A stretch of DNA of 64,000 bases from Campylobacter lari (GTDB lineage: Bacteria > Campylobacterota > Campylobacteria > Campylobacterales > Campylobacteraceae), in the NCBI RefSeq assembly GCF_900638335.1, contig NZ_LR134508.1, positions 434,001 to 498,000 of the forward strand. The letters are read 5' to 3'. Under the pieces are notes generated by a model. The model was not told the origin of the DNA, ran no database searches, and worked only from the letters and a program-made list of their open reading frames with translations. The translations under genes were made by a program, and so were the position numbers. Every line of letters begins with the position of its first letter. The stretch's first letter is position 1. Shown here piece after piece: positions 1-64,000 of this stretch.

Positions 1-943
1 TCTTAAAGACACACTAACTGGCGATACTTTAGCAAGTGAAAAAGATAAGGTTATTTTAGAGAGAATGGACTTTCCAGATCCTGTTATTTCAGTTGCTGTT
101 GAGCCTAAAACAAAAGCAGATCAAGAAAAAATGTCTATTGCTTTAAATAAATTAGCTCAAGAAGATCCAAGCTTTAGAGTTTCTACAGATGAAGAAAGCG
201 GTCAAACTATCATCTCAGGTATGGGTGAACTTCACTTAGAAATTATCGTTGATAGAATGCTTCGTGAATTTAAAGTTGAAGCTGAAGTTGGTCAACCTCA
301 AGTTGCTTACCGTGAAACTATTAGAAAAACAGTTGAGCAAGAGTATAAATACGCTAAACAATCAGGTGGTCGTGGTCAGTATGGTCATGTATTCTTAAGA
401 CTTGAGCCACTTGAGCCAGGTAGTGGATATGAATTTGTAAATGATATCAAAGGTGGGGTAATTCCAAAAGAATATATTCCAGCAGTTGATAAAGGTGTTC
501 AAGAAGCATTACAAAACGGTGTTTTAGCGGGATATCCTGTTGAAGATGTTAAAGTAACTGTTTATGACGGAAGTTACCACGAAGTGGATTCTTCTGAAAT
601 GGCATTTAAACTTGCAGCTTCTATGGGCTTTAAAGAAGGTGCTAGAAAAGCAGGTGCGGTAATCTTAGAACCTATGATGAAAGTTGAAGTTGAAACTCCA
701 GAAGAATACATGGGTGATGTTATTGGAGATTTAAATAAACGTCGTGGTCAAGTAAATTCAATGGATGAAAGAGGTGGTAATAAAATTATTACAGCATTTT
801 GTCCTTTGGCTGAGATGTTTGGTTATTCAACTGATCTTAGAAGTCAAACTCAAGGTCGTGCTACTTACTCTATGGAATTTGATCACTATGATGAAGTTCC
901 AAAAAATGTTTCTGAAGAAATTATCAAAAAAAGAAACGGTTAA
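1..943 (+). CDS. fusA: Elongation factor G, 3' part (5' end outside window)
   Basis: This is the C-terminal part of the translocation GTPase EF-G; the reading frame is already open at base 2. The GTPase domain lies outside the window. What remains is the end of domain II, domain III ([17 protein letters not shown] region), domain IV ([17 protein letters not shown]) and domain V ([28 protein letters not shown]), the usual order for EF-G. It acts in the cytoplasm, moving tRNA and mRNA through the ribosome. In Campylobacter fusA normally ends the rpsL-rpsG-fusA operon, which fits the strong hairpin just after the stop codon. Confidence 0.97.
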
Positions 944-948
944 TCTAT

Positions 949-973
949 CAAGATGAGCTTATTGCTCATCTTG
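949..973 (+). terminator. Hairpin after fusA
   Basis: A perfect 10-bp stem (CAAGATGAGC / GCTCATCTTG) with a 5-nt TTATT loop begins 6 bp after the fusA stop. The following tract is AT-rich rather than a pure T run. Likely the end of the rpsL-rpsG-fusA transcript. Confidence 0.7.
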
Positions 974-1007
974 AATTATTTATATCCTTTTGAATTAATT
1001 AAATTAA

Positions 1008-1257
1008 TTACTCATTCATTAATTTCATATGCTTTCCAAAATCTTTAATATATTTTCTATTTTTCAGTATAAGTTGATATAAATGAAAATGTTGTGTATT
1101 CTTAATGACTTGGATTATTTCTTTATTGTTTTCATTTTTATAGGCATTTAATACTCGCTCAAAGAGTTGATTAATCTCTTTATTTCTATACCCTTTTTTT
1201 AATTTTAAGTCTTTTCATGTAAAAATTGACGTGTATTTTTTCATTTTTAATAAGCAT
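1008..1257 (-). pseudogene. Small hypothetical gene, frameshifted in an A7 tract
   Basis: On the minus strand a start at 1257 reads MLIKNEKIHVNFYMKRLKIKK, then hits a stop shortly after an A7 run (T7 on the plus strand, 1194-1200). With one A fewer the frame continues as GYRNKEINQLFERVLNAY and on to a stop at 1008, giving a lysine-rich basic protein of about 82 residues. I do not recognise the family. The rest of the 944-1506 intergenic stretch shows no other gene. Whether this is a dead gene or an on/off homopolymer switch cannot be told from one sequence. Confidence 0.4.
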
Positions 1258-1506
1258 AATTTATATGTTTTGTTATTGTACTTAATTTTTTAAAATTCTC
1301 AGCAATTTTGCCAATATAAATAAAAAATATTTTGTTTTTCATAACAAGTGTATACGAACTTATTGCGTTTTAATTACCTAAATTCTCACATAACTTATGA
1401 TAAATTGACTAATTTCACCATGTAATTGTATAATATTTTCCTTGTATTAGAATAAATGGATAAGACTTGAGAGAGAGATATATATGAGAGTAAAAAGAAG
1501 AGTTTA

Positions 1507-2877
1507 TCACTCTTCTTCATCAGTATTTTTGCGTACAACTTTAATACGTTCTATACTATTGCCATCCATCTTTTTGACTTCATAGTAGCAGAATTCATCT
1601 TCTATTCTATCTCCAACTACTGGTAAGCGTCCTAAAAGATTGAAAACATATCCACCTATAGTGACTTGTTCTAGCTCTTCATTAAAGCGTATATCAAGCA
1701 TTTCTTCCACTTCACTAATTTCATATCTTCCTTGAAATTCATAGATATTTTCTGCAAGTTTTTTAAAATGTGGACTAGAATCATCATGTTCATCGTTAAT
1801 ATCTCCAACGATTTCCTCCATAATATCTTCCATGGTTAAAAGACCGGCTGTACCACCATATTCATCTACTACTAATGCTGTATGAACTTGTTCTTTATTC
1901 ATCATGAAAAGTACTTTAGATATACTAATATTTTCTGGAACTAAGATCATTTTGATTAAAAAATCATCTAAATTTTTCTTATCTTTGCTAAGTTCATTTT
2001 GCATGATGTCTCTAATGTGTACCATACCTAAAATAACATCTTTAGAACCATCTATATATGGAAAGCGTGTATGTTTGTATTGACAAACTATTTGCATATT
2101 TTCTTCATAGCTTTTTTGTTTGTTAAGACATATCATATCTTTTCTAGGGGTCATGATTTCTTTTGCTACTGTATCTGAAAAATCAACAGCATTGCGTATG
2201 ATTTCAGTTTCAAACTCATCCAGTATTCCACCTTTTTGACTTTCACTTGCAATAAATTTAATCTCTTCTTCAGAGTGGCTTAATTCATGTTCTTTAGCGG
2301 GCTTAATGCCTATAACTTTTAAAGAAATTGCAGCTAAAAAATCAAATGTTTTGATAAAAGGTAAGAAAAGTAGCCAAAACAAATGCAAAGGTCTTGCAAT
2401 CCATAAAACAGCTTTATCTGCAATAGCTATGGCAACACTTTTTGGAACTAATTCACCTAATACAACATGCAATAATGTAATAATAGCAAAAGCAATAACA
2501 AATGCTATGGTATGAATTAATGCTGGAGCTAAGCCTAAATTTGCCAAAGGCACTTCAAGAATTTTAGCGATAGCAGGTTCACCTATCCAACCAAGAGCAA
2601 GAGAGCTTAGCGTAATACCAAGTTGGCAGGCACTTAAATAAGTATCTAGCTTTGAGGTTACTTCTAAAGCTTTTTTTGCATTGCGTTTTTTTTCTTTTAC
2701 CATTTCCTCAAGTTTTGATCTACGTACTTTAACAATAGCAAATTCAGATAAAACAAAAAATCCATTTAAAAGCACTAAAGCTAACGCAACAAGAATCATA
2801 AAAGTAGAATAGCCTACATCAATTGAGGCAACAGCGGGTAATGTTTGATTTAAGTCTAAAGATTGACTGGGGTCCAA
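1507..2877 (-). CDS. CNNM/CorC-type membrane protein with CBS pair (hemolysin-like family)
   Basis: A 456-residue inner-membrane protein of the UPF0053/TlyC family. An N-terminal CNNM domain has about four membrane segments (residues ~22-180, including VLLNGFFVLSEFAIVKVRR). A Bateman pair of CBS domains follows (~220-360, with PRKDMICL and DEYGGTAGLLTMEDIMEEIVGD), then a C-terminal CorC_HlyC domain. Family members are linked to Mg2+/Co2+ efflux or ion homeostasis; the old name hemolysin is not evidence of toxicity. Translation most likely starts at a TTG, because an AAAGGAG ribosome site sits 6-7 nt upstream and no better ATG is near. It resembles Cj0183 of C. jejuni, which also neighbours the SbmA-like gene. 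Confidence 0.88.
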   Translation of the reverse strand: MDPSQSLDLNQTLPAVASIDVGYSTFMILVALALVLLNGFFVLSEFAIVKVRRSKLEEMVKEKKRNAKKALEVTSKLDTYLSACQLGITLSSLALGWIGEPAIAKILEVPLANLGLAPALIHTIAFVIAFAIITLLHVVLGELVPKSVAIAIADKAVLWIARPLHLFWLLFLPFIKTFDFLAAISLKVIGIKPAKEHELSHSEEEIKFIASESQKGGILDEFETEIIRNAVDFSDTVAKEIMTPRKDMICLNKQKSYEENMQIVCQYKHTRFPYIDGSKDVILGMVHIRDIMQNELSKDKKNLDDFLIKMILVPENISISKVLFMMNKEQVHTALVVDEYGGTAGLLTMEDIMEEIVGDINDEHDDSSPHFKKLAENIYEFQGRYEISEVEEMLDIRFNEELEQVTIGGYVFNLLGRLPVVGDRIEDEFCYYEVKKMDGNSIERIKVVRKNTDEEE

Positions 2878-2965
2878 AAAAACTCCTTTAATAAATTTTT
2901 TGCAAAATTATATCAAATCAAAACTATAAAATTAGCTTAAAATAAATGACATATTTTAAATTAAT

Positions 2966-3937
2966 TTAATGTTTTCTATATTCAATATTTTTTTCAAATT
3001 CATCTAAGCGCTTATAAATGCTACGCAATTGTGTGATGGTTGTCCAATTGGTGATGAAAATACTAAATGAAGATCTAACTTGATCAAAAGCATTGCCAAC
3101 TTGTATGATAATTCCAAGTTGTATAAGTCCTAAAAACAAGCTTGGAGCCATGATTAAAAAAGGCACTATAACCATGATTTGCTCAAATAGATAAAGCCAT
3201 ATATTAAAATATCCATAATGCAAAAATAATCTTTTATAATTGATTTTAAGTCCGGTAAATAAACTTAAAATACTTTCATCACTTGCATAATTTTTTCTAT
3301 CATCTTCAGCAAAAACAAGTTCTTTTCTAAAAGCAGCTTCGGCTTTTTGATTATTATATTCAAGACCAGGTAATTTAATACCAACAAACCATGATATAAC
3401 AAGACCTCCCAAAGAAACTAAAAATGCAATCCATACTAAAGAGCCATTAATGTCTTTTAAAATAGGTAAATTAACGTGTGCGCTTAACATCCATAAAATT
3501 GGCACAAAAGCAATTAAAGTCATAATTGCCTTAACAAAAGCCAATCCTAAGCTTTCTATGATTTTTGAAAAATTATAAATATCTTCTTGAATTCTTTGTG
3601 AACTACCTTCTATATTGTCATCTTTTTTTTGCCAAAATTTAATATAATCAAAAGTCATAGCCTCACGCCATTTAAAGGCATAAATACTTCCAAAATATTG
3701 TGTGATAGTAGCGATTAATACATAAGGCAATGCTAAATATAAAAATTGCTTAATAAAATGATAAAAGTCATCTATGCTGTGATTTTTTGCATCTTGTAAA
3801 ACATCATAAAATTCTTTATACCATTCATTTATTGCAACATTAATGGAAGTTTGAGCGAGTAAAGAAGCTAGCAAAAAAAATAAACCCAAATAAGCCCACA
3901 ATGCCCATTTTTTTGAATAAAAAAAAGATTTAAACAT
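2966..3937 (-). CDS. SbmA/BacA-like peptide transporter membrane protein
   Basis: A 323-residue polytopic membrane protein. The N-terminus (MFKSFFYSKKWALWAYLGLF) and the following INEWYKEFYDVLQ region match the SbmA_BacA family start; about six to seven hydrophobic segments are visible. No Walker motifs are present, as expected for this family, which imports peptides using the proton gradient. Its start directly abuts the putP stop codon, so the two are probably cotranscribed from the putP side. It is shorter than E. coli SbmA (about 400 residues). The substrate here is unknown. Resembles Cj0182 of C. jejuni. Confidence 0.8.
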   Translation of the reverse strand: MFKSFFYSKKWALWAYLGLFFLLASLLAQTSINVAINEWYKEFYDVLQDAKNHSIDDFYHFIKQFLYLALPYVLIATITQYFGSIYAFKWREAMTFDYIKFWQKKDDNIEGSSQRIQEDIYNFSKIIESLGLAFVKAIMTLIAFVPILWMLSAHVNLPILKDINGSLVWIAFLVSLGGLVISWFVGIKLPGLEYNNQKAEAAFRKELVFAEDDRKNYASDESILSLFTGLKINYKRLFLHYGYFNIWLYLFEQIMVIVPFLIMAPSLFLGLIQLGIIIQVGNAFDQVRSSFSIFITNWTTITQLRSIYKRLDEFEKNIEYRKH

Positions 3938-5416
3938 TTAAATTTCTTTTAGCATTTTTTCATAGTGTTTTATTGTATGTTTTTTTGCTTTAAAAATTAT
4001 GCTAAAAATCACAATAAAACAACTCGCAACTAAAAATCCAGGGATGATTTCATAAATTGCTATAAAATTTGAGCCAAAATGTTTATAAAATATAACAGTT
4101 AAAGCTCCGCTAACCATTCCAGCTATCGCACCTTCTTTACTCATATTTTTATAAAATAAAGAAAATAAAATAACACTTCCAAAACTAGCGCCAAAACCAG
4201 CCCAAGCGTAAGAAACTATACTTAAAATTTGACTTTGAGTATCAAGTGAAAGTATAAAAGCTACACAAGCAACAGCCAAAACACCTAGACGTGATAATAA
4301 AGTAATGTTTTTATCATTTGTTTTTCTTTTTAAGATTTGTGTATAAAAATCTTGCACCAAGCTAGAAGCGCATACTAGTAGTTGAGAACTCGCAGTACTC
4401 ATTATAGCTGCTAAAATTGCACTGAGTAAAATTCCTGCCACCCAAGGATTAAAAAGCACTTGAGACATTACAATAAATATTCTTTCAGGGTCATTTAAAG
4501 TAAGATTAAATTTGGCTATATAAGCAATACCTAAAAATCCTATCATAGCAGCACCAAATAAAGAAATTACCATCCAAGTTATACCTATAAAAGTTGCAGT
4601 AGGAATTTCTTTTACATTTTTTATAGAAATAAAGCGGATTAAAATGTGAGGTTGGCCAAAATAACCAAGTCCCCATGCTAGAGTTGATACCACGACTAGC
4701 CAACCACCACCGTCTAAGCCAAAGGCTTGAGGTTTTGCATCATTTATAGTAGAAAAGGCTTCACCAAAGCCACCAAGTTCAAAAATCATCACAAAAGGAA
4801 TGATGATTAATGAGCTCATCATTAAAAGTCCTTGTATCATATCAGTCCAGCATACGGCTTTATAACCGCCTAAAAAAGTATATAAAACAATAACTAAAAA
4901 TCCAATACTTAAAGCAAAAATATAAGGTAAATTAAATACACTTTCAAAAAGCTTAGCACCACTTACTAATCCAGCACTAATGTAAATAGTAAAAAATACT
5001 AAAATAACTATTGCACAAATGCTTCTTAAAATATGCTTATCATCATGAAAACGGCTTTCAAAAAAATCAGGAATTGTAATACATTCCTTAGCTATTTGAG
5101 AAAAAATCTTTAATCTTTTAGCAACAAAGGTCCAGTTTAAAAACATACCAAAACTTAAGCCTATGGCTATATAAATTTGCCCTAATCCAGCTGCATATAA
5201 AGCACCAGGAAAAGCCATTAAAAGCCAACTACTCATATCAGAAGCACCTGCACTTAAGGCAGATATTACAGGTCCCATGGAAGCATTACCAACAAAATAA
5301 TCTTTACTGTTTTGATTTTTTTTGTAAAAATAAAAACCTATAAAAAGCATTAAAAATGCATAGGTAATAAAAGTAATAACAATAGGATAAGAAAGTTCTA
5401 CACTTTGTAAATTCAT
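3938..5416 (-). CDS. putP: Sodium/proline symporter
   Basis: A 492-residue solute:sodium symporter (SSS family) with about 13 membrane segments. The PutP signature is clear: an early [20 protein letters not shown] segment (residues ~55-75) carries the sodium/substrate site, followed by [14 protein letters not shown] in the middle and [18 protein letters not shown], the second sodium-site helix. It imports proline, one of the amino acids Campylobacter uses as carbon source. It lies directly upstream of the SbmA-like gene and diverges from the carboxynorspermidine dehydrogenase gene across 142 bp. Confidence 0.92.
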
Positions 5417-5527
5417 AAGTGTCCTTAAAAATTTAAAAAACTATCATTTTACTTGTTTTATTTTAAAAAAACATTATAAAAATTATTTTTTGTTTTTTTA
5501 TTTCAATGCTTTATAAAGTTTTTTTGT

Positions 5528-5533
5528 TACAAT
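5528..5533 (+). promoter_or_regulatory. Probable -10 box for the carboxynorspermidine dehydrogenase gene
   Basis: TACAAT preceded by a T-rich run (TTTTTTTGT), the usual Campylobacter sigma-70 pattern of a -10 with periodic T tracts and no clear -35. It lies 25 bp upstream of the ATG, and an AAGGAAAA ribosome site follows. Confidence 0.5.
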
Positions 5534-5558
5534 TTTCTAAAAAATTTAAGGAAAAATA

Positions 5559-6764
5559 ATGAAAAATCTTTTGATTATAGGTGCAGGTGGTGTAAGTCGC
5601 GTTGCAACTGTAAAATGCGCAATGAATAGTGATGTTTTTAGTAAAATAACTCTAGCAAGTAGAACTAAAAGTAAATGTGATGAAATAGCAACTTTTATAA
5701 AAGAGCGTTTAGGTGTGGAAATTCAAACTGAGCAAATAGACGCAGATGACACTGCTGCTGTTGTAGAACTTATCAAAAAAACAGGAGCTGAAATTTTATT
5801 AAATGTGGCTTTACCTTATCAAGATCTTACTTTAATGGATGCGTGCATTCAAACTAATATCCACTATGTAGATACTGCAAACTATGAACATCCTGATTTA
5901 GCTAAATTTGAATATAAAGAACAATGGGCAAGAAATGATAAGTTTAAACAAGCAGAAATTTTAGGACTTTTAGGCAGTGGATTTGATCCAGGTGTTACTA
6001 ATGTATTTTGCGCTTATGCACAGCAAAATTTGTTTGATGAAATTCATTATATAGATATATTAGATTGTAATGCTGGAGATCATGGCTATGCCTTTGCAAC
6101 TAATTTTAACCCTGAGATTAACTTAAGAGAGGTTTCTGCTAAAGGTCGTTACTGGGAAAATGGCAAATGGATAGAAACTGAACCTATGGAAATAAAAATG
6201 GAGTGGGATTATCCTGAAGTAGGGGTAAAAGATAGCTATTTACTTTATCATGAAGAGCTTGAAAGTTTAGTAAAAAACATCAAAGGTTTAAAAAGAATAA
6301 GATTTTTTATGACTTTTGGACAAAGCTATTTAACTCATATGAAATGTCTTGAAAATGTTGGTATGTTAGGTATTAAGCCTGTTATGCATCAAGGTAAAGA
6401 AATAATACCAATAGAATTTTTAAAAACCTTGCTTCCTGATCCTGCTAGTTTAGGCCCTCGCACCAAAGGTTATACTAATATAGGTTGTGTGATTCGTGGT
6501 GTAAAAGATGGAAAAGATAGACAAGTTTATATTTACAATGTTTGCAATCACGAAGAATGCTTTAAAGAAACTGGAGCACAAGCTGTGAGTTATACTACCG
6601 GAGTTCCTGCAATGATAGGAACAAAGCTAATCGCTAAAGGAATTTGGCAAGGAAAAGGTGTGTTTAACATGGAAGAATTTGACGCTAAACCTTTTATGGA
6701 TGAGTTAAATACTCAAGGACTTCCTTGGAAAATTATAGAAATGGAGCCAAATTTAGGAAAATAA
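5559..6764 (+). CDS. Carboxynorspermidine dehydrogenase (saccharopine dehydrogenase family)
   Basis: A 401-residue NADPH enzyme. The N-terminal Rossmann site is IIGAGGVSRVATVKC (residues ~5-19), followed by the family's catalytic domain (LGLLGSGFDPGVTNVFCAYA, ILDCNAGDHGYAFATNF). Length and these motifs match the Campylobacter enzyme (Cj0172c in C. jejuni) that condenses aspartate semialdehyde with putrescine or diaminopropane into carboxyspermidine or carboxynorspermidine. This is the route used for spermidine in bacteria lacking SAM decarboxylase. The start follows an AAGGAAAA ribosome site. The older label, saccharopine dehydrogenase of lysine breakdown, is unlikely in this genus. Confidence 0.88.
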   Translation: MKNLLIIGAGGVSRVATVKCAMNSDVFSKITLASRTKSKCDEIATFIKERLGVEIQTEQIDADDTAAVVELIKKTGAEILLNVALPYQDLTLMDACIQTNIHYVDTANYEHPDLAKFEYKEQWARNDKFKQAEILGLLGSGFDPGVTNVFCAYAQQNLFDEIHYIDILDCNAGDHGYAFATNFNPEINLREVSAKGRYWENGKWIETEPMEIKMEWDYPEVGVKDSYLLYHEELESLVKNIKGLKRIRFFMTFGQSYLTHMKCLENVGMLGIKPVMHQGKEIIPIEFLKTLLPDPASLGPRTKGYTNIGCVIRGVKDGKDRQVYIYNVCNHEECFKETGAQAVSYTTGVPAMIGTKLIAKGIWQGKGVFNMEEFDAKPFMDELNTQGLPWKIIEMEPNLGK

Positions 6765-6788
6765 TCTCAAGTCTTTTTTGACTTGAGA
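6765..6788 (+). terminator. Hairpin between carboxynorspermidine dehydrogenase gene and modB
   Basis: A 9-bp perfect stem (TCTCAAGTC / GACTTGAGA) with a six-T loop starts at the stop codon and ends 11 bp before modB. It is followed by AAGTTTT. It should attenuate read-through into modB. Confidence 0.6.
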
Positions 6789-6799
6789 AAGTTTTAATA

Positions 6800-7477
6800 A
6801 TGATGCAATTATTATTAAGTATAGATTGGACACCTTTTTTGGTTTCCATAAAGCTTTCTATTATTACTTGTATAATTTTGTTTTGTTTTTGCGTACCTCT
6901 TGCTTGGGTTTTTACTTTTAAGCAATTTAGAGCAAAAAAAATTCTAGAAACTATAATAACCTTACCTTTAGTTTTACCACCATCTGTTGTTGGTTTTTAC
7001 TTATTGATTTTATTTTCAAAATACTCTTTTTTTGGGAATTTTTTAGAAAAATACTTTAATATCACCTTAGCTTTTACCTTTGAAGGTTTGGTGATAGCAA
7101 GTTGTATTTATTCTTTACCTTTTATGTTTAATCCTTTATATAATGCAATGTCTATGATTTCTAAAAATATTATAGAAGCTAGTTTTTCTTTGGGAAAAAA
7201 TTCTTTCATCACACTTTTTAGGGTAATCTTACCTAGTATTAAACCAGCTATACTCAGTGCTTTGGTAATAAGTTTTGCACATACTATGGGTGAGTTTGGT
7301 ATAGTATTAATGATAGGTGGTTCTTTAAGCGGAGAAACAAAAGTAGCTAGTATTGCTATATATGAAAGTATGGAAAATTTAGATTTTGCCACAGCCCATA
7401 TTTATAGTCTTATACTTTTAATTTTTAGTTTTATTGTTTTATTAAGTGTGAATCTTCTTAATAAACAAAAAAGATAA
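6800..7477 (+). CDS. modB: Molybdate/tungstate ABC transporter permease
   Basis: A 225-residue permease with five to six membrane helices. The EAA loop that contacts the ATPase is complete (EASFSLGKNSFITLFRVILP, residues ~127-146), and AHTMGEFGIVLMIGG matches the ModB/CysT type. The N-terminus is MMQLLLSIDW; either of two adjacent ATGs could start. Normally modB sits with modA (binding protein) and modC (ATPase), but neither is here: the upstream gene is a polyamine enzyme and the downstream neighbour is the rRNA operon. No strong ribosome site or promoter is visible after the hairpin, so expression may be low. Molybdenum versus tungsten specificity cannot be read from the permease. Confidence 0.85.
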   Translation: MMQLLLSIDWTPFLVSIKLSIITCIILFCFCVPLAWVFTFKQFRAKKILETIITLPLVLPPSVVGFYLLILFSKYSFFGNFLEKYFNITLAFTFEGLVIASCIYSLPFMFNPLYNAMSMISKNIIEASFSLGKNSFITLFRVILPSIKPAILSALVISFAHTMGEFGIVLMIGGSLSGETKVASIAIYESMENLDFATAHIYSLILLIFSFIVLLSVNLLNKQKR

Positions 7478-7493
7478 TCTATTCGTTATCTTT
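7470..7493 (+). terminator. Hairpin at the end of modB
   Basis: AAAGATAA / TTATCTTT (8 bp) with an 8-nt loop, overlapping the modB stop codon. The T run after it is poor, so this is a moderate terminator candidate. Confidence 0.5.
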
Positions 7494-7799
7494 ATACATT
7501 TTGATATAAATTTATCTAATCATATTTTAGCTTTAATTGTTAGTTTTCTCTTTTGTTTTCTTGTTTATTAGCTATATTTAAGATATTGTTTTCATTATAT
7601 TTGACATAAATTTTCTACATTTTATAATAACTCATATCTTATTATTTTTTTCTAAAAATTTACCGCATGTTATAAACCAATATCCACAGCGCTTCCACCA
7701 TATTTACCTATCACATACCATAACACACTCTATTCTCCTCCTTTTTTAATAATTCCCCACATGTCTAATCTATTTAATAAAACTTTAAGCTTTTATTGA
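7494..7799 (+). other. Intergenic stretch before the rRNA operon, no solid gene
   Basis: AT-rich and full of stops. The only item of note is on the minus strand at 7670-7726. A GTG-started 18-codon reading frame (MLWYVIGKYGGSAVDIGL) is preceded by a strong AAAGGAGGAG ribosome-site-like tract. It looks like either a micro-ORF or the tail of a lost gene and is not annotated as a gene. No modC remnant could be recognised. Confidence 0.5.
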
Positions 7800-7805
7800 T
7801 ATAAT
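7800..7805 (+). promoter_or_regulatory. Probable rRNA operon promoter (-10 TATAAT)
   Basis: A perfect TATAAT preceded by TTGA and a T-rich region, about 220 bp upstream of 16S. An antiterminator boxA-like element (TGTTCTTTAA, 7872-7881) follows in the leader. This is the best promoter-like site in the leader, but other AT-rich sites exist. Confidence 0.5.
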
Positions 7806-7911
7806 TTCATTTCCTTTTAAAATAAAAGGGTTTTAAAAAGCTAAGATTTTTTGTCTTAATTTTTTAGTGTTTGTTCTTTAAATTATTAATATTGTTAATC
7901 AAATCTTATAG

Positions 7912-7930
7912 TCAATCTTTGAAATCTAAA
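7912..7930 (+). other. 5' arm of the 16S RNase III processing stem
   Basis: These 19 bases are perfectly complementary to 9596-9614, just after 16S. The two arms bracket the 16S gene and would form the long leader/trailer duplex cut by RNase III when precursor 16S is released. Confidence 0.8.
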
Positions 7931-8021
7931 TAAGTGATCGATTGAGCCAGAAAGATTTATTTTTAAATCTTAACAATCAACTTTTTCTTTGAAGAAAAAG
8001 ATTAAACTTATCCAATTATTT

Positions 8022-9535
<1,514 letters not shown>

Positions 9536-9629
9536 TAGAGTACAAACTGATAAGTCTCACAACTATCAGTTCATATATAGGCTCAATCATCCTTGTTTAG
9601 ATTTCAAAGATTGATGAAAAGCTAATTTT

Positions 9630-9705
9630 GGGGAATTAGCTCAGCTGGGAGAGCGCCTGCTTTGCACGCAGGAGGTCAGCGGTTCGATCCCGCTATTCTC
9701 CACCA
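9630..9705 (+). tRNA. tRNA-Ala (anticodon TGC)
   Basis: 76-nt cloverleaf with encoded CCA. The anticodon TGC is at 9663-9665, and the 7-bp acceptor stem is GGGGAAT / ATTCTCC, containing one G-T pair. Located in the 16S-23S spacer, the usual place for tRNA-Ala and tRNA-Ile in Campylobacter. Confidence 0.97.
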
Positions 9706-9713
9706 TTTATTAA

Positions 9714-9790
9714 GGGCCTATAGCTCAGCTGGTTAGAGTGCACCCCTGATAAGGGTGAGGTCACAAGTTCAAGTCTTGTTAGGCCCACCA
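9714..9790 (+). tRNA. tRNA-Ile (anticodon GAT)
   Basis: 77-nt cloverleaf with encoded CCA, anticodon GAT at 9748-9750, acceptor stem GGGCCTA / TAGGCCC. It follows tRNA-Ala by 8 nt in the rRNA spacer. Confidence 0.97.
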
Positions 9791-10207
9791 TAAAAAAGAT
9801 TTGTTTATCAATCATAAATTAAAGTTTTAAAACTTAAAGCAAGTATATAGTTAATAATATAGCAATAAGCAGAGTAAAATACTTTATTATTTATATTTTT
9901 AAATTATTTAAACTCTTTATATATACTTCCTTTAGGTTTTAAGACCTAAGCTAAATAAATAATAGAATATTTATATATTAGATTAGTTATTTAATGTTAT
10001 TTGAATTATCATTGTTAAGAGTCACAAGCAAGTTTTAATAAAAACAATTTTACAGGACTTGTTAAAGGATAAAACCTAACTATCTTTTCTTTAGCTTTAG
10101 TTAAAGACAAGTTTTAAACTCACAGCTTAGTTAGACTAATTTGTTTAGTTTTATTAAGTGTTTAAAAGCTTTCCGTCTTAAGATAGTAAAGTCTTATCAT
10201 AAAAACT
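9791..10207 (+). other. 16S-23S spacer after the tRNAs, no gene
   Basis: About 420 bp of AT-rich transcribed spacer with no open frame or RNA gene that I can support. Confidence 0.7.
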
Positions 10208-10225
10208 TTAACAAGGAAGTGATGC
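10208..10225 (+). other. 5' arm of the 23S RNase III processing stem
   Basis: An 18-base perfect complement to 13157-13174. The flanking AAAACT / GGTTTT bases extend the pairing with a G-U. The arms enclose the whole 23S gene, as expected for the precursor duplex processed by RNase III. Confidence 0.8.
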
Positions 10226-10244
10226 GTTTTAGAATGAATTAAAA

Positions 10245-13150
<2,906 letters not shown>

Positions 13151-13398
13151 ATTTAAGCATCACTTCCTTGTTAAGGTTTTTAATAAAGCTTTAAATGTTT
13201 TTATATGAAAACTACATTTAGCTTATAAAATCTTACAAGTAAAGTTTATATTGGAACTTGCTCTTAACATTGTTTTTTAAGTATTTTTTATAAAAGCTTA
13301 TCAAAAATGAAAGATAAGTAAAAGAAGAAAAAAAGCAAAAAATATAAAGGTAAAGTTTTATTTTAAACTAAATCTTCCGAAGAATATTTAAATAACAA

Positions 13399-13516
13399 TG
13401 TCCGTGATTATACAGATGTGGAGACGCCTTGCTCCATCCCGAACCAAGAAGCTAAGCACATCGTGGGTGATGATACTACGCCTTACTGGCAGGGGGAAAG
13501 TAGCTCATTGCGGACT
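13399..13516 (+). rRNA. rrf: 5S ribosomal RNA
   Basis: About 118 nt, with terminal stem GTCCG / CGGAC. Internal conserved sequence runs from CTCCATCCCGAACC to GGCAGGGGGAAAGTAG. It closes the rRNA operon. No clear intrinsic terminator follows within the 85 bp before the tandem repeat starts. Confidence 0.95.
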
Positions 13517-13596
13517 TGTTAATTCTTTTATTATTCTTACTTATTACTTAGTTAAATCCTTAATTGATTTATTATTTGTTTTTTCTTTAGAGATAG

Positions 13597-15134
<1,538 letters not shown>

Positions 15135-15311
15135 ATGAAAACACCTTTAAAAAATGCTACTAATACAAGTAATAATGAAATGGATTAAACTATTTATATG
15201 GTATCTACGCTTGCAAATAAACAAGAAAATGACATAGAAGATCTAAATTTTAAAAATTTATAGGCTTTGCAGAACGCCCTTAAAGTTTTTTACAAGAAGC
15301 AAGAGTTATAG
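15135..15311 (+). pseudogene. Small hypothetical gene broken by two in-frame stops
   Basis: Starting from the ATG at 15135, a single frame reads MKTPLKNATNTSNNEMD, stop, TIYMVSTLANKQENDIEDL NFKNL, stop, ALQNALKVFYKKQEL, and a final stop. Ignoring the internal TAA and TAG gives a 58-position product. All parts are in one frame, so the damage is point mutation rather than indel. The family is unknown. The region between it and the repressor gene (15312-15471) contains further stop-rich fragments. Confidence 0.45.
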
Positions 15312-15471
15312 TTTGAATTTTTGTTATTTTGTTTTTAAAAGAGTAAAATAAATTCTAAAACTTACAATTAAACACCAAGTCAGTAAAAGTATAAAAATTG
15401 GAATTGATTTTTAAAGTGCAATGGCTGATTCTAGGAAGATTACAAATTTTGGTGTGGAATAAAATTTTTAT

Positions 15472-16116
15472 TTATAATTTTTTATAATCAATTTTATATG
15501 CTCCAATAATTCTTCCTATGATTTTTAATTCTTTAGATTTTTTAATATCGATAATAGGATATTCTTTGTTATCACTAATTAAACACAAAGGTCTTTTTTT
15601 TAATCTTTTAATTAAAATTTCTTTTTGATATTCAACAATATATATACCACCTTCTATACTTGAATCATCTTTTTGAAATATAACCATTTCTCCTTCTTTT
15701 ATTGTGGGTTCCATACTATTTCCTATCATAGCGATAATACCTATTTTTAAAAATTCTTGCAAATTAAACATGCTGTTTAATTCATTTTTATTAAAAGGTA
15801 TGTTTTGCTTGATGATATTATTATTGTTGGTAAAATCTGACGAGAGATAATAGTTTTTATAAAATGGAATCAATATTGTATCTTTATTGTTTGTTTTCTC
15901 AGTTTGTTGTAAATTTTTATCAACTAATTTTATATAGTTATTTTGTTTATATTTTAGTTGATTAAACTTTAATATAGCATGTGAAGATATCCTTTTTCGT
16001 TGTCTCCATCCTATTGCTGTAGATTTCTTAAGACCCAATTTCTCAGCTACCATTTCTAAACTAGTAACATTAAAATAAAGTTTCATTTCTTCTACCAATG
16101 ATTTAAAATTTTCCAT
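15472..16116 (-). CDS. Phage-type repressor: N-terminal HTH plus S24/LexA-like domain
   Basis: A 214-residue protein. Residues ~3-50 form a CI-type helix-turn-helix (SLEMVAEKLGLKKSTAIGWR). Residues ~125-210 form an S24 peptidase-like domain with the catalytic-type Ser134 in GNSMEPTIKEGEMVI and Lys170 in ILIKRL. The linker (residues 60-125) contains no Ala-Gly or Cys-Gly pair, the usual self-cleavage bond, so classical RecA-triggered cleavage may not apply. It diverges from a small HTH-like gene across a large inverted repeat, the layout of a phage immunity region. No phage structural, lysis or integrase genes are near. It probably represses itself and the rightward asparaginase/permease unit. 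Confidence 0.85.
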   Translation of the reverse strand: MENFKSLVEEMKLYFNVTSLEMVAEKLGLKKSTAIGWRQRKRISSHAILKFNQLKYKQNNYIKLVDKNLQQTEKTNNKDTILIPFYKNYYLSSDFTNNNNIIKQNIPFNKNELNSMFNLQEFLKIGIIAMIGNSMEPTIKEGEMVIFQKDDSSIEGGIYIVEYQKEILIKRLKKRPLCLISDNKEYPIIDIKKSKELKIIGRIIGAYKIDYKKL

Positions 16117-16129
16117 TTATCACTTTCTA

Positions 16130-16182
16130 TATATAGTTATTTTATTTATAAATTATTGACATATAAATAAAATAACTATATA
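16130..16182. promoter_or_regulatory. 21-bp perfect inverted repeat, probable repressor operator
   Basis: Arms 16130-16150 and 16162-16182 are perfectly complementary and separated by 11 bp (AATTATTGACA). The arm core reads ATAGTTATTTTATTTATA. The right arm covers the spacer and part of the -10 of the rightward promoter. The left arm covers the mirror-image position (TATATA at 16128-16133) of a weaker leftward promoter for the repressor gene. This symmetry, lying between a repressor and a divergent small gene, is what a shared operator looks like. Binding itself is inferred. Confidence 0.75.
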
Positions 16183-16184
16183 AT
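16156..16184 (+). promoter_or_regulatory. Consensus sigma-70 promoter, TTGACA-17 bp-TATAAT
   Basis: TTGACA at 16156-16161, a 17-bp spacer, and TATAAT at 16179-16184 match the E. coli consensus at all twelve positions. Campylobacter promoters usually lack a recognisable -35, so this stands out. The predicted start near 16191 would give a leader of about 70 nt to the small gene. The 21-bp inverted repeat overlaps it. Confidence 0.85.
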
Positions 16185-16260
16185 GTATAAAAATTATTTC
16201 TAAATTGTATCTTAAAAAAAATCAATTTGAAATAAAAATTACAAATTGAAAGGATATGGG

Positions 16261-16461
16261 TTGTTAAAAAAATATTTTGAAGATAATAATATTAATCTTA
16301 AAAAGTTTGCTCAAAAATATGATTTGGACTACATGAGTCTTTTTAGAGTTGTTAATGGTTATTATTCTGAAAAATATATAGCTAAAGCAAATACTAAAGC
16401 TGTTTATCAAAAACTTTTAGAGCTCAATATTATTAATGAACTTCCTGATATTTTGAAATAA
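16261..16461 (+). CDS. Small Cro-like DNA-binding protein candidate
   Basis: A 66-residue basic protein starting with a TTG (LLKKYFEDNN), chosen because AAAGGA lies 6-7 nt upstream. A TTG 15 bp earlier has no ribosome site, and the nearby ATG is in another frame and stops at once. Residues ~10-40 (NLKKFAQKYDLDYMSLFRVV) read like a short helix-turn-helix. Position opposite a CI-like repressor suggests a Cro or antirepressor role. This is an inference from layout and the short motif only. It is first in the unit ahead of the asparaginase gene. Confidence 0.6.
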   Translation: MLKKYFEDNNINLKKFAQKYDLDYMSLFRVVNGYYSEKYIAKANTKAVYQKLLELNIINELPDILK

Positions 16462-16486
16462 ATAATGAGAATAAGTTAATTTTAAG

Positions 16487-16502
16487 TCAATTATATAATT
16501 GA
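16487..16502. promoter_or_regulatory. 16-bp perfect palindrome between the small gene and the asparaginase gene
   Basis: TCAATTATATAATTGA is a perfect palindrome without a T run. It may be a second operator or a weak attenuator before the asparaginase ribosome site (AAGGAGG at 16525-16531). Confidence 0.35.
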
Positions 16503-16536
16503 TTTACATTTAGCTTACTTTAAAAAGGAGGAGTTG

Positions 16537-17412
16537 ATGAAAATTAGTGTTTTAGGTATAGGCGGTACTATTTGTATGTTGAAAGATGAATCAGGAGGTG
16601 TTAGTCCTAAATTAAACGCAAAGGCATTGGTAGACAGTATTGGTTTAACAGAAAATATAAATATAGAAGCAAAAAGTATATTGGCAGTACCAAGTCCATC
16701 TTTAAAATTTGAAGATATTTTTGAAATCATAAAAGTAGCAAAGAATGAAATTAGAAATAATTCTAATGGTATAGTTGTTACTCAGGGTACTGATACATTA
16801 GAAGAAAGCGCATTTTTATTAAGCTTACTGTGGGATGAAGAAGTGCCTATGATTGTAACTGGAGCTATGAAAAATCCTAGTGAACTTGGGAGTGATGGGT
16901 CTAGTAATTTATATCAGTCAATTCTTGTTGCAAGCGATAAATCATCTCAAAAAAGAGGTGTTTTAGTTGTTTTTAACCATATAATATATCAACCAAGATT
17001 TTTGCATAAAAGTAATTCTTTTTCTCTTGATACTTTTGTGTCTATAAATGGTGGAAATATTGGATATATATATGAGAAACAAGTAAGATATATCAGCCCT
17101 ATTTATAAAAATAAAATTTACAACATTCCAGATAAAATAGATAAAAAAGTTGCAATTATACCTGCTTGTTTATCTGGAGATGATTATTTTTTAGATAAAT
17201 TATCTGTTTTTGATGGTTTGATAATAAATGGATTTGGGGCAGGTCATGTTTCTTTTGATTTTATTGAAAAAATAAAGCCATTAAGCTTAAATATACCTTG
17301 TGTTGTTACATCTAGAACAGGAAGTGGGCCAACTGCTTATAATACATATTCATATAAAGGTAGTGAAATAGACTTGCAAAATAATGGTCTTATTATGGGA
17401 AATTTTTTTTGA
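16537..17412 (+). CDS. L-asparaginase-family protein, C-terminus cut by a T8 frameshift
   Basis: As sequenced the product has 291 residues. The asparaginase/glutaminase fold is clear. The first catalytic Thr11 is in GIGGTI, and the second motif is TQGTDTLEE with Thr85 and Asp86. A conserved Lys lies in FLHKSNSFSLDTF, and the C-domain has TSRTGSGPTAYNTYSYKG. The frame ends just after a run of eight T (17403-17410). With seven T it would continue as DSLKARILLTVLLSNGFSKD to a stop at 17512, giving 324 residues, the normal family length with its terminal helices. So the gene is either off, a pseudogene or phase variable. The start has a very strong AAGGAGG site. No signal peptide is visible, suggesting a cytoplasmic enzyme. 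Confidence 0.82.
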   Translation: MKISVLGIGGTICMLKDESGGVSPKLNAKALVDSIGLTENINIEAKSILAVPSPSLKFEDIFEIIKVAKNEIRNNSNGIVVTQGTDTLEESAFLLSLLWDEEVPMIVTGAMKNPSELGSDGSSNLYQSILVASDKSSQKRGVLVVFNHIIYQPRFLHKSNSFSLDTFVSINGGNIGYIYEKQVRYISPIYKNKIYNIPDKIDKKVAIIPACLSGDDYFLDKLSVFDGLIINGFGAGHVSFDFIEKIKPLSLNIPCVVTSRTGSGPTAYNTYSYKGSEIDLQNNGLIMGNFF

Positions 17413-17525
17413 TAGTTTAAAAGCTAGAATACTATTAACCGTATTACTATCAAATGGCTTTAGTAAAGATGATATTTTTAAAGAATTTAATTCTTATTAT
17501 ATGTATTTTTAAGCAAGGAAAAAAT

Positions 17526-18794
17526 ATGAGCTATTTAGTTGTATCACAATTTTTTATGTGTTTTACGCTTCTTCTTATGGTAATTGGAAAAACTCCGTTG
17601 TATCTAACAGCAATTATTGGTACTACTATAAGTATTCTGATTGCTATGCTTGATTCAAATAATATTCTAATAAACACGCTTTTGCTTTCAGGGTTAAATC
17701 CTGTTATTTTAGATATGACAGGTATTTTGATGTTTATAGGGATAATGCAATCAAGTGGATTTATGGATGATATCATAAAAATTATTATCAAATTCGGTAG
17801 AAGAATTGGCGGTGGAGAGGGGATTGCTTCTGCTAGTGCTATATGTGCTGGAGTTATAGGAATGTTGACAGGTTTTACTCAGCCATCTGTAACTGCGGTA
17901 ATTACTGCTAAACCTTCGATATTGTTGGATATGAATCCAAATCATTCAGCGGCTATACATGGGCATGCTGGTCATCTTGGTAACTTTGGTGGTTTTACTC
18001 ATCCTACTCAAGTTGCAATTATTGGAGCTACTAATATTGGTTTTGGATTTATAAACATTTTTGCTATATTTATAGTTGTTTGTTTAATTTTATGCTTTGC
18101 TATAAGATCTAAAATATATAGAAAGAAGCATTTTGTTGTGATTGATAAAGAAAAGATGATGCATATTATAAAAGAAATGGAAAATCAAAAAAATCAATAT
18201 AGTTCCTATGTTATCTTTTTGCCTTTTATTGTTTTATTTGGTGGTTTTATTTTTGGTTATCCTATTTTTTTATTAGGAGTATTTTCTAGCATCTTAACAA
18301 TTGCACTTAGTGGGGTTAATATTTTTAATGCAGAAAAAAGTATGATAGATGGTGTTGGTAAAATAGCTATTCCTTTGGTTGCAACTATAACATTTTTATT
18401 TATGAGTGCTGTAATTAAAGAAATAGGACTAGCTAAAACTATTGCAAATATTTTTGAACCAATTTTAAATGTAGCTCCCGTTCAAGCAATGTTTATAGTT
18501 GCTGTTTTTGCTGGATTTGTCACACAAAGTTATGGAGCTAGCTCAGCTATCTTACTTCCATTTTTACAAGCTACTATGGAGGTTTGTACTTATAATTTTG
18601 CTTTAGCTTTTGTTGCGGCTGGTGGAGCTTCTATAGCACAATATTTTTTAACAGGTGGACCTATAGCTGCTTTATCAACAGTTATACCGCTTGTTGAAGG
18701 ATCAAATTTAAAGGATTTAAATAAATTTCAAAGACCTTCGCAACTTTTTGCTTTATTTTTGATTTTTATTATCTCTTTTTTTATTCAGTTTTAG
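17526..18794 (+). CDS. Inner-membrane permease, GntP/DcuC-like (ion transporter superfamily)
   Basis: A 422-residue protein with about 11-12 membrane helices. The start is the ATG at 17526, 5 nt after AAGGAA and 13 bp after the in-frame end of the asparaginase gene. An upstream in-frame ATG at 17454 lies inside the asparaginase 3' end and has no ribosome site. Two internal repeats each carry a polar turn (GHAGHLGNFGGFTHPTQV and TGGPIAALST), as in ion-coupled carboxylate carriers. The pairing with asparaginase suggests transport of asparagine, aspartate or a related dicarboxylate. The substrate is not shown by the sequence, and the family assignment is tentative. Confidence 0.65.
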   Translation: MSYLVVSQFFMCFTLLLMVIGKTPLYLTAIIGTTISILIAMLDSNNILINTLLLSGLNPVILDMTGILMFIGIMQSSGFMDDIIKIIIKFGRRIGGGEGIASASAICAGVIGMLTGFTQPSVTAVITAKPSILLDMNPNHSAAIHGHAGHLGNFGGFTHPTQVAIIGATNIGFGFINIFAIFIVVCLILCFAIRSKIYRKKHFVVIDKEKMMHIIKEMENQKNQYSSYVIFLPFIVLFGGFIFGYPIFLLGVFSSILTIALSGVNIFNAEKSMIDGVGKIAIPLVATITFLFMSAVIKEIGLAKTIANIFEPILNVAPVQAMFIVAVFAGFVTQSYGASSAILLPFLQATMEVCTYNFALAFVAAGGASIAQYFLTGGPIAALSTVIPLVEGSNLKDLNKFQRPSQLFALFLIFIISFFIQF

Positions 18795-18805
18795 TTTCAA
18801 CATAA

Positions 18806-18847
18806 GCTGTAAATCTATAAAATAATTAATTTTTGTAGATTTACAGC
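18806..18847. terminator. 12-bp stem-loop after the permease gene
   Basis: GCTGTAAATCTA / TAGATTTACAGC is a perfect stem with an 18-nt loop. It begins 11 bp after the permease stop. No T run follows, so it may stabilise the 3' end rather than terminate intrinsically. Confidence 0.45.
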
Positions 18848-18906
18848 AAAATATATTGGAATATTTTTTGCTTATTTTGGTTTGTAAATTTACTTAGGGG
18901 TATAAA

Positions 18907-19371
18907 ATGTTTCATATAGAGGAAAATCGATTCTTTAATCACTCATATGATGTTTTTAGTTCAAAGCAAAAAAATGAAAAACAAACTGTGCAATCCCATC
19001 AAGAGCAAGCATTTTCACTTGAATTAAATTCAAGTATCCAAGAAAAAAATAGCTTGTATGATAGACCTTTAAAGGAATTGTTTCAAGAAGCAAAAGAAGC
19101 TTCAGAGAATGCTTTGAAAGAATACAGAGAGGAAATGTATTATAATAAAGAGACTGGTAAATATGAGAAAAAATTTACAGAAAGTAATGAAAAATATAAA
19201 GAAAAGATAAAAGAGAAAATAGAAGAACAAATTAAAGAGAATATACAAAATAGTTTGCAAAATAAAATTTCTCATATTAATATTCAATTAAGTCCTAAGC
19301 AGTTAATAGCACAAGCGCAATTTGAAGAAAAACAAAAAGCAACTCTTAAAACATCAGATGTTTTTATGTAA
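18907..19371 (+). CDS. Hypothetical coiled-coil protein
   Basis: A 154-residue, highly charged protein without signal peptide or membrane segment. Residues ~58-120 are Lys/Glu-rich with long helical runs (KEKIKEKIEEQIKENIQN), typical of a coiled coil. The N-terminus is polar (MFHIEENRFFNHSYDVF). I do not recognise the family. It sits 23 bp before the DUF411 gene in the same direction, but no functional link is evident. Base composition matches the neighbours. Confidence 0.7.
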   Translation: MFHIEENRFFNHSYDVFSSKQKNEKQTVQSHQEQAFSLELNSSIQEKNSLYDRPLKELFQEAKEASENALKEYREEMYYNKETGKYEKKFTESNEKYKEKIKEKIEEQIKENIQNSLQNKISHINIQLSPKQLIAQAQFEEKQKATLKTSDVFM

Positions 19372-19393
19372 TTATTTAAGATAAAGGAAAATT

Positions 19394-19846
19394 ATGAAAA
19401 AAATTATTAGTATTTTGGCGTTATCAAGTATAGCTTTAATGAGTGAAGATAAGTTGTTGAATATTTATGAAAGTCCTACTTGTGGATGTTGTGATTTTTG
19501 GGCAGATTATATGAAAGATAAAGGCTATAAAGTGCAAATACACAAAAGTGAGGATTTTTTAAAAATAAAAGAAAAAATGAATATTCAGCCTATGTATCAA
19601 AGTTGTCATACTGGCGTAATTGGTGGTTATGCTATAGAAGGACATGTGCCTGAAGATGCAGTTGCTTGGCTTTTGAAAAATAAACCTGAAGATGTTATAG
19701 GTATTTCTGCTCCTGGTATGCCTCAGGGAAGTCCTGGAATGGAGCAAGGTTATGAAGAAGAATATCCTGTGGTGTTAATGCTTAAAAATGGAGATTATAA
19801 AATTTATGGAATCTATAAAGGACATAATTTAATCAAGACAAACTAA
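19394..19846 (+). CDS. DUF411 periplasmic metal-binding protein
   Basis: A 150-residue protein with a short signal-like N-terminus (MKKIISILALSSIALMS). DUF411 hallmarks are Cys30, Cys32 and Cys33 in PTCGCCDFW, Cys71-His72 in QSCHTGVIGGY, GHVPEDAVAWLL, and the GMPQGSPGME segment. Family members are small copper-associated proteins of the cell envelope, often near copper efflux or oxidase genes. Here the neighbours are tonB-exbBD instead. It converges on tonB across a shared hairpin. The copper link is family knowledge and is not shown locally. Confidence 0.85.
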   Translation: MKKIISILALSSIALMSEDKLLNIYESPTCGCCDFWADYMKDKGYKVQIHKSEDFLKIKEKMNIQPMYQSCHTGVIGGYAIEGHVPEDAVAWLLKNKPEDVIGISAPGMPQGSPGMEQGYEEEYPVVLMLKNGDYKIYGIYKGHNLIKTN

Positions 19847-19861
19847 GCAATTTTGCTTAGT
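19842..19861. terminator. Bidirectional terminator between DUF411 gene and tonB
   Basis: ACTAAGCAA / TTGCTTAGT, a 9-bp stem with a 2-nt loop, followed on the plus strand by TTATTTTAT. It overlaps the stop codons of both converging genes. Confidence 0.7.
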
Positions 19862-20510
19862 TTATTTTATATATTAATGGTATTCTTATATGAAAAGTTT
19901 TTTCATATTGTGGAAAATTCTTAGACGCTATACGTATAGTTTCTAAGGCGCTATCGTTTAATAATTTATATTTTGATGGTTTTAATATTTTTAAGTTTAA
20001 TAGATTTTTATCTTTAGTCCATGTGAATTCTACTAAGATTTCGCCACTCATTCGCATTTTTTTGGCTTGTCTAGGATAGATTAAAGCTTCATCTATAGCT
20101 TGTTTGACTTCTTTTAAAAATTCATTGTTATTAGCTAAAGATATGCTTTCTTGAGAAGTTATTGGAGTATTTTTTTCTTGGGTTAAAGTTTTTTGAGATT
20201 TTATTTTTTCATTTAATTGATTTATTGCCTTGGTATTGGTTAAAGTATTTGTTTTTTTAGGTTGTATAACAGCTTTTTCTTTTGTTTGTTCTAGCTTTTT
20301 TATTTTTTCTTGTTTAGGCTGTTCGGTTTTTACTTTAGGCGAATCTTGTAAAAATTGTTTTATAGCTATATTAAATTTTTCTTCTTTTGAAGTGCTATGT
20401 TGTATATGTAAAAAATTCTTAGTATAAATAAAAACAAAAAATAAAGGCAAAAAGAGAAATATAGTGATAAAAAAGGATTGATTTTTATGATTGTTTATGA
20501 ATGTTTTCAT
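19857..20510 (-). CDS. tonB: TonB energy-transducing protein
   Basis: A 217-residue protein. It has one N-terminal membrane anchor (SFFITIFLFLPLFFVFIYT, residues ~12-30) and a Lys/Pro/Gln-rich periplasm-spanning stretch (~55-125). The C-terminal TonB domain (~130-217) contains IDEALIYPRQAKKMRMSGEI, the conserved YP motif. It links proton-motive force via ExbB-ExbD to outer-membrane iron receptors. Its ATG overlaps the exbD stop (ATGA), so exbB-exbD-tonB is one operon. The divergent receptor gene it would naturally serve is broken, but TonB can serve others. Confidence 0.92.
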   Translation of the reverse strand: MKTFINNHKNQSFFITIFLFLPLFFVFIYTKNFLHIQHSTSKEEKFNIAIKQFLQDSPKVKTEQPKQEKIKKLEQTKEKAVIQPKKTNTLTNTKAINQLNEKIKSQKTLTQEKNTPITSQESISLANNNEFLKEVKQAIDEALIYPRQAKKMRMSGEILVEFTWTKDKNLLNLKILKPSKYKLLNDSALETIRIASKNFPQYEKTFHIRIPLIYKIN

Positions 20511-20896
20511 CTTTTTTGCTCTGTTAAAATTTGAAAATTTTCATGATTTTTATTTTTTAAAATATCAATAATTTTTATAAAACTTTCAAATTTTGCTTCT
20601 TTATCGCTTTTTAACTCTACTAATGTTTTAGAGTCTATAGTGTCAAATTTTACTTTTATTTCTTCTAAGGAAGCTGTTTTTCCATCGATATAAAATTCAT
20701 TTTCTTTATTGATTAAAATACTCACTTTGTCTTTATTTTCATTTATGGAATTTGAATTTTCACTTTGAGGTAGATTAATTTTGATTTTACCATGCGCGAT
20801 AAAAGTGGATATGCTTAAAACAATAGCTAGTAAAACAAGCATTATGTCTATAAAAGGAATGATATTTAAGCCTTCATTTTTTGGTAGTTTAAGCAT
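20507..20896 (-). CDS. exbD: TonB-system biopolymer transport protein ExbD
   Basis: 129 residues from the ATG at 20896 (MLKLPKNEGLNIIPFIDIML). This start is preferred over an upstream in-frame ATG because the ExbD/TolR family begins with this short cytoplasmic tail. The single membrane helix carries the essential Asp in PFIDIMLVLL, the proton-path residue. The periplasmic domain follows. It overlaps exbB by 8 bp and tonB by 4 bp. Confidence 0.92.
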   Translation of the reverse strand: MLKLPKNEGLNIIPFIDIMLVLLAIVLSISTFIAHGKIKINLPQSENSNSINENKDKVSILINKENEFYIDGKTASLEEIKVKFDTIDSKTLVELKSDKEAKFESFIKIIDILKNKNHENFQILTEQKR

Positions 20897-21320
20897 TTTT
20901 ATCCTTAAAAATACGATATGCATTACTCAAGATTGATATTTTTCTAAGTAGCCCATTATAAGCCATTAAAGAAGGGATGGCAACTAAAATTCCTAATGCT
21001 GTAGCTTTTAAAGCTAGCGATAAACCAATGACAATAGATTTAGCATCGATATTCCCACTTGCGCCCATGTCATAAAATGTAATCATAATTCCCACTACGG
21101 TTCCTAAAAGTCCTACATAAGGAGCATTAGTGTAAATGATATAAAGCATGGTGAGGTTTTCACTAATTGCATCATCAAATTTTTCTTGACACTGATAATC
21201 ATTTAGCTTAATTTTTCTAAAAAACAAGATACGCTCAATAGTACACCATATAGCAATAAATGCCATTATCCCTAAAACTACAAATATAATTAAGTCAATG
21301 TAAGTTTTTAAAAATTCCAT
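20889..21320 (-). CDS. exbB: TonB-system biopolymer transport protein ExbB
   Basis: About 143 residues with three membrane helices, the short epsilonproteobacterial form. The MotA/ExbB domain signature is YIIYTNAPYVGLLGTVVGIM, followed by IVIGLSLALKATALGILVAI. ExbB forms the channel that powers TonB. Two adjacent ATGs exist; the second (21320) is better spaced from GAGGG. The promoter should lie in the AT-rich region shared with the divergent receptor gene, where a Fur-box-like palindrome is seen. Confidence 0.92.
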   Translation of the reverse strand: MEFLKTYIDLIIFVVLGIMAFIAIWCTIERILFFRKIKLNDYQCQEKFDDAISENLTMLYIIYTNAPYVGLLGTVVGIMITFYDMGASGNIDAKSIVIGLSLALKATALGILVAIPSLMAYNGLLRKISILSNAYRIFKDKNA

Positions 21321-21382
21321 CATACCCTCATTTTAAAAATTTTTGTGATTATATTGCTAAAAGTTAAATTTTTTATTAATAA

Positions 21383-21397
21383 CAATTATCATAATTG
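21383..21397. promoter_or_regulatory. Fur-box-like palindrome between exbB and the receptor gene
   Basis: CAATTATCATAATTG is a 15-bp odd palindrome resembling half of the classical GATAATGATAATCATTATC Fur box. It is placed between divergent iron-uptake genes. Iron/Fur control is inferred from position and similarity only. Confidence 0.4.
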
Positions 21398-21479
21398 ATA
21401 CAATAAATTTATTTTTAAATTAATAATTATTTATCATAATATTCCAGTTTTGAAAATTTATTTATTAAGAAAGGAAATA

Positions 21480-23570
21480 ATGAAAAAACATTGTTTATCG
21501 TTTTGTGTTGCTAGTTTTTTGGTCTGTAATGCTTTATCACAAGAAGTTTTATTGGATAGCTCCATAGTAAGTGCTTCTGGTTTTACTCAAGATATTAAAG
21601 AAGCCCCTGCTACTATAAATGTGATTAGCAAAAAAAAGATTTAGAAAGTAAGCCTTATAGAGATGTTGCCGAAGCTATTGCTGATATTCCTGGTGTGGAT
21701 TTATTTGCTAGTAAAGGAAAAACTGGATCTTATAATATTACCATGAGAGGTATTACTGGTTATACTTTAATTTTAATTGACGGACGCCATCAAGGGATAG
21801 GCGGAGAAGTAGGGCCTAATGGTTTTAATGAAATTTCAAATTCATTCCCACCTTCAATTTCTAGCATAGAAAGAATAGAAGTAATCAAAGGACCAATGAG
21901 TACTTTATATGGTTCTGAAGCTTTAGGTAGTGTTGTAAATATCATCACAAAAAAAGTAAGTGATAAATGGGAAACATCAGTTAGTTTGGATAGTATTTTT
22001 AATGCACATAAAGAATGGGGCAATACTTATTGGCACAAGTATATTCAAGCGGCCCGTTGATGAATGATCGCCTAGGATTAACCTTACGTTTTAGAGAGTT
22101 TTATAGAGAACAATCTAATATAAAATATAGAGATGGCGGTGGAAAAGAAATCGAAGCAAAAAAGGAACAAAGTCCTACAAAAGCTAATAATTTTAGTTTA
22201 GGAACTAGGTTAAATTACTTAGTAGATGATTATAATACTTTGATATTTGATATTGATTTTTCAAGAAATCATTATGATAACAAAAAAGGTCAACTAGGCA
22301 CATTAACAAAACCAACAGATAAAAATGATGGCTCTTTAACAGGTGGTTATACAGACACTATGCAAGTGGATAAGTTGGTAACTTATTTAAGTCATGAGGG
22401 TGTGTATGAAGATTTTTCGATTACTTCTACCTTGCAGTATAACCGCGTAAGTAACGATGGGCGTGAGGTGGTTGGCCAAGCAAATCAGCCATTTTTAGGG
22501 CAAAATAGAGATATAGTTGCTGAAGATATTATTTTAGATACAAGATCAGTTATACCTTTAGGCCAAAGTCATATTTTAAGCGTTGGTAGTGAATATAGAC
22601 TTGAAAAAATGCAAGATAAAATCGCTAATCCTACGAATTTTGATCAATATTTATTAGCTTTTTTTGCAAAAGATGAATATAGCATAAGAGATGATTTAAG
22701 ATTTACTTTTGGCGCAAGGTATAATCATCATGAAATTTTTGGAAATAATATTTCACCAAGGGCTTATTTGGTTTATAATCCTACCAGCGAACTTACTTTA
22801 AAAGGTGGCGTTTCAACGGGTTTTAGAACTCCATATGCTAATAGATTGATAGCTGGTGCTTATAATTATAGTGGACAGGGTAAATATCCTATGTATGGAA
22901 ATCCAAATCTAAAAGAAGAAACATCGCTTAATTATGAATTAGCTGCTGTTTATAATAATGATTTATTTTATATTTCAGCAACTGGCTTTTTAACCAATTT
23001 CAAAGATAAAATTTCTAGTCAAAAATTTAGCAAAGATAGTATGATTTCTGGTATTGGAAAATGTGAAGCTGATATATGTTATCAAACGATTAATCATGGT
23101 AAGGTTGAATATAAGGGTATAGAGCTTGGATCGGGGATCACTCCTATAGAACATTTAAATTTATATTTAGCTTATACTTATCTTGATAGTGAAGTAAAAG
23201 ATGCACAAGATAAGGCTGTGATAGGAAAGCCAGAAATTGATAGTTTAAAACACAATATCATGTTAAAAGCAAGTTATAATATTTTTAATAAATTCACTCC
23301 ATGGGTAAAGGTGAGTGGCAAATAGATCGTTATATGGGTGATACAAATATTAATAGAGAATACTATCAAGATGTCTTTTTAGCTTCTATGGGCGTGCGTT
23401 ATGATATCAATAAAAAATGGAGTATTAATGTAGTAATTTATAATCTTTTTGATAAAAGTTTTACAAATGATTGGGAATCTTATAAAAACAAAGGCGAAGA
23501 TACTTGGGTAAATACTTATAATCGTATAGAAGAGAGAAGAATTTATATTTCAATCAATGGCAGTTTTTAA
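21480..23570 (+). pseudogene. TonB-dependent ferric siderophore receptor (CfrA/CfrB-like), multiply frameshifted
   Basis: Joined across frames, the gene encodes about 695 residues. It has a signal peptide (MKKHCLSFCVASFLVCNALS) and a plug domain (DVAEAIADIPGVDLFASKG, IEVIKGPMSTLYGSEALG). A beta-barrel follows, ending in the expected C-terminal Phe (RIYISINGSF). From memory it resembles the Campylobacter ferric-enterobactin receptors. Breaks are an A8 run at 21630-21637 (stop at 21642), two small indels near 22033-22050, and loss of one base near 23313 in GTAAAGGTGAG. Each break has the correct continuation in another frame. With four separate lesions this is a dead gene rather than a switch. 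The start follows AAGAAAGGAAATA. Confidence 0.88.
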
Positions 23571-25099
23571 TTTTGTATAGTTGGTGAACCAAAGAGCTTG
23601 CTAAGAGCTTCTTTGGTTTCGTCTTTAGGATCGTATTTTTTAGCATCTTTTTTAAAATTTTCAAAATGCTCATTTAAATTTGGAGTGCTCTTTACTTCTT
23701 GTTTTATGGGAGTTTTGAATATATCTTGTAGTTTTTGAGTGTCTATGGTTTCTGTTTTTTGAATTTTGATTTGTGCTTTTTCTCCAAAAAGCTCATGAAG
23801 TAATGTTTTGATTAATTTAAAACCATTGTTTAAAACCATTCTATCATTATCTTTAGCGTGTGAGCTAATACTTAAAATATCATCTTCAAAAGAAATAAAT
23901 TGAGTGGTTTTTTTAAAAACTTCAGCTAAGTCATAATCTCTTTTATATATTGCTTTTAAGAGATTTTCATAAGGATTAAGTTTTTCTTCTTTAGGAGTTT
24001 GTTGAATAGAAGGAATTTCTTGTTGTTTTGGACTTGGCATGCTATCTTGTTTTGAGCTTTTAATAGCCTCATCAATGCTTTTTAAATAAGTTGCTTCAAT
24101 AAGCATGAAAGCCATAACGCAAAGTACAAAGCTATCATCATCACTAGAATTTAACATAGTCTTAGTGCGTGAAAGAATTCTAAAAAATCTTTCATAAATT
24201 AACATAGAAAAAAGATTATTTTTGGCAAAAAATGCTTCTTTTAGAAAAAATATCATCTCATCAATGACATTACTTGCTTCATAATCTTCAAATTCTTTTA
24301 AAAACTCAAGAACTTTATCTTTATCATTAGCTAAAATGGCTTGATAAAATTCTTCAATTTTAGCTGGATCTAAAAAGCCTAGCATTGCAGTGATTTTTTG
24401 TGTTTGTATATCATTTTGACAATATACTATGGCTTGATCTAGTAAGGTTAGGGTATCTCTTAAGGAGCCATTTCCGCTTCTTGCAATGAGTTTTAAAGCT
24501 TCTTTTTCATAATTGATATTTTCTTTGTCTAAAATCCACTCAAGATGATTTAAGATATCATGAGTAGAAATTTGCTTAAATCTAAAATGCTGCGTTCTTG
24601 AAAGAACCGTAGCAGGAAGTTTTAAAGGATCAGTTGTTGCTAGTATAAATTTTACATAGCTTGGTGGTTCTTCTAAGGTCTTAAGCAAAGCATTTGCAGC
24701 TTGCGGGGTAAGCATATGTACTTCATCGATAATAAAAATTTTAAATCTAGCTAAAGATGGAGCGTATTTGACTTGTTCGATAAGCTCTTGAATGTCTTCT
24801 AAGCTTCTATGGCTTGCAGCATCCATTTCTATAATGTCTATATTAGAGCCATTAAGTGAAGATAAACATTGAGAGCATTCTCCACAAGGGTTAGCACTTG
24901 GTCCCTTTTCGCATACTAGGGCTCTTGAAAAAATTCTTGCACTTGAAGTCTTTCCACTTCCACGTAGTCCTGAAAACAAATAAGCATGTGCTAAGCGATT
25001 ATTTTCAAGAGCATATTTTAAGCTTGTAGAAACAGTATTTTGCCCTACAAGCTCATTAAAATTTTTTGGTCTGTATTTAACAGCAAGAGCTTGAAGCAT
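23567..25099 (-). CDS. dnaX: DNA polymerase III gamma/tau subunit (clamp loader ATPase)
   Basis: A 510-residue AAA+ ATPase that drives loading of the beta clamp. The N-terminus is ALAVKYRPKNFNELVGQ. Walker A is SGLRGSGKTSS (Lys50), the zinc-binding cysteines are 63, 72, 75 and 78, Walker B is FIIDEVHML, and sensor 1 is FILATTDPLKLPATVLSR. The C-terminal part (after ~370) is charged and poorly conserved. It is shorter than E. coli tau (643), normal for this group. It follows rho by 2 bp and its stop overlaps that of the receptor pseudogene. Confidence 0.95.
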   Translation of the reverse strand: MLQALAVKYRPKNFNELVGQNTVSTSLKYALENNRLAHAYLFSGLRGSGKTSSARIFSRALVCEKGPSANPCGECSQCLSSLNGSNIDIIEMDAASHRSLEDIQELIEQVKYAPSLARFKIFIIDEVHMLTPQAANALLKTLEEPPSYVKFILATTDPLKLPATVLSRTQHFRFKQISTHDILNHLEWILDKENINYEKEALKLIARSGNGSLRDTLTLLDQAIVYCQNDIQTQKITAMLGFLDPAKIEEFYQAILANDKDKVLEFLKEFEDYEASNVIDEMIFFLKEAFFAKNNLFSMLIYERFFRILSRTKTMLNSSDDDSFVLCVMAFMLIEATYLKSIDEAIKSSKQDSMPSPKQQEIPSIQQTPKEEKLNPYENLLKAIYKRDYDLAEVFKKTTQFISFEDDILSISSHAKDNDRMVLNNGFKLIKTLLHELFGEKAQIKIQKTETIDTQKLQDIFKTPIKQEVKSTPNLNEHFENFKKDAKKYDPKDETKEALSKLFGSPTIQN

Positions 25100-25101
25100 T
25101 G

Positions 25102-26406
25102 CTACTCATTCATGATAGATAATAACTCTTCATTGCTTTTGGTTTTTAGCATTTTAGAGTATAAGAATTTTAAAGCCTCTATGTCATCCATTTGTGAAAT
25201 AGCTGATCTAATTGCCCAAATTTTTTGAAGTTTTTCGACACCTTGGAGCAATTCTTCTTTTCTAGTTCCTGATTTTATGATGTTAATTGCAGGGTAAATT
25301 CTTCTATCTGAAATATTTCTATCAAGAACGATTTCACTATTTCCAGTTCCTTTAAATTCTTCAAAAATTACTTCATCCATTCTTGAGCCTGTTTCTATCA
25401 AAGCAGTTGCTATAATGGTTAATGAGCCACCATGCTCTATATTTCTAGCTGCACCAAAAAAGCGTTTTGGTTTATGCAAGGCATTTGCATCAACCCCGCC
25501 GCTTAAAACCTTACCACTACTTGGCGTAGCAGTATTATAAGCTCTTGCTAATCTTGTAATAGAATCAAGCAAAATAATGACATCTTTGCCTGTTTCTACC
25601 ATTCTTTTTGCTTTTTCTATAACAAGCTCAGCTACTCTAACATGATTATAAGCAGGTAAATCAAAAGTAGAGCTAAAAACCTCACCTTTAACACATCTTT
25701 GCATATCTGTAACTTCTTCAGGGCGCTCATCTACCAAAAGTACAATCAAATGAGCTTCTGGGTGATTTTTAGCAATAGCAGTAGCTAGTTCTTTCATTAG
25801 CTCAGTTTTACCAGTTCTTGGAGGTGCTACAATTAAGCTTCTTTGACCTTTTCCTATAGGGGCAAATAGGTCAAGCATTCTACCTGTAAGTTTTAAAGGA
25901 TCGTATTCTAATTTGATTTTTTCAGTTGGAAAAATTGGAGTAAGATTGTCAAATAAAGGTCTTTCTCTGGCTTCTTTTAATGGAAGATAATTAATTGCTT
26001 CGATTTTTAACAAAGCATAGTATTTTTCTTGATCTTTTGGTTCTCTAACTTGACCGGTAACTATATCTCCAACACGCAGAGCAAATTTGCGAATTTGTGA
26101 GTTTGATACATAAGCATCATTTACACTATCGCTTAAATTTGAATCCATTCCACGCAAAAAGCCATAGCCTTCAGGTGAAATTTCTAAAATACCTGTAAAG
26201 AGTATAAAACCACCTTTTTTGGTTTGTGCTTTTAGAATTTCAAAAATAAGATCTTGTCTTCTAAATTCTCTTGGATTTTCTATTTCAGCTTCATTGGCAA
26301 TTTTAACTAAGCTTTCTAGATCAAGCAACTTTAAATCTTCTATTTTATAACCTTCCACTGGAATGTGTGTTCTTTGGTGTTGTTTTTTTTCTTTTGTATT
26401 TTCCAT
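25102..26406 (-). CDS. rho: Transcription termination factor Rho
   Basis: A 434-residue hexameric RNA helicase. It has an N-terminal Rho-N/OB-fold RNA-binding region ([20 protein letters not shown], residues ~72-91) and Walker [16 protein letters not shown] near residue 180. Walker B is [16 protein letters not shown], and the Q/R loop region has [20 protein letters not shown]. It is cotranscribed with dnaX downstream. The ribosome site is GAGGATAT before the ATG. Same arrangement as in C. jejuni. Confidence 0.97.
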
Positions 26407-26494
26407 ATATCCTCTAAAATGTAGAAAATGTAGTATTTAATAATGAATAAGAGATTTTATTCAAAAAAATGCTTCTTTGTCAAATTTTTAAAAT

Positions 26495-26500
26495 TATAAT
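26495..26500 (+). promoter_or_regulatory. Probable -10 box for ccoI
   Basis: TATAAT in AAAATTATAATATAG, diverging from rho. It leaves a leader of about 75 nt to the preferred ccoI start. Confidence 0.45.
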
Positions 26501-26580
26501 ATAGCTTTGTAAATAATTTTTAAAATAGTGATTTTAAAAAAATGATAAAATATTGTAAAAATTATCAAAGAAAGTATAAG

Positions 26581-28926
26581 ATGAAATGCAAACACTGCCA
26601 ATTAAGCTTTAGACAAGATCAAATGATAGAAAAAAATGGAAATTATTTTTGTTGTAAGGGTTGTGAGAGTGTTTATGAGATTTTACAAGAAAATAATTTG
26701 GAAGAATTTTATGAAAAACTTGGCAATCAAACTCTAACTCCTGCGATAATAGAACATAATGTTAAAGATTATGAAAAATACATACAAAAAACCAAAGAGG
26801 GTTTTAGTGAGATTTTTTTACTTATAGAAGAAATTCATTGTGCTGCCTGTGTTTGGCTTAATGAAAAAATTCTCATTAAAAGTGAAGGGGTAATAGAAGT
26901 TGATATTAATTCTATTACTCATAAAGCTAGAATTGTTTTTGATGAAAAAAGCATAAATTTAGCAAAAATTATCCAAAGTATAGAAAGTATAGGTTATAAG
27001 GCTAGTGTGTATTTGCCTACAAAAAATGAACAAAGAGCAACTCAAACCAAAAGAGATTTTTATGCAAAATTAATAGTTGCTATAGCTTGTGTGATGAATA
27101 TCATGTGGATATCTGTAGCCAAGTATGCTGGGTTTTTTAGTGGCATGGAAGCTGATACTAAGGATATTTTGCATTTTGCTGAATTTTTACTTTGTACTCC
27201 TGTGCTTTTTTACACAGGCTCGATTTTTTATAAAAATGCCTATTATGCTTTAAAATTTAAAAGTGTTAATATGGACACTTTGGTAATTAGTGGGGCAAGT
27301 TTAGCTTATATATATTCAATATGGGCAATGTTTTCAAGAGCTTCGCAGGTGTATTTTGATTCTGTAGCGATGATTATTTGTTTTGTTTTTATAGGAAAGT
27401 ACTTAGAGCTTTTAAGTAAGAAAAAAGCTCTTGATACGCTTGATCATTTACGATCGTTTTTAAGTAATGAAGTAAAGGTTTTAAAAAATGACAAAATAGA
27501 AAATATTGATGTAGAAGAAGTGCAAATAGGAGATATTATAGAACTAAAAGAAGGCGATAGGGTTTTAATAGATGGAGTGTGTGTTAGTGGTAATATTAGC
27601 TTGGATATGTCTAGTTTAAGCGGAGAGAGCTTACCGCTTGATGTGCAAAAAGATGATACGGTTTATTCTGCTTCTTTAGTTTTAAGTGGGAATGTTTTAT
27701 ATAAAGCAAACTCACTTTATAAGGATTCTAAGTTGGCTAGGATTATTAATTTGCTTGAAAACTCAAGTTCAAAAAAAGCCAAAATAGAAAAAATGGTACA
27801 ACAAGTAAGTAAGTATTTTTCACCTATTATCTTAACTTGTGCTGTGCTGTGCTTTGCTTTTACTTTTTTTGTATTAAATTTGGGTTTTGAAGAAGCTATG
27901 ATACGCATGGTTTCTGTGTTAATCATAGCTTGTCCATGCGCTTTGGCTTTAGCTACTCCGGTGAGTTCTTTAGTAGCAATTAGTGCTGGTTTGAAGGAAA
28001 AAATTTTATTTAAAGAAGCAGGTATTGTGGAAGATTTGAGTAAGTGCGATGTGGCTGTATTTGATAAAACAGGGGTTTTAACAAAGGCTAGTTTAGAGGT
28101 TAAAAAAAGCTTTTTGGATGAGAGGCTAGATAAAAATGAGTTATTAAATTTCTTACACCTAACTAACCATCCAGTGGCTAAAAGCATTTTGAAATTTTTA
28201 GATGAAAAAATTGACAGTAGAATAGAATTTGAAAAAGTCCAAAATTTTCAAGCAAGAGGTTATAAAGCCTTTTTAGGTAAGGATGAATTTTTGGGAGGAA
28301 ATGAGAAATTTTTCAAGGAAAACCATATACAAGTACAAGAATTTCAAACTACGCATTTTATATTTGCTAAAAATAAAACCATATTAGCAGTTTTTGAATT
28401 AGAAGATAGTATAAGAGAAAGCTCTGAAGAGTTGATCAAATTTATGAAAGAATGTAAAATGCAAATTTATATGTTAAGTGGTGATAATTTACATGCTGTA
28501 AGTAAGGTGGCTGAAAAATTAAAAATAAATAATTTCAAAGCCTCGTGTATGCCAGAAGATAAAATGCAAACAATAGCTAATTTAAATCAAATAGGCAAGG
28601 TTTTAATGATAGGGGATGGGGTAAATGATGCTTTAGCGCTTTCTTATGCAGGTGTTGGAGTTTCTTTAAAAGAAGGATCTGAGCTTGCTATGGAAAATAG
28701 CGATATTATATTGTTAAAAAATGACTTAAAAAGTTTGCAAAAGGCTATGCAAATAGCTAAAAAAACTTATCAAATTATTAAACAAAATTTAGCTTTTTCT
28801 TTGCTTTACAATGCTTTGAGTATGCCTTTAGCTTTTTTTGGTTTGATCAATCCTTTAATTGCAGCCTTATCGATGTCTTTTAGTAGTATAATAGTAATTT
28901 TAAATGCTTTAAGGATAAAAAAGTGA
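26581..28926 (+). CDS. ccoI: Copper-transporting P1B-ATPase for cbb3 oxidase assembly
   Basis: About 781 residues from the ATG at 26581 (MKCKHCQLSF); an in-frame ATG 39 bp upstream is possible. Features in order are an N-terminal cysteine-rich region (CKHC, CCKGC) and a heavy-metal-associated domain with Cys87 and Cys90 in HCAACVWL. Six to eight membrane helices follow with the CPC copper site near residue 451 (IACPCALALATP). Then come the phosphorylation motif DKTGVLT (Asp495) and the hinge GDGVNDALALSYAG (~678). CcoI/FixI pumps Cu into the periplasm for cytochrome cbb3 oxidase, Campylobacter's main terminal oxidase. The overlapping downstream ccoS supports this role over general copper detoxification. 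Confidence 0.92.
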   Translation: MKCKHCQLSFRQDQMIEKNGNYFCCKGCESVYEILQENNLEEFYEKLGNQTLTPAIIEHNVKDYEKYIQKTKEGFSEIFLLIEEIHCAACVWLNEKILIKSEGVIEVDINSITHKARIVFDEKSINLAKIIQSIESIGYKASVYLPTKNEQRATQTKRDFYAKLIVAIACVMNIMWISVAKYAGFFSGMEADTKDILHFAEFLLCTPVLFYTGSIFYKNAYYALKFKSVNMDTLVISGASLAYIYSIWAMFSRASQVYFDSVAMIICFVFIGKYLELLSKKKALDTLDHLRSFLSNEVKVLKNDKIENIDVEEVQIGDIIELKEGDRVLIDGVCVSGNISLDMSSLSGESLPLDVQKDDTVYSASLVLSGNVLYKANSLYKDSKLARIINLLENSSSKKAKIEKMVQQVSKYFSPIILTCAVLCFAFTFFVLNLGFEEAMIRMVSVLIIACPCALALATPVSSLVAISAGLKEKILFKEAGIVEDLSKCDVAVFDKTGVLTKASLEVKKSFLDERLDKNELLNFLHLTNHPVAKSILKFLDEKIDSRIEFEKVQNFQARGYKAFLGKDEFLGGNEKFFKENHIQVQEFQTTHFIFAKNKTILAVFELEDSIRESSEELIKFMKECKMQIYMLSGDNLHAVSKVAEKLKINNFKASCMPEDKMQTIANLNQIGKVLMIGDGVNDALALSYAGVGVSLKEGSELAMENSDIILLKNDLKSLQKAMQIAKKTYQIIKQNLAFSLLYNALSMPLAFFGLINPLIAALSMSFSSIIVILNALRIKK

Positions 28927-29132
28927 ATGGTGTTTTGATGATGATGATAGGTGTTTCTTTGGTTGCTTTATTTTTGGCAATTTGTGCTTTGCTTTGGGGT
29001 ATAAAGAATAAGCAATTTGATGATGATTATAAATTTACTACTTTAAATGATAGTGAAGATGCTTTAAATGATGCGGTAATTTTAGACAAAAGAAAAAAAG
29101 AAGCCTTGGAAAAGAATAAAAAACAGCCATAA
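28923..29132 (+). CDS. ccoS: cbb3 oxidase maturation protein CcoS
   Basis: 69 residues with a GTG start that overlaps the ccoI stop (GTGA). One membrane helix (VSLVALFLAICALLWGI) precedes the CcoS signature KNKQFDDDYKFTTLNDSED and a Lys-rich tail. CcoS helps insert cofactors into cytochrome cbb3 oxidase. Translational coupling with ccoI is likely. Confidence 0.9.
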   Translation: MNGVLMMMIGVSLVALFLAICALLWGIKNKQFDDDYKFTTLNDSEDALNDAVILDKRKKEALEKNKKQP

Positions 29133-29140
29133 AGGCTGTT
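29122..29140. terminator. Bidirectional terminator between ccoS and cytochrome c553 gene
   Basis: AACAGCC / GGCTGTT (7 bp) with a 5-nt loop, overlapping the ccoS end and followed by GAATTATTTTTTT. It also serves the converging cytochrome gene. Confidence 0.75.
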
Positions 29141-29143
29141 GAA

Positions 29144-29449
29144 TTATTTTTTTAAGCTTTCGATATATTCTTCAATAGCTTTAAAATCTTCTTCTGTTAA
29201 ACCTTTAAGGTTGATTTTCATAATTGCGCCTTGGCCATAAGCATTTCTTTTACCTGCTGCATAATCTTTCATGTATTGTAATCTTTCAGCTGCAGTTAGA
29301 GAATTTAAAGCAGGAACTTTATTAAGGTAAACTTTATCTGCTTTAGCACCGTGGCACACTGCACATTTTTTATAAAGTGTAGCACCATCTGCAGCAAAAG
29401 CTGAAACGCCAAGACATGCTAAAGCTGATAAAACAAGTAGCTTTTTCAT
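29144..29449 (-). CDS. Periplasmic monohaem cytochrome c (c553 type)
   Basis: 101 residues. The signal peptide has a likely cut after Ala-Phe-Ala (residue 19). The haem motif CAVCH is at residues 29-33, and Met residues in the C-terminal half (near MKDYAAGKRNAYGQGAIMK) are candidate sixth ligands. It is a class I c-type cytochrome, probably carrying electrons from the bc1 complex to cbb3 oxidase, which fits its place beside ccoIS. It has a good ribosome site (TAGGAGTGATACA) and its own TATAAT promoter. Equivalent to Cj1153 in C. jejuni. Confidence 0.92.
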   Translation of the reverse strand: MKKLLVLSALACLGVSAFAADGATLYKKCAVCHGAKADKVYLNKVPALNSLTAAERLQYMKDYAAGKRNAYGQGAIMKINLKGLTEEDFKAIEEYIESLKK

Positions 29450-29488
29450 TGTATCACTCCTATATAAATTGAAAATAAAATGTTTTTA

Positions 29489-29494
29489 ATTATA
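29489..29494 (-). promoter_or_regulatory. Probable -10 box for the cytochrome c553 gene
   Basis: Minus-strand TATAAT preceded by AAAAAAATCT, 40 bp upstream of the ATG. Confidence 0.5.
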
Positions 29495-29564
29495 AGATTT
29501 TTTTATTTAAAGTCCCTTAAAATTTTTTACTTGATAAATTATAAAAATCTTAATAAAAATACAT

Positions 29565-29570
29565 TATAAT
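29565..29570 (+). promoter_or_regulatory. -10 box immediately in front of gmhB
   Basis: A perfect TATAAT followed by six T and then the gmhB ATG at 29577. The expected transcription start falls on or next to the A of the ATG, implying a leaderless message. No Shine-Dalgarno fits in the gap. Confidence 0.6.
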
Positions 29571-29576
29571 TTTTTT

Positions 29577-30092
29577 ATGAAAACAAAGGCATTATTTTTA
29601 GATAGAGATGGGGTTATTAATATAGATAAAAAATACGTTCATAAAATTGAAGATTTTGAATTTTGTGAAGGTATTTTTGAACTTTGTAAATTTTTCCAAA
29701 AGCAAAATTTTTTAATTTTTGCAGTCACTAATCAATCGGGTATTGCAAGAGCTTATTATAATGAAAAAGATTTTGAAATTTTAAGTTCATATATGCTGGA
29801 TGAATTTTTAAAAAGAAATATTAAAATAGCAAAAATTTATCATTGTCCACATTTGGTAAATTGTGAATGTCGTAAGCCAAAACCTGGTATGCTTTTAAAA
29901 GCACAAAAAGAATTTAATCTAGATTTGTCACAATCTTTTTTTATAGGAGATAATTTAAGTGATATGCAAGCTGGAATTAATGCTGGCATAAAAAATCTAT
30001 TTTTAATCAATGAAGACTATAATGATGATGAAAACTATAAAGTATTTGAAAATTTAAAAGAACTTTTGCGTTATTTAAAGGATAGAAAATGA
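29577..30092 (+). CDS. gmhB: D-glycero-D-manno-heptose 1,7-bisphosphate 7-phosphatase
   Basis: A 171-residue HAD-family phosphatase. The nucleophile motif LFLDRDGVIN is at residues ~6-15, followed by AVTNQSGIAR, the zinc-binding loop HCPHLVNCECRKPKPG, and the acidic motif FFIGDNLSDMQAG. It removes the C7 phosphate in ADP-heptose synthesis for lipooligosaccharide core. First gene of the gmhB-hldD-hldE-gmhA operon, overlapping hldD by 4 bp. It appears to be translated from a leaderless start. Confidence 0.92.
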   Translation: MKTKALFLDRDGVINIDKKYVHKIEDFEFCEGIFELCKFFQKQNFLIFAVTNQSGIARAYYNEKDFEILSSYMLDEFLKRNIKIAKIYHCPHLVNCECRKPKPGMLLKAQKEFNLDLSQSFFIGDNLSDMQAGINAGIKNLFLINEDYNDDENYKVFENLKELLRYLKDRK

Positions 30093-31042
30093 AAATAGTG
30101 ATAACAGGTGGAGCAGGTTTTATAGGTTCTGCCCTTGCTTTAGAGCTTCAGGATAAACACGAAGTTTTGATTGTTGATAAAATGCGCTCAAGCGCTACTT
30201 TTGAAAATGGAAATTTAGAAAGTTTTGGTCATTTTAAAAATATTTTAGATTTTGAAGGTGAGCTTTATGTGGGTGATATTAATGATGAAAAAACTTTAAA
30301 AGTTATAAAAGCTTTTAAACCTGATGTAATTTTTCATAAAGCTGCAATTTCAGATACAACTGTGTATGATCAAAATAAAGTTTTAAAGACTAATTTAAAT
30401 ACTTTTAAAGATTTTATAGAACTTGCCTTAGAGCTTAATGCAAAATTAATCTATGCAAGTTCAGCTTCAGTTTATGGAGATGCACCAAGCCCACAAACTG
30501 TAAATTTAAGTGAAGCTCCTAAAAATCCTTATGCATTTTCAAAATTAATGATGGATAAATTAGCAAAAAAATACTTTGATAAAATGCATATAGTCGGGCT
30601 TAGATATTTTAATGTCTATGGCAAAGGAGAATTTTTTAAAAATACCACTGCTTCTATGATTTTGCAATTTGGACATCAAATTTTAGCAGGTAAAAGTCCG
30701 CGTTTGTTCGAAGGAAGCGATCGAATTTATCGTGATTTTGTGTATATTAAAGATGTTGTGAGTGCGAATTTGCAAGCTTTAGAAGCAAAAAGTGGAATTT
30801 ATAATGTAGCCACAGGTAAAGCAAGAACTTTTCAAGATATAGTAGATATTTTACAAAAAGAATTAAATACTAATTATCCTTGTGAATATATTCCTAATCC
30901 TTATAAAAATGCCTATCAATTCCATACCCAAGCAAAATTAGATGAGAGTTTTTCGTATAAAGCTAAATTTAGTCTTGAAGAGGGTATAAAAGATTATTTA
31001 GATGAGATTAAAAGGCTTTATGAAAAGGAAGTAAATGCTTGA
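30089..31042 (+). CDS. hldD: ADP-L-glycero-D-manno-heptose 6-epimerase
   Basis: A 317-residue extended short-chain dehydrogenase. The NADP site is [15 protein letters not shown] (residues ~6-20), followed by the AISDTT segment, catalytic SSASVYG with [10 protein letters not shown] (the Tyr-x-x-x-Lys pair), and substrate-binding [16 protein letters not shown]. It epimerises ADP-D,D-heptose to the L,D form used in core oligosaccharide. Also known as waaD/rfaD. It overlaps hldE by 8 bp. Confidence 0.95.
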
Positions 31043-32408
31043 TTTTTTAAGTTCTAAAAAGCCAAAAATTTTAGTTGTTGGGGATTTTATGGTGGATCAT
31101 TATATATGGTGTGATTGCACTAGAATTTCTCCAGAAGCTCCTGTAATGGTAATGAAATCACAAAAAGAAGATAAAAGACTAGGTGGAGCTGGTAATGTAT
31201 ATGCAAATTTAAAAAGTCTTGGCGCTGAGGTTTTTGCTCTAGGGCTTGTGGGTGATGATGAGAGTGGGAGATTTTTAAAAGAGAATTTAAATGCAAAATT
31301 ATTAGTAGAAAAAGGTAGAAAAACCCCTCTTAAGAGTAGGGTTTTATCACATTCTCAGCAAGTTTTAAGACTTGATGATGAGAATGATTTTGATACTAAA
31401 TTAGAAGATGAAATTATCAAAGAGTATAAAAAAATCGTAAAAGATTACGATGCAATTATTTTGAGTGATTATGCTAAAGGAGTTTTAACTTCAAAAGTTA
31501 CAAAGGCTTTGATAGAGTATGCAAATACTTTAAATTTACCTATTTTGATTGATCCAAAAGGAAGTGATTTTAGCAAATATCAAAATGCAACCTTGCTAAC
31601 TCCAAATAAAAAAGAAGCTACTTTGGCCTTAGGGGTAGAAAAAATAGATAATTTAGAAAAAGCTTTAAAAAAATTAAAAGACGATTTAAATCTAACTTAT
31701 TCTATTATAACTTTATCTGAAGAAGGAATAGCACTTTTTGATGAAAAATTACATATTATTCCTGCAAAAGCTTTAGAAGTTTATGATGTAACAGGAGCTG
31801 GAGATAGTGTTATAGCTATGCTTGCTTATGCTTTGGCTTTAAAGGTTGATATTGTAAAAGCATGTGAGTTAGCAAATGATGCTGCAGCTGTTGTAGTAGC
31901 AAAAGTTGGAAGTGTGAGTGTAAGTTTAGAAGAGATAAAAAATCTAAAAAAAGCTTCTTTTGAAGATAAAATTAAAAACAAAGAAGAACTTACAAAATTG
32001 ATACAAGGTCAAAAAGTAGTTTTTACAAATGGGTGTTTTGATATTATGCATTATGGCCATATAAAATATCTTGAAAAAGCTAAAAAATTAGGAGATATCC
32101 TAGTTGTAGGTTTAAATTCAGATGAAAGTGTAAAAAGACTAAAAGGAAACTCAAGACCTATAAATATAGAGTTTCAACGTGCATGTATGCTTGCGAGTAT
32201 GTATTTTGTAGATTATGTAGTGATTTTTAATGAAGATACTCCTTATAAATTAATAGAGTTTTTAAAACCTGATGTGCTAGTCAAAGGAGCTGATTATAAA
32301 GACAAAGAAGTAGTGGGTTCAAATTTAGTAAAAAAAGTAGAATTGATTGACTTTGAAGATGGATTTAGTACTACTAATATAATTAATAGGATTGTAAATG
32401 ATAAGTAA
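31035..32408 (+). CDS. hldE: Bifunctional heptose 7-phosphate kinase / heptose 1-phosphate adenylyltransferase
   Basis: 457 residues in two domains. The N-terminal ribokinase-like kinase (~1-310) has the [16 protein letters not shown] motif and the catalytic [14 protein letters not shown] near residue 252. The C-terminal nucleotidyltransferase (~325-457) has [16 protein letters not shown] near residue 330 and [13 protein letters not shown]. The protein performs two steps of ADP-heptose synthesis on either side of the GmhB step. It overlaps gmhA by 11 bp. Confidence 0.95.
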
Positions 32409-32958
32409 AATCGAAAAGGAATTTATTCAACATCAAAAAATTTTAGAGCAAAGTTTGAATTTAAAAGAGCAAATTGTTATGGTTGCTCAAGAGTTAAAAG
32501 TATGTTTGAAAAATGGAGGGAAAATTTTAATTTGTGGAAATGGTGGAAGCGCTGCAGATAGCCAACATTTTGCAGCCGAACTTAGCGGAAGATATAAAAA
32601 AGAAAGAAAGGCTTTAGCTGCTATTGCCCTAAGTACCGATACTTCCGCTTTAAGTGCTATAGGAAATGACTATGGTTTTGAATTTGTTTTTTCAAGACAA
32701 GTTGAAGCTTTAGCTAGTGATAATGATGTGTTGATTGGAATTTCTACTAGTGGAAAAAGTCCAAATGTGATTAAAGCTTTTGAAAAAGCTAAAGAAATTG
32801 GTACCAAATGTATAGGGCTTAGCGGAAAAGGTGGTGGAGCGATGAATGAATTATGCGAGCATAATATAGTTATTCCAAGTGATGATACAGCTAGAATTCA
32901 AGAAATGCATATTTTAATTATACATTGTTTATGTGATTTAATAGAAGAAGAATATTAA
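32398..32958 (+). CDS. gmhA: Sedoheptulose 7-phosphate isomerase
   Basis: A 186-residue SIS-domain isomerase, the first enzyme of ADP-heptose synthesis. Motifs are [20 protein letters not shown] (residues ~40-59), [17 protein letters not shown], and the C-terminal metal/active-site helix [19 protein letters not shown]. It is the last gene of the four-gene heptose operon. Its stop lies inside the hairpin shared with pyk. In C. jejuni this operon adjoins the rest of the lipooligosaccharide locus; here it does not. Confidence 0.95.
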
Positions 32959-32983
32959 GTTTGGGTTATTTTCCCAAACTTAA
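32955..32983. terminator. Bidirectional terminator between gmhA and pyk
   Basis: TTAAGTTTGGG / CCCAAACTTAA, an 11-bp perfect stem with a 7-nt loop. It contains the gmhA stop and overlaps the last codons of pyk, whose stop codon lies in the loop. Confidence 0.75.
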
Positions 32984-34417
32984 ATAATATTCAATTTGAT
33001 CTTTTTGTAAAATTCTAATCAAATTTGTACTTCCTGCAACACCTACTGGAAATCCTGCAGTAAGGGTATAAACCCCATCTTTTTTCATAAGACCTTTTTC
33101 GACCCCAATTTTTACAGAATTACTTAAAAGTTCTGTTAAATTTTCATGTTTTTCTATTAATATAGCAGGTTGAACTCCCCAAACTATACTTAAAAAATTT
33201 AAAGCTTTTTTGGAATGAGTAATAGCTATGATATCCATTTTTGGACGATATCTTGCTGTTTTAACCGCAGAAGCACCGCTACTTGTTATAGTAAAAATTG
33301 CATTTGCATTTAAATTAGTTGCTAATTGTGTACTTGATTTAGCAATGATATCGGTTTCATTAAAACATTTAAAATTTTCAAATTTATCATAAGGATAGTT
33401 TTTTTCTGTTTCTATAATGGTTTGAGTCATAATATCAACTGCGTTTGCCGGATCGATCCCTATTGCACTTTCTTCGCTAAGCATAACTGCATCAGTGCCA
33501 TCAAGTACCGCATTGGCAACATCTGAAATTTCAGCTCTTGTGGCAGTTTTAGATTTTGCAAGTGAAAAAAGCATTTGAGTGGCAGTGATGACTGGTTTAT
33601 TGGCTTCATTGGCCTTTTTAATGATAAGTTTTTGTATATTTGGCACTCTATAATAAGGTACTTCAATGCCTAGATCTCCTCTTGCAACCATAATACCATC
33701 GCTACTATTTATAATTTCATCGATATTTTCAACAGCGTCAAATTTTTCTATTTTTGCAAAAATAGCTATTTTAGCATTATTTTCATTGAGTATTTTTTTA
33801 ACTTCATCAATATCATGAGCATTTTGCACAAAAGATATGGCTAAAAAATCTACATCGTTTTTAATACCCCACGCAAGATCATTTTTATCTTTTTGCGTGA
33901 TAATATCGATATTAATTTTTGTATTTGGAAAATTAATTCCTTTATTAGAGCTAAGCACTCCACTGTTTTCTACTTGAGTTTGGATAAAATTTTTTTCTAT
34001 TTGTATAACTTTGGTTTTAATAGAACCATCACAAAGGTAGATATATTCTCCAACCTTTAACATAGAAAGAATTTCAGGATGGTTAATACAGACTTTATAA
34101 TGTTCATTGGAAAGTTTTTCTCCTTCAAACATATCTTTGTAAAAATCTAGTCTATCTCCATTTTTTAGCTCAAAAGCTTCTGGAATCTTTAAGGTTCTAA
34201 TTTTTGGCCCACTAATATCTTGTAAAATTCCAATTCTTGCATTAAGTTCGGTTGCCACTTTTCTAACAGTAGCTAGATTTTGACTATGATACTCATGGGT
34301 TCCATGTGAAAAATTCAAGCGAAAAACATTCACGCCGTTAATAATCATTTGTCTTATTGTAGCTTCATTTTCGCTTGCTGGTCCAATCGTTGCAACTATT
34401 TTTGTTTTTTTTAACAT
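32966..34417 (-). CDS. pyk: Pyruvate kinase
   Basis: 483 residues. It begins KKTKIVATIGPASENEATI, with NVFRLNFSHG, the metal/PEP-binding IAIFAKIEKFDAVENIDEII and MVARGDLGIEVP, and the allosteric C-domain. It converts PEP and ADP to pyruvate and ATP. As campylobacters of this group generally lack phosphofructokinase, the enzyme serves lower glycolysis fed by amino and organic acids. It starts 13 bp after the mqo stop, suggesting an mqo-pyk unit. Confidence 0.95.
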   Translation of the reverse strand: MLKKTKIVATIGPASENEATIRQMIINGVNVFRLNFSHGTHEYHSQNLATVRKVATELNARIGILQDISGPKIRTLKIPEAFELKNGDRLDFYKDMFEGEKLSNEHYKVCINHPEILSMLKVGEYIYLCDGSIKTKVIQIEKNFIQTQVENSGVLSSNKGINFPNTKINIDIITQKDKNDLAWGIKNDVDFLAISFVQNAHDIDEVKKILNENNAKIAIFAKIEKFDAVENIDEIINSSDGIMVARGDLGIEVPYYRVPNIQKLIIKKANEANKPVITATQMLFSLAKSKTATRAEISDVANAVLDGTDAVMLSEESAIGIDPANAVDIMTQTIIETEKNYPYDKFENFKCFNETDIIAKSSTQLATNLNANAIFTITSSGASAVKTARYRPKMDIIAITHSKKALNFLSIVWGVQPAILIEKHENLTELLSNSVKIGVEKGLMKKDGVYTLTAGFPVGVAGSTNLIRILQKDQIEYYLSLGK

Positions 34418-34430
34418 TCCTTATCCTTTT

Positions 34431-35777
34431 TTATAGTAGTTCACTAGTAAATAAATCCTCATTAAAATTAGCGCCCAAGTATTGACAAATAAGTTTTGCA
34501 TCCCTATAACCATTGCCAAGGCAGCTTGTGGCACCTGGACTTGGCGTCATATTAAAAATTATACCTGGAATTTCAGTAATACTTGCCTCTCCAAGCATTA
34601 ATTCTCCTGCTTTTTTATCAAGTACTTGAGGGCGTACTCCACCAAAGTTTTTAGCATAGTAAATATCATCTGTTTTTAAGCTAGGAACTATTTTTCTTGC
34701 ATCTTTTACAAAAAGTTTTTTATTAATATAAGGAATTTCAAATAAATAATTATAAAGAATATAGTTTCTAATGGTAGAATCTTTAAAAAGATTGAGACAA
34801 ATTTTGACTACATTCATATCAAGATTAAGTGTTTTAAAAAATTCAGGTAACGATTTAAAACCGTGGTATCTTTCTAGCATAGGAATAACTAAAGCGGTAG
34901 GACCAAAACGTGTGTTCATGTTGGCTAATAAATCAGGATCGCCATGTAATGCGGCAAATGGAAGTTTTGGATTTTGCACCATATAAACTTTACCATTTAA
35001 AATTTTTCTTTTTGCCATATAATAACTTCCTGCAACAGGAAAGCAAGATTTATCTAATCCAATACCCATTTTGTGCGCTAAAAATAATGAATGAGCACCT
35101 GCATTTACAATGATAGATTTTGCACTATATTCTTTAAAATCTCTTGTTTTGATGTAAAAAATATCATCTTTCTTTTCTATAAAAATTACTTCTTGGTTAT
35201 ATGCTACATGGGTGTTTTTCCCTTGTCTGCAAGCTTGTTCTATAAGATTTTGGCTCATTAGTCCAAAATCTACAGTAGTATAAATTTCATTTTCTTCTAC
35301 ACCCATAGCTACAACATTATCTATTCTATCATTGATACCATCTTTACCTAAAACAACATTAGGTTCTATTTTTTTAATTTCGTTTTTTGCGTAAAATTTA
35401 ATATAGGGGTATAATTCTTTAAATTCTTCATATCTGTTTTTCATATATTCACATTCTTTTTCTCCGATAGCAAGTGCAAGTTTTTGATGTGAATACATAA
35501 ATTTGTTTTGCGCATTTTGCAAAAGCCCATATTTTACAATCATATCTGCTGTTTTTTTAACTTTTTTTGCTTTTTCTAAAGTATAGTTTGTCTCTATATC
35601 ACCACAATGAATAGTCTGAGAGTTGCTTGTGCTATGACTATTTAATGTTGCAGCACTATTGTATTTTTCTAATAAAGCAATATTTTGAATATTTGTATAT
35701 CTAGCTAATTCATAAAATACCGCAGCACCAGAAATTCCACCGCCAATCACCACGGTATCAAAATTTTTTTGATCCAT
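34431..35777 (-). CDS. mqo: Malate:quinone oxidoreductase-type FAD enzyme
   Basis: A 448-residue FAD-dependent dehydrogenase. The dinucleotide site is DTVVIGGGISGAAVFYELA (residues ~8-26), and the C-terminal FAD part is NMTPSPGATSCLGNGYRDA. It belongs to the Mqo/DAO group and is named for its C. jejuni equivalent (Cj0393c), which oxidises malate to oxaloacetate and passes electrons to menaquinone at the inner membrane. It lacks the longer N-terminus of E. coli Mqo. A related 2-hydroxyacid substrate cannot be excluded from sequence. Confidence 0.82.
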   Translation of the reverse strand: MDQKNFDTVVIGGGISGAAVFYELARYTNIQNIALLEKYNSAATLNSHSTSNSQTIHCGDIETNYTLEKAKKVKKTADMIVKYGLLQNAQNKFMYSHQKLALAIGEKECEYMKNRYEEFKELYPYIKFYAKNEIKKIEPNVVLGKDGINDRIDNVVAMGVEENEIYTTVDFGLMSQNLIEQACRQGKNTHVAYNQEVIFIEKKDDIFYIKTRDFKEYSAKSIIVNAGAHSLFLAHKMGIGLDKSCFPVAGSYYMAKRKILNGKVYMVQNPKLPFAALHGDPDLLANMNTRFGPTALVIPMLERYHGFKSLPEFFKTLNLDMNVVKICLNLFKDSTIRNYILYNYLFEIPYINKKLFVKDARKIVPSLKTDDIYYAKNFGGVRPQVLDKKAGELMLGEASITEIPGIIFNMTPSPGATSCLGNGYRDAKLICQYLGANFNEDLFTSELL

Positions 35778-35870
35778 TACTATTTATTCCTTTTATATTT
35801 GTTTTTCTAATGATATCAAAATATAGTTGTTTTGAGTTTAAATAAAACTTATAATTTGCAGAGTTAAACT

Positions 35871-36494
35871 TTATAGTATAAAATTTTCACAAACAGCTTT
35901 TTTCATGCCTCTAAAAATTAAAAATTTGTCATAAATGGCATAGTCGAAAAAATTCGCAAGAAATTGCCCATCGCCACCTGTAAAGTATAGTTTTTTATCA
36001 TATGCACTATCTTTTATGAGTAAATATATACTTTTAAATACACCATAACTCAAAGCATCGATAGTTCTTTGAGGAAAAGCATCAAAATTAATCTGAGTGT
36101 TTAGCTCATACTTTAAACGAGAAGAAATGCAAGAAAAAGATTTTTTATAACTTTCAATACCAGGAAGAATAAAACCACCAAGATGAATAGAATTAGAGAT
36201 TATATCTACGGTTATTGCAGAACCTGCATCGACCACAACGCCATCTTCTATAGTATAACACGCTGCTACTCTATCAATACCTAAATTATTATAAATGGTA
36301 TCAAAATTAAAATATGGAGCAAGATTGATAAATAAAGGATTTTGTTCTAATCTTTGCTCTAAATTTGGATTAACATTGATATAAAATACTTTTTGTGTTG
36401 GTTTATACTGTAAAAACTGTTCTATACTTATAGAATGAAATTTTTGCTCGTTTAAAAAACTTGCAGTCGTGTTGCCAATATCACATAAAAGCAT
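35871..36494 (-). CDS. coaX: Type III pantothenate kinase
   Basis: A 207-residue ASKHA-fold kinase. Phosphate 1 motif is LLCDIGNTTASF (residues ~2-13), phosphate 2 is VVVDAGSAITVDII, then GGFILPGIESYKK and FTGGDGQFLANFF. It performs the first step of coenzyme A synthesis from pantothenate. It is shorter than many CoaX proteins (about 250) but keeps all motifs. It overlaps the upstream hypothetical gene by 14 bp. Confidence 0.9.
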   Translation of the reverse strand: MLLCDIGNTTASFLNEQKFHSISIEQFLQYKPTQKVFYINVNPNLEQRLEQNPLFINLAPYFNFDTIYNNLGIDRVAACYTIEDGVVVDAGSAITVDIISNSIHLGGFILPGIESYKKSFSCISSRLKYELNTQINFDAFPQRTIDALSYGVFKSIYLLIKDSAYDKKLYFTGGDGQFLANFFDYAIYDKFLIFRGMKKAVCENFIL

Positions 36495-36813
36495 AGCTTT
36501 TAATCCCTTTGGTAGCTAAATATTTTTTTGCTTTTGAGCAAACTAAAGCTTGATGAAAAATAAAATAACTTTTGAAATTTAGATTTAGAGTTTGACTTAT
36601 ATTTTGAAAAATACTTTCAAATTCTAAACTTTCTTTTGTTAAAATTTTACTTTTTGCAAAAGAAAATAAGATTAAACAGTATTGCTTATTTGTATTTTCT
36701 CCATAAATGCAAGCTATTTTTTTCTTTTTACTAAAAACATGAATATCTAAAGACTTAGTGTTTTTTAAAATAACTCCATGTTTTATAAGAATATCACTAA
36801 GTTGTTGATTCAT
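36481..36813 (-). CDS. Hypothetical protein between lipoprotein gene and coaX
   Basis: A 110-residue soluble protein without signal or membrane segment. It is lysine-rich with two Cys (ACIYGENTNKQYCLILFSFA). A gene in this position is conserved in C. jejuni (Cj0395c, from memory). It is tightly packed: 1 bp after the lipoprotein gene and overlapping coaX. Function unknown. Confidence 0.75.
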   Translation of the reverse strand: MNQQLSDILIKHGVILKNTKSLDIHVFSKKKKIACIYGENTNKQYCLILFSFAKSKILTKESLEFESIFQNISQTLNLNFKSYFIFHQALVCSKAKKYLATKGIKSYAFM

Positions 36814-36814
36814 T

Positions 36815-37810
36815 TTAGTTTAATTGCAAAAAATTGTTTTGAAAGAAAAATTTACCATTTGTCATAAAACTTTTTTTATCAGCGGCTTCACTTAGTTTAT
36901 ATACTGTATAATCTTTCAAATTTGTATTTAGCTTGATCAAATAACCTGTTTTTTCAAAAACATATAAAGAGTTGTTATATAAGGTACTTTTGGAAAATAG
37001 GGCAAATTGAAATTTTATTTCATCGATTTTTCTAAGATTGTAATCATTTTTAAGAATTCTTCCATCTTTTGTAAGTATGAAAATTTCATTATCATTGGTA
37101 TTTACTTCTTTAATATTTTCATTTAAGTATAAGGTTCTATTTGGCGTTACAACGATAATTTTTTGTGCTGTTGCAGCTATCATAGTATCATTTTTCACAC
37201 GAAGATAAATAACATTATTAAAAAATTCTTCACTGCTTACTAAAATTTCTTTACCAACTTTTAGAGTGCTTTTATTAAGTATAGCTAGTTTTCCATTAAG
37301 CATAGGATATATTATAATGGTATTTAAAAAATAAGGATTAGCATAACGACTATCTTGAGCATAAGCTGTACCTAAATTTTGAAGCATTCTAACACCAAGG
37401 TTTTTATTTGCATATACCAGTGTATTGCTAGCTAAAACCAAGGCTATATCATCTCCATCTATACTTGCACTTACTACGCTTTCATTAAATTTATGAGAAA
37501 ATAATTCATCACCTTGTAAATTTAAAATTTTAAAGTTTCCGTTATCATCGCCAATAAGAACTTCTTCTTGTTGCACATTTAAAATATGATAATTTTTATC
37601 TAGTTTAAAATTAATAATATTCCCCATGGTGTCAATAAAGGAATTGTTATTTAATTGCGCTATATTGTTGTTGAAATTTATAATCTTACCATTGATGCTT
37701 TGAGAGCTATAAGGAAATTGTTCTGCTTGTGTTGGTTGGTAATATTCTCTTTTTGTACCACAAGCGCTAAAAAATACTAAAGTGATAATAAACAAATAAA
37801 AATGTTTCAT
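36815..37810 (-). CDS. Lipoprotein with beta-propeller-like repeats, possible BamB analogue
   Basis: 331 residues from the ATG at 37810, chosen because AAGGA lies 5 nt upstream and a lipoprotein signal follows at once (MKHFYLFIITLVFFSACGTK, lipobox FSAC). The mature part is made of short repeating strands (LLIGDDNGNFKILNLQG-like, IALVLASNTLVYANKN, NEIFILTKDGRIL) as in PQQ/WD-type propellers. The upstream gene encodes a YfgM-like protein, and in E. coli yfgM is followed by bamB. That synteny, plus fold, suggests an outer-membrane assembly role. Direct sequence similarity is weak. Confidence 0.72.
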   Translation of the reverse strand: MKHFYLFIITLVFFSACGTKREYYQPTQAEQFPYSSQSINGKIINFNNNIAQLNNNSFIDTMGNIINFKLDKNYHILNVQQEEVLIGDDNGNFKILNLQGDELFSHKFNESVVSASIDGDDIALVLASNTLVYANKNLGVRMLQNLGTAYAQDSRYANPYFLNTIIIYPMLNGKLAILNKSTLKVGKEILVSSEEFFNNVIYLRVKNDTMIAATAQKIIVVTPNRTLYLNENIKEVNTNDNEIFILTKDGRILKNDYNLRKIDEIKFQFALFSKSTLYNNSLYVFEKTGYLIKLNTNLKDYTVYKLSEAADKKSFMTNGKFFFQNNFLQLN

Positions 37811-38352
37811 TTTATTCCTTGGTAATGTTTTAAACTCGTAATAATTTGCCATAAAGGTGAATTTATAGGTATTTTATTAAATTCTATATCTGCATTTTTA
37901 AAGTCATTTTGCTTTAAAAAATCAAAACCCACTAGCAAGGTATTGTAATCTTTTAAGAAATCTGATTTTTGATTGTTTTGCGCTAGCACTATTTGTTTTA
38001 ATAAAGGATCTATATTAAGATTTAAAGTTTGATTAAGATCTTGACTGTTTTGCCCCATGATGAATAAGGTGTATAAATTTGCATTTTTTTGTTTTAATTC
38101 TTCAAGTAATTTTTGATCTGAAGGATTTTTTAATAAATTATTAAAAATTATATTACTTTCTTGAATATTACTTTCTTGTTTTAAATTATAAAAATAACTA
38201 CCACTAAAATATGCAATTAAAAGTACAATAATTGCAATGAAATAATATTTATATTTTTTTATAAAGCGCTCAGACTTAATAAAATTTTCCATCATTTGCT
38301 CTTGAGAGCTTAATTCTTCTTGGACTGCTTTTAAGTTTTCTTTTAAAGCCAT
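37807..38352 (-). CDS. Membrane-anchored TPR-like protein (YfgM-like)
   Basis: 181 residues. There is a cytoplasmic N-terminus, one membrane helix (YYFIAIIVLLIAYFSGSYFY, residues ~36-55), then a helical periplasmic domain. The last part (FDFLKQNDFKNADIEFNKIP) reads like a tetratricopeptide unit. Size, topology and the downstream propeller lipoprotein match the YfgM-BamB pair. YfgM in E. coli is an ancillary SecYEG-associated chaperone. The assignment is by architecture and position. Overlaps the next gene by ATGA. Confidence 0.7.
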   Translation of the reverse strand: MALKENLKAVQEELSSQEQMMENFIKSERFIKKYKYYFIAIIVLLIAYFSGSYFYNLKQESNIQESNIIFNNLLKNPSDQKLLEELKQKNANLYTLFIMGQNSQDLNQTLNLNIDPLLKQIVLAQNNQKSDFLKDYNTLLVGFDFLKQNDFKNADIEFNKIPINSPLWQIITSLKHYQGIK

Positions 38353-38443
38353 ATTTTCCCTTTTTTAGAAAGAATAAACATTATTTATTGTTTTAAGTCT
38401 ATAATTGTAACATATAAAAATAAAAAAATAAATGATTTTATGT

Positions 38444-38449
38444 TATAAT
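38444..38449 (+). promoter_or_regulatory. Probable promoter of the gatC-cvpA-fur-lysS-glyA operon
   Basis: TATAAT in ATGTTATAATTTTT, 53 bp upstream of the gatC ATG. No strong internal promoter is evident ahead of fur, so fur is probably transcribed from here. Confidence 0.55.
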
Positions 38450-38502
38450 TTTTAATCTAAAAAAGAGTTTTCTTGGATATAAATTAAAAATTAAGGTAAA
38501 TC

Positions 38503-38790
38503 ATGCAAATTGATGATAAATTATTGACTAAACTTGAAAAGCTAAGTGCTTTAAAAATTGCCGATGAGAAAAGACAAGAATTAGAAGAGCAATTAAGTCA
38601 AATTGTTAATTTTGTAGAAAAATTAGATGAATTAAAACTTGATGATGTGGAAGCTATGACTAGTACTACAAAAGGTGGAACACCGTTTAGATTAGATGAG
38701 AGTATAAAATCTGAAGTATTTGATGTAATTAGCAAGCATGCTCCAAATTCTCAAGATGGATTTTTTATAGTTCCTAAAATAATTGAATAA
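38503..38790 (+). CDS. gatC: Asp-tRNA(Asn)/Glu-tRNA(Gln) amidotransferase subunit C
   Basis: A 95-residue GatC-family protein. The helical N-terminus LTKLEKLSALKIADEKRQEL precedes IVNFVEKLDELKLDDVEAM, the conserved helix, and TPFRLDE. GatC stabilises GatAB, which makes Gln-tRNA(Gln) and Asn-tRNA(Asn). As usual in Campylobacter it lies apart from gatA and gatB. Confidence 0.92.
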   Translation: MQIDDKLLTKLEKLSALKIADEKRQELEEQLSQIVNFVEKLDELKLDDVEAMTSTTKGGTPFRLDESIKSEVFDVISKHAPNSQDGFFIVPKIIE

Positions 38791-38811
38791 AATATTTGGG
38801 GTTTAGCGTAG

Positions 38812-39381
38812 ATGGAAAATTTTTCGTGGTTTGATGTATTTGTTTTGGGCTTAACTGTAATTTTGGGCTTAAAAGGCTTGGTAAGTGGCTTGTTTAAGGA
38901 AATTTTTGGTTTATTAGGCATAGTTGGTGGGGTTTTGCTTGCTTCAAGATATGCTAAAGAAATGGCAGAAATTATTAATAATAATTTTTATGTAATTGAA
39001 AATGAAAATCTTACAATTTTTGCGGGATTTTTAGTTTTATTGATCGTGATATGGATAGTTTGTATGGCTTTGGGGAATATACTATCAAAAATGTTTAGTA
39101 TGAGTGGTCTTGGTTTTATAGATCGTATTGGTGGATTTTTATTTGGTAGTGCTAAAATATTTTTGATTTTTGCTATTTTGGTAGCTTGTATTAATAATAT
39201 AGAATTTTTAAATTCAAGCTTGGAAAAATATGCTAAAAATAGTTATACGTTGGATTTACTTAGGCAAACAGGTGAATATATAATGAATACGGATTTTACT
39301 CAAAATGGTTTAGATAAAATACAAGAACAAATTATAGATTCTAATATAAGTCTAAAATCGGAGGTAAATAATGCAAATTGA
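38812..39381 (+). CDS. CvpA-family inner-membrane protein
   Basis: 189 residues with four membrane helices. The CvpA start [20 protein letters not shown] and [20 protein letters not shown] match the family, and the second half carries [20 protein letters not shown]. coli CvpA is needed for colicin V production and envelope stress resistance; the molecular role is unknown. The C-terminal tail is soluble and charged. It overlaps fur by 11 bp. Confidence 0.85.
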
Positions 39382-39826
39382 AAATATAGAATATGATGTT
39401 TTGCTTGAGCGTTTTAAAAAAACACTTAAAGACAATGGTTTAAAATACACTAAACAAAGAGAAGTGCTTTTGAAAACTTTATATAATAGTGATATGCATT
39501 ATACCCCAGAAAGCTTATATGTAGAAATTAAGCAAAAAAATCCCGAACTAAATGTAGGTATTGCAACAGTTTATAGAACTTTAAATTTATTAGAAGAATC
39601 AGGTATGGCTACTTCTATATCTTTTGGTGCCTCAGGGAAGAAATTTGAACTTGCAAATAAACCTCACCATGATCATTTAATATGTAAAAGTTGTGGAGAG
39701 ATTGTAGAATTTGAAAATCCTATTATTGAGCAACAACAAATGTTAATCGCAAAAGAATATAATTTTAAATTAACAGGACATTTAATGCAACTTTATGGTC
39801 TATGTCCACAATGTAGTAAAAAATAA
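39371..39826 (+). CDS. fur: Ferric uptake regulator
   Basis: A 151-residue winged-helix metalloregulator. The DNA-binding domain is [18 protein letters not shown] and [19 protein letters not shown]. Metal-site motif is [18 protein letters not shown]. Structural zinc cysteines form CKSCG (~100) and CPQC at the end. It represses iron-uptake genes when Fe2+ is replete; local candidates are exbB-exbD-tonB and the receptor remnant. Its ATG follows a clear GGAGGT site and overlaps the CvpA gene end, so it is translated from the gatC operon message. Confidence 0.96.
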
Positions 39827-39837
39827 AGGTATATTTA

Positions 39838-41340
39838 ATGTTTGATAATATTCTAGAGCAACAAAAAATTCAAAAAACACAAGAATTAAAAGAATTAGGG
39901 ATCAACCCTTATCCGCACTTTTTAAAAAAAGAAATGAGCATAAGTGAATATAAAAGTAAATTTGCTTACATTAAAGATATGGAAAATCAGCGCGATGAAA
40001 ATGTTCATGGAGTATTAGCAGGAAGATTAAAGCTTCTTAGGATAGCTGGTAAATCAGTATTTGCTAATATAGAAGATGAGCAAGATAATCTGCAAATTTA
40101 TTTTAATCAAAATATTTTAGGGGAAGAATACTTTGCTATTTTAAAAAAATATCTTGAAGTAGGAGATATTGTTTTGGTTAAAGGTTTCCCTTTTATGACT
40201 AAAACAGGAGAATTCAGTCTTCATGTAGAACAAATTCAAATAGCTACAAAAGCCATAGTGCCTTTACCGGAAAAATATCATGGTTTGACAGATATTGAGC
40301 AAAGATATAGAAAAAGATATCTTGATATGATTATGAATAGTGAGGTGAGAAAAGATTTTATTTTACGTTCTAAAATCGTTTCTTATATTAGATCTTTTTT
40401 TGATAATAAAGGATTTTTGGAAGTTGAAACTCCTATGATGCATCCTATTGCAGGGGGGGCAAATGCAAAGCCTTTTGTGACTTATCACAATGCTTTAGGG
40501 GTGGAAAGATTTTTAAGAATAGCTCCAGAATTATATCTAAAACGTCTGATTGTAGGTGGTTTTGAGGCGGTTTATGAGATTAATAGATGTTTTAGAAATG
40601 AAGGGATGGATTTAACGCACAATCCTGAATTTACTACAATTGAATTTTATTGGGCTTATCATAATTATCATGATTTAATGGATTTAACAGAAGAGCTTTT
40701 TGCTATGCTTTTAGATAAGTTAAATTTAGATAAAAAACTTGAATTTGATAAAAAAATAATTGATTTTTCTAAGCCATTTGAAAGAATTACTTATAAAGAC
40801 GCATTAAAAAAATATGGTGGTTTAGATGATGAGCTTATTAACAATAAAGAATTAATCTTAGTAAAGCTAAAAAAAGACGGCTTTGAGGCTAATGAAAAAT
40901 TAGAATTAGGTCATTTACAAGCTGAACTTTTTGATAATTATGTTGAAGATAAATTGATTGATCCTACTTTTGTGATAGATTTTCCTATTTCTATAAGTCC
41001 TTTATCTAGAAGAAGTGATAAAGATAAAGATATTGCTGAAAGATTTGAGTTGTTTATCGCAGGTAGAGAAATTGCTAATGGATTTAATGAGCTTAATGAT
41101 CCACTAGATCAATATGAAAGATTTTTAAAGCAAATTGAAGCAAAAAATGCAGGCGATGAAGAAGCATGTGAAATGGATGAAGATTTTGTTAATGCGCTAG
41201 GTTATGCTATGGCGCCAACTGCAGGTCAAGGCATAGGAATAGATAGATTGGTTATGCTTTTAATTAATAAAAAATCAATTCGTGATGTAGTGCTTTTCCC
41301 AGCTATGAGACCACTTAAAAATGAGATAAAAGGAGAGTAA
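39838..41340 (+). CDS. lysS: Lysyl-tRNA synthetase (class II)
   Basis: 500 residues. There is an N-terminal OB anticodon-binding domain ([20 protein letters not shown]) and a class II catalytic core. Motif 1 lies around [20 protein letters not shown], motif 2 is [20 protein letters not shown], and motif 3 is [13 protein letters not shown]. It charges tRNA-Lys. It sits 11 bp after fur and abuts glyA; the fur-lysS-glyA order is the standard Campylobacter arrangement. Confidence 0.97.
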
Positions 41341-42582
41341 ATGTTGGAAAATTTTGATAAAGAAATTTTTGATTTAACCCAAAAAGAGTTAGCAAGACAA
41401 TGCGATGGTCTTGAAATGATAGCAAGTGAAAATTTTACCATACCAGAAGTTATGGAGGTAATGGGTAGTATTTTAACAAATAAATATGCAGAAGGCTATC
41501 CTGGTAAAAGATATTATGGTGGATGCGAATTTGTAGATGAGATTGAAACGATTGCTATAGAAAGATGTAAAAAACTTTTTAATTGTAATTTTGCCAATGT
41601 ACAACCTAGTTCAGGTTCACAAGCAAATCAGGGTGTGTATATGGCATTATTAAATCCTGGTGATAGAATTTTAGGTATGGATTTAAGCCATGGAGGACAC
41701 TTAACTCATGGTTCTAAAGTAAGTTCTTCTGGAAAGGTTTATGAAAGCTTTTTTTATGGAGTTGAGCTTGATGGAAGAATTGATTATGATAAAGTTAGAG
41801 AGATAGCAAAAGAAGTTAAGCCAAAACTTATTGTTTGTGGTGCTAGTGCTTATCCTAGGGTGATCGATTTTGCTAAATTTAGAGAAATAGCAGATGAGGT
41901 TGGTGCGTACTTGTTTGCCGATATTGCACATATTGCAGGTTTGGTTGTAGCGGGTGAGCATCCTAGTCCATTCCCTTATGCTCATGTTGTAAGTTCTACT
42001 ACACATAAAACTTTAAGAGGTCCAAGAGGTGGTATTATTATGTGCAATGATGAAGAAATTGCTAAAAAGATTAATTCTGCAATTTTCCCAGGCATTCAAG
42101 GTGGTCCATTAATGCATGTAATTGCTGCTAAGGCGGTTGGGTTTAAATATAATTTAAGCAATGAGTGGAAAATTTATGCTAAGCAAATTATTAAAAATAC
42201 TGCTACTTTGGCACAAGTTTTAATAGATAGAAAATATGATTTAGTAAGCGGTGGTACTGATAATCATTTGATTTTATTAAGCTTTTTAAATAAAGATTTT
42301 AGTGGTAAAGATGCGGATTTGGCACTAGAAAGAGCAGGTATTACAGCTAATAAAAATACTGTTCCAGGTGAAACTAGAAGCCCTTTTGTAACGAGTGGTT
42401 TAAGACTTGGAACAGCAGCTTTGACAGCAAGAGGTTTTAAAGAAGAGCAAATTACTATTGTTGCAAATTATATAGCTGATATTTTAGATGATATACAAAA
42501 TACAAAATTACAAGAGGAAGTTAAGGTTAAACTGAAGGATTTAGCAAGTAATTTTATTATATATGAAAGGGCTTTATTTTGA
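41341..42582 (+). CDS. glyA: Serine hydroxymethyltransferase
   Basis: A 413-residue PLP enzyme. The start motif is [20 protein letters not shown], followed by [20 protein letters not shown], the PLP lysine in [15 protein letters not shown], and [16 protein letters not shown]. It interconverts serine and glycine with tetrahydrofolate, feeding one-carbon metabolism. The ATG directly follows the lysS stop. Confidence 0.97.
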
Positions 42583-43124
42583 TTACAACAATGGATTTAG
42601 CTTTAATTAAAATGGTTACAAGCCATTATTATATAAAGCGTGATACTATAGTAAATAAATATGAATACAAGGGCAGAATTTTCTTTGATAAATTTGAAAA
42701 AGTTAATTCTCCATTAACCGCTAGTGTTATACAAGAGCATATGGAAAAAAAGATAATCGTGGCACACTCCTTGATTAATAGTTTTGATAAGGTTGAAAAT
42801 ATTGTATTTGATTATAATGGTTTTAATGCGGAGCGTTTTTGGCATAGAGCGCAGCTTGTATTAAGAGAAGAAGGTTTTATTAATTTTACTGCTTATAGAA
42901 CAAGAACTAATAATCATTTACATTTGTATATTCATAAAGGACATACAACCTTTAATGAGGCTTGTTCTTTGGGTTCAAAATTATCTTTACTTTTTTCCCA
43001 AAAAATGCCTGTAGAGTGGAAAGTTTTTCCTAGTATGGATATACCTAGAGAATTTAATATATTAACTTTGCCTTACGAAGTATATCAAAAAGAACGTGGT
43101 GCTTCTTGGTCTAAACATATGTAA
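42579..43124 (+). CDS. DUF1882 protein, epsilonproteobacterial hypothetical
   Basis: A 181-residue soluble protein typical of campylobacters and helicobacters (Cj0403-like). It has the conserved segments [40 protein letters not shown] and [18 protein letters not shown]. The TTG at 42579 overlaps the glyA stop and is spaced 8 nt from GAAAGG. The first ATG (42591) is 20 nt away from that site, so TTG is preferred with some doubt. Function unknown. Confidence 0.82.
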
Positions 43125-43143
43125 TTTTTTGAAAGGATGAAAA

Positions 43144-43950
43144 ATGGAAGAAAACAATAAAAACGAATTTGATGATATTATTTTACAAAAAAGTAATAAA
43201 AGCGAAAAACTTAAAAAAATTTTACTTAGATCGATTATTTTAATCATTGTATTTTTAGTTGTTATGATAGCAATGAAGCTAATTAATGATCCAGGTGAAG
43301 AAAAAACATTACAAATTCCATCAGAACCACAAGAGCAAGCTGCTTATGAAAATAATTTTAATTCTTTGCCTATTACAGATAGTGCTAAAGAAGAGGATGA
43401 ATTTGAAGCTTTAGCTAGAAAATTAAAAGAAGAGAGTTCTTTGAGTGATACAAATACTACTATAGAAGAAAAACAAGAAGTTCCAAACAATAGTGTGTTA
43501 GATCAAATTACTACAATAGAATCAAAAGAAGAACCAGCTAAGATGGAAGAAAAACAAGAAGAGATTAAACCTATAGAAAAATCTATAGAAAAACCGATTC
43601 AAAAACCTTCTGAAAAACAAAAAAATAACATAATTGAGCAACAAAAAGCTTCAGAGCAAAGTAATACAAACGAATTATTTGAAAGTATAAAAACACCAAA
43701 TGTTCAAACACAACTTCCTTCAGGTGCTTATATTCAAGTTTTTTCTTTAAATAGTTTAGATCCTAAATCAAAAGAATTAAATATACTTAAAGAAAATGGA
43801 TATGATTATAAAATTTATAAAACAACAGTAAACGGCAAAGAGCTAACGAAAGTTTTAGTTGGACCTTATAAAGAGAGTGAATTAAAGGCTGAATTAGAAA
43901 AAGTACGCTCTAAAATTGCAAAAGGTGCTTTTACGTTCAGAGTAAAATGA
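43144..43950 (+). CDS. SPOR-domain membrane protein
   Basis: 268 residues. A charged cytoplasmic N-terminus precedes one membrane helix (IILIIVFLVVMIAMKLI, residues ~32-48). A long Glu/Lys/Pro-rich periplasmic linker with PIEKSIEKPIQKPSEK repeats follows. The C-terminal SPOR domain (~195-268) contains GAYIQVFSLNSLD and YKIYKTTVNGKELTKVLVGP. SPOR domains bind denuded septal peptidoglycan, so a division-site role is likely. It overlaps aroE by 4 bp. Confidence 0.88.
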   Translation: MEENNKNEFDDIILQKSNKSEKLKKILLRSIILIIVFLVVMIAMKLINDPGEEKTLQIPSEPQEQAAYENNFNSLPITDSAKEEDEFEALARKLKEESSLSDTNTTIEEKQEVPNNSVLDQITTIESKEEPAKMEEKQEEIKPIEKSIEKPIQKPSEKQKNNIIEQQKASEQSNTNELFESIKTPNVQTQLPSGAYIQVFSLNSLDPKSKELNILKENGYDYKIYKTTVNGKELTKVLVGPYKESELKAELEKVRSKIAKGAFTFRVK

Positions 43951-44729
43951 AAACTTTTGCAGTTATAGGAGATCCTATTATGCATTCTAAATCTCCAAGA
44001 ATGCATAATAATGCCTTGCAAACCCTAAAAAAAGATGCAGTATATACAAGATATCATTTAACAGATAAAACAAAATTAAAAGAAGTTGTTCAAAAGTTAG
44101 ATGGAGCTAATATCACCATACCTTTTAAGGAGGTAGCTTGTAAAATTGCTGATTTCAAAGATGAAAGCGTTATGCATATAGGCTCTGCTAATACTTTATT
44201 AAATAAAGATAATAAAATTTATGCTTATAATACAGATTATCTAGGATTTTTAAAAGCGATTGAAGATTTTTCTTTTGTTGAAAATACCTTGATCTTGGGT
44301 GCTGGAGGTACAGCCAAGGCTTTGGCATATGCTTTAAAATCTAAGAATATTAAAGTTACAGTAGCAAATCGTTCTAGTGCTAGATTTGAAAATTTAGCCA
44401 GCTATCCATGTTTTTTATATAATCAACTTGAGTTAAATGAAAAATTTGATTTAATTATTAATACAACTAGTGCAGGCTTAAATGATGAAAATTTACCCTG
44501 TAAAGAAGAGATTTTAAAAGGCATTTTTCGACAAGCAAGATATGTCTTTGATGTGATTTATGGTAAACACACACCTTTTTTAAAATTAGCAAAAGAAAAT
44601 AACTTAAAAACAAAAGATGGTATGCAAATGCTTTTATGGCAGGGTGTTTTTGCTTTTGAGTTGTTTTTAGAATGTCAAAAAACAGAGGAAATTTTTAAAG
44701 CCATGGAGTCGGCTTTAAAATTTCCTTAA
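43947..44729 (+). CDS. aroE: Shikimate dehydrogenase
   Basis: 260 residues. The shikimate-binding start is [20 protein letters not shown] (Ser-x-Ser pair), followed by [14 protein letters not shown] with the catalytic Lys, NTDYLGF, the NADP loop [15 protein letters not shown], and the C-terminal [17 protein letters not shown]. It performs the fourth step of the shikimate pathway. The gene converges with dnaJ; their stop codons share bases. Confidence 0.95.
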
Positions 44730-45847
44730 TGACTAAACCAAGATTTTATTTTATCAAGCAAGCTTTCCTGTTCTATAAAGGCTTCCTCATCTATTAAGCC
44801 AAAACTTTTTTCAAGCTCTAATAATAGATTTTTTTGTTCTTCAGTGAGAGTTTTTGGAAATTTTATTTCAATTTGTACAATATGAGAGCCCAGTTTTCCA
44901 CTATGAATATTTTTAACACCTTCATTGGCTAACTCAAATTTTTGCTTATCCTTTGCACCTACTGGAAGCTTAAGATCAGCCTCTCCTCTTATAGTAGAAA
45001 CTTTAATAGTCTTGCCAAGAGCAGCTTGGGTAAAAAATACAGGTACTATGGTATAAATATCATCATCATGCCTGATAAATTTATCATCATCTTCTATAAT
45101 GATTTTAATATACAAATCACCTCTTTGAGAAGAATTTGGAAGTTCGTTGGCTTTGTTTTGCACTCTAAGACTCATACCGCTATCTATGCCTTCTGGTATA
45201 TCAAGTTCTATGTAATCTTTGATTTCTTCATAACCATTGCCATGGCATACCTTGCATTTATCTTTTATAATGTGACCATTTCCTTTGCAATGATTGCAAG
45301 TTTGTACAAAAGTCATAAAACCTTGTCTAACACCAACTTGACCTTTTCCGTTGCAATGAGGACAAGTATCTAGTTTTCCATTTTCTGAACCACTTCCTTT
45401 GCATGATTTGCAAAAGCTTTTATAGGTAAAATCAATTTTTTTCTTGCAGCCAAATATAGCTTCTTTAAAACTAATTTTTGTTGCTATTTTTAGATCGTGG
45501 GGATATCTGTTTTCTTTTTCTTTTTTACGCCCTGAGTTCCCAAAACCAAATCCTTCTCCAAAAAAGCTTGAAAATATATCTCCTAAATCAACATCTCCAA
45601 AACCGCTAAATCCACTTGCTTGTCCTTTAAGTCCTTCTTTTCCATATCTATCATATATACTTCTTTTTTCATCATTGCTAAGTATTTCATAAGCCTCATT
45701 AACAAGTTTAAATTTTTCTTCAGCTTCTTTATCTCCTTGGTTTCTATCAGGATGATATTTTAATGCCATTTTTCTATAAGCTTTTTTTATGGTCTCTTTA
45801 TCTGAAGTTTGAGAAATTTCTAATATTTCATAATAATTAAGTTCCAC
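44726..45847 (-). CDS. dnaJ: Chaperone DnaJ
   Basis: A 373-residue type I J-protein. The J domain is residues 1-70 with HPD in [16 protein letters not shown], followed by a Gly/Phe-rich stretch ([19 protein letters not shown]). Four zinc repeats are [24 protein letters not shown] and CKVCHGNG; C-terminal substrate domains follow. It co-operates with DnaK. It diverges from racRS, as in C. jejuni, where RacR is reported to affect dnaJ expression. Confidence 0.97.
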
Positions 45848-45917
45848 TTTTTTCCTCTCTTGAAAAATTAATATTGTAATTTTAGCAAAAAAATAAATGA
45901 ATAATTAAATTATGTGT

Positions 45918-45923
45918 TATAAT
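45918..45923 (+). promoter_or_regulatory. Probable -10 box for racRS
   Basis: TATAAT in TGTGTTATAATATTAAG, 37 bp upstream of racR. A second TATAAT-like site (TTTATAATACA) lies a few bases downstream, so the exact start is open. Confidence 0.45.
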
Positions 45924-45959
45924 ATTAAGTTTATAATACATTTTCAAGAAGGATAGATA

Positions 45960-46631
45960 ATGATTAATGTTTTAATGATTGAAGATGATCCAGATTTTGC
46001 AGAATTTTTAGCAGAATATTTAGCCCAGTTTAATATAAAAGTTACTAATTATGAAGATCCGTATTTAGGGATGAGTGCTGGTATAAAAAATTATGATTGT
46101 TTGATTCTTGACTTAACTTTACCTGGACTTGACGGTCTTGAAGTTTGTCGTGAAATAAGAGAAAAATACAGCATTCCTATTATTATTTCTTCGGCTAGAA
46201 GTGATTTGAGTGATAAAATCGTAGGGCTTCAAATAGGTGCGGATGATTATTTGCCAAAACCTTATGATCCAAAAGAGATGCATGCAAGAATCATGAGTTT
46301 AATTCGTCGCTCAAAGCGTGTAAATGAAACTCCTGAAAAAATAATCAATTCAGCATTTAAAATTGATGAAAAAAGACATGAAATTAGTTATAATGAAGAA
46401 GTTTTAGTTTTAACACCAGCTGAGTATGAAATTTTGAGTTATATGATAAGACAACATGGATTTTCAGTCAGTAGGGAGCAACTTGTATATCATTGCAAGA
46501 GTTTAAAAGATAAGGATTCTAAAAGTTTAGATGTGATTATTGGTAGACTTAGAACTAAAATTGGTGATAGTTCAAAAGCGCCAAAACATATTTTTTCAGT
46601 TAGAGGAATAGGATATAAATTAATAGGATGA
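45960..46631 (+). CDS. racR: Response regulator RacR (OmpR family)
   Basis: 223 residues. The receiver domain (1-~120) has the acidic pocket MIEDDPD, phosphoacceptor Asp51 in LILDLTLPGLDGLEV, and Lys in ADDYLPKPYDP. The winged-helix DNA-binding domain (~130-223) has VLTPAEYEILSYMIRQHGF and the C-terminal [12 protein letters not shown]. In C. jejuni RacRS responds to growth temperature and to electron-acceptor/nitrogen conditions. It overlaps racS by ATGA. Confidence 0.9.
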   Translation: MINVLMIEDDPDFAEFLAEYLAQFNIKVTNYEDPYLGMSAGIKNYDCLILDLTLPGLDGLEVCREIREKYSIPIIISSARSDLSDKIVGLQIGADDYLPKPYDPKEMHARIMSLIRRSKRVNETPEKIINSAFKIDEKRHEISYNEEVLVLTPAEYEILSYMIRQHGFSVSREQLVYHCKSLKDKDSKSLDVIIGRLRTKIGDSSKAPKHIFSVRGIGYKLIG

Positions 46632-47860
46632 AAATAACTATTAATCTTAAGATTACAGTTCTTTTTGCAACTGCATTTTTATTTGTTTGTGCTTTGTTTG
46701 TGCTTTTGGGTAAGGTTCAAATAGATTCTTATTTAACTAATGAGCAAAGTAGGCAAAAAGAAATTGCAGAAAAAATAATATATAACTTAGAAAGAAAAGA
46801 AGGCTTCTCAATACATGATTATCTTCTTTCTAAGTCTTTTAAATTAGTTGAAAACGAGCGTAATATAAAACATATCGTTGCAAAAGGTGAAAAAGTACTT
46901 AGGGTTAATTCCTCATATGGAAGTTTTTCTTCCATTATTTACCATAATCAAATTTTTTTTTATGTAGAACAGCTTAAGGCAAAATATCTTTACGAGTTAA
47001 ATGCTTCGGCACGTCTTGAATATCTATTTTTATTAAGTTTCTTTTTTAGTTTGATTTTGATTATATTTTTATATTTTTCAGTATTAAGATCTTTAATGCC
47101 TTTAAAAATTTTAAAAAAGAAAATTAAAAATATCAGCACAGGTAAGATTGAACCTCTATCTGAGTATTCTCAGATTAATGATGAAATTTCTGAAATTTCT
47201 TTTGAATTTGATCACGCTATTAATAAAATTCAAGAACTTGTAAAATCAAGACAATTTTTCTTAAGAATGATTATGCATGAACTTAAAACACCTATTGGAA
47301 AAGGTAGGATAGTTTGTGAAATGCTAGATAATCAAAAACAAAAAGATCGTTTGGTGGCAATTTTTGAAAGACTTGAATTATTAATAGATGAATTTGGAAA
47401 GATTGAAAAAGTCTTATCAAGAAATTGTCAGCTTAATTTACAAACTTATCATCTGAGTTTGATTTTGGAACAGGCTGAAGATTATTTAATGAGAGATGAC
47501 TTTTATCAAAAAGTAAAGATAATCTATAAAGAGGATGCTATGATGGTTGCTGATTTGGAGCTCTTTTCTTTAATGCTTAAAAATCTAATTGATAATGCCA
47601 TTAAATACTCAACTGATAAAGCTTGCGAAATTATATGTTCTGGAGATTATATAATTGTCAAAAATAAAGGAATTCAGCTTAAAAAAACTTTTGATTATTA
47701 TTTAAAACCATTTGTAAGAGAGCAAAATACTCAAGTTGAGGGTATGGGACTGGGTCTTTATATTATTAATAATATTTGCAATCTTCATGGTTACAATCTA
47801 ACCTATAGTTATGAAGATGGTTATCATACTTTCAAAATTGTTTTTTCAAGGTTGAAATGA
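46628..47860 (+). CDS. racS: Sensor histidine kinase RacS
   Basis: 410 residues with two membrane helices (~10-30 and ~135-155) flanking a periplasmic sensor region of about 100 residues, then a HAMP-like linker. The phosphoacceptor His217 is in [16 protein letters not shown] box LIDNAIKYS and G box [13 protein letters not shown] follow. It phosphorylates RacR, encoded just upstream with overlapping codons. The kinase core is complete. The signal is not evident from sequence. Confidence 0.9.
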
Positions 47861-47861
47861 T

Positions 47862-48434
47862 TTGAAAGGCTTAGAAAAATTTAATGAGTTAGTAGCTGCT
47901 TTTTCTGCCTTGCCTACTATAGGAAAAAAATCTGCTTTAAGACTTGCATATCATGTTTGTATAAAAGATCCTTTGTTAGGTTCTAAGCTTGCTTATCATA
48001 TTGAAGAATCTATAAGAATGATAAAAAAATGCACACAATGTGGAGCTTTAAGTGAAAATGAATTATGTGAAGTTTGTTCTAATATAGAAAGAAATCATAA
48101 TATTATCTGCATAGTGCAAGATTCTAAAGATGTCCTGGTTTTAGAAGATAGTGGAAGTTATAATGGGCTTTATTTTGTGCTTGATGATACAAGTGAGGAA
48201 AATATTGTAAAATTAAGAATTATGATTGAGCGTAATAAAACCACAGAAGTATTTTTTGCTTTTACACAAGGTTTAAATTCTGATGCTATTGTTTTTTTTA
48301 TAGAAGAAAAATTAAAAGATTTAAATTTAAGTTTTTCGCAAATAGCTCAAGGTATTCCAAGTGGTGTGAGTTTAGAAAATGTTGATTTTATATCTTTGCA
48401 TAAAGCTATAAATCATAGAACTAAGCTTGATTAA
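47862..48434 (+). CDS. recR: Recombination protein RecR
   Basis: 190 residues with a TTG start, 2 nt after racS. A helix-hairpin-helix ([18 protein letters not shown]) is followed by a four-Cys zinc finger ([16 protein letters not shown]) and a Toprim domain ([18 protein letters not shown]). RecR works in RecFOR-type loading of RecA at gaps; in epsilonproteobacteria it acts with RecO. Slightly shorter than E. coli RecR (201). Its end overlaps the converging membrane-protein gene by 14 bp. Confidence 0.93.
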
Positions 48435-49443
48435 TATATTTTTTTAATAATGCCAACCATTCATTTTTGTTAATATCACTTAAGATTATATTGGCAAAAT
48501 CACAGCTTTTAACTCTATTTTTGGAAAAAAGTAAAATGGTATTTTGTGGATTTTTTGTTTTATATTCTTGCAAAATTTGATTAATATGTATAAGATCAAA
48601 TTTTATAACTTCATAATCTATTAAAGTCAATTTGAAATTTAATTGTAATGCTTTTTTAAAATCACTTAAATTATTTACAGCTTGGTTGTTTTGGCAAAAT
48701 TGATTGGTTATATTTAAAATAAGATCATTTTCAAAGCTTGTGGATTTAAAAATCAAAACATTATAAGAAATTCTTTTTTTGTAAGCTTCTTGTGTAAAAT
48801 TGGCGTTTAGAAAATTAATAATATCTTCAGCACAAATTTTAGTAAAAGTAAAATTTAAAATATCATCAACCTTTTCTTTTGAGATAATAAAGCTAAATTT
48901 CTTTTCCTTGTAATCATTTGTGATTTCACTACTAATTCCTATATTTGATAATATGCATTGTAAAAGAAAATTTTCAACAACATTGTTGTTTATAATACCT
49001 ACATGTATATTTTCAAAACAATCATTTACTGGAATTTTATTGCAGTGATATTGTCGTAAAATTGGTTTTAGTGTGTATAAATTATCTGTTTGTAGATAGT
49101 TTAAACCTTGAGTAAGATATTGAAAATCTTTTTGCATAAGTTGATTTTGTAATTTTTGATCTTGTAGTTGTTTATTGATTAAATCAAATGATAGTTTTAA
49201 ATTTTCGTTTAATTCTTTCAAAGAATTTGATTTTGGCAGAGAAAGATATTTTTCAATTTCTTGGGTTGAAATTTTATTTTTTTTGATTTTTTGATTTTTT
49301 AAGATTATATAAACACATGCAATGATAAAAATCAAAATACCAACAAAGGTATAAATGAAGAATAGTTTTTGATCAATAGGATATAAAAAATAATAATTTA
49401 AAAAACATAAAATTAAAGTCAAAAGACTAATAAATAATATCAT
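48421..49443 (-). CDS. Membrane protein with coiled coil and receiver-like C-terminal part
   Basis: 340 residues. Two N-terminal membrane helices (~1-20 and ~28-50) precede a predicted coiled coil (~55-120, [19 protein letters not shown] onward). The soluble part ends in segments resembling a degenerate response-regulator fold ([15 protein letters not shown], then NTILLFSK and [20 protein letters not shown]). The full acidic pocket of a working receiver is not visible. The start overlaps the uvrC stop by ATGA, so it is cotranscribed after uvrC. Resembles Cj1245c by position. Function unknown. Confidence 0.65.
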
Positions 49444-51233
49444 AAATTTTCCTTAATTAATTTAGCTATTTTTATATTGGAAAGTGATTTTAATTCATCA
49501 AAATTAGCTTTGCTAATCTCATCAAAGCTACCATAATAATCTAAAAATTTTTTAATATATCCTTGAGAAATTCCAAGTTGTATTAGCTTGGAGCTTTGCA
49601 AATCTTGTTTTCTTTTTGTTTTTTGATGAAAACTAATTGCAAAGCGATGTGCTTCATCGCGTAATTTTTGCAAAAATTGTAATTTTTTATCATCAGTGGA
49701 AAGTTGAATTTTACCTTCTTGGGTATAAATTTTATCCTTTGCGCTTCCTTTTGCTCTATAAGCTTTTGTATCTATTTTTTCTTTAGAAATCGCTAAAATA
49801 TCCACATTTGCTCCAGAACTTTTAATGATATCATTTGCTAACTTTAATAAAGCATCTCCCCCATCAATTAACCATAAATCAGGTGGAGGATTTTTATTAA
49901 ATGACATAGCTCTTTTACTAAGAGTTTGAAGCATTTGATCATAATCATTTTTATAGGATAAATGGTAGTGCCTATAAGAGCTTTTATCAAATTTTCCATC
50001 TTTATAGGCTACTAAAGCACCGACATTTGCTTCACCTTGCATATGGGAATTATCAAAAATTTCTATATAATTAGGATAATTTTGTAGGTTAAAAAATTCT
50101 TTTAATTCTTTTAAAAATAAATAATCATCACTCTTTAAGTGTTTTTGTATGTTTATTTTTGCATTTTCTAATGCAAGTTGGCACAAGGCTTTTTTTTCAC
50201 CAAGTTTTGGAGTCTTAAGGTGAAATTTTCTAGAAAATCTCTCACTAAGTAAATTTTGCAAAAGGTTCATATCTTCAAATTCTTCATGTGTATAGATTTG
50301 GGTTGAATTTATTGGACTATCTTGGGTGTAATTTTCTAATATATATTGCTTATATATTGCATTTAAGTCAAACTCATCTTGATGATTTAGGGTTAATACT
50401 TTATGGTTTGAGCTAATTATCCTGCCATTATTTATAACAAAACGCACCATAGAGAGTATATTTGCTTCATGGTATATGGCAAAAACATCAAAATCTTCTA
50501 ATTTTGCAAGATCTATTTGTATTTTTACACTTAAATCTTCTATTGTTTTGATTTGATCTCTTATAATAGCCGCTTCTTCGTAGTTTTCGTTTTTTGCATA
50601 TTCAAGCATTTTATTTTCTAAATTTTTTGTTAAAGATAGAGGGTTTAAAAGAGCTTGAGTGGCCTTTTGGATAATTTTTTCATATTCTTGTTTAGAGATT
50701 TTTTGCTCACATGGTCCTTTGCAACGCTTGATTTGGTAAAAAAGACAAAGTTCTTTGCAAGATTTTTTTTGTCTTAGTTCAAATGATAAATACAAAGCAT
50801 TTAAAAGTTCTTTTGCTCCTTTAAAAAACGGACCAAAATATTTTATTTTGTTTTTTTTGATGATTTTTCTTGTAATTTCAAATCTAGGAAATTCTTCATT
50901 TAAATCTATATAAATATAAGGGTAGGTTTTATCATCTCTTAATAATATATTATATTTTGGATGAAGTTGTTTTATAAAAGAATTTTCTAGTATTAAAGCA
51001 TCGGCCTCACTTTTTGTAGTGATAAATTCTAAATGATGCGTTTGGTTAATCATTTTTTGAATTCTTAAGCTATTGTTAGGATTTGGGCAAAGATTTGGAC
51101 TGAAATTAAAATAACTTCTAACACGATTTTTTAAATTTTTAGCCTTACCTACATATAAAAGCTTACCTTGTATATCAAAATACTGATATACGCCTGGTAA
51201 ATTAGGCAAAGTTTTAAGTTCATTTTCAAGCAT
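49440..51233 (-). CDS. uvrC: Excinuclease ABC subunit C
   Basis: 597 residues. The N-terminal GIY-YIG nuclease has LPGVYQYFDIQGKLLYVGKAKNLKNR-type sequence (residues ~12-37). A Cys cluster (CKELCLFYQIKRCKGPC) and a UVR domain (AKNENYEEAAIIRDQIKTIE) follow. The RNase H-like C-domain has EIFDNSHMQGEANVGALV and WLIDGGDALL; a helix-hairpin-helix ends the protein. It makes both incisions in nucleotide excision repair. It overlaps genes on both sides (8 bp upstream, 4 bp downstream). Confidence 0.96.
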   Translation of the reverse strand: MLENELKTLPNLPGVYQYFDIQGKLLYVGKAKNLKNRVRSYFNFSPNLCPNPNNSLRIQKMINQTHHLEFITTKSEADALILENSFIKQLHPKYNILLRDDKTYPYIYIDLNEEFPRFEITRKIIKKNKIKYFGPFFKGAKELLNALYLSFELRQKKSCKELCLFYQIKRCKGPCEQKISKQEYEKIIQKATQALLNPLSLTKNLENKMLEYAKNENYEEAAIIRDQIKTIEDLSVKIQIDLAKLEDFDVFAIYHEANILSMVRFVINNGRIISSNHKVLTLNHQDEFDLNAIYKQYILENYTQDSPINSTQIYTHEEFEDMNLLQNLLSERFSRKFHLKTPKLGEKKALCQLALENAKINIQKHLKSDDYLFLKELKEFFNLQNYPNYIEIFDNSHMQGEANVGALVAYKDGKFDKSSYRHYHLSYKNDYDQMLQTLSKRAMSFNKNPPPDLWLIDGGDALLKLANDIIKSSGANVDILAISKEKIDTKAYRAKGSAKDKIYTQEGKIQLSTDDKKLQFLQKLRDEAHRFAISFHQKTKRKQDLQSSKLIQLGISQGYIKKFLDYYGSFDEISKANFDELKSLSNIKIAKLIKENL

Positions 51234-51699
51234 TTTTTATAAGTTTTCGCAGTTCTTCAAATTTATTGTATAAAATAGGATTTTTAAAATGGTTTTTAAA
51301 ATTTCCATTAGAAAGTTCTAGATGAGTTTTTTTATGTTCAACAAAAATACTATTATTGGATATAAAGTTTTTATCGCTAAGTATTTTTATATTTTTTACT
51401 TTTGCAAAATTACTCATTGGCTTGGCTAAAGTATAGTTTTTTATGAGACTTTTAATTATTTTTTTGGTATTATCGTGATTAAGCTCCATATATGCAATGT
51501 GGTGTTTAACTAAAATAATCAAAGTATCGTTTTTTATAAAGAGTTTAGTAATCATTTGTCGGTGATTATGGTTAAACAAATTTAAAAACTCTTTATATTG
51601 TAAAAGTGCTTTTAAAGGTCTATAATGTTTATATTTTTCAGAATTGGCAAATACATCGATAATATAACGACATGTTTTAATTTTCTTTTTAACTTCCAT
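51226..51699 (-). CDS. Hypothetical basic protein upstream of uvrC, possibly DciA/DUF721-like
   Basis: A 157-residue lysine-rich protein without signal or membrane segment. The central part (FIKNDTLIILVKHHIAYMEL and KIIKSLIKNY) has the strand-strand-helix pattern of DUF721/DciA proteins, which load the replicative helicase. This is a weak structural resemblance only. It corresponds by position to Cj1247c. Its 5' end overlaps the divergent lipoprotein frame. Confidence 0.65.
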   Translation of the reverse strand: MEVKKKIKTCRYIIDVFANSEKYKHYRPLKALLQYKEFLNLFNHNHRQMITKLFIKNDTLIILVKHHIAYMELNHDNTKKIIKSLIKNYTLAKPMSNFAKVKNIKILSDKNFISNNSIFVEHKKTHLELSNGNFKNHFKNPILYNKFEELRKLIKNA

Positions 51700-51837
51700 T
51701 TAATTATTTTAGCATTTTTTTTATTAATATTTTTAAATGCTTGTGGATATAAGGATACTCCTTTTTATGAAATAAAAGATAATAACGGTAGCATAAAAGA
51801 AATTAAAAAATTCCAATCTTTGGAGAGTGAAATATGA
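51625..51837 (+). CDS. Small lipoprotein, LptM-like
   Basis: Up to 70 residues from the ATG at 51625. That start lies 75 bp inside the divergent hypothetical gene, so a non-ATG start closer to FHLIILAFFLLIFLNACG may be the true one. The lipobox LNAC is followed by GYKDTPFYEIKDNNG. The CGxKxxxF/Y pattern right after the lipid-bearing Cys resembles LptM (YifL) lipoproteins, which help LptD maturation. The gene ends overlapping nhaD. LptM identity is inferred from the short motif. Confidence 0.55.
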   Translation: MFIFFRIGKYIDNITTCFNFLFNFHLIILAFFLLIFLNACGYKDTPFYEIKDNNGSIKEIKKFQSLESEI

Positions 51838-53192
51838 GTAGAATACTTTTTTTGCTTTGCTTTGGTGTAAATTTTTTGCTGGCAAGTCAAACTCATGAGT
51901 TAAATTTAGCTTTTAGTGTTTTAGGTGTAGGTGTTTTGACAATTTTTATATTAGGTTATTATTTTATTGCAGCGGAAGAAAAATATCATATAAATAAAAC
52001 AAAACCTGCTTTATTTATAGGAACTTTTTCTTTTATCATTATTGGCATATACATGGTAATGAACGATTTGGATACTCAAATACTTGAAGAGAGTGTTAAT
52101 CATCTTATTTTAGAAATTGCACAAATTGTCTTTTTCTTAATAGCTGCTATGACTTTTATAGAAGCCTTGATAGAAAGATCAGTTTTTGAAACTTTAAAAT
52201 ACAAACTTGTAAGCAAGGGTTATACCTATAGAAAGTTATTTTGGTTAACAGGCATTTTGGCTTTTTTTATCTCTCCAATAGCAGATAATCTTACAACTGC
52301 TTTGATTTTATCTACTGTGCTTTTAACCATAGATAAGCATAACAAAGAATTTTTAATTCCAGGTGCTATAAATATTGTCGTTGCGGCTAATGCTGGTGGA
52401 GCTTGGTCGCCTTTTGGGGATATTACCACTTTGATGGTTTGGACAGCAAAAAAAGCTACATTTTTTGAATTTTTTGCTCTTTTTCCAGCTTCTTTTATTG
52501 GTTGGCTGCTTACTGCTTATTTGCTATCGCGTTATGTACCTAATATTCAACCAAATTTTCACAAAGATAACCTAGAACAAGTAGAAATTAAACCAGGCGG
52601 TAAGGTTTTTATTGTGCTTGGTTTTTTAACTATAGCTTTGGCGGTATTTATTCATAGTATTTGTGATTTACCTGCAATGTGGGGTATGATTTTTGGTCTT
52701 TCATTGCTTAGCTTGTATATGTATTTTTTCAATAAAAAACAAGGTAAAAAAGATTTAAATATTTTTCATTATATGACACGTATAGAGATGGATACTTTAT
52801 TATTTTTCTTTGGTATTTTATCTGCTGTTGGTGCTTTACATTTTGTCGGCTGGCTTGCATATGCTTCCGATCTCTATGTAAAATTTGGAGCTACTAGTAT
52901 TAATATAGGCGTAGGATTTTTATCTGCTATTGTAGATAATGTTCCAGTTATGAGTGCGGTATTAAAAGCAAATCCAAGTATGGATGATACCCAATGGCTT
53001 TTAGTAACTCTTACGGCAGGAATAGGGGGGTCTTTGATAAGCTTTGGTTCAGCAGCTGGAGTAGGAGTAATGGGCAAAATGAAAGGAATTTATACTTTTA
53101 ATGCTCATTTAAAATATGCATGGACAATTTTGGTTGGTTATATAATATCTATTATAGTTTGGTATGTACAATTTCAATTGTTAAATTTATAA
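51834..53192 (+). CDS. nhaD: Na+/H+ antiporter, NhaD type
   Basis: A 452-residue polytopic protein of the ion transporter superfamily with about 12 helices. NhaD landmarks are FISPIADNLTTALILSTVLL, NIVVAANAGGAWSPFGDITT (residues ~185-205), FFGILSAVGALHFVG, and the second repeat FLSAIVDNVPVMSAVLKANP. It exports Na+ in exchange for H+ across the inner membrane. It overlaps the small lipoprotein gene by 4 bp. Confidence 0.9.
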   Translation: MSRILFLLCFGVNFLLASQTHELNLAFSVLGVGVLTIFILGYYFIAAEEKYHINKTKPALFIGTFSFIIIGIYMVMNDLDTQILEESVNHLILEIAQIVFFLIAAMTFIEALIERSVFETLKYKLVSKGYTYRKLFWLTGILAFFISPIADNLTTALILSTVLLTIDKHNKEFLIPGAINIVVAANAGGAWSPFGDITTLMVWTAKKATFFEFFALFPASFIGWLLTAYLLSRYVPNIQPNFHKDNLEQVEIKPGGKVFIVLGFLTIALAVFIHSICDLPAMWGMIFGLSLLSLYMYFFNKKQGKKDLNIFHYMTRIEMDTLLFFFGILSAVGALHFVGWLAYASDLYVKFGATSINIGVGFLSAIVDNVPVMSAVLKANPSMDDTQWLLVTLTAGIGGSLISFGSAAGVGVMGKMKGIYTFNAHLKYAWTILVGYIISIIVWYVQFQLLNL

Positions 53193-53201
53193 AGGAGTTA
53201 G

Positions 53202-54737
53202 ATGAAAAAAGCAGATATTTTAGTTTTGGACTTTGGTTCACAATATACACAACTCATTGCTAGAAGATTAAGAGAACAAGGTGTGTATGCGGAAATTTTA
53301 CCTTTTAATGTAAGTTTAGATGAGATTAAGGCTAAAGAACCCAAAGGTATTATTTTAAGTGGTGGACCAGCTAGTGTATATGCAAATGATGCTTATTTTT
53401 GCGATAAAGGTATTTTTGATTTAAATATACCAGTTTTAGGAATATGCTATGGTATGCAACTTATGGCGCATCATTTTGGAGCAAATGTTGCTCCAGCAGG
53501 TCATAAAGAATATGGTAAGGCGACTATAGATATTCAAAATGATAGCGATTTGTTTAAAAATTTACCTAAAAAGCAAACAGTATGGATGAGCCATTCTGAT
53601 AAAGTAGAGAATTTACCACAAGGTTTTGATGTTTTAGCAACTAGTGAAAATAGTCCATTTTGTGTGTTTGGAGATGAGAAGCGTAAATTTTTTGCTTTAC
53701 AATTCCATCCTGAAGTGCAACATAGTGAATTTGGAAAAAGTATCTTGAAAAATTTTGCTAAATATGCATGTAATTGTGATAGTGTATGGAATATGGGATC
53801 TTTTGCAAAAACTCAAGCACAGAAAATCAAAGAAGAAGTAGGAAATGATAAAGTTCTTTGTGCGGTAAGTGGCGGTGTTGATAGTAGCGTGGTGGCTGCA
53901 TTGTTAGCAAGTGCAATAAAAGATCAAGTTGTAGTAGTTTTTGTTGATAATGGTCTTTTAAGAAGTGGCGAGAAAGAACAAGTTGAGTATATGTTTAGAC
54001 ACACTTTGGGCATTGATCTAATTAGTATCGATGCTAGAGAAACTTTCTTAAGTCGTTTAGCAGGAGTGAGGGATCCTGAGCAGAAAAGAAAAATCATAGG
54101 GAATACTTTTATAGAGGTTTTTGAGGAAGAAGCTAAAAAACATAAAGATGTAAAATATCTAGCACAAGGGACTTTATATACTGATATTATTGAAAGCTCT
54201 GTTGTAGGAGCTAGTAAAACCATAAAATCTCATCATAATGTGGGTGGCTTACCTGAAAAGATGAATTTAAAACTTATCGAACCTTTAAAAGAAATTTTTA
54301 AAGATGAGGTAAGAGCTTTGGGAATGGAGCTTGGTTTAAGTAAAGATGTAGTTTATCGCCACCCTTTTCCAGGGCCAGGTCTTGCTATACGCATAATGGG
54401 CGAGGTAAATGAGTCTAGTTTAGAGCTTCTAAGAAAGGCAGATGTTATTTTGATTGAAGAATTAAAAAGTAGTGGTTGGTATGATAAGACTTGGCAAGCT
54501 TTTTGTGTGCTTTTAAACGTGCAAAGTGTTGGTGTAATGGGGGATAATAGAACTTATGATAACGCAGTTTGTGTGCGCGTGGTTAATGCAAGTGATGGTA
54601 TGACTGCAACTTTTTCTCATTTACCTTATGAATTATTAGAAAATATTTCACGCCGTATTATTAATGAAGTAGAAGGAATTAATCGCGTGGTATATGATAT
54701 TTCTAGCAAGCCACCAGCAACGATTGAATGGGAATGA
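53202..54737 (+). CDS. guaA: GMP synthase (glutamine-hydrolysing)
   Basis: 511 residues. The glutamine amidotransferase domain has [19 protein letters not shown] and the nucleophile Cys82 in LGICYGMQL, with His-Glu in FHPEVQHSE. The ATP pyrophosphatase domain has the P-loop [10 protein letters not shown]. The C-terminal dimer domain ends [11 protein letters not shown] as in other GuaA. It converts XMP to GMP. It starts 9 bp after nhaD, with AAAGGAG before the ATG. Confidence 0.97.
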
Positions 54738-55289
54738 TTATTTAGTGCAAAAATATACAAAAGCAGGGGGAAGATTTTGCCAAATGATAGGCGAGATTTC
54801 TACCTTGCTAAAGGTGGTAAAAAGTTTTTTCTTAAAAGCTTTTCCTTTTGGAGTTGGGAGTATATAAGCAAAAGTTGCAAAACAGCCATTTTTCTCTAAA
54901 GCATCATGAATAGATTTTAATAACAAATCTTGTTCTTTGGAATTTAATAAAGCCCAAGGAATTCCTGAGATAATCAAATCTACGCTATTGATTGCTCTTT
55001 TTTCTAGCATATTGGCTAAAAATTCTGCCGAGTTTATCTCTATATCTATATTTTTTATATTTTGTTTTAATTTTTTTGCCATGTGAGGGTTGATTTCAAC
55101 GGCAAAGAATCTTGCATTATGATTTTTTTGTTTGAGAATATATTTTGTAAAACTTCCCGTACCAGGACCTATTTCAATGATGTTTTTTGCGTGTTGAACA
55201 TGAGAAGTTATAAGCTTACTTAACTTTTTAGAGCTTGCGCAAAATGCTCCTGTTTGTTTTGGATTTTTAAAATATTGATATAAAAACAT
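54738..55289 (-). CDS. SAM-dependent methyltransferase (phospholipid N-methyltransferase / KsgA-like fold)
   Basis: 183 residues of class I methyltransferase fold. The N-terminus FKNPKQTGAFCASSKKLSKL resembles PmtA-type enzymes. The SAM site is IIEIGPGTGSFTKYIL (residues ~38-53), with motif II AVEINPHMAKKLKQNI, and SGIPWALLNSKEQ in place of the NPPY-type motif. Family members methylate phosphatidylethanolamine or rRNA. The motif and size favour PmtA-like, but substrate is not proven. It converges on guaA with stop codons adjacent. Confidence 0.75.
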   Translation of the reverse strand: MFLYQYFKNPKQTGAFCASSKKLSKLITSHVQHAKNIIEIGPGTGSFTKYILKQKNHNARFFAVEINPHMAKKLKQNIKNIDIEINSAEFLANMLEKRAINSVDLIISGIPWALLNSKEQDLLLKSIHDALEKNGCFATFAYILPTPKGKAFKKKLFTTFSKVEISPIIWQNLPPAFVYFCTK

Positions 55290-55401
55290 AAATAAAATAC
55301 CTAAAGATGTTTATTTTGTGAAATTTTAAAATATAATTGTAAATTTATAAAAACAAAGTTAAAATAAGAGTTGAATTTTTCTTTAGATCAAGGATTTGGA
55401 T

Positions 55402-56841
55402 ATGCACGGAAAAATAATGGTTTATGTGGATGCTACTGGAAGAGGAACAGTAATTAATCTAGCAAAAACATTTTTTGAATTTAACAAACACGCATGGCAC
55501 GATAAAAGAAGCATGCCAACAGTTGGTATGTTTGTTGAATTTAGATCCGATGGAAAGCATATTACCGATTTAAGACCTTCTAAATTTCAAGAATTTGGAG
55601 AAAATGATTTTATCAAAGAAAGAGATTTCTGGAAAACAGATAGTGATGATGAGTTAGAAGATTTAAGACTGACAAGACGTGATGCTTATGTTCAAGAGCT
55701 TTATAGGGAAACTGATTATGACAATCTTGATAAAATCACACTAAATTTAACTATTCCGCAAGCTATACAAAGATATTTTTATAATGAAACATTATCAATT
55801 AATGCAGTAAAAGATATCAACACAGATGAGGTGCCATATATTATAGATTTTTTTGCTATGAAGCGTTTTTTACATAAGGCTTTGGATACATTATTGTTTT
55901 CAGATAATACAATCAACCAAGCTGATTTTTCTGCAATGAAAAATATTATAGTGCACCTTGAAATGGCTTATAAGGATATGAAAGATAAACAAAAACATAT
56001 CAATATGGAGCGTTTATATGATGAAGTGTTTTTATCTCATCAATGTCATTATCAAGCGCTTTTGGCTTCGATTGATAATAGAAAAAATAGAAAATTAGCG
56101 CTAGATCGTCAAATGAGTACTTTGATTACAGATATAAAATCAAAACAAGCAAGATTGGAGTCTGAGAATGGTAAAAAACGCCAAGAATTTGAAGAGTTAA
56201 TACAAAGCAAAAAACAAAAATTAATGGAAATTAAAAACGAAGCTGACTATTTTACAAGAAGTGTAGAAAAATTAGAAGCAATGAAAAAGTCTTTTTATGA
56301 AAAAAATCTTACTATTTTTAGCAATAGTTTTAATATGGCAAGAGAAAAGCTTTTTGAGAAAATCAAGCAAGGCCTGAATATTTGTGCTACAAAATTAGAT
56401 ATAGAAATTTGGAAGAAATCCTTAAAATCGACAAGTATAAAAAATTCTTATTTTAAAACAGCAAGTGAAATTTCTTTTTGTACACTTTCTTTTGCTGAGC
56501 TTTACTTAAACAGACTAAATAAACATGCATTAAATCCAAATGATCAATTGTTATTTTCTTATGTTAAGAAGGTTCGAAAAGAATGTGAAAAGAGTTTTTT
56601 AGTGGTTACTTCTAATCCTGATTTTTATGTTAATATGAAGATTCAAATTTTTGCAATGAATCCTTATTATGTAGTCAAGCATGCACCTAAAAAAGTAAAT
56701 TATCAAGGGTTGATGAAAAACACCGAATTTGATATAGTTTATGTAGATGAAAAGACTATATGGGCACCTGTTGCTGATGTTATTTTAGAGGGGAAATATT
56801 TCTTAAAAAAAGATTCTAAAACCAAATTTAAAATTTTATAA
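55402..56841 (+). CDS. Hypothetical protein with coiled coil, upstream of 6S RNA and purD
   Basis: 479 residues from the ATG at 55402, which is 7 nt after AAGGA; an in-frame TTG 6 bp earlier is worse placed. The N-terminus (MHGKIMVYVDATGRGTVIN and MPTVGMFVEFRSDGKHITDL) looks like a small beta-barrel, cold-shock/OB-like. The middle (~235-310) is a Lys/Glu coiled coil (KKRQEFEELIQSKKQKLMEI). No signal or membrane segments are seen. Conserved by position in C. jejuni (Cj1249). RNA binding is a guess from the N-terminal pattern. Confidence 0.75.
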   Translation: MHGKIMVYVDATGRGTVINLAKTFFEFNKHAWHDKRSMPTVGMFVEFRSDGKHITDLRPSKFQEFGENDFIKERDFWKTDSDDELEDLRLTRRDAYVQELYRETDYDNLDKITLNLTIPQAIQRYFYNETLSINAVKDINTDEVPYIIDFFAMKRFLHKALDTLLFSDNTINQADFSAMKNIIVHLEMAYKDMKDKQKHINMERLYDEVFLSHQCHYQALLASIDNRKNRKLALDRQMSTLITDIKSKQARLESENGKKRQEFEELIQSKKQKLMEIKNEADYFTRSVEKLEAMKKSFYEKNLTIFSNSFNMAREKLFEKIKQGLNICATKLDIEIWKKSLKSTSIKNSYFKTASEISFCTLSFAELYLNRLNKHALNPNDQLLFSYVKKVRKECEKSFLVVTSNPDFYVNMKIQIFAMNPYYVVKHAPKKVNYQGLMKNTEFDIVYVDEKTIWAPVADVILEGKYFLKKDSKTKFKIL

Positions 56842-56877
56842 AAATCCTTTTAAACCCTATTTTTAAGTTTTCTTAGT

Positions 56878-56883
56878 TATAAT
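56878..56883 (+). promoter_or_regulatory. -10 box of the 6S RNA candidate
   Basis: TATAAT preceded by TTTTTAAGTTTTCTTAGT, placed so that transcription would begin at about 56890, exactly at the base of the RNA's closing stem. Confidence 0.65.
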
Positions 56884-56889
56884 TATATC

Positions 56890-57079
56890 GCCTAAATGGT
56901 TCGATATGGTATTAAAGAGGATCCAACACATTAATTATAAGCTGTGATGTGTGATTTACCGTGTTCTGTGACTTCGCTTGAGCTTTTAAAAGAGCGAGAA
57001 GCTGCAGCCTTTAAAAATCACCTAATGGCATACTTTGACTTTTTGAGGGTCAGACATTTATACTCCGGCCATTTGGGTT
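56890..57079 (+). ncRNA. ssrS: 6S RNA candidate
   Basis: About 190 nt of non-coding sequence that folds end to end. Closing stem is CCTAAATGG (56891-56899) with CCATTTGGG (57069-57077). An internal helix is GTGATTT with AAATCAC, and the apical hairpin has GAGCTTTT / AAAAGAGC with CTTC / GAAG below it. Unpaired stretches lie between the helices. A rod closed at both ends with a central bubble is the 6S RNA shape, which mimics an open promoter and binds sigma-70 RNA polymerase. From memory, epsilonproteobacterial 6S genes lie beside purD, as here. A purD leader riboswitch is the alternative but no known aptamer motif fits. Confidence 0.72.
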
Positions 57080-57101
57080 TTGCAATACTTTAAGGAAAAT
57101 A

Positions 57102-58352
57102 ATGAAAATTTTAATATTAGGAAGCGGTGCAAGGGAATATTCCATCGCTTTGGCTCTTCAAAAAACAAATAATAATTTAGAATTTTATTTTGCTCCAGGA
57201 AATGGTGCTACCGCTAAAATGGGAATAAATCTTAATATGAAAGATCCTAAGGTCATTACAGCTTATGCAAAGGCATCTGAAATTGATCTTTGTATAGTCG
57301 GGAGTGAAAATTTTTTAGCAGAGGGTATAGTAGATCTTTTTAAAGAAAACAATATTGCTATTTTTGGTCCTACTAAAGCTGCTGCCATGCTTGAAGCTTC
57401 AAAATCTTTTATGAAGAGTTTTTTAAAAAAATACAAAATCAGAACAGCTAAATTTTTAAATACAACAGATTATGAAAAAGCTAAGAAATTTATCACATCT
57501 TTAACACCTCCTATCGTTGTAAAAGCAGATGGTTTATGTGCAGGTAAAGGGGTGATTATCGCACAAAGTCATGAAGAAGCTTTAGAGGCTACTAAAAATA
57601 TGCTAAGTGGAGAAAGCTTTGGCGATGCTGGAAAAATTGTTGTGATTGAAGAATATCTTGATGGTTTTGAATTAAGTGTATTTGCGGTTTGTGATGGAAA
57701 TGATTTTATATTATTGCCTGCTGCACAAGATCATAAAAGATTGCTAGATAATGATAAAGGACCTAATACTGGGGGTATGGGGGCTTATGCTCCAAGTACT
57801 TTAGCAAATGAGAGTTTGTTGGAGCAGGTGAAAAAAGATATAGTGACACCAACTCTTAAAGGTATGAAAGAAGAAGGCGCTGAATTTGTTGGAGTGTTGT
57901 TTATAGGTTTGATGGTTGTAAATAATAAACCTTATGTTTTAGAATACAATGTGCGTTTTGGTGATCCTGAATGTGAAGTCTTGATGCCTTTGATAGAAAA
58001 CCCCTTAGACTTATTTTTAGCATGCGTGAATAAAAATCTTGCTAATACTCATATAAAAATTAGAAATGAATTTGCTGTGGGTGTGGTTTGTGCAAGTAAA
58101 AATTATCCTTATAAGGATTCGCCAAAAGCATTGATTGATATAGATGATATTCCGCAAAATTCTCATATATCTTATGCTGGTGTAAGTTTGGAAGATGATA
58201 AACTATATGCTAGCGGTGGTCGCGTATTGGTTTGTGTGGGAACTGGAAAAAGCATTAAGGAAGCTCAAAAAAATGCTTATTTACTTTGCGAAAATGTCCA
58301 TTTTAAGGGAAAACAATTCAGAAAAGATATTGCTTTTCAGGTTCTTAAATGA
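57102..58352 (+). CDS. purD: Phosphoribosylamine-glycine ligase
   Basis: A 416-residue ATP-grasp enzyme. The start is [19 protein letters not shown], followed by [18 protein letters not shown], the ATP loop [37 protein letters not shown] and [18 protein letters not shown]. It makes glycinamide ribonucleotide in purine synthesis. The ATG follows AAGGAAAA, only 22 nt after the 6S candidate, so read-through of that RNA probably supplies its message. Overlaps the RDD gene by ATGA. Confidence 0.96.
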
Positions 58353-58807
58353 GTGCTAATCAAGAATTATTCGATAAGCTAGAAAAAGAAGAATTAAAAA
58401 TAGCAAGTTTTAAAAAAAGATTTTTGGCTTATATTGTTGATAGTTTTGTAATTTTAGCTATTGTAAGTATTATTTTACTTGATAAAATTAATTCCATGCA
58501 AACTTATGATGAAATTCACAATCTTTTAATGCGTTTTGCTGGCGGAATTTTGATTTTGCAGTTTGCATATCATGGTTTATTTACTTATTTGTATGGTGCA
58601 ACTTTAGGAAAAATGCTTTTAAAGATTATGGTAATTGATCAAGAAATACTAGATAAACCAAATTTTACCCAAAGCGCTTTAAGAGCAGGTGTAAGGCAAA
58701 TTAGTGATATGTTGTATGGTTTAGGATTTGCTTGGGCGCTGAGTAATGTTGTTTTGAAAACTTGGCATGATTATGCAGCAAAAACAGTGGTGATAGATCT
58801 TGCGTAA
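58349..58807 (+). CDS. RDD-family membrane protein
   Basis: 152 residues with two to three membrane helices. The RDD signature Arg and Asp residues are in [19 protein letters not shown] (~22-40), and the second conserved helix is [17 protein letters not shown]. The family has ion-transport and unknown roles. It overlaps purD and lptD, so it is part of the purD-RDD-lptD unit. Confidence 0.85.
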
Positions 58808-60833
58808 AATATTACTTTCTTTAGCTTGTGTAGGAAGCTTGTATGCTTCTAAGGTGGATATTTATGCTTTAGATGTTGCAAAAACAAATGATATTATAGA
58901 AGCAAAAAATAATGTGGTTGTGGTTTCTGATTTATATTTAATTACTGCAAGTGAGGCTAAATTTAATGAAACAACAAAAGATTTAGAATTGTTTGGTGAT
59001 GTGAATATTTTACGAGGGCAAAAAGAAAGAACTAATTCCACTTATACTAAAATTAATCTCAAAGATAATACAACGACCTTTAAAAATTTATTTTTTTCAA
59101 ATAATGATTTAGAGGTTTGGCTACAATGTCATCAAGCTGATTTAAACGATAAATTTGTTGTAACTAAAAAGTCAGTTGTTTCTAGTTGTAATGTAGAAAA
59201 TCCTGATTGGGAGATTCGTTTTGATGAAGGAAAATTAAATAAAGAAAGTAATTTTTTGCATCTTTATAATGCAAAATTATATGTTAAAAATACCCCTGTG
59301 ATGTATTTGCCTTATTTTGGTTTTAGCGTGGATACTAAAAGAAAAAGTGGTTTATTAATTCCTCAAGTAGTTTTAAAACAAAGCGAAGGGTTGTATTATA
59401 ACCAACCAATCTATTATGTTATTGATGATAATGCGGATATTCAATTTGAACCTCAAATTAGAACAAAAAGAGGATATGGATTATACTCAACTTTAAGATT
59501 TATAGATAGTCCTTATTCTCAGGGTGAAATTAGTGGTGGTATTTTTGGTGAAAAGTCAAGTTACAAAAGAGAAGAAAATTTAAAAAATAAAGAACATTAT
59601 GGTTTAGAAATTAAATATTCAAGCGAAGCTTTATTTAAAAGTCTTTTAAGTGATGAATTTCAAGAAGGTTTGTGGATTGATGCTACTTATTTAAACGATG
59701 TAGATTATATGAATTTGAGCTCTAGTGCAAAAACTGAAGCTTCTTTGGTTACTTCGAGAATAAATTATTTTTTGTCAGATGATGATAATTACTATGGTGC
59801 TTATGCAAAATATTATATAGATACTTCTAAAATTAGCAATAAAGATACCATGCAGGAATATCCATCTTTTCAATATCATAGATATTTAAATGGATTTTTT
59901 GATAATTACATACAATACAGCTTGGATGCTTCTTTTCATAGATATTACAGACATACTGGTATTTATGCTAAAACTTTAGATTTTGATTTGCCTTTAATCT
60001 ATCATACAAGTTTTTTGGATGATTTTTTAAATTTTACTTTTACTGAAAGAATATATGCAAATTTTGTAGATTATTCTAATACAGATAATAAAAACCAAGA
60101 ACATTTGTTTCAAAATTCTCATAACTTTTCTTTATATACAGATCTTTCTAAGCCGTATGAAAATTTTTATCATACTTTATATTTAGGGGTCAATTATTTT
60201 ATACCCGGAGCCAAATCAGGTAAAATTACTGAAGATTTTATAGATTTAAAAAATGATCCTGAACAGTTTAATTTTTCATTGCATCAGTATTTTTATAATA
60301 CATTAGGCAAAAAAAAATTATATCATAGTTTAAAGGCTAAATACTTTACTAAAGAAAGCAGTTTTGGTGGTTTTGACAATATTGTGGAGTATTTTTATAA
60401 TGATTATATAAGCTTAAGAAATGAAGTAGAATATTCAGGAGTGGATAATAGATTTGACAAAGTATTTAGTGAAGCTTTGTTTGATTATGGTGAGTGGAAG
60501 ATTAGTTTAAATCATGCTTATAGAATTTATGAAAATGAAAAATATAATTTTTTAGGAACTAAGGCCCAGTATGATATAAATACTAATTATCAAATATTTG
60601 GTGGTTTGTGGTTTGATTTAAATAAAGATCCTGAAAAATGGGAAGTAGGTTACACTTATCAAAGAAAATGTTGGAATTATTCTTTGATGTATCGTAAAGA
60701 TATTTCACCTAAACTTACTAGCGGTGGTATTAGTGCTAAAGATCAAAGCGGTGTATATTTTATGTTTAATTTTTATCCATTAGGTGGAGTTTCTTATGAT
60801 TTTTCTCTAGAAGAAAATGAAAGGTCTATATGA
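58800..60833 (+). CDS. lptD: LPS-assembly outer-membrane protein LptD
   Basis: 677 residues with a TTG start overlapping the RDD gene by 8 bp. The signal peptide is [17 protein letters not shown]. The N-terminal OstA/jellyroll domain is residues ~20-130 (NDIIEAKNNVVVVSDLYLIT). The barrel domain begins with LPYFGFSVDTKRKSGLLIPQ, and the remainder is a beta-barrel of alternating aromatic strands. LptD places lipooligosaccharide in the outer leaflet. Few Cys remain (such as SSCNVENPDW), so disulfide patterns differ from E. coli. Shorter than E. coli LptD (784), normal for the genus. Confidence 0.9.
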   Translation: MRKILLSLACVGSLYASKVDIYALDVAKTNDIIEAKNNVVVVSDLYLITASEAKFNETTKDLELFGDVNILRGQKERTNSTYTKINLKDNTTTFKNLFFSNNDLEVWLQCHQADLNDKFVVTKKSVVSSCNVENPDWEIRFDEGKLNKESNFLHLYNAKLYVKNTPVMYLPYFGFSVDTKRKSGLLIPQVVLKQSEGLYYNQPIYYVIDDNADIQFEPQIRTKRGYGLYSTLRFIDSPYSQGEISGGIFGEKSSYKREENLKNKEHYGLEIKYSSEALFKSLLSDEFQEGLWIDATYLNDVDYMNLSSSAKTEASLVTSRINYFLSDDDNYYGAYAKYYIDTSKISNKDTMQEYPSFQYHRYLNGFFDNYIQYSLDASFHRYYRHTGIYAKTLDFDLPLIYHTSFLDDFLNFTFTERIYANFVDYSNTDNKNQEHLFQNSHNFSLYTDLSKPYENFYHTLYLGVNYFIPGAKSGKITEDFIDLKNDPEQFNFSLHQYFYNTLGKKKLYHSLKAKYFTKESSFGGFDNIVEYFYNDYISLRNEVEYSGVDNRFDKVFSEALFDYGEWKISLNHAYRIYENEKYNFLGTKAQYDINTNYQIFGGLWFDLNKDPEKWEVGYTYQRKCWNYSLMYRKDISPKLTSGGISAKDQSGVYFMFNFYPLGGVSYDFSLEENERSI

Positions 60834-61489
60834 TGCTTTTTGAAGATGAAAAAGATGCACTTGAGAAATTATACGATATATTGCCATTAAATAGATTAAA
60901 AGATTATATCATTATTACACCTTCTTTAAAATCTATAGTTTTTGTTGATGCATTAGCGCAAAAATTAGAAATTCCATATGATTTTTTATTTACAGAACAA
61001 ATCAAAGCTCCTAATAACGATGAATGTCAAATAGCTATGATTAGTGAAACAAAAGAGCTTGTTTATAATGAGGCTTTAGTTAAAGCTTTTGATATAAGCC
61101 TAGATTATATTTATGGTGAAGCAAATAGAACTTATGAAGAAAAAATTTTAAAAAATGTGTATCGTTACAGAAAAGGAAATCTTTTAAAAGACTTAAAAGG
61201 AAAAAATATTTTAATGCTACATGAGGGCTGTGAAAGTGGGATTACTGCTTCTTCATGTATAAAAAGCTTGCTAAAAGAAGAAGTAAATAGTATTATTTAT
61301 GCCACTGCTTTAATGCCAAGTGATGTGTATGATTATATTAGTGCTTTTGTAGATGAGGTTTATTGTGTGCAAAAGATTGATCATTTTATAGATATCGAGT
61401 TTTATTTTAAAAATAAGACTATTTTGCAAGCTCATGAAATTTTAGATATTTTAGAAGAAAGTAAATACTATCTTCCTTTAAAAAAGTAA
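60830..61489 (+). CDS. Phosphoribosyltransferase-like protein
   Basis: 219 residues, cytoplasmic. The core resembles a type I phosphoribosyltransferase fold (KNILMLHEGCESGITASSCI in place of the PRPP loop, then SIIYATALMPSDVYDYIS). The PRPP loop lacks the usual two adjacent acidic residues and reads HEGCESGITA, so activity is uncertain. It overlaps lptD by ATGA and precedes pnp, as in C. jejuni. Two possible adjacent ATG starts. Confidence 0.75.
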   Translation: MMLFEDEKDALEKLYDILPLNRLKDYIIITPSLKSIVFVDALAQKLEIPYDFLFTEQIKAPNNDECQIAMISETKELVYNEALVKAFDISLDYIYGEANRTYEEKILKNVYRYRKGNLLKDLKGKNILMLHEGCESGITASSCIKSLLKEEVNSIIYATALMPSDVYDYISAFVDEVYCVQKIDHFIDIEFYFKNKTILQAHEILDILEESKYYLPLKK

Positions 61490-61528
61490 ATTTATATCTA
61501 AACAATTTATTGTTTAGATATAAATTTA
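61487..61528. terminator. 19-bp perfect hairpin after the phosphoribosyltransferase-like gene
   Basis: Arms 61487-61505 and 61510-61528 are perfectly complementary with a 4-nt TTTA loop. The stop codon of the upstream gene is in the first arm. The stem is AT-rich and is followed by ATAGGC rather than a T run. Probably ends or protects the lptD-side transcript. Confidence 0.6.
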
Positions 61529-61599
61529 TAGGCAAAATAAAAACAGGCTTTTTAAGTTTTAATTTTTAAAATTTAAAAAGCTTATTTGGTTTTGCCTAT
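61528..61599 (+). promoter_or_regulatory. Long stem-loop in the pnp leader, probable autoregulatory/RNase III site
   Basis: A 72-nt interrupted hairpin. The outer stem is ATAGGCAAAA (61528-61537) with TTTTGCCTAT (61590-61599). The inner stem is GCTTTTTAA (61547-61555) with TTAAAAAGC (61573-61581). It ends 24 nt before the pnp ATG. In E. coli a leader hairpin of pnp is cut by RNase III and lets PNPase control its own message. The same mechanism is inferred here from position and structure. Confidence 0.6.
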
Positions 61600-61623
61600 G
61601 ATGAAAATATTAAAGGAAAAATC

Positions 61624-63732
61624 ATGCGACATGAAATAAACATTAATAATCATCTTGAAATATTTGATACTGATAAAGTGGCAAAACAAGCTGCTGGTGC
61701 AGTTTTAATGCAAGAAAAAAATGCTGTAGTTTTAGCAACTGTAGCAAGAGAAGAAAAAATGGTGGAAGAAGATTTCTTACCTCTTACAGTGCAATATATA
61801 GAAAAAGCTTATGCAGCAGGTAAAATTCCTGGAGGTTATGTAAAAAGAGAAACCAAACCAGGGGACAATGAAACGCTAAGCGCAAGGATTATAGATAGGA
61901 GTTTAAGACCTCTTTTTCCAAAAGGTTATGCATATCCAACTCAAATTGTAGTTATGGTTCTTTCTGCTGATCCTGAAGTAGATTTACAAGTAATGAGCTT
62001 AAATGCTGCAAGTGTTGCTTTGTATTTAAGTGATATTCCTATTAAAGCGCCAGTTTGCGGTGTAAGAATAGGTCGTATAAATAATGAATTTGTTTTAAAT
62101 CCAAGCAATAGTGAATTAAAAAATAGCACCCTAGATCTTTATGTAGCCGGCGTTAAAGATGAACTTTTGATGATAGAAATGAGAGCTTTAGCGAACAAAC
62201 AAAACAATCAACATTGTATGAATGAACTTAGCGAGGATGACACCTTAAAAGCCTTGGATTTTGCAAGCAATGCAATTTTACGTGGTTCTAATGAGTATGA
62301 AAAAACATTTGCAGCTTATAGGAAAAATTCTAAACTTGATTTCAAGATAGAATTAGATCATGCTCAAATCATTGAATATATTAAAAATACTTATATGGCA
62401 AAACTTAAAATTGCTATCAATCAAATGGCAAAAAGCGAAAGAGCAAGTGAAATTTTGCAAATAGCAAAAGAGATTGAAGGTGAAACTGTAGCCATTGAAA
62501 ACGAATGGAAATTTGAAAATATAGAAAAAGCTTTACATGTATGCAAAAGAGAACTTATTAGAAGTCAAATTATTAATGAAAGCAAAAGGGCAGATGGTAG
62601 AGGCTTGAAAGATGTTAGGAAAATAGATATAGAAACAAATATTTTACCAAGTGCTCATGGATCGTGTCTTTTTACTAGAGGACAAACTCAAGCTTTAGTT
62701 GTGGCAACTTTAGGGAGTGATAATGACGCACAGATGTCAGATTTATTAACAGAGAAAAATCCAATTTGTGAAAAATTTATGGTTAATTATAATTTTCCAG
62801 GTTTTTCTGTAGGCGAGGCTAGCCCTATAAAAGCTCCAGGCAGAAGGGAGCTTGGGCATGGAAATTTAGCAAAACGAGCCTTACACCCTAGTGTAGATAC
62901 AGATTATGTCCATACTATTCGTTTGGTATCTGAAATTTTAGAAAGCAACGGTTCTAGCTCTATGGCTACTGTTTGTGGTGGTGCTTTAGCTTTAAGAGCC
63001 GCAGGAGTAAAAAGTGAAAAACTAGTAGCGGGTGTCGCAATGGGGCTTGTTTTTGAAAATGAAAAATATGCTATTTTAACAGATATTATGGGACTTGAAG
63101 ATCACGATGGAGATATGGATTTTAAAGTGGCAGGAAGTTGTGAGGGAATCACTGCCTTGCAGATGGATATAAAGTTAGGTGGTATAGAACAGCAAGTTTT
63201 AAAAGAGGCTTTATATCAAGCAAAAGAAGCTAGGGGGTATATTTTAAAGCTAATGGAAGAAGCTGATAGAAATATCATTGTTAATGAAGATATTTTGCCA
63301 AAAATTGAAATTTTTAATGTAGATCCAAATAAAATTCCTGATATCATTGGACAAGGTGGTAAAACTATAAAAGAAATCATTGAAAAATTTGAGGTGAATA
63401 TTGATCTAGATAGAGATAAAGGAGAGGTTAAAATAGCAGGAGTTAATCATAAGTTGATTTCTCAAAGTAAAGAGTATATATTAAATTTGCTTAACTCTAA
63501 AGGATCTAATAAAAAACGTGATAGAAAAGAAATGCCTAAATTTGATATTGGAGAAGAATTTATAGGAAAAGTGCAAAAGATTGTTGAATTTGGGGTTTTT
63601 ATTGAGCTTAAAGACGGAGTAGATGGTCTTTTACATAATTCTAAAATCAGAGAAAAGTTAGAGGTAGGTAGTGAGGTTAAAGTTAAGGTTGCTGAAATTA
63701 AAAATGGAAAAGTTTCTTTAGATTTGGCCTAA
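61624..63732 (+). CDS. pnp: Polyribonucleotide nucleotidyltransferase (PNPase)
   Basis: 702 residues. There are two RNase PH domains; the second carries the catalytic region ([31 protein letters not shown]-like [11 protein letters not shown], and [18 protein letters not shown]). A KH domain ([20 protein letters not shown]) and an S1 domain ([20 protein letters not shown]) follow. It degrades RNA 3' to 5' using phosphate. The ribosome site is AAAGGAAAAATC. Long structured leader upstream, strong terminator downstream. Confidence 0.97.
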
Positions 63733-63765
63733 AAATTGAGCATACTAAAAATATGCTCAATTTTT
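63731..63765 (+). terminator. Rho-independent terminator of pnp
   Basis: AAAAATTGAGCATA / TATGCTCAATTTTT, a 14-bp perfect stem with a 7-nt loop. The 3' arm ends in five T. It starts at the pnp stop codon. Confidence 0.9.
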
Positions 63766-63776
63766 CATATTATATC

Positions 63777-63805
63777 TTGACAAAAGAATATTCTTTTGGC
63801 ATAAT
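63777..63805 (+). promoter_or_regulatory. Promoter of the tRNA-Lys/tRNA-Val genes
   Basis: TTGACA (63777-63782), 17-bp spacer, CATAAT (63800-63805): eleven of twelve consensus positions. Most of the spacer is a perfect 16-bp palindrome, AAAAGAATATTCTTTT (63782-63797). tRNA-Lys begins 14 bp after the -10. Confidence 0.75.
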
Positions 63806-63819
63806 TTCATTTTTTAATT

Positions 63820-63895
63820 GTCTCGTTAGCTCAGCCGGTAGAGCATCTCCCTTTTAAGGAGGGGGCCGTTGGTTCGAATCCAACACGGGACACCA
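63820..63895 (+). tRNA. tRNA-Lys (anticodon TTT)
   Basis: 76 nt with encoded CCA, anticodon TTT at 63853-63855. Acceptor stem is GTCTCGT with ACGGGAC (one T-G pair), discriminator A. First of a tandem pair with tRNA-Val. Confidence 0.96.
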
Positions 63896-63909
63896 CTAAA
63901 ACCTTTTTT

Positions 63910-63985
63910 GGTCGCTTAGCTCAGTTGGTAGAGCGCCACCCTTACAAGGTGGATGTCATAAGTTCGAGTCTTATAGTGACCACCA
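63910..63985 (+). tRNA. tRNA-Val (anticodon TAC)
   Basis: 76 nt with encoded CCA, anticodon TAC at 63943-63945. Acceptor stem is GGTCGCT with AGTGACC (one G-T pair). It lies 14 bp after tRNA-Lys, and more tRNAs may follow beyond the window. Confidence 0.96.
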
Positions 63986-64000
63986 TTCTTTTATTGTTTT

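Follow-up and report, generated by a model that had tools for sequence, protein, structure and literature searches.

In Streptococcus mutans, the CI/Cro-derived pair IrvR/IrvA resides in the host genome outside any prophage, and its S24 repressor is not governed by RecA (PMC7101444). FddR of Francisella, an S24 repressor co-opted from a phage, controls its own expression and that of divergently transcribed genes (PMC13148647). Here we describe a locus of Campylobacter lari in which a phage-type repressor gene (rep) and a small gene for a Mu-type Ner-like protein (ner) diverge from a common operator region, with genes for an asparaginase and a permease located 3' of ner. The resemblance to IrvR/IrvA lies in a phage-derived pair that is retained outside a prophage and includes an S24 repressor apparently free of RecA. 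However, IrvR retains its Ala-Gly site and undergoes constitutive self-cleavage (PMC7101444), whereas Rep lacks this site; moreover, the target of IrvR/IrvA is the mRNA of a surface protein, as opposed to the downstream catabolic unit and the Ner-type partner of the Campylobacter module. FddR is similar as a co-opted S24 repressor whose host lineage has no canonical LexA response, but it keeps the residues for RecA-dependent cleavage and answers DNA damage, and neither a Ner partner nor a metabolic target has been described for it (PMC13148647). The immunity regions of Mu-like phages (phage CAM-P21 and the prophages of Campylobacter genomes G003 and G024) share the divergent arrangement of an S24 repressor gene and a Ner-type gene, and those of the G003/G024 type share the leader of ner as well. 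In these phages, ner leads straight into the gene of the transposase MuA, whereas in the module asparaginase and permease stand in place of the transposase and all genes after it. A literature search returned nothing on this module and no report of a Ner-type switch placed on a catabolic unit.

The window, a stretch of 64,000 nucleotides (positions 434,001 to 498,000 of contig NZ_LR134508.1), contains, in this order, an rRNA operon, a tandem repeat, decayed phage tail genes, rep, ner, asparaginase and permease (Table 1). An earlier note on this DNA had described an S24 repressor gene and a small HTH gene diverging from a shared operator region, with asparaginase and permease genes to the right, and all four open reading frames were recovered where it had placed them; the rep-ner gap is 144 bp and the ner-asparaginase gap 75 bp. 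The statement in that note that no phage genes follow holds to the right of the switch but not to the left, where relics of tail-protein and tape-measure genes occupy positions 14701-15470. A search for a Mu-like prophage at the locus detected no transposase genes (MuA/MuB) and, of the structural genes, just the truncated tail relics.

The same four genes, again with no intact prophage at the locus, are present in 5 of 49 Campylobacter genomes (G000, which is the window genome, G021, G007, G011 and G033), so that the search for this module outside prophages, which the earlier note had named as a check, came out in its favor. An intact prophage at this place in close relatives, which would have counted against the proposal, is absent; the relatives carry the same module. 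The junctions between ner and asparaginase and between the tape-measure relic and rep are the same in all five carriers. To the left of rep, the phage tail genes are broken or cut short, while rep and ner are open in each of these genomes.

Table 1. Features of the module and its left flank (window coordinates)
Feature	Position	Strand	Description	Basis
tailU relic	14701..14835	-	Mu-like phage tail gene	
tailE relic	15098..15314	+	Mu-like phage tail gene, in-frame stops	
Tape-measure gene relic	15383..15470	+	abuts the 3' end of rep; boundaries approximate	comparison with L078-L081
rep	15472..16116	-	HTH + S24 repressor, 214 aa, without Ala-Gly cleavage site	profile matches, dN/dS 0.08-0.19
Operator O3	15931..15951	-	inside rep	exact motif; invariance across the five genomes
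Operator O1	16130..16150	-	left arm of 21-bp inverted repeat, in front of rep	
ner promoter	16156..16184	+	TTGACA-17-TATAAT; 29 bp identical in C. jejuni phage contig	
Operator O2	16162..16182	+	right arm of inverted repeat, between -35 and -10 of ner promoter	
ner leader	16190..16252	+	conserved with Mu-like prophages; probable Ner sites	conservation
ner	16261..16461	+	Mu-type Ner-like HTH protein, 66 aa, TTG start	profile matches, dN/dS 0.03-0.08
Palindrome, 46 bp	16472..16517	.	conserved, between ner and asparaginase; putative second operator or promoter	
Asparaginase gene	16537..17412	+	no evident signal peptide; frame shortened by frameshift in T run; 324-325 aa in relatives	
Permease gene	17526..18794	+	422 aa, no family above cut-off, weak CitMHS match	dN/dS 0.05-0.12

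Rep matches the Pfam family Peptidase_S24 (4e-17) and a PHROG family of transcriptional repressors (3e-24, residues 16-213); its AlphaFold model, with a pLDDT of 42, is of insufficient quality overall, with the N-terminal helices at moderate confidence. Judged by its similarity to phage repressors, Rep is a chimera of two types. Residues 1-62 are 69% identical (42/61) to the repressor encoded by L120, a phage contig matching the CJIE4 phages of C. jejuni, and 33% identical to the repressor of the Mu-like G003 prophage, whereas for residues 63-214 the corresponding values are 29% and 55%. The catalytic Ser and Lys are kept in all five module repressors (motifs GNSMEP and IKRL/VKRI). By contrast, the Ala-Gly (or Cys-Gly) cleavage site preceding the S24 domain is missing from all five, whereas 21 of the 22 other S24 homologues in the loci compared keep the Ala-Gly site; the L120 repressor, with its ASAGFG motif, also differs from Rep in this respect. 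Because Rep lacks the Ala-Gly site, classical RecA-triggered induction is not expected, and induction of Rep by DNA damage appears unlikely. The absence of LexA has been reported for Campylobacter (PMC2390758), and a search of the module genomes with a LexA profile yielded no match reaching its cut-off.

The region between rep and ner contains a perfect 21-bp inverted repeat (16130-16182), the arms of which are the predicted operators O1 and O2. The motif, TATAAAYAAAATAACTATATA, occurs at three sites in the whole window genome when up to 3 mismatches are allowed; all three (O3, O1 and O2) are exact, and all are at the module. In a 20-bp form with 1 mismatch allowed, there are exactly three sites in each of the five module genomes, while 42 of the 44 non-module genomes have none and the other two have a single inexact site each. 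Over the five genomes, the spacing is 199-200 bp between O3 and O1 and 32-33 bp between O1 and O2, the invariant run at O3, which no other in rep exceeds, is exactly 21 nt long, and a similar site is found at the same codons in L120. This three-operator layout would fit repression by cooperative or looped binding of Rep. The ner promoter string is found exactly in only 8 places of the 1.54-Mb genome, and the region has no other strong promoter match; a perfect -35 box is unusual for Campylobacter, where most promoters show a periodic A/T pattern instead (PMC3656092).

The 29-bp operator-promoter segment, TTGACATATAAATAAAATAACTATATAAT, is identical in the module and in the phage contig L120. 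Given that the L120 repressor combines a similar N-terminus and a different body with the same operator, the operator can be assigned to Rep independently, and to judge from this match, operator and promoter have followed the DNA-binding domain of the repressor. Since the operator tracks that domain, the control region would be a CJIE4-type operator joined to a Mu-type Ner. Among 2.9 million viral contigs, the operator was detected in one phage-like contig with two sites and in two singletons, and nowhere else; the scan of viral contigs for Rep gave no match and that for Ner gave one Mu-like contig.

The small protein matches PHROG 925, an HTH DNA-binding protein (6e-10), and weakly, below the cut-off of that family, gp16 of BcepMu. 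It is 50% identical to the protein preceding the MuA transposase in the Mu-like Campylobacter phage CAM-P21 and about 78-85% identical to proteins encoded directly 5' of MuA in the prophages of G003, G024 and G001. The start is more likely the TTG codon at 16261, with AAAGGA upstream. The 63-bp leader of ner is conserved with the same three prophages although the repressor operators there differ. On account of the likeness to MuA-preceding proteins and of the leader kept with those prophages, we name the protein Ner-type; an identification as lambda Cro was considered and dropped in view of this similarity.

The third gene matches an asparaginase profile (4e-49). In the window genome only, its frame is about 34 codons short due to a frameshift in the T run at about 17400-17412, whereas all four other module genomes have the full frame; the earlier note had overlooked this frameshift, which may reflect a recent loss, tract length variation or a sequencing error. 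Compared with the phage collection, the asparaginase has only distant matches (up to 33% identity), several of them in records of bacterial appearance. The permease, with its start corrected to 17526, has a poor AlphaFold model (pLDDT 36), no match in PDB, plasmids or viral contigs, and no homologue in any of the 49 Campylobacter genomes besides the five module carriers. The substrate of the unit is probably asparagine or glutamine; asparagine use varies among C. jejuni strains (PMC3656092).

Homologues of the two genes lie side by side, in divergent orientation, in four genomes of three related genera of the Campylobacteraceae (L100-L103), with 45-49% identity for the asparaginase and about 55% for the permease. 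There, a GntR gene is located behind the asparaginase gene in L100 and L101, where it is among the listed open reading frames, and a GntR homologue occupies the corresponding place in the other two. Thus, these loci have divergent genes, GntR and no phage switch, whereas in the module both genes are co-directional behind ner. A homologue of this GntR protein was searched for in the five module genomes and found in none of them.

A search for a terminator in the ner-asparaginase gap was negative. The palindrome in this gap was considered as one and dropped; as RNA, it is only modestly more stable than shuffled sequences (z -1.36). Thus, an isolating terminator, which the earlier note would have taken, together with a separate promoter, as evidence against its proposal, was not detected, while such a promoter may lie within the conserved palindrome, which has a TATAAT-like core.

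Purifying selection acts on all four module genes: dN/dS is as listed in Table 1 for rep, ner and permease and 0.11-0.23 for asparaginase, with dS reaching about 1. The lowest ratio is that of ner. The dS values of the module are comparable to or higher than those of host genes (0.14-0.54 for dnaX and 0.09-0.51 for tonB). The rep-ner gap has diverged by 2-13%, compared with 8-56% at synonymous sites of the genes, and between the most divergent pairs of genomes each of the two gaps has changed less than the synonymous sites. The module resembles domesticated phage repressor units such as IrvR/IrvA and FddR in that it stands outside an intact prophage and is kept in relatives under selection; like them, it would regulate host genes.

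We estimate a probability of about 0.6 that the asparaginase/permease unit has come under the local control of a complete, captured phage lysogeny switch. In our best reading, a domesticated phage switch blind to the SOS response replaced GntR as the regulator of asparagine/glutamine use. Rep would occupy O1 and O2, probably joined by O3 through DNA looping, and so keep the strong ner promoter shut; given the position of O1 in front of rep, Rep would also regulate its own gene. When Rep falls, ner would be transcribed with read-through into asparaginase and permease, and Ner would then repress rep and, via the leader sites, its own promoter. Because Rep is uncleavable at the usual Ala-Gly site, the input should be other than RecA or DNA damage, for example, altered synthesis or stability of Rep, or some ligand. 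Against this reading stand the possible separate promoter of asparaginase at the palindrome, the shortened asparaginase frame of the window genome and the patchy distribution of the module. A more far-reaching version is possible but considerably more doubtful: a full toggle of repressor, Ner and both operator sets, derived from two phage types and released from SOS control by the loss of the cleavage site, would have displaced the GntR metabolite sensor and would now hold asparagine/glutamine use in a heritable on or off state in Campylobacter. Of the domesticated bistable switch put forward in the earlier note, the phage origin, the conservation outside an intact prophage, the linkage to asparaginase and permease, and the retention by selection are all upheld, with bistability belonging to this more doubtful version. 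On our reading, most steps of a regulatory domestication are legible at this locus: the phage genome was lost and the switch kept, the cleavage site was removed, the original regulator is gone, and the operators are confined to one locus. The module raises the questions of whether, in a bacterium that lacks LexA, a phage toggle can make cells differ in their metabolism, and which signal throws an S24 switch that is uncleavable at its usual site.

The main rival to this takeover is superinfection immunity: Rep would be kept as a non-inducible repressor that silences incoming CJIE4-like phages by binding their operators, with asparaginase and permease as mere neighbors that have their own promoter. 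This alternative is serious in view of the CJIE4-related phage contig L120 with its identical operator-promoter segment, and the loss of the cleavage site would favor such a role. Immunity would not, however, require ner and its leader, yet ner is the gene with the lowest dN/dS; the operator is also rare among viral contigs, and both the loss of GntR and the conserved gene order are left unexplained. We therefore regard it as rather unlikely, although Rep could serve both immunity and metabolism at once. Control of asparaginase and permease by another regulator acting at the palindrome, with the phage switch adding just leaky read-through, would account for the conservation and the TATAAT-like core of that element. 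This is still less probable, given that the GntR protein usual beside these genes elsewhere has no homologue here and that no strong promoter match other than that of ner is present.

The alternative offered in the earlier note, that the asparaginase genes merely landed beside a prophage remnant, which would then have no present function, agrees with the decayed tail genes adjoining the switch, the scarless lack of the module in close relatives, and the frameshifted asparaginase of the window genome. It is nevertheless highly improbable: rep and ner are open in five of five genomes with dN/dS of 0.03-0.19 while dS reaches about 1, and the operators are nearly invariant next to broken phage genes. 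Retention of the switch by selection thus argues for domestication rather than a chance neighborhood.

Two genomes, G034 and G025, lack the module and show no scar, despite being, by dnaX, as close to the window genome as the carriers are; its absence from equally close genomes implies that it was either lost or acquired horizontally. In G033, the block (L080, 9300-17500) lies behind another rRNA operon and adjoins the native, intact helicase gene. In G021, G007 and G033, the block begins on its left with a 5' fragment of a helicase gene, which in G033 belongs to a second helicase copy. Recombination between rRNA operons offers a likely route. Multiple independent origins were considered and rejected, as the shared junctions speak for one; with a single origin of the five modules, their co-occurrence provides no independent evidence of linkage.

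The tandem repeat right after the rRNA operon (13598-14341) consists of 82.7 perfect copies of the 9-bp unit TTTTATTTC and yields a spurious 318-aa open reading frame of repeated FIS; G025 has a different 9-mer at the same place, TTCTTATAT, and G034 also has a repeat there. Further to the right in the window, at 21450-23570, a gene for a TonB-dependent receptor, identified from its translation, is split into four open reading frames in shifting frames and is probably a pseudogene. The window genome contains a second Mu-like prophage (L088, 10103-15451; about 838-843 kb of G000), which has its own repressor with a cleavage site and in which ner and MuA are frame-broken.
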